IMG/VR virus record: IMGVR_UViG_3300037882_001652
Span: 1-21,606 of that record
Length of the DNA stretch: 21,606 nucleotides
From: a virus
Reading direction: 5' to 3' (one strand)
Shown one piece after another: positions 1-21,606 of the stretch. Each line of letters opens with the position of its first letter. Within the stretch, counting starts at the first letter, position 1. A model generated the notes under the pieces. It was not told where the DNA came from and did not search any database. It saw nothing but the letters and a program-made list of their open reading frames with translations. The position numbers and the translations under genes were made by a program.

Positions 1-315
1 CCAACGTGCGGCGTTGAACAAGCTCCATCGCTTCTCGCCGCCTGTCAGTCCGTACCCGCGTTGGCAGCCACTGCCCCACCACTCACCGAAATGGGTTCCT
101 ATTCCGAGAGTCAGCAGTTCGTCTTTGTGTTCATTGGCCCACTTCGCGAAGCCGTAATTGTCGTCTTCGGGCGTGATCCACCGCGAACGACTCCCGGTCA
201 GAAACTCGCCATCTTCCGTGATGCAAATACTGGCATTGGTGCCGTCGATTTTCTCGGTCACGATGCACTCGCGATTCAGCCTTGCAATCTTCGGGAATTC
301 CACAAACTCTTTCAC
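1..315 (-). CDS. RNA ligase, N-terminal part (runs off left edge)
   Basis: The frame is open from a GTG at 315 to the left edge of the window, giving 105 residues; the C-terminus is missing. It matches the nucleotidyltransferase core of the T4 Rnl2-like RNA ligase family: motif I is EKIDGTNAS with the adenylated lysine at about residue 22, followed by GSRSRW and FGEWWGSG (motif III/IIIa-like). Such ligases seal nicked or cut RNA using ATP, and phages use them to repair tRNAs cut by host anticodon nucleases. The GTG overlaps the stop of the upstream gene (GTGA), so the two are probably translationally coupled. Family assignment is firm; the physiological target is inference. Confidence 0.88.
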   Translation of the reverse strand, partial: MKEFVEFPKIARLNRECIVTEKIDGTNASICITEDGEFLTGSRSRWITPEDDNYGFAKWANEHKDELLTLGIGTHFGEWWGSGCQRGYGLTGGEKRWSLFNAARW

Positions 316-1286
316 TTCGCGCCCCCTTCGTACATTCGCACCACGGCACGCAACTCATCCACACTCGTTGGCAACGGGATCACACCCAGCTTGGATCGCG
401 TCGTCTTCTCATAGATGCACAGCGTCGGCATCGTCGCACCAGCGGCGTCAGCCTTCGCCTTGACCCCAAGCGGCTCCGTGGTCTTGATGTCGTAGAAAAT
501 CCACTCGTGACCGGATGACGTGAACTGGTTCCACGCTGCTTCCGTTGCGTTCAACACAATAGCTGTGCTTGGGCTGATCTTATTAGGTTCGTACAAAACC
601 GCCAGTGATAGCTTGCGGCCCGTGGGCGGCAACGGTTCAACATCCGGCACAACAGGGGGAGGGCGAGGCCCGCTGTTGCATGTAATCCTGATCGACGTTT
701 GAGTCTTCGCTCCGTAGTCGGTGAGGAAGCATTCCACCCACGCACCAGCATCCAGCGAGAAGGCATAGCCAAGAGTTCCGGGCAACGCCGCGATGCGAAC
801 CGTGCCGTGCTTGCTCACCTGCCAACCAATCGACGAGCCACCGTGAGCCGTCGCGAGGAACAGCGCTCCCGCGTCTACGGTCGCAGCCGTCACGGGCTTT
901 CCCGTCTCGTCCGTGATGACGATGCGGGAGTCCGTTGGCAACGGCGTGATCGGCTCGACTGGCCTTGGCTCCGGCTCCGGCTTCGGGTCAACAGGATCGG
1001 TATCGACAGGAGCAGGCTTAGACTTGATCTCTTCTATCACTTTTCGGATCAAGTCCGCCCACTGTTGAAAGTCTTCCGGCTTCTCAATCGACTTCGGCTC
1101 GACTGCGATCTTCTCGTCCTTCGACTCAACAGGGATCGCTCGCTTGATTGTCGCGATCTGGTCCGCTGTCAGCCACCCGTATTGCTGCGCGACGACAAGC
1201 AAAATTGCCAACAACCAGCCCCAATCCTTCGCCAACTTCAGGCTTGGATTGACAGGTTTCACAACGACGGTCTCGGCCATTCTCAT
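312..1286 (-). CDS. Membrane-anchored proline-rich protein, function unknown
   Basis: 324 residues from the ATG at 1286, which overlaps the stop of the upstream nuclease gene (ATGA). Residues about 23-38 form a short hydrophobic segment, probably an N-terminal membrane anchor. A charged stretch follows, then a Pro-Glu-Asp-rich linker (about residues 105-135), a beta-rich middle domain with a possible carboxypeptidase-regulatory-like fold (VITDETGKPVTAATVDAG), a second proline-rich linker, and a compact C-terminal domain. No catalytic motif is recognised. It sits between two nucleic-acid enzymes in one operon, but anchor plus linkers suggests a cell-envelope or virion-associated role. A second in-frame ATG lies at 1280. 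Confidence 0.75.
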   Translation of the reverse strand: MRMAETVVVKPVNPSLKLAKDWGWLLAILLVVAQQYGWLTADQIATIKRAIPVESKDEKIAVEPKSIEKPEDFQQWADLIRKVIEEIKSKPAPVDTDPVDPKPEPEPRPVEPITPLPTDSRIVITDETGKPVTAATVDAGALFLATAHGGSSIGWQVSKHGTVRIAALPGTLGYAFSLDAGAWVECFLTDYGAKTQTSIRITCNSGPRPPPVVPDVEPLPPTGRKLSLAVLYEPNKISPSTAIVLNATEAAWNQFTSSGHEWIFYDIKTTEPLGVKAKADAAGATMPTLCIYEKTTRSKLGVIPLPTSVDELRAVVRMYEGGAK

Positions 1287-1618
1287 ACCCCAAACACAAG
1301 AACTCGGTTTATTTCGTCCCAGTCTGCCGGTGTCCATGTGAACGCCGGTATCCCGCAAATCTCCATCCACGTCAACCATGCGTCTTGCTCTGGCGTGACA
1401 GTGTTTGGAGGAATCTTCAACTCAGCCGCAACCCGCAGCCCCTTCAACGGATGAACCATGAACAAGTCAGGAAAACCTTTACCGTCTCCACCAACAGCCG
1501 TGATCCACTTGCCGCTCTTGGTCATCGCTGGACGAAAGTGTGCTACCTTCCATCCTTGCATGTGCGCCGCGACGATAACAGCGGACTGGAATGATTCCTC
1601 CGGCTTCAGATTCTTCAT
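1283..1618 (-). CDS. VRR-NUC domain nuclease
   Basis: A 111-residue single-domain protein with the PD-(D/E)xK layout of VRR-NUC nucleases: an N-terminal helix with a conserved Glu-rich start (PEESFQSAV), the acidic GFPDLFMV strand, AELK as the E-x-K catalytic strand, and a downstream EQ (TPEQDAWL). Stand-alone VRR-NUC proteins are common in phages and act as Holliday-junction or flap-type nucleases. Its stop overlaps the start of the downstream membrane protein. The ATG at 1618 has only a weak upstream GGAG about 15 bases away. It is the last phage-type gene before the cassette array. Family is confident; substrate is inferred. Confidence 0.85.
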   Translation of the reverse strand: MKNLKPEESFQSAVIVAAHMQGWKVAHFRPAMTKSGKWITAVGGDGKGFPDLFMVHPLKGLRVAAELKIPPNTVTPEQDAWLTWMEICGIPAFTWTPADWDEINRVLVFGV

Positions 1619-1790
1619 GTGACAGACACACTCCGCTCGAACTCACGTAACTGATCGTCCGTTCATCGTACCCGTCCTGATTCACTTGACGCCAGTACAC
1701 TACACGACACGGGCATCACTTCACAAATGAACACCGTGATTAGTGGACGCCTGTACTGTGATTACTGTTTCTTGGTTCTGTCTAATTACA
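1619..1790. other. Intergenic stretch at left border of the array
   Basis: No convincing gene. Short open frames on the minus strand (for example from a GTG at 1700) read into the nuclease gene out of frame. A weak inverted repeat CAGTAC/GTACTG lies at about 1693-1757. This stretch may contain the promoter for the left minus-strand genes or serve as a recombination target, but no clear -35/-10 pair is visible. Confidence 0.4.
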
Positions 1791-1797
1791 GTTGGGC
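1791..1797 (+). other. Lone GTTGGGC core, left recombination boundary of cassette 1
   Basis: GTTGGGC followed by GG is identical to the R' core and next bases at attC-2, attC-6 and attC-14, yet no paired attC arms are found to its left. This is what an attI site, or a secondary integrase target in phage DNA, would look like beside the first cassette. Cassette 1 would begin at 1792. Confidence 0.5.
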
Positions 1798-1821
1798 GGC
1801 TCAGACAATGAACCGCAACAA

Positions 1822-2067
1822 TCATGGCATCATTTCACGCAGCTTCAGCCATGCGGATTGAACGACATGGTACGTCGCGTCATCTTCGACGCATCTTCCG
1901 TTTTGCTCGGCATCTTGGATCTCCTTCAGCGTTGCGCCGCCGTCACCAACAGCACCTTGCGGTATCTGAGTCAACAAATCCATCGCATCAATCAACAACG
2001 CCAAACGCCGCCCAACAAGCGGTTCAAGCTGAGCCGCAGTCTCTGGTTGTTCAATGTTTTCCGGCAT
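1822..2067 (-). CDS. Cassette 1 protein, unknown function
   Basis: 81 residues from an ATG at 2067 inside the loop of attC-1. The N-terminal part (MPENIEQPETAAQLEPLVG) is encoded by the loop and left arm, the same leader type seen in other cassettes. The rest is a helical acidic protein with two cysteine-free amphipathic stretches; no family is recognised. An upstream in-frame ATG at 2136 would overlap the methyltransferase gene and is less likely given the loop-start pattern of neighbours. The ribosome-binding site is weak (AAAGA-like). The gene ends 30 bases inside cassette 1. Confidence 0.65.
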   Translation of the reverse strand: MPENIEQPETAAQLEPLVGRRLALLIDAMDLLTQIPQGAVGDGGATLKEIQDAEQNGRCVEDDATYHVVQSAWLKLREMMP

Positions 2068-2116
2068 GTTGAAAGTCTTTCGTTTATCGGCGGCCAGCTT
2101 AACCTGTTCGTTCTGC
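2010..2116 (+). other. attC-1
   Basis: R'' GCCCAAC, left arm TTCAAGCTGAGCCGC, right arm GGCCAGCTTAACC, R' GTTCTGC (off-consensus). The extra A in the left arm gives plus polarity. It holds the start codon of the cassette 1 gene. Confidence 0.82.
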
Positions 2117-2119
2117 TGC

Positions 2120-2875
2120 TCAAGACACCGCTGCAATTATTCTCCGGCCAATCCATTCGGCCACCTGTGGCACTACGGCGTTTCCGAATCCACGCAATCG
2201 CTCCACGATTCCGGGAACCCCATACACCACGCTGCATGGTTCGGGTTCCATTGACCACCAATCTCCCATTGATCGCGTCTCGCCAGTGCCATCGAAACGC
2301 AGTCCTGTTGTCCCGGCTTCAGTTTCTGGCGTCCCGGATGCTCGCAAGCCACCACAGTTGGCGTAGGCAAAGCAAAACAGCCTCTCTCGTGAATGTGTCG
2401 CACCAAAGGCGCAAGCCGGTAACACCGCCCATTCCGCATCGTACCCCATGCTGGCCAAGTCTCTGAGAACTCGATCAATCCCCCGGTCAAGCAAAGCTGA
2501 GACGTTCTCCACGAGCACGAGCGATGGTCGAAGTTCGCGAATGATCCTCGCATACTCGCGCCAAAGACCAGACCTTTCACCTTCAATGCCAGCCTTGTTC
2601 CCGGCGTCGCTGATGTCTTGGCAGGGGAATCCTCCGCACAACAAATCGACTCGCTCGGTGTCTGGCTGGGGCCACGTTCGCACGTCATCCCAACGTCGCA
2701 CGTCTGGCCAATGTCGCTCAAGAACTCTTCGGCAATAGGGGTCAATTTCAACCTGCCATTTCAACTCGAAGCCCGCTCGTTCTAAACCCAAATCCATGCC
2801 GCCAATACCGGAAAACAAAGAGCCGCAGAACAAGCGGTTCAAGCGGACGGCGTCAAAGTCTGTCGTGTCTTCCAT
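2120..2875 (-). CDS. DNA (cytosine-5) methyltransferase
   Basis: 251 residues with the C5-methyltransferase motifs in order: motif I FSGIGGMDLGLERAGF (about 21-36, SAM binding), motif IV GGFPCQD with catalytic Cys85, motif VI ENV (123-125), motif VIII HSRERLF (161-167) and motif X GFGNAVVPQVA near the C-terminus. The target-recognition region is very short, as in many phage Dcm-type enzymes. The start is the ATG at 2875 inside attC-2, preceded by GGGAGAG, so the first ~17 residues come from the attC. The gene ends four bases from the attC-1 core. No restriction partner is nearby, so self-protection of phage DNA is the likeliest role. Sequence specificity is unknown. Confidence 0.95.
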   Translation of the reverse strand: MEDTTDFDAVRLNRLFCGSLFSGIGGMDLGLERAGFELKWQVEIDPYCRRVLERHWPDVRRWDDVRTWPQPDTERVDLLCGGFPCQDISDAGNKAGIEGERSGLWREYARIIRELRPSLVLVENVSALLDRGIDRVLRDLASMGYDAEWAVLPACAFGATHSRERLFCFAYANCGGLRASGTPETEAGTTGLRFDGTGETRSMGDWWSMEPEPCSVVYGVPGIVERLRGFGNAVVPQVAEWIGRRIIAAVS

Positions 2876-2912
2876 GCTCTCCCTCGCCGCCGCTTAACCT
2901 TGGACGTTGGGC
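2825..2912 (+). other. attC-2
   Basis: R'' GCAGAAC, left arm TTCAAGCGGACGGCG, right arm GCCGCCGCTTAACC, R' GTTGGGC. Near-textbook attC arms with extra A on the left. Holds the GGGAGAG site and ATG of the methyltransferase on the minus strand. Confidence 0.93.
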
Positions 2913-3004
2913 GGCAGAATCCAGAACCAAAACAACAGACTCCCGCCCGATGGTCTGTCGTGTCTTCAATGCTCAAACTGTCCGCTTGCAAAAGGAATCA
3001 TGTA

Positions 3005-3370
3005 GTGGACGCTCTGTTCAATGAAGACACGTTTCTCCTCACGTTTCCGATGTGGTTTCCGATTCATCCAACATCACTGTCGCAGGGCTTCATCGCGGTC
3101 AATGGTCCCGCTGGGGAACACGGCTCACCTCTGTTCACAGACAAAGACCTGCTGAATCGTTTCATTGCAAGCATTCCGCCTTTAAGTCATTATGAAGCCG
3201 GGGCAATAATCGGAATGCAGCCCCTTGCCGATCTCTTGAATCTACTCGAAGCAAAGGGTTTCACGCATGTCACCATCGACCATACACAGCGAGGAGCAAT
3301 GTTTTTCCCAATTCCTCGAATCCGCAAAGAACTATCAAAAACCGGAAAAACTCCGCCTGAAGCGTCCTAA
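3005..3370 (+). CDS. Cassette 3 protein (plus strand), unknown function
   Basis: 121 residues if it starts at the GTG at 3005, which follows AAAGGA at good distance; the frame is open further upstream to a TTG at 2900, and an ATG at 2969 without a binding site is the other choice. One of only four cassette genes in the normal orientation relative to its attC. The product has a hydrophobic first strand (FLLTFPMWFPI), a middle helix (FTDKDLLNRFIAS) and a repeated beta-alpha layout that loosely recalls SseB-like domains; I would not assign it. The attC to its right (attC-3) has no minus-strand start in its loop. Confidence 0.65.
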   Translation: MDALFNEDTFLLTFPMWFPIHPTSLSQGFIAVNGPAGEHGSPLFTDKDLLNRFIASIPPLSHYEAGAIIGMQPLADLLNLLEAKGFTHVTIDHTQRGAMFFPIPRIRKELSKTGKTPPEAS

Positions 3371-3419
3371 GCTCGTTTCCGTCACGTCCATCACATTCAT
3401 GGATCAAAACAACAAAAGC

Positions 3420-3509
3420 GCCCAACAAGCGGTTCAAGCGGACGGCGGGTTTGGCCGTTAATCGTCTTCCAAGTCGCTGGCCCGCCGCCGCTTAACCTGT
3501 TCGTTAGCC
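3420..3509 (+). other. attC-3
   Basis: R'' GCCCAAC, left arm TTCAAGCGGACGGCGGG, right arm CCCGCCGCCGCTTAACC, R' GTTAGCC. The clearest consensus site of the array. No ATG on the minus strand in its loop. Confidence 0.96.
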
Positions 3510-3525
3510 TCAAGAGATCACATCC

Positions 3526-3804
3526 ATGTTCGATGGCAACATTCCTAACATGCCGAACAACACGCTCGGAGATGATGACACTGGCCTAGAAGCCACATTG
3601 TTACGAGGCGCTGTCTTCGCCCACGAGGCTATCATCGAAGCCATGCTTGCTGCGCATCCATCGCCTAATTACGTGAAGGCGATATTGACGAGCCGATTCA
3701 GCCCCGAGAATTATCCGGAAAGCATTCGTGGCGTGTATGCGATGAACTACGAGAAGTATCTGTGGATTCTTGACAAACGATTGCAGGAACTTGGCGGCCA
3801 GTGA
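3526..3804 (+). CDS. Cassette 4 protein (plus strand), unknown function
   Basis: 92 residues, ATG at 3526 after AAGAGA, 17 bases inside the cassette as expected for a normally oriented cassette gene. Mostly helical, with a central segment (HEAIIEAMLAAHPSPNYVKAIL) resembling small phage or plasmid helical proteins; no family recognised. It converges with, and overlaps by 107 bases, a minus-strand frame that starts in attC-4. Confidence 0.7.
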   Translation: MFDGNIPNMPNNTLGDDDTGLEATLLRGAVFAHEAIIEAMLAAHPSPNYVKAILTSRFSPENYPESIRGVYAMNYEKYLWILDKRLQELGGQ

Positions 3805-4075
3805 AATAAAATCTCCACTCACGAATGAGTGGTTCCGGCAATGCCGAGATCAAAGACTCAACTCTATCTTTGTAATCATCATTCATATCAAAGCAGAATC
3901 CGCGTTTCTCGGAAACACCATGAAGGCGGGATGCCTCTTCAGGATAGTTGTTGCCTACACCAACGCATTCGCACCCGATGCAATTTCTGTCGCCAACATG
4001 AAGGGCTAACAAGTCGGTCAACGCGACCCCAACAATCGGCGGGTTTTCGGTTTTCAATGCGTCATTCGTGTTCAT
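3698..4075 (-). CDS. Cassette 4 protein (minus strand), unknown, overlaps convergent gene
   Basis: 125 residues from an ATG at 4075 in the attC-4 loop. The leader (MNTNDALKTENPPIVGVALT) is of the shared attC-encoded type. A cysteine-containing stretch (CIGCECVG) follows, then a charged helical segment. The last ~36 codons are antisense to the plus-strand gene ending at 3804, so the natural protein may be shorter or this tail may be read-through after loss of a stop. A hairpin lies across the overlap at 3815-3832. No family recognised. Confidence 0.55.
   Translation of the reverse strand: MNTNDALKTENPPIVGVALTDLLALHVGDRNCIGCECVGVGNNYPEEASRLHGVSEKRGFCFDMNDDYKDRVESLISALPEPLIREWRFYFTGRQVPAIVCQESTDTSRSSSHTRHECFPDNSRG
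3815..3832. terminator. Possible terminator hairpin between convergent genes
   Basis: CCACTC at 3815-3820 pairs with GAGTGG at 3827-3832. Read on the minus strand it is followed by AGATTTTATTT, a T-rich tail. It lies just after the plus-strand stop at 3804 but within the minus-strand open frame, so its role is uncertain. Confidence 0.35.
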
Positions 4076-4129
4076 TCGTCTTCACTTTCTCGCGCCGCTT
4101 GGTGGGTCGCGTTACCTTTGACGTTAGCT
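4004..4129 (+). other. attC-4
   Basis: R'' GGCTAAC, left arm GGTCAACGCGACCC, right arm GGGTCGCGTTACC, R' GTTAGCT. Longest site of the array (126 bases). The loop holds the minus-strand start at 4075, and the R' core supplies the stop of the cassette 5 gene. Confidence 0.92.
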
Positions 4130-4489
4130 GGACTGTTCCTCTTGGTCCCGACGAATTGCGTCTGCAAGCCACAGCAGCGCCTGCCGTGTTCGATAGTTTC
4201 TTCCGCCACCAGCGGACGATCTCACTCGAATCGACGGGAATGGCGTTGGTTGTCCGTCTGGAATTTCCTCCCAGTCCTGCATCGAAACATGAACGTCACC
4301 ATCACCAGCGATCAACACTTTCAGCCACGATCCGCCGCGACGGCCCTTGTCGTCGCATTGCACTTCATAGAACGTGTTCTGCTCAACACCTTCGGGCCAA
4401 TGCGGCTTCAGCGCGGCTGGCTCCTTTGTCCTCGTCGCCGCGCTAACAACCGCATTCACGGGAGCCGTCTCAGTGTTACATGTACTCAT
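4124..4489 (-). CDS. Cassette 5 protein, unknown function
   Basis: 121 residues from the ATG at 4489 in the attC-5 loop, preceded by a strong GGAGGAAAGC site. The leader is MSTCNTETAPVNAVV, of the shared attC type. The body has a compact beta-rich domain (TFYEVQCDDKGRRGGSWLKVLIAGDG) and a C-terminal helix ending in acidic residues. The TAA stop is formed by TTA of the GTTAGCT core of attC-4, so the gene fills the cassette exactly. An in-frame upstream start at 4561 lies in cassette 6 and is not credible. No family recognised. Confidence 0.78.
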   Translation of the reverse strand: MSTCNTETAPVNAVVSAATRTKEPAALKPHWPEGVEQNTFYEVQCDDKGRRGGSWLKVLIAGDGDVHVSMQDWEEIPDGQPTPFPSIRVRSSAGGGRNYRTRQALLWLADAIRRDQEEQSS

Positions 4490-4525
4490 TGCTTTCCTCC
4501 GGCCCCGTGATGCGGGTCGTTCGCC
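4441..4525 (+). other. attC-5
   Basis: R'' CGCTAAC, left arm ACCGCATTCACGGGAGCC, right arm GGCCCCGTGATGCGGGT, R' GTTCGCC. Arm sequence is unlike its neighbours but pairing is nearly complete, with two extra bases on the left arm, giving plus polarity. Confidence 0.88.
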
Positions 4526-4526
4526 T

Positions 4527-5057
4527 TCACAAATCAGAGCACCCCTGCGGCACTCCACCATAATTCACCAACTCGAATACCTCACGCTCAGCCTCAATCG
4601 ACGGCAACCGGCCCTCCGAAAACGGCATTGCGTAATTGCCAAACTTCCGTCGCCCAACCTCGGACAACTCAGACCACGACACAAATTCTTGCGGCACCTC
4701 AATCCATCGCGGATCAAGCCATGCAGACGGAATTCGCAACTGTCCATCGAACCACATCAGGATCGTCGTGCATCGCTGTTTGCCGTCGATGACAACAACC
4801 TGCAAATCGTCTGCCCACTCCGCGCCGAAACGGTCATTGATAATCACAGAAGCAACAGGAATCCCAAGCAGCAAGGAACGAATAAAGTTCACTCGTCTCG
4901 TCGTGCCCCAGACGTCTCCTCGCTGGTACGGCGGCGAGAGGTTCAAATATCTCTCACGTCGCCAGTGCGTCAGCACATCCAACGGGCGGTTGGTCTGCTG
5001 CAATTGAAGGCGAACAAGGCGGTCAACTGGAGCCGCCGTCAACGGTTTTGGTTTCAT
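4527..5057 (-). CDS. DUF262 domain protein (short, single domain)
   Basis: 176 residues from the ATG at 5057 in the attC-6 loop, with GAGAG eight bases upstream. The leader MKPKPLTAAPVDRLVR is attC-encoded. The DUF262 signature is clear: PPYQRGDVW (about 43-50), then a helix, IPVASVIIND, and VVVIDGKQRCTTIL with DGKQR at 91-95. DUF262 is a ParB/sulfiredoxin-fold NTP-binding domain found in GmrSD-type restriction enzymes and in many phage proteins. Here the DUF1524 nuclease half is absent, so it is not a full restriction enzyme; an anti-restriction decoy or a DNA-modification-dependent factor are both possible. The stop is two bases from the attC-5 core. Confidence 0.88.
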   Translation of the reverse strand: MKPKPLTAAPVDRLVRLQLQQTNRPLDVLTHWRRERYLNLSPPYQRGDVWGTTRRVNFIRSLLLGIPVASVIINDRFGAEWADDLQVVVIDGKQRCTTILMWFDGQLRIPSAWLDPRWIEVPQEFVSWSELSEVGRRKFGNYAMPFSEGRLPSIEAEREVFELVNYGGVPQGCSDL

Positions 5058-5099
5058 GGGAAGTCTCTCACGGCGGCCCAGTTACCTTGGACGTTGGGC
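5009..5099 (+). other. attC-6
   Basis: R'' GGCGAAC, left arm GGTCAACTGGAGCCGCCG, right arm CGGCGGCCCAGTTACC, R' GTTGGGC. Extra A on the left arm. The loop holds the start of the DUF262 gene. Confidence 0.94.
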
Positions 5100-5105
5100 G
5101 GACAA

Positions 5106-5139
5106 CATCTCGGAACTCAACTTAACTGAGACCGAGATG
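5106..5139. terminator. Hairpin at the end of cassette 7
   Basis: CATCTCGG at 5106-5113 pairs with CCGAGATG at 5132-5139, with an inner CTCA/TGAG pair. It lies between the cassette 7 gene stop (5152) and attC-6. The T tail on the minus strand is weak, so it may be an inefficient terminator or an mRNA-stabilising stem. Confidence 0.45.
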
Positions 5140-5151
5140 CTTCCGCGACGG

Positions 5152-5337
5152 TCAGGCAGCTTCTATCGCTGACTGGCCCCACCACGTTTCTGACTGGCAA
5201 CCGTTACCAGCCTTGTACCGCACGAAATACCTGATCTCGTCTTCGGTGTATTCGGCGCGCCCGATCACTGTCCCGGTTTCGCCGGACTCCACCAGTTTCA
5301 CAGCCTGTTTCAACTCAAACTTAAACTTCGGATTCAT
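5152..5337 (-). CDS. Cassette 7 small SH3/KOW-like protein
   Basis: 61 residues from the ATG at 5337, 19 bases outside attC-7, with a GGAG-like site upstream. The sequence FELKQAVKLVESGETGTVIG then YFVRYKAGNGCQ and a WWGQ turn reads as a small beta-barrel of SH3/KOW or Tudor-like type, common among tiny phage and cassette proteins. An alternative start at 5373 would begin in the attC arm, but has no binding site. No specific function. Confidence 0.7.
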   Translation of the reverse strand: MNPKFKFELKQAVKLVESGETGTVIGRAEYTEDEIRYFVRYKAGNGCQSETWWGQSAIEAA

Positions 5338-5355
5338 CTCGCACTCCAAAAATCC

Positions 5356-5444
5356 GCCCAACAAGAAAATCAACCGGAGCGGCGGGCGGCGACTGTTCCG
5401 GTGGGAAGCGGTTTGGCCGCCGCCCGGTTATTTTGGCGTTGGAT
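5356..5444 (+). other. attC-7
   Basis: R'' GCCCAAC, left arm TCAACCGGAGCGGCGGGC, right arm GCCGCCGCCCGGTTATT, R' GTTGGAT. Extra A on the left arm. No minus-strand start in the loop; the gene begins just to its left. Confidence 0.92.
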
Positions 5445-5446
5445 GG

Positions 5447-5819
5447 CTAATACCAATCGCCACCGACCGAACCCCGAAGCCGCTTCGGCGTCGGAATGTA
5501 AAACACCTCGTCATCGGTCTCGCCGTTGCCATAATCGAACGCCGAGAAGTTCGGCCAATGAACCGTCAGCCAAATCGTTCGATCGTTCGTGTGGCAACCG
5601 CTCTCTCCGGGGCGCGGCTGATGAATGTGAAAGTCACAACCGGCCTTCAGCATCACCCAGCACAATCCGAGCTTCTCGTGTGCGCCGGGCGAATCCCTGT
5701 TTCTCCATTTCGCGACAGGCGTGACTGCCGCCTCACAAATAGCGATCAAGTTCTCACGCGAATAATCGCCATCTAACAAGCCGCTCAACACGAGCGGCGG
5801 AATCACGTCGTTAGCCATC
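5447..5819 (-). CDS. Cassette 8 protein, unknown function
   Basis: 123 residues from the ATG at 5819 in the attC-8 loop, preceded by GAGAAAGG. The first ~17 residues (MANDVIPPLVLSGLLDG) read through the attC arm. The body has a helical start (NLIAICEAAVTPVAKW), a Cys/His-containing segment (LCWVMLKAGCDFHIHQ) and an aromatic-rich end. The stop TAG at 5447-5449 lies three bases inside the cassette. A longer frame begins at 5875 but crosses the cassette boundary. No family recognised. Confidence 0.75.
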
Positions 5820-5861
5820 GCATACCTTTCTCCCGCCGCCGGGTTAGCTTGGTCGTTATGC
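5771..5861 (+). other. attC-8
   Basis: R'' ATCTAAC, left arm CTCAACACGAGCGGCGG, right arm CCGCCGCCGGGTTAGC, R' GTTATGC. The loop holds a minus-strand start; R' supplies the stop of the cassette 9 gene. Confidence 0.92.
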
Positions 5862-6080
5862 GGGCACAGCTTCACGGTCTCGTTTCATCCGCGACAACTG
5901 TGCCTCGTAGTGATCCTTCTCGGCCTGCGTTGCCTGGCGAATCGAAATCGCTTCACCGTTCCTCAGTGCCACTTGCACGAATCCCCAATCGTACCGCTTG
6001 CCGTCTTCGGTGTAGATCGGCGACATCATTGTTCCCGATTCGCGGTAAAAGTGATACCCAATGTAAACCAGCTTGACCAT
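5856..6080 (-). CDS. Cassette 9 small protein, unknown function
   Basis: 74 residues from the ATG at 6080 after GGTGAT. A second choice is the ATG at 6103, made by the GCATAAC core of attC-9 itself, adding MRLLIGDV. The body has a beta strand start (KLVYIGYHFYRESG), an acidic turn, a short strand (FVQVALRNGE) and a C-terminal basic helix, suggesting a small nucleic-acid-binding fold; unassigned. The TAA stop is the TTA of the attC-8 core, so the frame ends exactly at the cassette edge. Confidence 0.75.
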   Translation of the reverse strand: MVKLVYIGYHFYRESGTMMSPIYTEDGKRYDWGFVQVALRNGEAISIRQATQAEKDHYEAQLSRMKRDREAVPA

Positions 6081-6100
6081 GACATCACCAATCAAAAGCC

Positions 6101-6189
6101 GCATAACAACAAATTCAACCGGAGAGGCGGCTACGTCGCGAGTTGAATCCGGGATGCACTGCGCCGCCCGGTTAATTTGAGCGTTCATC
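6101..6189 (+). other. attC-9
   Basis: R'' GCATAAC, left arm TTCAACCGGAGAGGCGGC, right arm GCGCCGCCCGGTTAATT, R' GTTCATC. Extra A on the left arm. R' supplies the TGA stop of the cassette 10 gene. Confidence 0.92.
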
Positions 6190-6415
6190 GGACGGACGTA
6201 ACGCGGTCCAACAAATAACATCCCGACACGTTCTCCAGCCAAATCACCGCACTGTGACCACTGAGAATTTGAGCGGTTGACTTTGTTCGCGTGCGGAAGG
6301 GTTCGTCTACGGCATCTAGCTTGACGAACACCTCGTCGCCGACGTTGACTTTCGCATTGAATCGGTCGCACTGCTTTTGCAGTTGCTTAACACTTGGACG
6401 CTTTGTTGCTGGCAT
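6185..6415 (-). CDS. Cassette 10 small basic protein, unknown function
   Basis: 76 residues, ATG at 6415 with GGAGT six bases upstream and 26 bases outside attC-10. A lysine-rich N-terminus (TKRPSVKQLQKQCDRF) is followed by a beta-rich part (VGDEVFVKLDAVDEP, SAVIWLENVSGCYLL), fitting a small SH3-like or KOW-like barrel with a basic tail. The TGA stop lies in the GTTCATC core of attC-9. Family unknown. Confidence 0.78.
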   Translation of the reverse strand: MPATKRPSVKQLQKQCDRFNAKVNVGDEVFVKLDAVDEPFRTRTKSTAQILSGHSAVIWLENVSGCYLLDRVTSVR

Positions 6416-6440
6416 GGTTTACTCCAATGGTTCGCCGCTC

Positions 6441-6530
6441 GATGAACAAACCCATGCAACGGAGCGGAGAATCAGCCGTTGCGTGGTGGTTAATTTTCTT
6501 GTCGCCGCCCGTTGATGGGTAGCGTTCTAC
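6441..6530 (+). other. attC-10
   Basis: R'' GATGAAC, left arm ACCCATGCAACGGAGCGG, right arm CCGCCCGTTGATGGGT, R' GTTCTAC. Paired arms with two extra left-arm bases, plus polarity. Confidence 0.82.
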
Positions 6531-6533
6531 TGC

Positions 6534-6752
6534 TCACGCCTTCGGGCAGAACAGGAACACCGATCGTTCCAACTGCTTTTCGCCCAGGACCAGAAACGAC
6601 CCGTCAACCAACTCAATCGACAAGCTCGCAACATCACCAAGCGAGGACCGAAACTTGCTTGCCCATTCTTCGAGCTGTTCCCGCGTGGCCCCCGGCCCGT
6701 AAATCTTCGCGCTGAACTCCAATCCATCAATCAGAATCTTCATCACGGACAT
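6534..6752 (-). CDS. Cassette 11 small protein, unknown function
   Basis: 72 residues from the ATG at 6752 with GGGAGGAGC upstream; a second ATG three codons on (6743) is also possible. Alpha/beta protein: a first strand (MKILIDGLEFSAKIYG), a helix (TREQLEEWASKFRSSL), and strands (LSIELVDGSFLVLG). No recognised family. The start lies 18 bases outside attC-11, and the stop four bases from the attC-10 core. Confidence 0.75.
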   Translation of the reverse strand: MSVMKILIDGLEFSAKIYGPGATREQLEEWASKFRSSLGDVASLSIELVDGSFLVLGEKQLERSVFLFCPKA

Positions 6753-6769
6753 CGCTCGCTCCTCCCGCA

Positions 6770-6853
6770 GTAGAACAACAAAATGCACCCGAGCGAACCA
6801 GCCGTCATCGCTCACCGGGCGTCGCTCGCGCCGGGTGATTTTGGTCGTTATGC
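6770..6853 (+). other. attC-11
   Basis: R'' GTAGAAC, left arm AAAATGCACCCGAGCGA, right arm CGCGCCGGGTGATTTT, R' GTTATGC. Extra G and A on the left arm, giving plus polarity. Confidence 0.83.
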
Positions 6854-6854
6854 C

Positions 6855-7457
6855 TCAAAACATCCGCATCTGAAAGTCTGGCTTTCTTCGTTCCGCCAGA
6901 CAAATCGTGTCGTTGTGCGCCGCGCCGTGGCAGCACAACAACACCTCGACAATCTCGAACCCATGCTTCAAGCCCATCCCGGCGCTGTTCCAACCGAAGC
7001 TCAACACCACGGCATCCTCGGTCAGCACTTCCATCAACGCAGCCTTCACGCGGGCGTACAACGCCGCGTTCTGTGTTTCCTTCATCCCGACCGTCAGGCC
7101 AGCTTCCTTGTAGCACTCGCTGATCTGTCGCGGGGAATACGGCGGGTCCATGATCGCCACGTCGCACTTCACGCCCCGCGTGGCCAGCATCCGAAGGAAG
7201 TCTTCCGCATCCATGTGATGCTCGGCTTCCGTCTTAGGATTCAGGTCATTGGTATGGGTTGCCCATCGCTTGTTCCTCGCAAACGGGTCACATGACTCGG
7301 TTGCGTCATCCAAGTATCTCCGCACGAACTCACCGATCGGCGGCACGCTGAACGTGTCTGCCGAAGGCATCGCCCACACCCGCGAAAAAGAAGGCATAAC
7401 AAGCCGTTCGACCGGACGGCGAGCAACTTGCGGTTCAATCGTTTCTGTGCCTTCCAT
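6855..7457 (-). CDS. Adenine-type DNA methyltransferase (DPPY motif)
   Basis: 200 residues, ATG at 7457 in the attC-12 loop behind GAAGGAACGAC. The attC-encoded leader is MEGTETIEPQVARRPVERLV. Body: PPIGEFVRRYL, a CDPFARN segment at about 56-62 followed by THTNDLNP that resembles a degenerate SAM-binding motif I, then VAIMDPPYSPRQ with the catalytic DPPY at 104-107, and a C-terminal half with strands typical of the Rossmann fold (AVVLSFGWNS). This order fits small phage N6-adenine (or N4-cytosine) methyltransferases. No restriction partner is present; likely modifies phage DNA. Motif I is weak, so activity should not be assumed. Confidence 0.87.
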   Translation of the reverse strand: MEGTETIEPQVARRPVERLVMPSFSRVWAMPSADTFSVPPIGEFVRRYLDDATESCDPFARNKRWATHTNDLNPKTEAEHHMDAEDFLRMLATRGVKCDVAIMDPPYSPRQISECYKEAGLTVGMKETQNAALYARVKAALMEVLTEDAVVLSFGWNSAGMGLKHGFEIVEVLLCCHGAAHNDTICLAERRKPDFQMRMF

Positions 7458-7499
7458 GTCGTTCCTTCATCGCGCCGCAGCTTACCTTGGACGTTCGAC
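7394..7499 (+). other. attC-12
   Basis: R'' GCATAAC, left arm TTCGACCGGACGGCG, right arm CGCGCCGCAGCTTACC, R' GTTCGAC. The loop contains AAGGA and ATG of the DPPY methyltransferase on the minus strand. Confidence 0.9.
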
Positions 7500-7500
7500 C

Positions 7501-7977
7501 TCAAACCATATTTTCGTAGATCGCTTGAATTCGGCCTTTCCACTCCGGCCGGTAATCCAATTCGCCGCATGACTCAGTCAGCAACGGGTTGCCGCCAGCG
7601 TTCATCATACGGTGCAGGCAATAGGCATCATGCTCCGTCTTGATGCCGTGTTCCTCAATGTCCTCAAGCTGGCGTTCGACGCCGAAGTCCGTGAAGGTGA
7701 AGTCCAGTGGTGTTCCGCATTTCTCACAATGTGGCGGCGAATCCTCTTCACCCGTCCATCCGCCGTCGATTCTCTTCCGAAAGAGCTTCTTCGCACACTG
7801 AAGGCAATAGGTGCCTTCGTGCGTGCCGGACTCGTCCCAATACGGGTTGCTCAGAGTTCGCTCGCACCTGTCTGCCGCTTCGCGCGTCGCCTCAACCAGC
7901 AATCGAGCAAAAGAGGTCGAACAAGCGGTTCCAGCCGACGCCCGACTCACTGGCGGTTCGATGGTTTTCGTGTTCAT
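7501..7977 (-). CDS. Cassette 13 zinc-ribbon protein
   Basis: 158 residues from the ATG at 7977 in the attC-13 loop, with AAGGA upstream. The leader MNTKTIEPPV matches other leaders, but the frame then crosses the arm in a different phase (SRASAGTACSTS). A zinc ribbon is formed by YCLQC (about 57-61) and CEKC (about 84-87), separated by a basic/acidic linker; the C-terminal half is acidic and helical. Zinc ribbons of this type occur in small phage DNA- or RNA-binding proteins; no specific function. The stop lies one base beyond the attC-12 core. Confidence 0.8.
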   Translation of the reverse strand: MNTKTIEPPVSRASAGTACSTSFARLLVEATREAADRCERTLSNPYWDESGTHEGTYCLQCAKKLFRKRIDGGWTGEEDSPPHCEKCGTPLDFTFTDFGVERQLEDIEEHGIKTEHDAYCLHRMMNAGGNPLLTESCGELDYRPEWKGRIQAIYENMV

Positions 7978-8025
7978 TGAAGTCTGTCCTTTATCGCGGG
8001 CGACGGCTGAACCTGATCGTTAGGA
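7916..8025 (+). other. attC-13
   Basis: R'' GTCGAAC, left arm TTCCAGCCGACGCCCG, right arm CGGGCGACGGCTGAACC, R' GTTAGGA. The arms pair with an A:A mismatch rather than a bulge. The loop holds AAGGA and ATG of the zinc-ribbon gene. Confidence 0.88.
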
Positions 8026-8038
8026 ATTGGAAAACACC

Positions 8039-8419
8039 ATGAAGCGTGATATGGATTTGATTCGCAAGATCGCTTTCGCCATCGAAGACTCCTCGTCAGC
8101 CATCGACTCGAATTCGCTTGCCATTGACGGCTTCACCCAAGAACAAATCGCCTACCACTGCGAGCTTATGAACGAATCGGGGCTGCTTCATGCCATCGAC
8201 GTTTCTCACTTGCAGTCCAAGTTTGCCGAATTTCAAATCAATCGGCTGACCGCCAAAGGTCACGATTTCACAGACGCCGCGAGAAGCGACACAATCTGGA
8301 AAAAAGCGACAACAAAAATTGCGTCCACGGTTGGCGGTGTCACGATCGATGTCCTGATTCAATACCTCAAAACTCAGGCGTTAGCCTCGCTTGGACTTTC
8401 AACGCCAAGCGATGGCTGA
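8039..8419 (+). CDS. DUF2513 family protein (plus strand)
   Basis: 126 residues, ATG at 8039; the AGGA at its ribosome site comes from the GTTAGGA core of attC-13. The N-terminus MKRDMDLIRKIAFAIED is typical of DUF2513, a family of small winged-helix-like proteins common in phages and mobile elements. Then GFTQEQIAYHCELMNESGLL and LTAKGHDFTDAARSDTIW, the usual helix-turn-helix and wing region, and a C-terminal segment (VGGVTIDVLIQYLK). It is one of four cassette genes in the normal orientation. Its end overlaps a convergent minus-strand gene by 46 bases. Confidence 0.9.
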   Translation: MKRDMDLIRKIAFAIEDSSSAIDSNSLAIDGFTQEQIAYHCELMNESGLLHAIDVSHLQSKFAEFQINRLTAKGHDFTDAARSDTIWKKATTKIASTVGGVTIDVLIQYLKTQALASLGLSTPSDG

Positions 8420-8574
8420 CGTGGAATAATCAATGTGATCGTCAGCTCGTCCGCGCTAAGTGGTTCTTTTCGTTGGAGCGTAAACGATTTGATCCCTTCA
8501 ACAACACTCATTGACTCCGCATCAACCACCTCAGCGGTATCGGGTCGCCCATCGTACCTCAGTGTTAATCGCAT
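8374..8574 (-). CDS. Cassette 14 small protein (minus strand), unknown
   Basis: 66 residues from the ATG at 8574, with AGGA eight bases upstream and nine bases outside attC-14. Beta-rich (LTLRYDGRPDTAEVV, then ELTITLIIPRQP). The C-terminal ~14 codons are antisense to the end of the DUF2513 gene. It is the second case, with cassette 4, of a cassette carrying two convergent genes. No family recognised. Confidence 0.65.
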   Translation of the reverse strand: MRLTLRYDGRPDTAEVVDAESMSVVEGIKSFTLQRKEPLSADELTITLIIPRQPSLGVESPSEANA

Positions 8575-8582
8575 AAGACAAT

Positions 8583-8672
8583 TCCTAACAAGTCGGTCAA
8601 CGTGAGCCGCCGATCACGTCGCTTGAAGTGGTGGCCATTTTGGCGGCGGCCACGTTACCTTGGTCGTTGGGC
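8583..8672 (+). other. attC-14
   Basis: R'' TCCTAAC, left arm GGTCAACGTGAGCCGCCG, right arm GGCGGCGGCCACGTTACC, R' GTTGGGC. Extra A on the left arm. The 10 bases after R' match those after attC-2. Confidence 0.94.
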
Positions 8673-8770
8673 GGCAGAATCTCGCTGCGTCTGTCTGTTC
8701 CGGAAGGCAATTAGCATCCATAGCCAACTGCGATCCCAAGAACAAACCACAAACACAACTCCACCATCAG

Positions 8771-9133
8771 ATGAATGAATTTACCATTCGCCTCTCCGTC
8801 TTCATTGTCGGCACGTTCCTTGGTCACTGGTTTGCCGTCCATCGCGAACGCCGGAAGGAATTCAATGAGATTGCCGACCGGATTTTCAGGCAACTGGACA
8901 ACCAGTTGCGCTGCCCTAGCACAAGCAATGTCATCACAGAGGACGACATCCGCATGCTGCGGAGAATGATGTCTCAGTGGCAGCGGCGTCGCTTCGACAA
9001 AGCCCTGAACGAATACGACCAAGACACAGGCGACACCAATCAGCGATATCACGACTTTCACATGGCCTACATTGATGGCGAGAAAGTCAAGAAAGCGGCC
9101 ACAAAGCTCTTGAAGTGGTTTCCTCATCGGTAG
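8771..9133 (+). CDS. Cassette 15 membrane-anchored protein (plus strand)
   Basis: 120 residues from the ATG at 8771; no good ribosome site is seen, and the frame is open further upstream to 8660. Residues about 6-22 (IRLSVFIVGTFLGHWFA) form one membrane segment, followed by a basic, helical cytoplasmic domain (HRERRKEFNEIADRIF, then RMLRRMMSQWQRRRF). Single-pass proteins of this kind are frequent in cassettes and phage accessory regions. A 138-codon minus-strand frame over the same bases is judged a shadow because it lacks a start site and has less protein-like composition. Confidence 0.68.
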   Translation: MNEFTIRLSVFIVGTFLGHWFAVHRERRKEFNEIADRIFRQLDNQLRCPSTSNVITEDDIRMLRRMMSQWQRRRFDKALNEYDQDTGDTNQRYHDFHMAYIDGEKVKKAATKLLKWFPHR

Positions 9134-9222
9134 TCCTCCGCAACCATCACACGATCAAGACAAAAGACACGCCCAACAATCGCGTCAACCGGAGACCGCC
9201 TCCGGCCGTTCTCTGTCTTCAG
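9124..9222 (-). pseudogene. Start-lost relic of a minus-strand attC-initiated gene
   Basis: In attC-15 the loop reads CTGAAGACAGAGAACG where attC-16 reads ATGAAGACAGAGAACG; the ATG has become CTG. The frame then runs through the arm (RRRSPVDAIVG, the usual leader pattern) for 33 codons and stops inside the end of the plus-strand cassette 15 gene. It looks like an abandoned start left when the body of the cassette was replaced by a plus-strand gene. Confidence 0.5.
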
Positions 9223-9260
9223 CGTCAACCGGGCTGTCCCGGTTACGCTGGACGTTATGC
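9171..9260 (+). other. attC-15
   Basis: R'' GCCCAAC, left arm GTCAACCGGAGACCG, right arm TGTCCCGGTTACGC, R' GTTATGC. Extra A on the left arm. The loop is a close copy of the attC-16 loop but with CTG in place of the ATG. Confidence 0.9.
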
Positions 9261-9262
9261 GG

Positions 9263-9451
9263 CTACGATGTTCGACAGCCGCACTTGATACATTTCCCAT
9301 TGTCCGTCGGTCCGGCCATCGCCAATGCCTGAACCTTACCGCACGATTCACATTTCACGTCCGCGTTCAACCAATGGTGGCCCTTGCGTATTTCGTCCGC
9401 CGTGAATCCTGCCTGTTCTTCCGGCACGTTGTGCTTCGGGTACAGTTTCAT
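9263..9451 (-). CDS. Cassette 16 gene C: zinc-ribbon protein
   Basis: 62 residues, ATG at 9451 with GGAGG upstream, third gene of a three-gene cassette. Two CxxC pairs (CESC at about 34-37 and CIKC at about 54-57) form a small zinc ribbon; the first half is helical (TADEIRKGHHWLN). Such small zinc proteins are frequent in phage early regions. The TAG stop lies within eight bases of the attC-15 core. Confidence 0.82.
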   Translation of the reverse strand: MKLYPKHNVPEEQAGFTADEIRKGHHWLNADVKCESCGKVQALAMAGPTDNGKCIKCGCRTS

Positions 9452-9462
9452 CAGCCACCTCC

Positions 9463-9537
9463 TTATTTCCAGAACAACCACGACACAATCGCCGCAATCA
9501 CAAGCCCGCTCAACATTCCAGCCGTGAACAGCAACAT
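9463..9537 (-). CDS. Cassette 16 gene B: 24-residue membrane peptide
   Basis: ATG at 9537 with GGAGTG at ideal spacing, and TAA at 9463-9465; the next gene's GGAGG begins right after the stop. The product is almost entirely one hydrophobic helix (MLLFTAGMLSGLVIAAIVSW, then LFWK). The binding site overlaps the stop of gene A, so the three genes form a tightly packed operon. Too short for family search by eye; a small membrane regulator or toxin-like peptide are both possible. Confidence 0.6.
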   Translation of the reverse strand: MLLFTAGMLSGLVIAAIVSWLFWK

Positions 9538-9541
9538 GGCA

Positions 9542-9781
9542 TCACTCCCGCGAAATTCCTGCCCACGCATCAAACGGCTTCCACGAAGCGACAAACGCCG
9601 AAATTGTCGCATCCAAAAAGAATCGACCATCAATCACCGCCAGCGCCTGATTCGCCAGCAACAAAAGGCACATCACCGGGAATCCAACACACCAGAAAGC
9701 CATCCACCACACGCACAATCGGAAGAAACCAAAACGCCGCATAACAAGCGGAGCCGTCGTTGGCGCGTTCTCTGTCTTCAT
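9542..9781 (-). CDS. Cassette 16 gene A: membrane protein
   Basis: 79 residues, ATG at 9781 in the attC-16 loop behind GGAGAGGTGG. The leader MKTENAPTTAPLV is followed by a basic-aromatic segment (MRRFGFFRLCVWWMAFW) leading into a hydrophobic stretch (CVGFPVMCLLLLANQALAV); a C-terminal amphipathic segment may also touch the membrane. Unknown function. First gene of the three-gene cassette operon. Confidence 0.75.
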   Translation of the reverse strand: MKTENAPTTAPLVMRRFGFFRLCVWWMAFWCVGFPVMCLLLLANQALAVIDGRFFLDATISAFVASWKPFDAWAGISRE

Positions 9782-9819
9782 GGTCCACCTCTCCGGCCCG
9801 CTTACCCTTTGCGTTAGCC
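9739..9819 (+). other. attC-16 (shortened left arm)
   Basis: R'' GCATAAC is followed at once by AAGCGGAGCCG, without the usual 5-6 base spacer, while the right side is complete (CGGCCCGCTTACC, then CTTTGC, then R' GTTAGCC). The site looks like one with a small internal deletion and may recombine poorly. Confidence 0.75.
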
Positions 9820-10035
9820 ATACCGCGAACATCGAGTCGCGTACACGACGACGCCACTTTCAATCGGCTTTTCGCGACTGTCCGCGTCGAGCATTCCGCG
9901 TATATCGTGCTGAACACAGACGACTATCCAGTGTCCGTTGTTAGCATCGAGTCGCTCGCCGACTCGCGGCGAAATAACGGACTGATACGTTCCAACTGGC
10001 ATGTCTTTTTCGTCAATCACAAAAACATCGAACAT
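9814..10035 (-). CDS. Cassette 17 small protein, unknown function
   Basis: 73 residues, ATG at 10035 immediately beside the R'' of attC-17; ribosome site not evident, and a TTG three codons upstream is possible. Beta-rich (MFDVFVIDEKDMPVG, then GHWIVVCVQHDIRG), ending in a short basic tail. The TAA stop is the TTA of the attC-16 core. No family recognised. Confidence 0.7.
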   Translation of the reverse strand: MFDVFVIDEKDMPVGTYQSVISPRVGERLDANNGHWIVVCVQHDIRGMLDADSREKPIESGVVVYATRCSRYG

Positions 10036-10126
10036 GGCTAACAAGCCGTTCCAGCACGAGGCGGCGATGGCGCGGGTTACGGTAGTTCAGTCGGTCGCGC
10101 CGCCCGGCTGAACTTGGTCGTTATGC
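10036..10126 (+). other. attC-17
   Basis: R'' GGCTAAC, left arm TTCCAGCACGAGGCGGCG, right arm CGCCGCCCGGCTGAAC, R' GTTATGC. Extra A on the left arm. R' supplies the stop of the cassette 18 gene. Confidence 0.92.
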
Positions 10127-10648
10127 CGGAAGAAACACGGTTCCACCGGCAGCCTTGACCTTCGCAATGAACTCATCAAGCGTCGTTCCAGCATGAATCA
10201 CGACCGGCGGACTGATCCCGCTTGTTCGCAACCACGCAATCGCACCTGCGTTGATTTGTTCGACACTACAATTGCTGTTGGTGCATCCGCTGCTTGGCGT
10301 CTCAAATGGCCCGTCCCATGCAATCATCGTGACTTCAAACGCTGGCGTCCCATCCTCGTTCCAGTCCTTCACGCAACTCTGGCATCGACACACTTCACCG
10401 GCTTCCATCCGCGTTTGCGTTCCCGGCTTCCATCCGCGTTTCGCTTTCGGGTCATTGCGGTGTGCTGGTTCATTGTGCCAACACGGCCCGTATGGCCTTC
10501 CGGCGTTGTGCTCATAGGGCGCGTCATTCCAGTCGTCGCCCCACTGCTCACCCAACGGCTTGGTTGTAAAAAACGCCCAGCATCCATCTACGTAACAAAG
10601 AACCGGCATACCAAGTCGTTCCACCGGGTGAAATTTGTGCGCTATCAT
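10121..10648 (-). CDS. Phage-type protein with WGDDWNDAPYEHNAG motif
   Basis: 175 residues from the ATG at 10648, or 162 from the ATG at 10610. The segment FFTTKPLGEQWGDDWNDAPY plus EHNAG is a hallmark of a widespread family of small phage proteins of unknown function, and is the strongest sign that cassettes carry phage genes. A cysteine-rich middle (VCRCQSCVKD, then CTNSNC) may bind metal. The C-terminal part forms a small alpha/beta unit. The N-terminus HPVERLG comes from a half attC (10607-10640). The TAA stop is the TTA of the attC-17 core. Confidence 0.85.
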   Translation of the reverse strand: MIAHKFHPVERLGMPVLCYVDGCWAFFTTKPLGEQWGDDWNDAPYEHNAGRPYGPCWHNEPAHRNDPKAKRGWKPGTQTRMEAGEVCRCQSCVKDWNEDGTPAFEVTMIAWDGPFETPSSGCTNSNCSVEQINAGAIAWLRTSGISPPVVIHAGTTLDEFIAKVKAAGGTVFLPA

Positions 10649-10799
10649 TCAATGAATATCGGCCAAGCTTCTTGCATCCGCATTCACACTCATATTCCCC
10701 GCGTTTGGCCACATCAATTGAACTCCGTACTCGTCTCGTCACGATCACGTTGCGGATATGCACCCATTTGTGTCGATGTGTACTCGCAACCGAAGTCAT
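10548..10799 (-). pseudogene. Probably truncated small zinc protein overlapping next gene
   Basis: Start ATG at 10799 with a distant GGGAG. The first ~52 residues read as a real small protein (STHRHKWVHIRNVIVTRRV, then YECECGCKKLGRYSLN), with a possible zinc site. Past about 10645 it runs out of frame through the half attC and the next gene for 100 bases. The gene seems to have lost its natural end, together with half an attC, by a deletion that joined two cassettes. Confidence 0.5.
10607..10640 (+). other. Half attC inside cassette 18
   Basis: GCATACCAAGTCGTTCCACC, then GGGTG, matches the R'' plus left arm of other sites (GCATAAC..TTC.ACCGG), but no complementary right arm or GTTRRRY follows. 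It marks a fused cassette. Confidence 0.55.
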
Positions 10800-10825
10800 T
10801 GGCCATCCGCTCCCCGAATCCGCAC

Positions 10826-10911
10826 GGCGAACAAAACACCGGTGCGGAGCCGATCAAGGTACACTCGATCATCGCAGGCTTATCGCGGCCCGCACAGTTC
10901 TGTCGTTAGCT
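10826..10911 (+). other. attC-18
   Basis: R'' GGCGAAC, left arm CCGGTGCGGAGCCG, right arm CGGCCCGCACAGTT, R' GTTAGCT. Extra A on the left arm. R' supplies the stop of the cassette 19 gene. Confidence 0.82.
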
Positions 10912-11172
10912 GTCACCCCACGGAAGCAACTCATCACTCGCCTTCGGCAACGGCCAGAACCGAGAATCCCAACCAGCCAGCCTCACCGCTGAATCGAACG
11001 ACCAATCAAAACACCACGTTAGCCGGTGAGATAATTGACGAATCGTCAACGGGACGATTGCCCCGACGTACAGCAAAACCAGCAACGGAATCGCAACAAA
11101 CCGGAAGACAAAACAAGGCCAGCCAACAAGCTGCTCAACAGGAGCCGAATCAACGGCGCTCGTGTTTTTCAT
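10906..11172 (-). CDS. Cassette 19 membrane protein
   Basis: 88 residues, ATG at 11172 in the attC-19 loop behind GGAGAGAAGTC. The leader is MKNTSAVDSAPVEQLVG. Then one hydrophobic segment (about 19-43: FVFRFVAIPLLVLLYVGAIV) and a Trp-rich amphipathic C-terminal part. Probably a small inner-membrane protein; function unknown. TAA is formed by the attC-18 core. Confidence 0.78.
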   Translation of the reverse strand: MKNTSAVDSAPVEQLVGWPCFVFRFVAIPLLVLLYVGAIVPLTIRQLSHRLTWCFDWSFDSAVRLAGWDSRFWPLPKASDELLPWGDS

Positions 11173-11207
11173 GACTTCTCTCCGGCCCGGTTATTTTGGC
11201 GTTCACT
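11121..11207 (+). other. attC-19
   Basis: R'' AGCCAAC, left arm CTCAACAGGAGCCG, right arm CCGGCCCGGTTATT, R' GTTCACT. Extra A on the left arm. The loop holds GGAGAG and ATG of the cassette 19 gene. Confidence 0.88.
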
Positions 11208-11210
11208 GGG

Positions 11211-11354
11211 CTACATCGACCATTGACGAATTTCCATTGGCCCAATTCTGAGCCACCATTTGTATTGCAGATTTTTCGCGGCGTGAATATTTCGACCGAA
11301 GCACCACGGCCACGCCTGCCATTGCCAATACCACGCAACTTCAATTCCTTTCAT
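11211..11354 (-). CDS. Cassette 20 Trp-rich small protein
   Basis: 47 residues, ATG at 11354 with AGGAA five bases upstream, and TAG at 11211-11213. Very rich in tryptophan and aromatic residues (MKGIEVAWYWQWQAWPWCFG), with basic residues after it. Similar tiny aromatic proteins occur in phages but I recognise no family. It begins 26 bases outside attC-20. Confidence 0.6.
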   Translation of the reverse strand: MKGIEVAWYWQWQAWPWCFGRNIHAAKNLQYKWWLRIGPMEIRQWSM

Positions 11355-11379
11355 GCCGTTTCCTACTATGGTACGCCGC

Positions 11380-11454
11380 AGCGAACAAAAAGATGCAGCC
11401 GAGTTTGCGTCGTCTCTCAACTGTCTCCCGGCATGGTTATATTTGCCGTTATAT
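11380..11454 (+). other. attC-20 (degenerate, last of the array)
   Basis: R'' AGCGAAC, left arm ATGCAGCCGAG, right arm CCCGGCATGGTTATA, R' GTTATAT. Short (75 bases) and less symmetric than the others, but extra left-arm bases keep plus polarity. Confidence 0.6.
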
Positions 11455-11481
11455 GGATGCTCCTTGCACGTCCCGAAACCA

Positions 11482-11781
11482 CTATTTGCCGTCTACTGCA
11501 TCTACAGGCGGTTCGCCGCGAGAGTTGAAAGACATGTAGTTTCCATAATACCCATTCGATGAATTGCGATGGAGAATCGAGACGCTGCCAAGATCCCCAA
11601 GGAATAGCACCGCCGTTACCTCGTCTACTTCCTGAGACGTTGGATGCGACGGAAAGGTAATCTCTTCGCTCTTGCCTGTTAGTTTCGGCTCACCATTCAA
11701 GCGTACTGCGTCTACAAACGCATCCGAGCAGCAATCGCCCTCAACGTTGATTTCGATCCATCCACCTTCCTTGACTTGCAA
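11482..11781 (-). CDS. Unknown protein, probably lacking its true start
   Basis: 99 codons open from a TTG at 11781, directly after an in-frame TGA; no ATG or binding site is present. The sequence is protein-like, beta-rich (GWIEINVEGDCCSDAF, then VDEVTAVLFLGDLGSVSIL). Its 5' end coincides with a TTGCAA palindrome from which another start-less frame runs rightwards. It is most likely a cassette gene truncated at its 5' end by a rearrangement. Confidence 0.5.
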   Translation of the reverse strand: MQVKEGGWIEINVEGDCCSDAFVDAVRLNGEPKLTGKSEEITFPSHPTSQEVDEVTAVLFLGDLGSVSILHRNSSNGYYGNYMSFNSRGEPPVDAVDGK

Positions 11782-11994
11782 TCATACAGATGGACTCTTT
11801 ACCTTCACGCCTATGATCGTCTTGTCAACCAAAACTTCTTCTTGCCACATATCGCACCAGATAAAAAGATGTTCGGTGACTACCTATTTCCGCAACTGGC
11901 ACCGCTCACAATGAACACAGAAGCGGCACTCAACCAACTCTCCACAAAGGCACAACTCTTCGCATTACAGGGCCGCGCCGGTGATGCTCAATAA
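11782..11994 (+). pseudogene. Possible 5'-truncated plus-strand gene fragment
   Basis: A plus-strand frame without a credible start reads protein-like from about 11782 (DRLVNQNFFLPHIAPDKK, then MNTEAALNQLSTKAQLFALQ) and stops at 11994 in the loop of the palindrome at 11950-12039. No minus-strand frame covers these 210 bases. Family unknown. Confidence 0.35.
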
Positions 11995-12039
11995 ACAAAA
12001 ACGGGTTGTCGCGGCTCCGGTAAATGCGAAGAGTTGTGC
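11950..12039 (-). other. attC-like palindrome of opposite polarity, or border hairpin
   Basis: Left arm 11950-11977 begins GCACAAC; right arm 12010-12039 ends GTTGTGC. The arms are complementary over 28 bases apart from bulges, and the extra T and A are on the right arm, so if it is an attC it points to the minus strand. Total length is 90 bases, the modal attC size here. It ends four bases before the stop of the phage gene at 12044, so it may instead be that operon's terminator, though no T run follows. Confidence 0.45.
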
Positions 12040-12043
12040 GAAC

Positions 12044-12319
12044 TCAGTCCGAGACAAAAGCCAGCAACAACATCAACTGAGATTCCGTTTTCGGCTGAAA
12101 TCGACGCGGCAGCACTTCACCATCCACATGCCAATTCCATTGGGAAAGATTACTCGTCGCTGGTGGTCCGCTCACCGTGACCGGACCACGCTGCATCCAG
12201 CCACAATGGGTCACGCGAAAACCAAGCCCTAGCAAAAACCGCTCAGACAAACGCCGCCCAAAACTGACAGGCACCATCGTCGGCTCCTTTTCTCGTTGCA
12301 ATTGAGCCGAAGCGATCAT
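12044..12319 (-). CDS. Unknown small phage protein
   Basis: 91 residues from the ATG at 12319, which overlaps the stop of the upstream gene (ATGA), so translation is coupled. A second start at 12277 lacks this coupling. The protein is rich in Arg and Trp (GFRVTHCGWMQRGPV, then LSQWNWHVDGEVLPRR) and ends in a hydrophobic strand. No family recognised. First phage gene to the right of the array. Confidence 0.7.
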   Translation of the reverse strand: MIASAQLQREKEPTMVPVSFGRRLSERFLLGLGFRVTHCGWMQRGPVTVSGPPATSNLSQWNWHVDGEVLPRRFQPKTESQLMLLLAFVSD

Positions 12320-12687
12320 CTCGCAACAACACCATCAAGAGCCTTTAATACATCCGCTAGCACTGACGGACCAGTGATCCCGTCGTACCTCAGTTGCATC
12401 GTCGCCATCTTCAGCAGCTTTCTCGCTGCAACAACATCATTCCTCAGTCGCAACGCATCAGACACACTCTGGATCAATGAATCCGGCTTGCCGTCCCACG
12501 TCACCCGTTGGCCTCGTAGCCACTCTGCTAAGCTCTCGGTTCTCTGAGTTGAATCGCCGCTGAACAGACTGCTGATTGCGGGATCATGGAACAGGTCGTC
12601 TGTGATAGCGGCTGACGCCTTCGCTCCGACGCGGAGGCCCAAGGCAAACAACTCAAGTGGACAAGGCTTCACGTCGCTCCTCCTCAT
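12316..12687 (-). CDS. Unknown helical phage protein
   Basis: 123 residues from the ATG at 12687, which lies within the last codons of the upstream gene; AGGG is just upstream. Largely helical (SLAEWLRGQRVTW, then DALRLRNDVVAARKLLKMA), with short turns. No motif recognised. The overlap with both neighbours places it in a compact early operon with SSB. Confidence 0.72.
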   Translation of the reverse strand: MRRSDVKPCPLELFALGLRVGAKASAAITDDLFHDPAISSLFSGDSTQRTESLAEWLRGQRVTWDGKPDSLIQSVSDALRLRNDVVAARKLLKMATMQLRYDGITGPSVLADVLKALDGVVAR

Positions 12688-12877
12688 CGCCCTGTGGAAC
12701 AAAATGAATCCCGGCCGCCAGTGTCGTATACGCAAACGGGCACTGCCACCTCGCACCGCACGGGCAACTCACGCTGTTCGTGCGGCGCAGTATCTTGCAT
12801 TGACGCATCTGAGCCGCTCGCCTTGATGGTGACTTGGATTGCTCGACGATCATTGGTCCGCTACCGCCGTCCCACAT
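12653..12877 (-). CDS. Small protein with possible zinc site
   Basis: 74 residues from the ATG at 12877, overlapping the upstream stop (TGATG). A basic N-terminal half (SKSPSRRAAQMRQCKILRR) precedes CPCGARWQC, a possible metal-binding knuckle, and an acidic-basic tail (QGDEEERREA). The frame is open further upstream to 13249, but that extension is antisense to nothing and overlaps two real genes, so the short form is preferred. Confidence 0.65.
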   Translation of the reverse strand: MWDGGSGPMIVEQSKSPSRRAAQMRQCKILRRTNSVSCPCGARWQCPFAYTTLAAGIHFVPQGDEEERREALST

Positions 12878-13095
12878 CACGAGTCCTCTGTCGCACCCAA
12901 CTCCACCTGAATCTGTCGAATCTCCTGCCGAAGCTGGTCGTCTAGTTCGCGGCCAGCCATCACAGCTACTCGCATCAATCCGCTTGTGTAACGCCCCGGT
13001 GAACAGGCCATCACTCCGCTGAAGACGGTCAGATACGCCGTCTTCAGGTCGCACAGACGACTCGCCTCGATCTCTGCCGCTGTTTGACTCGACAT
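12877..13095 (-). CDS. Unknown small helical protein
   Basis: 72 residues, ATG at 13095 with a strong GAGGAGG upstream. Helical throughout: an N-terminal helix (SSQTAAEIEASRLCDLKTAY) and a C-terminal charged helix (RELDDQLRQEIRQIQVEL). No family recognised. Lies directly downstream of ssb, 14 bases from its stop. Confidence 0.75.
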   Translation of the reverse strand: MSSQTAAEIEASRLCDLKTAYLTVFSGVMACSPGRYTSGLMRVAVMAGRELDDQLRQEIRQIQVELGATEDS

Positions 13096-13109
13096 GATCC
13101 CAAACCTCC

Positions 13110-13550
13110 TCAAAACGGAATCTCAATATTTGGATCAACTTCCCGCGAGCCGCCGAAACCGTTCGCGGCTTGCTCTGCTGCCGGAGCCTGCGAGTCGCTG
13201 CCACTGTACTGGCTCGGGCTTTGATCGGCTGAGTCCTTGCGACCGCCAATCAGCGTCACCCGCTCCGCCACGCAACTGATCTTCGACCGCTTGGCCCCCG
13301 TCGCCTTGTCATCCCAATTCTCTTGGCGGAGTCTTCCAGTGACTCCCAATTGAGTCCCCTTCGTGCCTGCGTACTGGCTGACGATCTCGGCTGTTTTTCC
13401 GAAGCAGCTAACGCTCAGAAACATCGTCGCCGGTGCCTGCTTCGCGCCAGTATCAACCGCCAAGTCGAACGCCACGACTTGATCGCCATTCGCCATCGAC
13501 CGCTGTTCGCAGTCCCGCGTCAATCGTCCTATCCCGCTCCAAGTGTTCAT
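13110..13550 (-). CDS. ssb: Single-stranded DNA-binding protein
   Basis: 146 residues with the SSB layout: N-terminal OB fold starting MNTWSGIGRLTRDCEQR, the strand VAFDLAVD, the TMFLSVSCFGKTAEIVSQY segment, KGTQLGVTGRLRQENWDD, and VAERVTLIGG. A Gln/Ser/Ala-rich linker follows, and the C-terminus DPNIEIPF has the acidic tip ending in Pro-Phe that recruits partner proteins. It binds ssDNA during phage replication and recombination. The start has GAGAGGAAGAG directly upstream. Confidence 0.96.
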   Translation of the reverse strand: MNTWSGIGRLTRDCEQRSMANGDQVVAFDLAVDTGAKQAPATMFLSVSCFGKTAEIVSQYAGTKGTQLGVTGRLRQENWDDKATGAKRSKISCVAERVTLIGGRKDSADQSPSQYSGSDSQAPAAEQAANGFGGSREVDPNIEIPF

Positions 13551-13562
13551 TCTCTTCCTCTC

Positions 13563-13697
13563 TCAGTTCAGTGAATCATACTTTGCAATTCCCCACACAA
13601 TCGCCCGTAGGCACCAGTACACGCCGTCCTCATGCAAGATCGTCATCTCGTGGTTGGCCACGTCTTTCGCGAATTGCTCTGCTGTTGGCTGGCTCAT
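13563..13697 (-). CDS. 44-residue phage protein
   Basis: ATG at 13697 with GAGGTGGAATTC upstream, TGA at 13563-13565. The product (MSQPTAEQFAKDVANHEMTI, then LHEDGVYWCLRA) resembles a very common class of tiny phage proteins with a FAxDVxxHExTxLHxDGxYR pattern. Function unknown. Thirteen bases separate it from ssb. Confidence 0.78.
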   Translation of the reverse strand: MSQPTAEQFAKDVANHEMTILHEDGVYWCLRAIVWGIAKYDSLN

Positions 13698-13914
13698 CTG
13701 AATTCCACCTCGTGTCGCTTTTCACCAGCAACATTGTCAGCCGCTCTTGTACCGCACGTCTGCGGCAGCGACCTATCCTGTGAACCTTACTCGGCTTCGC
13801 GATAGCTACTCGCTACTAGGGTCCGAGCTTTCTCTGGGGCACTTTCGCCATTCAAGAGCGGCTGACAATGTTGCTGGTCCACTCATACTTCCAACGCTTC
13901 CGGATGGCTTCGGA
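13698..13914. other. Intergenic region with long inverted repeat
   Basis: 217 bases without a gene on either strand. Almost all of it is occupied by a perfect inverted repeat and its loop, listed next. Confidence 0.7.
13724..13878. repeat. Perfect 26-bp inverted repeat with structured 103-base loop
   Basis: The arm at 13724-13749 (ACCAGCAACATTG, then TCAGCCGCTCTTG) is exactly complementary to 13853-13878. Inside are further hairpins: CCGCA/TGCGG at about 13752-13765, and CTCGG/CCGAG enclosing GCGA/TCGC. No flanking direct repeat is seen. It could be a structured non-coding RNA, an origin-related structure or a small non-autonomous element. Confidence 0.85.
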
Positions 13915-14286
13915 TCAAAACTGCTTGCCGCCGTGCATCCGTTCCCGCGTCTTGTTCATTGCAACCTTAGCGACAATCGCCTCAGCGACGCTCCAGCCCC
14001 TCGCAGCGGACATGTCCATGATCCGAATCACCACGTCAGCCAACTCGGCTTCCACGCCTGAAAACTGCGGAACCTTGTCGTCCGGTGGGTTGCCGTGACG
14101 CAACGCCTCCAGTGCCTCAGAAAGCTCGGAATGGCACAACGCGATCAACTCGCCGTTGTTTCTGTCGTTGTCCCACCAGCCCTTATCTATGGCCGTCTGG
14201 TGAACGCCTGAAGCCATGTCTCGCCACTCGCCAATGAATCTCTCGCCTATAGCCATTTCCGACTTACCTTCAACTCGCATTTTCAT
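13915..14286 (-). CDS. MazG-like nucleotide pyrophosphohydrolase
   Basis: 123 residues from the ATG at 14286, overlapping the upstream stop (ATGA); a start at 14256 is also possible. The all-alpha NTP-PPase pattern is clear: ELIALCHSELSEALEALRHG with metal-binding E54xxE57, and ELADVVIRIMD with E81xxD84. These enzymes hydrolyse (d)NTPs to monophosphates; in phages MazG proteins affect nucleotide pools and host stress signalling. The end GKQF is adjacent to the long inverted repeat. Confidence 0.92.
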   Translation of the reverse strand: MKMRVEGKSEMAIGERFIGEWRDMASGVHQTAIDKGWWDNDRNNGELIALCHSELSEALEALRHGNPPDDKVPQFSGVEAELADVVIRIMDMSAARGWSVAEAIVAKVAMNKTRERMHGGKQF

Positions 14287-14528
14287 CCCTTTTTTGTAAA
14301 AGCCCTAACCTTTATCTTCCCGCTCCGCACATCATCGGCCATGCAGTCAAACAAGTCAGCCATAACTGACGCAATAGCTTTGTTGTTCCGCTTGGCCTTG
14401 CTGTTGCCAGCTATGGCCAGTCGCCTCAGTTTTTCAATAATCTCAGTTGGCGGAATCGGATCACTCTTGTCCGACCAGTAGTCGAACCATTGGTTGATTA
14501 CGTATTCATTGACCTCATCAACGATCAT
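14283..14528 (-). CDS. Unknown helical phage protein
   Basis: 81 residues from the ATG at 14528, with AGGAGCGAC upstream. A longer frame to 14705 is rejected because it would overlap a good gene without a start signal. Helical, acidic N-terminus (MIVDEVNEYVINQWFDYWSD), then RRLAIAGNSKAKRNNKA and a basic end. It is coupled to the MazG-like gene by ATGA. No family recognised. Confidence 0.72.
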   Translation of the reverse strand: MIVDEVNEYVINQWFDYWSDKSDPIPPTEIIEKLRRLAIAGNSKAKRNNKAIASVMADLFDCMADDVRSGKIKVRAFTKKG

Positions 14529-14572
14529 GTCGCTCCTAACGTCGTTCGGGCGTGTTGGATCACCGGGGATTC

Positions 14573-14782
14573 TCAGTTGATTGAAGGAATCGCAGGCAAC
14601 CGTATGTGTCCTCGCTCTTCCATGTCCTGCCTGATGTCTTCGAGTTGTGTGTTGACGAACTCTGCAAGATCGCAAACCTCTTCCATCGTGAGTCCGTGAC
14701 CGCACGCGATGTTGTTCTCGATGCGCTCGAGGTCTTCTTGTGCTGTCAGTATGTTTGCGGCGATCTGCTTATCTGTCATCAT
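14573..14782 (-). CDS. Small helical phage protein
   Basis: 69 residues from paired ATGs at 14782 and 14779, overlapping the helicase stop (ATGATGA). An amphipathic helical hairpin is likely: KQIAANILTAQEDLERIENN and then EEVCDLAEFVNTQLEDIRQD. Acidic. No family recognised; position suggests a helicase-associated or host-takeover factor, without further support. Confidence 0.72.
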   Translation of the reverse strand: MMTDKQIAANILTAQEDLERIENNIACGHGLTMEEVCDLAEFVNTQLEDIRQDMEERGHIRLPAIPSIN

Positions 14783-16404
14783 TGGCCCTTCTGAATCAGT
14801 TCGTGAGCGGAAACATCTTTTACCTTACGCGACCAGTCGAGTTTGGACTGCGGCATCAACGGCAAATCCATCGGCGGCCAGTAGTGGTTCTCGTATTTGA
14901 AAAGCCCGCGAATCTGCTTGAACGACATTGCATTCTTTGCATTCTTGCAACGGAAGTAACACTGCTCCCATAACTTGGCCGTGTCAGCCTTCATTTTCAC
15001 ATGCCGCTTCGGAAACACGTCGCCGTCAACCGGCTTGAGCTTGCCGTCCTCTTGGATGACTTGCCTTGTGGACTTCGTATGTTGATGCCCGCAACCGGGG
15101 CACTTCGGCCCGCTCTTGCGAATCATCCCACAAGCCGGGCATGTGATCGGTTCCGGCTCTTGGCATTCTGGGTCGCGTAGCTTGTCGAGCCGATCCGCCG
15201 TGATCTTGTCCGCGTCCTTGTGGAAGTAGGTTCTCCAGTCGTCATCGCGGTCGAGGTTTGGCGAGCCGTGCATTCGGATCGCTCCCCCGTGGTCGATAAT
15301 CGTAGCCCGTGTTTTGCCGGTCGATGGTGACGCCCTGAGAACGCGACCGACAGTCTGAATGTATGACAGCAACGAAGCTACCGGCGTTGCCAGCGACAGG
15401 CATTCGATCCACGGTAGGTCAATCGCTTCGCGAAGAACGAAGCGGTTCCAAATCATCGGGATTTCACCGGCCTTTGATCGTGCGAAGATTTCGTCGCGGT
15501 CTGCCTGCTCGGTCGTGTTGTAAAACTCGCCGTCAACGTAGATGCCGTCGCTTGCGATGTGAGCGGCGTTGATGCCTCGCCGATGGAAGTCCTTCGCCAG
15601 TCCGAGCGACTCAGCCACACCGGGAGCGAAGCCGAGAGACGCCTTGCAGTCCTTGTTGAGTTCTTTCCACGAGCCATAGACCTCGGCCACAACGTGCTGA
15701 CTCCAAATGGCCTTAACCTTGTCCTCAAGCTCCGCCTGCGACATCACGCCCGTCTTCGTGCGTCGGACCTTCCAGATGTCGAACGAAGCCGGTTCATAGC
15801 AGTAGGCTGGAACCAGCGCCCCACACGCCCTCAGTTGCGTATTGTTCCCGGCAACGATCAACTCGTCGCAGATGTGCGAGACCCCGAGCGGCGTCGCTGT
15901 GACGCCGATGATGATCGCGTCGTATTTTTCGCGGTACTCCCTGACGATGGCCGCCATTGTCTCACCACACGCCATGTGGAGTTCATCGATAATCACGACC
16001 TGAGCCGGGAAGAGCGAGTGCGCAGAGTGCGCTTCGGCTTCCGTCTTTGCCCGCTTCATCGCCCGTTCGCGTTTCTTCAAAACTCGATGCAATTCCGTCT
16101 GAACTGAACACACCTGAACCGGAGCGTTGTGGTCAGTCCAAGATTCAAAGTTCGCCGCCCTGATGCCGAGATGAATCCCCGCTTCGTTCAGCCCGCGACT
16201 CAATTGACTCGTGAGCAACTTGCGGTTGGTGAACACGGCACACTGCCAGCCCCGCGCGACGAACTCCTCCAATAGCAACTCGACGATCATTGACTTGCCG
16301 CCGCCCGTGGGAGACGTGACACAAAACGACCTCACGCCGCTGGCAATCAGGCGAAGCGACTCGCTCACTCCGAAGGCTTGATGTTCTCGCGGTTGGTGTC
16401 TCAT
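14779..16404 (-). CDS. SF2 DNA helicase (DEAD/DEAH-like) with zinc ribbon
   Basis: 541 residues from the ATG at 16404, overlapping the stop of the ParB-like gene (ATGA). Motifs: Walker A SPTGGGKS (31-38), motif II DELH (140-143), motif III VTATPLG (about 170), and the C-terminal RecA-like lobe with QTVGRVLRAS (motif VI). After it a zinc ribbon, CPACGMIRKSGPKCPGCG. This arrangement is that of phage-type helicases related to UvsW/RadD-like proteins, which unwind branched DNA in replication or recombination. The frame extends to 16470, but the coupled start is preferred. Confidence 0.95.
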   Translation of the reverse strand: MRHQPREHQAFGVSESLRLIASGVRSFCVTSPTGGGKSMIVELLLEEFVARGWQCAVFTNRKLLTSQLSRGLNEAGIHLGIRAANFESWTDHNAPVQVCSVQTELHRVLKKRERAMKRAKTEAEAHSAHSLFPAQVVIIDELHMACGETMAAIVREYREKYDAIIIGVTATPLGVSHICDELIVAGNNTQLRACGALVPAYCYEPASFDIWKVRRTKTGVMSQAELEDKVKAIWSQHVVAEVYGSWKELNKDCKASLGFAPGVAESLGLAKDFHRRGINAAHIASDGIYVDGEFYNTTEQADRDEIFARSKAGEIPMIWNRFVLREAIDLPWIECLSLATPVASLLSYIQTVGRVLRASPSTGKTRATIIDHGGAIRMHGSPNLDRDDDWRTYFHKDADKITADRLDKLRDPECQEPEPITCPACGMIRKSGPKCPGCGHQHTKSTRQVIQEDGKLKPVDGDVFPKRHVKMKADTAKLWEQCYFRCKNAKNAMSFKQIRGLFKYENHYWPPMDLPLMPQSKLDWSRKVKDVSAHELIQKGQ

Positions 16405-17327
16405 GGGTAATCCACCTGTTTCTTCGTCGCGATCCACGCCGTCTCGATCACTCCGGCCCCTTGCAAGCACGGATCAAGCGTGTCGCCAAACTTACGGAGT
16501 AGGTTGGCAAACTTGGCGTGACGATTTGCAAACGCGGGCGAGGTCTTTTTCTTCTGGTCGATGGCGACGAATAACTCTCCCGCGAACTTCTCGACCTGCG
16601 ATAGTAGCCCCGTCAGTTTGGCCGTCAGCCGGTCGATGTCCTTGGAGTGCTGTTGATCCTCAGTCGGCGGCAGAGATGCGGGGGCGATGACTTCCGCCAC
16701 CTTGCGAACAGCGGCAGCGATGGTCCCTTTGTTGAGCGTGTCGCGGACTTCGGCCGCAGCTTCCGAGTTGCCTTCCGACTCCAGTTTGTCGGCGGCATGA
16801 ACGACCGCAATGGCCTTCTCGGCGGTGCTTACTTTCAGTCCGACTTCCGCCGCCGCCTTGTCTCTCGATTTCGTGTTTTCGCCTATGTTTTCCCGTTGTG
16901 TTTTTTCTGACACATCGGGGTCTGGCGTCTTTCCGCCACGCTTCAGGGTTGCGTTTCGCTTGCGTTCACCGATGGCCGTTTCGATCCGTTTGAGTTCCTC
17001 GTACATCCTCGCGCGTTCTTCGATTGTGGTTTCGTTCCGCACGTTGTCGAGAATCAACCGTCTCTCAAACTCAAGTTGATCTTCGCACTCCCATTCGATG
17101 CACGGGACAACCTTTAGCTTCAAATCCTTGGCCATGTACCAGCGCCTGCGCCCGCACACGATGAAGTCGTTTAGCTCGGGCAGAGACGACTTACAGATCG
17201 TCAGCGGAGATTGAATCCCGTCGCTGCGAATACTGGCCTTGAAGTCCTCGTCTATGTGTTCCCTATAAATCAGGATGTTCAGGGAGTGAACTTTAAGCTC
17301 ACTTGTATTTCGTTGGATCACCGTCAT
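16401..17327 (-). CDS. ParB/Srx-domain protein
   Basis: 308 residues, ATG at 17327 after AGGAAAAC. N-terminal ParB-like domain: a strand (LKVHSLNILIYREHIDEDF), a helix and IQSPLTICKS, then FIVCGRRRWYMAKDL with the GxRR nucleotide-binding motif at 59-62, and a helical HTH-like part. The middle is charged and low-complexity (GERKRNATLKRGGKTPDPD), followed by helical and coiled-coil segments. In phages such proteins act as CTP/NTP-binding DNA clamps or transcription-type regulators rather than in partition; no ParA partner is in the window. First gene after a terminator. Confidence 0.87.
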   Translation of the reverse strand: MTVIQRNTSELKVHSLNILIYREHIDEDFKASIRSDGIQSPLTICKSSLPELNDFIVCGRRRWYMAKDLKLKVVPCIEWECEDQLEFERRLILDNVRNETTIEERARMYEELKRIETAIGERKRNATLKRGGKTPDPDVSEKTQRENIGENTKSRDKAAAEVGLKVSTAEKAIAVVHAADKLESEGNSEAAAEVRDTLNKGTIAAAVRKVAEVIAPASLPPTEDQQHSKDIDRLTAKLTGLLSQVEKFAGELFVAIDQKKKTSPAFANRHAKFANLLRKFGDTLDPCLQGAGVIETAWIATKKQVDYP

Positions 17328-17345
17328 TCGTTTTCCTCAGTATCT

Positions 17346-17391
17346 AAAAAAGGCCCAACTCCCCAATCATGCGACGATTGAGGGGCGGGCC
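17346..17391 (-). terminator. Rho-independent terminator upstream of the ParB-like gene
   Basis: On the minus strand GGCCC..CCCCTCAATC pairs with GATTGGGGAG..GGGCC around a seven-base loop, followed by TTTTTT at 17351-17346. The ParB-like start is only 18 bases beyond the T run. It ends the right-hand operon or acts as an attenuator. Confidence 0.85.
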
Positions 17392-17399
17392 GAATGCCC

Positions 17400-17416
17400 A
17401 AGCGGTTTCCCGCTCG
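17400..17416 (-). promoter_or_regulatory. Small GAAA-loop hairpin in the parB leader
   Basis: On the minus strand AGCGG-GAAA-CCGCT forms a five-base-pair GNRA-type hairpin, ahead of the terminator. Together with the terminator it fills the 135-base intergenic leader, suggesting an attenuation-type control region. Role is inferred. Confidence 0.4.
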
Positions 17417-17462
17417 GTCGAACAGTTTTTTGAGTGAACACCGTCGCATGGTTTTCACGTCG

Positions 17463-17744
17463 TCACTTCGCACCAGCGTCGCCGTCAGATATCAAAGGCT
17501 GTGTCGTTCGCAAGCGACGCATCACTACCATTTCTCTCAGCCACATCGACTCGTCAACTGAATCAAATTCCGAATCTAGGTATCCGTTTGAGATTCGGAG
17601 CCATTCGAGGTTCTCGGCTTTGAGTGCGTCCAGTTCGTCAAGAACCTCGGCAATGTCCTCGGATCGAAATGGTCGCGACTCTGTTTTGACCATCTCCCTC
17701 AGCCGCTCGCTTGCTTCACTCATTTCGATATCCAATTGAATCAC
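17463..17744 (-). CDS. Small coiled-coil protein
   Basis: 93 residues from a GTG at 17744 that overlaps the upstream stop (GTGA); an ATG at 17723 is the alternative. Acidic and heptad-rich (MSEASERLREMVKTES, then IAEVLDELDALKAENLEWL). No catalytic motif. Last gene of the right-hand operon before the terminator; role unknown. Confidence 0.75.
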   Translation of the reverse strand: MIQLDIEMSEASERLREMVKTESRPFRSEDIAEVLDELDALKAENLEWLRISNGYLDSEFDSVDESMWLREMVVMRRLRTTQPLISDGDAGAK

Positions 17745-18496
17745 ACCAACGCTCCTCTTGCTGGCGGCTCAGCAGCAGCAGGTACAACTAGATTTGCAAT
17801 CCTCGCCTTCGCCGAATCAGCCAGCGCCACCAGCGCAGATCGCTGTTCCGCTGTCAGCTTGCTCGACAGCTTGGAGAACGTCGCACGGCAGGCATCCATT
17901 CCTGCTGCATCGGTGACGGCACCCATTGCACTACCTAACGCCACGACCTCGGTTTCGATCACCATTTTCTGTCGCAGGTCTTCGAGTTCCTTGGAGTTGG
18001 CTTTTGGCTCGGCTGGCGGAGGCAACGTGGCCGCGTCGGTGAATGCGTTCGCGGCATACCACTCGTCATCCACCTTCCGCCCCATCTGCTCCATCACGCG
18101 CCCAAGATGAATCGCATGGTCCGACCAGATTCGTAATGCGGGAATGTCAGACTTCGTTTTTCGATCTCGAATGAGACGCACGACGAGTTGAATCTTTTTC
18201 CCGGCCCACTTCGACGGACTGCCTTCCCCTGTCACCATGCACAACATCGACTCATTTGTGCGGTTCATCCCGAACACGTAGCCGGGAGCTTCGATGAACT
18301 CCAATCCCGGCCCGTAAGCCGTAGCATCGTCGCCAGCCTTCGCCCCCATGACCTTGAACGTACAGTTGTGAACGACTTCCTTAATCGTCCAAGTCACGGC
18401 TACGAACTTGCCGCCGTGGAATAAATGCTCGCTCCGAAGATACCTTTCCTTGGCATAGATGCGACGACGATCAAAGCTCGATTGTTGTTGACTCAT
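17741..18496 (-). CDS. OB-fold-like phage DNA-binding protein
   Basis: 251 residues from the ATG at 18496, which lies within the last 26 bases of the exonuclease gene. The N-terminal part (RYLRSEHLFHGG, TWTIKEVV, GYVFGMNRTNESML, WAGKKIQLVVRLI, ALRIW) follows the pattern of a widespread phage protein found beside exonucleases and annealing proteins, with an alternating strand structure like an OB fold. The C-terminal half is helical and Ala-rich (KELEDLRQKMVIETEVVAL). I infer a ssDNA-binding or recombination-accessory role; family name uncertain. Confidence 0.72.
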   Translation of the reverse strand: MSQQQSSFDRRRIYAKERYLRSEHLFHGGKFVAVTWTIKEVVHNCTFKVMGAKAGDDATAYGPGLEFIEAPGYVFGMNRTNESMLCMVTGEGSPSKWAGKKIQLVVRLIRDRKTKSDIPALRIWSDHAIHLGRVMEQMGRKVDDEWYAANAFTDAATLPPPAEPKANSKELEDLRQKMVIETEVVALGSAMGAVTDAAGMDACRATFSKLSSKLTAEQRSALVALADSAKARIANLVVPAAAEPPARGALV

Positions 18497-19421
18497 AACT
18501 ATCAATCTCCCCCTCAAATGGTTCCGGTTTCTTTCGATCTGTGTACTGTGGATTCCGCTTCACGCTCAACTCAATTCGCTCGATCTCTTCGAGCAACTTA
18601 TAGATCGCATCGGCAATCTTCGCTTGGTAGTGATCGTCCGCCCGCACTCGAATTTGGAACGGCGTCAAACCCGGATGCCATGCGAAGAAGTCGCAATATG
18701 CGAGCATGCTTATCATCAACAGGCCCTGTATCTGTGGCCTGTACTCACTTGGCAGAACCCCTTGACTTTGCCATCGGATCAACGTCTGAGGGGCGGGGCA
18801 CTTGATTTCCAGCAACCCATCATTGCCGATTAGTCCATCAGGCGAGCCTCCATAAACATCGGTGAACAGCGGCGTGATGAAGCCAACTTGATGCACATCG
18901 ACGCCGTTATCTTCCTCATACGTAGCCCGCGCCAATGGCTCGTTCTCAGTGCCCCACTGCATCCAATAGCTCGGCGGCGGCTCCGTGAACAACCCCATCC
19001 GCTTGCTAACAATTTCCGCAGCATAATCGACTGCTGACGCCGAATAGTCACCACGGGTCTGTGAGACAATGCGACCGAAGTTACTCGCTGTTGGCCTTGC
19101 CCTCAACCTGTCCCATTCCTCTGACCCCTGAATGCAGTCGATGATGCGGAACTGTCGCTCGGTTGGCCCGAACTCCGGCAGATCGGATGTCCTGTCATAG
19201 TAGTCTACGTCGCCTGAATCGGCACATCTGGCATCAACGACGTTGTTCCGCCGCATCCAGCAAGCCGTCGCTTCATTCGGCTCGAAGCTTGAAACTCGAT
19301 ACGAAGCCTTGCCGTCAGCGACGAAAAGTGACGATCCCTGATCGGAAGTGAGAGAAAGCTCGTAGCCCATCGCCGTCAGTCCGGCTCCCCACGCTGCGTA
19401 GTGTTGCAATGGACCGATCAC
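18471..19421 (-). CDS. YqaJ/lambda-type exonuclease
   Basis: 316 residues from a GTG at 19421, overlapping the upstream stop (GTGA). A longer frame to 19556 overlaps the upstream gene and lacks a start signal. After a ~95-residue N-terminal region, the YqaJ nuclease domain begins with QGSEEWDRLRARPTASNFG, then QWGTENEPLARATYE (E161), GGSPDGLIG (D195) and GLLEIKCP (E205, K207), which is the PD-(D/E)xK set. It digests one strand of duplex ends for recombination with a ssDNA-annealing partner. No RecT/Bet-like gene is recognised nearby unless the following gene supplies it. Confidence 0.93.
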   Translation of the reverse strand: MIGPLQHYAAWGAGLTAMGYELSLTSDQGSSLFVADGKASYRVSSFEPNEATACWMRRNNVVDARCADSGDVDYYDRTSDLPEFGPTERQFRIIDCIQGSEEWDRLRARPTASNFGRIVSQTRGDYSASAVDYAAEIVSKRMGLFTEPPPSYWMQWGTENEPLARATYEEDNGVDVHQVGFITPLFTDVYGGSPDGLIGNDGLLEIKCPAPQTLIRWQSQGVLPSEYRPQIQGLLMISMLAYCDFFAWHPGLTPFQIRVRADDHYQAKIADAIYKLLEEIERIELSVKRNPQYTDRKKPEPFEGEIDSYESTTIEL

Positions 19422-20617
19422 GTCAGCCTCTCTCTCATTGCGTCGATACAACAAGACAAGTCGCGGTGAAGCTCCGTCAGTAAGTCTTCGCATTGTGGGG
19501 ATACTGACGGGAACTGCTCGTCGGCATAGTTCTCTATGGATGTGATCCACAAGCACATCTTTTCGATGTCCGGTCGCATTTCCTCGGCCCGCAGCAGTTC
19601 AGCCGCATCGTACTGCTCGCGAGCTAGCTTTTCTCCGGCTTCAGCTTCCAGTCTCGCCGCCGTGGACTCTGCTTCAAGCCGCACGCGAACACGCTCGTTC
19701 TCTTCCTCTTCCATTCGCTTCATCTCCGCTTCGCATTTCAGACGCTTGGTTTCGATCTCGGCTCGCTGTCGTTCAAGCTCTGCCGTCTGTGCGTCCAACT
19801 TGGCTTGAACTTCAGCCCGTTGCACCGCCTCACGTTTCATACGATCCGCGTTTTCCTGAGCGATGCGGGCGGCACGATCCTCGTCTGCCTTGCGTTGCCG
19901 TTTTGCCGCTTCTGCCTTTTGCTTCTCAAATTCCGCTATCTTGGCTTCCAGTGCCTCTTGATCGGCCTTCCGCTTCTGATCCTCGATGGCCTGTTGCTTA
20001 ATTCGGTACGCTTCTGCATTCGCGTCAGACTCAGCCTTGTCAGCAGCAGCCTTGGCGGCGGCCTTGGCGGCGAGTCGTTGCTGCTCGGCCAGTTGCTTCC
20101 GGCCCTCGACTTGAACTCGCAGTGAAACCAACAGCGGGTCGAACACCGACGCGGACACGCTCGACAGGTAGTCGTCGGGATACGCTGCGAGGATGTCGCG
20201 GTACTCGCCGACAGCTTCGGCCATCGCGGTCTTGCGGTCGTTCAACAACTTGTTTTTCGCGGCCACTCGCTCGGCTTCCAGTGCCGCTTCCGCTCGGTCC
20301 TCTTCACTCTTCAGGTGCAACTCAATCGGCTCGAACAACGACAACAGCCCCTTGGCTTTTTCGTTGTTGTTCTTGATTTCCCGATTGTGGTCCTCATTCA
20401 TTTCCTTGCGGATTTTGTCCACAGTGGTCCGGGCCTTCACAAGCTCCATCCGCGCGGCATGCACCGCAGCCAGTTGGCTCTTGTCTCGGATGTCCGTGAC
20501 TTTGAGGTCACGGTATCCCTCGAACCGCTTTACTGTCTCGGCAGTTACCGAGAACAGGATCGTCTGTGGTTGGCTTGTTGCTTCTGGCGCTATTGGGATC
20601 GTCGTCACTGCATTCAT
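19418..20617 (-). CDS. Long coiled-coil phage protein next to the exonuclease
   Basis: 399 residues from the ATG at 20617, with AGGATACC upstream. The N-terminal ~110 residues (DLKVTDIRDKSQLAAVHAAR, then TTVDKIRKEMNEDHNRE and LFEPIELHLKSEEDRAE) follow a common phage pattern related to DUF1351-type proteins near RecT or exonuclease genes. Residues ~120-350 are a very long charged, Ala/Glu/Arg-rich coiled coil. A short globular C-terminus follows. Possibly a scaffold for the recombination complex. It ends in GTGA with the exonuclease start. Confidence 0.85.
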   Translation of the reverse strand: MNAVTTIPIAPEATSQPQTILFSVTAETVKRFEGYRDLKVTDIRDKSQLAAVHAARMELVKARTTVDKIRKEMNEDHNREIKNNNEKAKGLLSLFEPIELHLKSEEDRAEAALEAERVAAKNKLLNDRKTAMAEAVGEYRDILAAYPDDYLSSVSASVFDPLLVSLRVQVEGRKQLAEQQRLAAKAAAKAAADKAESDANAEAYRIKQQAIEDQKRKADQEALEAKIAEFEKQKAEAAKRQRKADEDRAARIAQENADRMKREAVQRAEVQAKLDAQTAELERQRAEIETKRLKCEAEMKRMEEEENERVRVRLEAESTAARLEAEAGEKLAREQYDAAELLRAEEMRPDIEKMCLWITSIENYADEQFPSVSPQCEDLLTELHRDLSCCIDAMRERLT

Positions 20618-20645
20618 CGTCTGGTATCCTGCTATTGTGTTTGAC

Positions 20646-21068
20646 TTAGCCGAAAAGAGCACTCTTTAAGATCGCATCAGAATCGGCTTTCGCTTTTTCG
20701 GTAAGCTTTACGCGAAGCTGGTTTTCAAGAACTGACAGATAGTTCTCTCGAAGACTCTTGATCGCTGTTTTTGGTAGTTCCGGCAGATTGCCAGCCTGCT
20801 TGGTTAGCCACGCATTTACGGCGTCTCCCGCCTTATCTCTCAGCCAATCACCGGCAGCACTATCGCCGAACCTGCCATTGCAATGGTCTATTTCCCATTC
20901 GCCGTAACGGTTGTTGAACCCGAGAAGCTTCATGGTGACTTCTTCTAACTTCGAGTCCAGAAGGCTTTTTATTTCGCCAGCGATGTCTTCTTTCGACTTC
21001 ACCCACTCCTCAGCGGCCTTACCGGCACTCTTGACGACTCTTTTTATTTCTGACTGAGTTTTATTCAT
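20646..21068 (-). CDS. Unknown helical phage protein
   Basis: 140 residues from the ATG at 21068, overlapping the upstream gene by eight bases. Charged and helical (SEIKRVVKSAGKAAEEWVK, then DWLRDKAGDAVNAWLTK), with one Cys/His/Trp-containing turn (WEIDHCNGRFGDSA). No family recognised. Confidence 0.78.
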   Translation of the reverse strand: MNKTQSEIKRVVKSAGKAAEEWVKSKEDIAGEIKSLLDSKLEEVTMKLLGFNNRYGEWEIDHCNGRFGDSAAGDWLRDKAGDAVNAWLTKQAGNLPELPKTAIKSLRENYLSVLENQLRVKLTEKAKADSDAILKSALFG

Positions 21069-21606
21069 CTACGTTACTCCTAACTGGTGACATCGCAATC
21101 ATTCTCTCGATAATCTCGACGCACTGAGAGATGATTTGCTCTGCGACTGCTGGGTCTCCTGCGGCGGCGCTTTCGGCTGCGGCGGCGCTTTCGGCTGCGA
21201 TTTCGGCTGTGGCGTTATCAACGATCTCGGCGACTGCACGCAACTTTGCTGCTTGTTCCGCATGCCCATCGAAAGTCGCCCGATCCATCGCGTCAGCGGC
21301 TATCGTCCTGACTGACCAGTCCGCGAGCATGTAGACTCGCTTCATCGTCAGGTCATCGTTTCTCGTCCCGGCCAACCGACTCACAAACGGCATCAGCACT
21401 TCAGTCCGATGCGCGTCGTCCCGGAACAACCACGAGTCGTTAATCCGAATCAGAAATTTCCTGATAACTGGGCAGCAGCACTCCAACTCATCCGTCGCCT
21501 TACCAATCGGCTCGCCTCGCGACATGCGGTAGCACGCTACTGCCGCAGACATGACGCACGCCTTGTTTTTTTCGTAATCGCCGATGCCACTCACTAAAGT
21601 GAATTC
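21061..21606 (-). CDS. Unknown helical phage protein, 5' end may be outside window
   Basis: 177 residues from a GTG at 21594, but the frame is open through the window edge and no binding site is visible, so the true start may lie further right. An N-terminal cysteine cluster (LECCCPVIRKF) is followed by helical segments and an Ala-Glu-Ser low-complexity stretch coded by an exact 18-base tandem duplication at 21163-21198. No family recognised. Confidence 0.7.
   Translation of the reverse strand, partial: EFTLVSGIGDYEKNKACVMSAAVACYRMSRGEPIGKATDELECCCPVIRKFLIRINDSWLFRDDAHRTEVLMPFVSRLAGTRNDDLTMKRVYMLADWSVRTIAADAMDRATFDGHAEQAAKLRAVAEIVDNATAEIAAESAAAAESAAAGDPAVAEQIISQCVEIIERMIAMSPVRSNVDE
21163..21198. 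repeat. 18-bp tandem duplication within a gene
   Basis: Two exact head-to-tail copies of an 18-base unit (GGCGGCGCTTTCGGCTGC) add six residues (AESAAA-type) to the last protein. Likely slippage. Confidence 0.9.

Follow-up and report, generated by a model that had tools for sequence, protein, structure and literature searches.

Integrons are bacterial gene-capture platforms, the cassettes of which carry an attC site behind the gene. The aadA1 cassette of plasmid R100 belongs to class 1 and features the R''/L''/L'/R' plan with extra-helical bases, a gene on the attC strand, the attC 3' of the gene, and a class 1 integrase alongside. The sedentary chromosomal integrons of Planctomycetia are also canonical, with the attC after the gene and IntI in some genomes; their cassette proteins have a median length of 158 aa.

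Phage CALINs—clusters of attC sites without intI—were described by Qi et al. 2023 (PMC9892861). There, they are reported with a minimum of two attC, same-direction arrays are taken as typical, orphan methyltransferases occur as cassettes, and IntI1 recombined 5 of the 6 phage attC sites assayed. By annotation, its example TJE1 is canonical and MW202573 is inverted. Phage orphan methyltransferases are known to give protection against restriction (Murphy et al. 2013, as cited in PMC9892861).

The DNA studied here, called the window, is the complete IMG/VR virus record IMGVR_UViG_3300037882_001652 of 21,606 nt. It resembles the phage CALINs in its attC cluster without intI and its orphan-methyltransferase cassettes but differs by having 20 sites, inverted genes, and gene starts inside attC; inversion is not described in the available portion of PMC9892861. 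The attC sites share length and sequence type with those of Planctomycetia, whose genes run the other way and whose cassette proteins are longer than the median of 88 aa in phages, and share the box plan and extra-helical bases with aadA1. The surprise is the back-to-front build of the phage cassettes; methyltransferase-bearing phage CALINs were already known.

The cassette array and its attC sites

An integron-type array without integrase occupies 2.0–11.5 kb of the window and consists of about twenty cassettes (approximately 1791–11454) with 20 attC-like sites, of which one is degenerate and another weak. The initial annotation had recognized cassettes at 2120–7457; their cassette nature is borne out far above chance by these sites and by the agreement of the cassette ends, but the array extends well past that range. 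With 18 sites found by a covariance model and no TIGR02249 integrase match in the window, the array is a CALIN (at least two attC, no adjoining intI) rather than a complete integron with intI and attI beside the array, with the caveat that the record may be a fragment. The first cassette opens at the attI-equivalent position with the R' core GTTGGGC (1791–1797, +), which is complementary to R'' of site 1; the region 1690–1800 bears no similarity to the intI-proximal DNA of phage contig G016 or of contig G039, and no attI was recognized.

All sites lie on the plus strand: attC 1 at 2010–2116 (74.8 bits), attC 2 at 2825–2912 (66.7), attC 3 at 3420–3509 (78), attC 4 at 4004–4129 (56.3), attC 5 at 4441–4525 (37.9, E 1.2e-7), attC 6 at 5009–5099 (75.1), attC 7 at 5356–5444 (68.1), attC 8 at 5771–5861 (65), attC 9 at 6101–6189 (59.3), attC 10 at 6441–6530 (58.8), attC 11 at 6770–6853 (50.4), attC 12 at 7394–7499 (57.9), attC 13 at 7916–8025 (60.9), attC 14 at 8583–8672 (72.4), attC 15 at 9171–9260 (69.8), attC 16 at 9739–9819 (45.5), attC 17 at 10036–10126 (64.6), and attC 19 at 11121–11207 (67.6). 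The model missed the degenerate attC 18 (10606–10911), which retains R'' GCATACC and R' GTTAGCT 306 nt apart, and the weak attC 20 (11380–11454), recognized by eye and by a cassette-end match of 3/4. Site 5 is detected by the model alone; its inclusion removes the single poor cassette-end match, its R' GTTCGCC pairing with GGCGAAC of the next site.

The sites feature R''/R' boxes, extra-helical bases, and a stem formed by L''/L'. An extra-helical C and A on the 5' arm are common to the window, viral, bacterial, and aadA1 attC, which fixes the orientation of the sites. The covariance model, built on 17 window sites, recovers the aadA1 attC of R100 (E 2.6e-7) and detects both published phage CALINs, TJE1 and MW202573. 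The window was the sole match of the first attC pattern run on viral contigs, and a blastn search of attC 3 against plasmids gave no match.

The cassette ends carry the strongest signature. R' at the start of a cassette agrees with R'' of the attC of the same cassette at 76 of 80 variable letters, with a mean of 36 after shuffling and none of 100,000 shuffles as good; in other phage arrays, the agreement is 253/324 letters versus 149 when shuffled. It is scarcely credible that the sites are hairpins or terminators of the usual kind between phage genes that only resemble attC: they are palindromic and lie between small genes, as hairpins common in phages do, but their variable ends agree across the cassette (62/68 between neighbors) and not inside the hairpin (33/72 within one site), the extra-helical bases are specific to attC, and the model finds a class 1 attC. 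Barring an artifact of recent duplication, the cassette-end test rejects this reading. The ends point to past exchange of the integrase type; neither an integrase nor an attI turned up in the window, so only the cassette ends speak for exchange in this lineage.

The array is flanked on the left by a VRR-NUC-like nuclease (1283–1618; weak match, 2.1e-4) and on the right by a phage backbone (12316–21594, −) of SSB, a weakly matching MazG-like protein, a helicase, a ParB-like protein, a YqaJ exonuclease, and proteins without assignment, which reads leftward into the array. There is no terminase in the window, and a helicase query found no close backbone relatives in IMG/VR.

Gene orientation and starts inside attC

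In the window, 17 of the 19 called genes run opposite to attC, although two to four cassettes are canonical. Together with about 25 other phage contigs—a sample drawn by one loosely degenerate pattern and one window-trained covariance model, in which some contigs may be close relatives—197 genes are opposite and 13 on the same strand. Bacterial cassettes feature the reverse, with 75 genes on the attC strand and 3 opposite (49 and 3 in arrays, 26 and 0 in planctomycete genomes); the Fisher test for this difference gives 2.6e-51 by gene and 4e-14 by contig. Judged by the longest ORF of each cassette, hence independent of gene calling, the opposite strand is used in 13/17 window, 65/79 viral, and 2/32 bacterial units. 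The initial annotation had overlooked that most cassettes are inverted.

That the inversion arises artificially from miscalled strands, from gene prediction in GC-rich DNA, or from the way the viral contigs were sampled is very unlikely. The way in which the sample was drawn, the close kinship possible among some contigs, and the canonical published TJE1 would be in line with such an artifact, but the identical model and gene finder give the reverse result in bacterial arrays, including whole-genome matches outside the pattern, R100 aadA1 scored canonical, and the deposited annotation likewise shows an inverted build in the published phage MW202573. A terminase in 12 of the 26 contigs with such arrays marks them as real phages.

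Because the window genes run mostly against their attC and with the phage operon, the attC lies at the 5' end of the gene. It often provides not only a ribosome-site-like motif and the start codon but also the N-terminal end of the protein (about 14–21 residues in the window). In all, 31 genes have their start 30 bases or more within attC; a translated N-terminal tag of the [VL][DE]RLV type is carried by 12 of these, compared with 0/179 other genes. An unusually open ribosome site in the attC RNA was considered and discarded (0.47 versus 0.45 shuffled; 11/24 above shuffles).

Cargo of the cassettes

The C5 cytosine DNA methyltransferase (2120–2875, −; 251 aa) occupies an inverted cassette and starts in the loop of attC 2. 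It matches PF00145 (1.4e-46) and, over almost its full length, phrog_363 (6.1e-79), and its translation features the motifs GGFPCQDIS, VENV, RERLF, and GFGNAV by eye. The DPPY DNA methyltransferase (6855–7457, −; 200 aa) starts in the loop of attC 12, has its N terminus PVERLV encoded by attC, and is assigned as an amino-methyltransferase by its DPPY motif and by phrog_11619 'DNA methyltransferase' (2.5e-37), its Pfam match being weak. Two orphan methyltransferases of different classes, as originally annotated, are thus real. Both belong to families of phage orphan enzymes, with relatives in 1754 (C5) and 20 (DPPY) phage records, but differ from them by being mobile cassette cargo with an attC-coded N terminus; 24 viral C5 relatives and the one DPPY phage relative checked have no attC beside them.

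DNA methylases are the commonest recognizable Pfam group among 150 cassette proteins from phage contigs other than the window (4 N6_N4, 3 MT-A70, and 2 C5), and none occurs among 52 bacterial cassette proteins. A strong enrichment over other phage genes is unconvincing, as a motif count gives 8 in cassettes versus about 4 among 150 non-cassette genes from these contigs. An anti-restriction role of the window cassettes is plausible, and methylation of the phage DNA against host restriction would be the most likely task of the two orphan enzymes.

The third recognizable protein is a short stand-alone DUF262/GmrSD_N protein (4527–5057, −; 176 aa) that starts in the loop of attC 6 with the attC-encoded N terminus APVDRLV. 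The proposed stand-alone domain is confirmed by PF03235 (3.5e-14), which covers residues 40–111 only: the protein is the N-terminal domain alone, without the D/HNH domain of a GmrSD type IV restriction enzyme. It matches the defence proteins NsnA (5.5e-15) and PD-T4-2_A (6e-9) and, weakly, a type II restriction endonuclease model, and has relatives in 254 phage records; a role in defence or superinfection exclusion is an equally good alternative to anti-restriction. The suggested lack of any restriction partner stands insofar as the scanned proteins gave no convincing match to a restriction endonuclease family, but is qualified by this defence-like protein and by the nuclease adjoining the array.

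The WGDDWNDAPYEHNAG phage protein (10121–10648, −; 175 aa) is a real phage-type cassette protein with relatives in 10 IMG/VR contigs, although it lies outside the 2120–7457 range to which it had been assigned. EQWGDDWND is invariant across nine aligned sequences, and a 48% relative adjoins the array of phage contig G024. The predicted structure of the WGDDW protein (pLDDT 69, pTM 0.70) has no PDB match, and the top viral hit is an uncharacterized protein (E 1.2e-3) of an uncultured Caudovirales; therefore, no anti-defence fold was recognized in this protein, the only one compared with known folds. The family libraries likewise gave no anti-defence match for the small cassettes, and their proposed anti-defence nature gained no support.

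The canonical or probably canonical cassettes carry a 133-aa ORF on the strand of attC 3 (2969–3370, +; no family, an SseB-like assignment being unsupported by Pfam), a DUF2513 protein (8039–8419, +; PF10711, 1.1e-26), and, probably, a 120-aa ORF (8771–9133, +), for which the gene finder favored the opposite ORF 8711–9127. A 92-aa ORF (3526–3804, +) overlaps an opposite ORF (3698–4075) that starts in attC 4, and either may be the real gene. All remaining genes are on the minus strand. The loop of an attC provides the start codon of a 121-aa protein (4124–4489; attC 5; 62% to a hypothetical protein of Xanthomonas phage X1), a 123-aa protein (5447–5818; attC 8; 46% to Gordonia phage proteins), a zinc-ribbon-like 158-aa protein with CxxC pairs (7501–7977; attC 13), a membrane-like 79-aa ORF (9542–9781; attC 16), and a membrane-like 88-aa ORF (10906–11172; attC 19), the N terminus PVEQLV of which is encoded by attC. 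Further cargo comprises a 61-aa protein (5152–5337; 57% to Bcep176 gp32), a 76-aa protein (6185–6415; 44–48% to Pseudomonas F116-like phage proteins), a 62-aa protein with CxxC pairs (9263–9451), and plain ORFs of 74 (5856–6080), 72 (6534–6752), 73 (9814–10035), and 47 aa (11211–11354). Phage accessory cargo, as initially proposed, is supported by seven proteins with relatives in sequenced phages; the model finds no attC in the gene regions of four relatives (X1, Eyre, Bcep176, and P2559S). The earlier idea about the cargo is thus supported in part and is not new, since phage CALINs with methyltransferases are already published (PMC9892861).

Probable origin and proposed exchange of the cassettes

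An array taken from a host chromosomal integron, with bacterial cargo incidental to the phage, is improbable. The attC type, with 13–14 of 19 genome matches labeled Planctomycetia, and the two to four canonical cassettes (133-aa ORF, DUF2513, 120-aa ORF) would fit such an origin, but host-type arrays are canonical (75/78 genes) while phage arrays are inverted, the relatives of the cargo are phage genes, and the window cassette proteins matched none of the planctomycete loci compared, the matches listed being all viral. Less easily dismissed, yet still the weaker reading, is a cargo used against competing phages or plasmids, by superinfection exclusion or defence, with methyltransferases that are regulatory or belong to incomplete modification systems. 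The likeness of the DUF262 protein to NsnA and PD-T4-2_A and the lack of clear methyltransferase enrichment speak for it; against it stand the end of that protein after its N-terminal domain, the absence of any recognized toxin, partner nuclease, or complete defence system, and the known protection that phage orphan methyltransferases give against restriction (Murphy et al. 2013, as cited in PMC9892861).

The region is probably a CALIN within a phage operon, with phage-type accessory cassettes exchanged by IntI in trans. The attC type suggests a planctomycete as host, and the integrase of such a host, or of a phage such as G016, would insert and shuffle the cassettes. Each would bring its own translation start and be expressed from the phage transcript that enters from the right. 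The cargo would be a changing selection of accessory genes of phage type. The 5' attC would give a captured gene body a ribosome site, a start codon, and an N-terminal tag and, thereby, make it expressible in a phage operon. The inversion also places the recombining bottom strand of attC as non-template; transcription of the operon could therefore expose it for recombination.

With slightly better than even confidence, we propose that phages keep a back-to-front cassette class of their own with an attC-supplied start, which circulates across the phages of many hosts via host or phage IntI. Such cassettes would carry orphan methyltransferases and other accessory genes between phages. If true, this is the phages' own modular gene-exchange system, which would help to explain the movement of short accessory genes, including methyltransferases, between unrelated phages; the two lone methyltransferases of the window may shield the virus from bacterial restriction. 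Its signature—an antisense start inside attC and the [VL][DE]RLV tag—would find candidate counter-defence genes in viral genomes.

Full-length IntI occurs in planctomycete genomes that share the attC type of the window. Among 30 phage contigs, one has an IntI above the curated cut-off: G016, which features a full-length IntI beside an inverted cassette, carries TerL and repressor families, and is apparently temperate.

Cassette ends and phage backbone

The window takes up a whole IMG/VR virus record (21,606 bases) and, because no terminase was found in it, is probably a fragment. Its attC sites lie at 2.0–11.5 kb, without exception on the + strand. By eye 19 sites were recognized; a covariance model trained on 17 of them recovers these 17 and adds one at 4441–4525, and it misses attC 18 (10606–10911, +, degenerate) and attC 20 (11380–11454, +, weak). 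Without the site at 4441–4525, one cassette has mismatched ends; with it, both adjoining cassettes nearly match. When the start of each cassette is compared with its own attC over 20 sites, 76 of 80 variable letters agree (36 when shuffled). Comparable agreement is absent within single sites (33/72). Matching ends of this kind are a hallmark of site-specific cassette exchange and count against plain hairpins. The window-trained model also detects the attC of aadA1 in plasmid R100, along with the CALINs—attC clusters without integron integrase—published for phages TJE1 and MW202573.

The backbone in the right half of the window (12.3–21.6 kb) is oriented leftward and encodes a single-strand binding protein, a weakly matching MazG-like protein, a DEAD/ResIII helicase, a ParB-like protein, and a YqaJ exonuclease. 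A perfect 26-bp inverted repeat (13724–13749/13853–13878, 103 bp between the arms) is flanked by the genes of the single-strand binding protein and the MazG-like protein.

Gene orientation in viral and bacterial arrays

Bacterial cassettes, class 1 included, carry the gene on the attC strand, with its end immediately before attC. Seventeen of the 19 called cassette genes of the window are inverted, i.e., opposite to attC, and co-directional with the phage operon. Canonical cassettes inside this mostly inverted array (2969–3370, 8039–8419, and probably 8771–9133) are perhaps host-derived.

Viral contigs gathered with a looser attC pattern and then scored by the covariance model yielded approximately 30 records with attC sites—at most 14 in one record—and a terminase is present in 12 of 26 contigs tested. 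With duplicate proteins removed and TJE1 (canonical by annotation) excluded, the viral contigs and the window together carry 197 genes that run opposite to attC versus 13 that share its strand; for the bacterial loci, likewise without duplicates, the counts are three and 49. In five further planctomycete stretches from whole-genome model matches, none is opposite and all 26 genes share the attC strand. The P value of Fisher's exact test is 2.6e-51 by gene and 4e-14 by contig, the latter taking each contig as independent, although some may be close relatives (e.g., L079 and L101, with the same attC score), and scoring the mixed contig L131 (four opposite, three same) as inverted. The difference holds independently of gene calling: if each cassette is represented by its longest ORF, this ORF is opposite in 13 of 17 units of the window, 65 of 79 viral units, and 2 of 32 bacterial ones. 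The attC strand assignment is sound since the extra-helical C and A occupy the same arm whether a site comes from the window, a viral contig, a bacterium, or aadA1. The viral arrays likewise show agreement between cassette ends (253/324 versus 149).

Same-direction arrays are termed typical by Qi et al. 2023 (PMC9892861), and the sections consulted do not report inversion of genes. The open-access literature, to which the search was confined, gave no further account of inverted or reverse phage cassettes. The inverted cassette type, common to many phages and nearly missing from the bacterial arrays tested, is a new form within a known system and is the part worth following.

Large arrays composed of numerous short cassettes occur in three phage contigs (G004, G017, and the 58-kb G022, = L135/L143/L144), each of which carries two attC clusters in opposite directions, with genes mostly inverted in both. 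A phage-like contig from a Pseudomonadota MAG bin (L047, JAKQEE010000379.1, 4269 b) has all called genes on one strand, including a Dam-like methyltransferase (3271–4158, −), and an inverted cassette with its start inside attC (513–612). The terminase matches of contigs G005, G009, G011, and G026 contain one in-frame stop each (TAG in three, TAA in one), possibly reflecting stop recoding or interrupted genes.

Start codons inside attC and possible sources of integrase

In 10 of the 18 window attC sites checked, an antisense ATG, accompanied by a motif resembling a ribosome site, opens an ORF of 79–251 codons. Across the cassette genes, 31 start at least 30 bases inside attC, so that the attC arm is translated. 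The motif [VL][DE][RQC][LIV]V occurs near the N-terminus of 12 of these 31, compared with 0 of 179 other cassette genes. Since unrelated proteins of unrelated phages share this attC-coded leader, gene bodies appear to be joined onto a pre-existing leader. Some leader-bearing proteins are also alike in their first residues (MSEAQRNECPLDRLVIPHG, MNEAQRNECQVDCLVKP, and MSEANEVSPVERVVMP). RNA folding revealed no special openness of the ribosome site in attC.

No integron integrase (IntI) was found in the window. The viral record G016 (= L146, IMGVR_UViG_3300037247_001285) has, at 3160–4554, an inverted cassette with a full-length IntI (418 bits against a cut-off of 265) directly downstream of it, and may represent a self-contained viral integron. 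The contig also has a large terminase (7.7e-222) as well as repressor families and hence resembles a temperate phage; a Dam-like protein is encoded at 5670–6536. IntI also scores above the cut-off in two of nine planctomycete genomes bearing this attC type, and integrases of host or phage could thus exchange cassettes in trans. Activity of IntI1 on phage attC sites was demonstrated by Qi et al. 2023 (PMC9892861). Of 19 matches to the attC pattern in bacterial genomes, 13–14 are titled Planctomycetota, which suggests a planctomycete host.

Cassette cargo

The initial annotation placed C5 and DPPY methyltransferases, a DUF262 protein, and a WGDDW protein at 2120–7457 as anti-restriction and accessory cargo. 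All four are real, but the WGDDW protein lies outside this range (10121–10648, −, 175 aa). Seven window cassette proteins have relatives in sequenced phages; those of the WGDDW protein were found in viral contigs, and one (48%) adjoins the array of phage contig G024. The attC flanks are absent from those cargo relatives whose loci were examined. Phage accessory cargo is supported, whereas a putative anti-restriction role is favored as a guess for the methyltransferases alone. No restriction endonuclease could be recognized confidently. The short DUF262 protein matches the defense proteins NsnA and PD-T4-2_A and, judged by these matches, may be defensive instead of counter-defensive. The cargo idea by itself is already known: Qi et al. 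2023 (PMC9892861) described phage CALINs with methyltransferases and suggested protection from restriction.

Pfam recognizes only 15 families among 150 cassette proteins of other phage contigs, with DNA methylases as the top group (four N6_N4, three MT-A70, two C5) and none among 52 bacterial cassette proteins. By motif, eight methylases occur in phage cassettes versus approximately four among 150 non-cassette genes of these contigs, so an excess in cassettes is not convincing. MT-A70-like methylases form inverted cassettes in three phage contigs (L130 3188–3739; L141 3758–4300 and 13877–14497; L145 8327–8941), and their 28–46% identity hints at one family that may circulate as cassettes.
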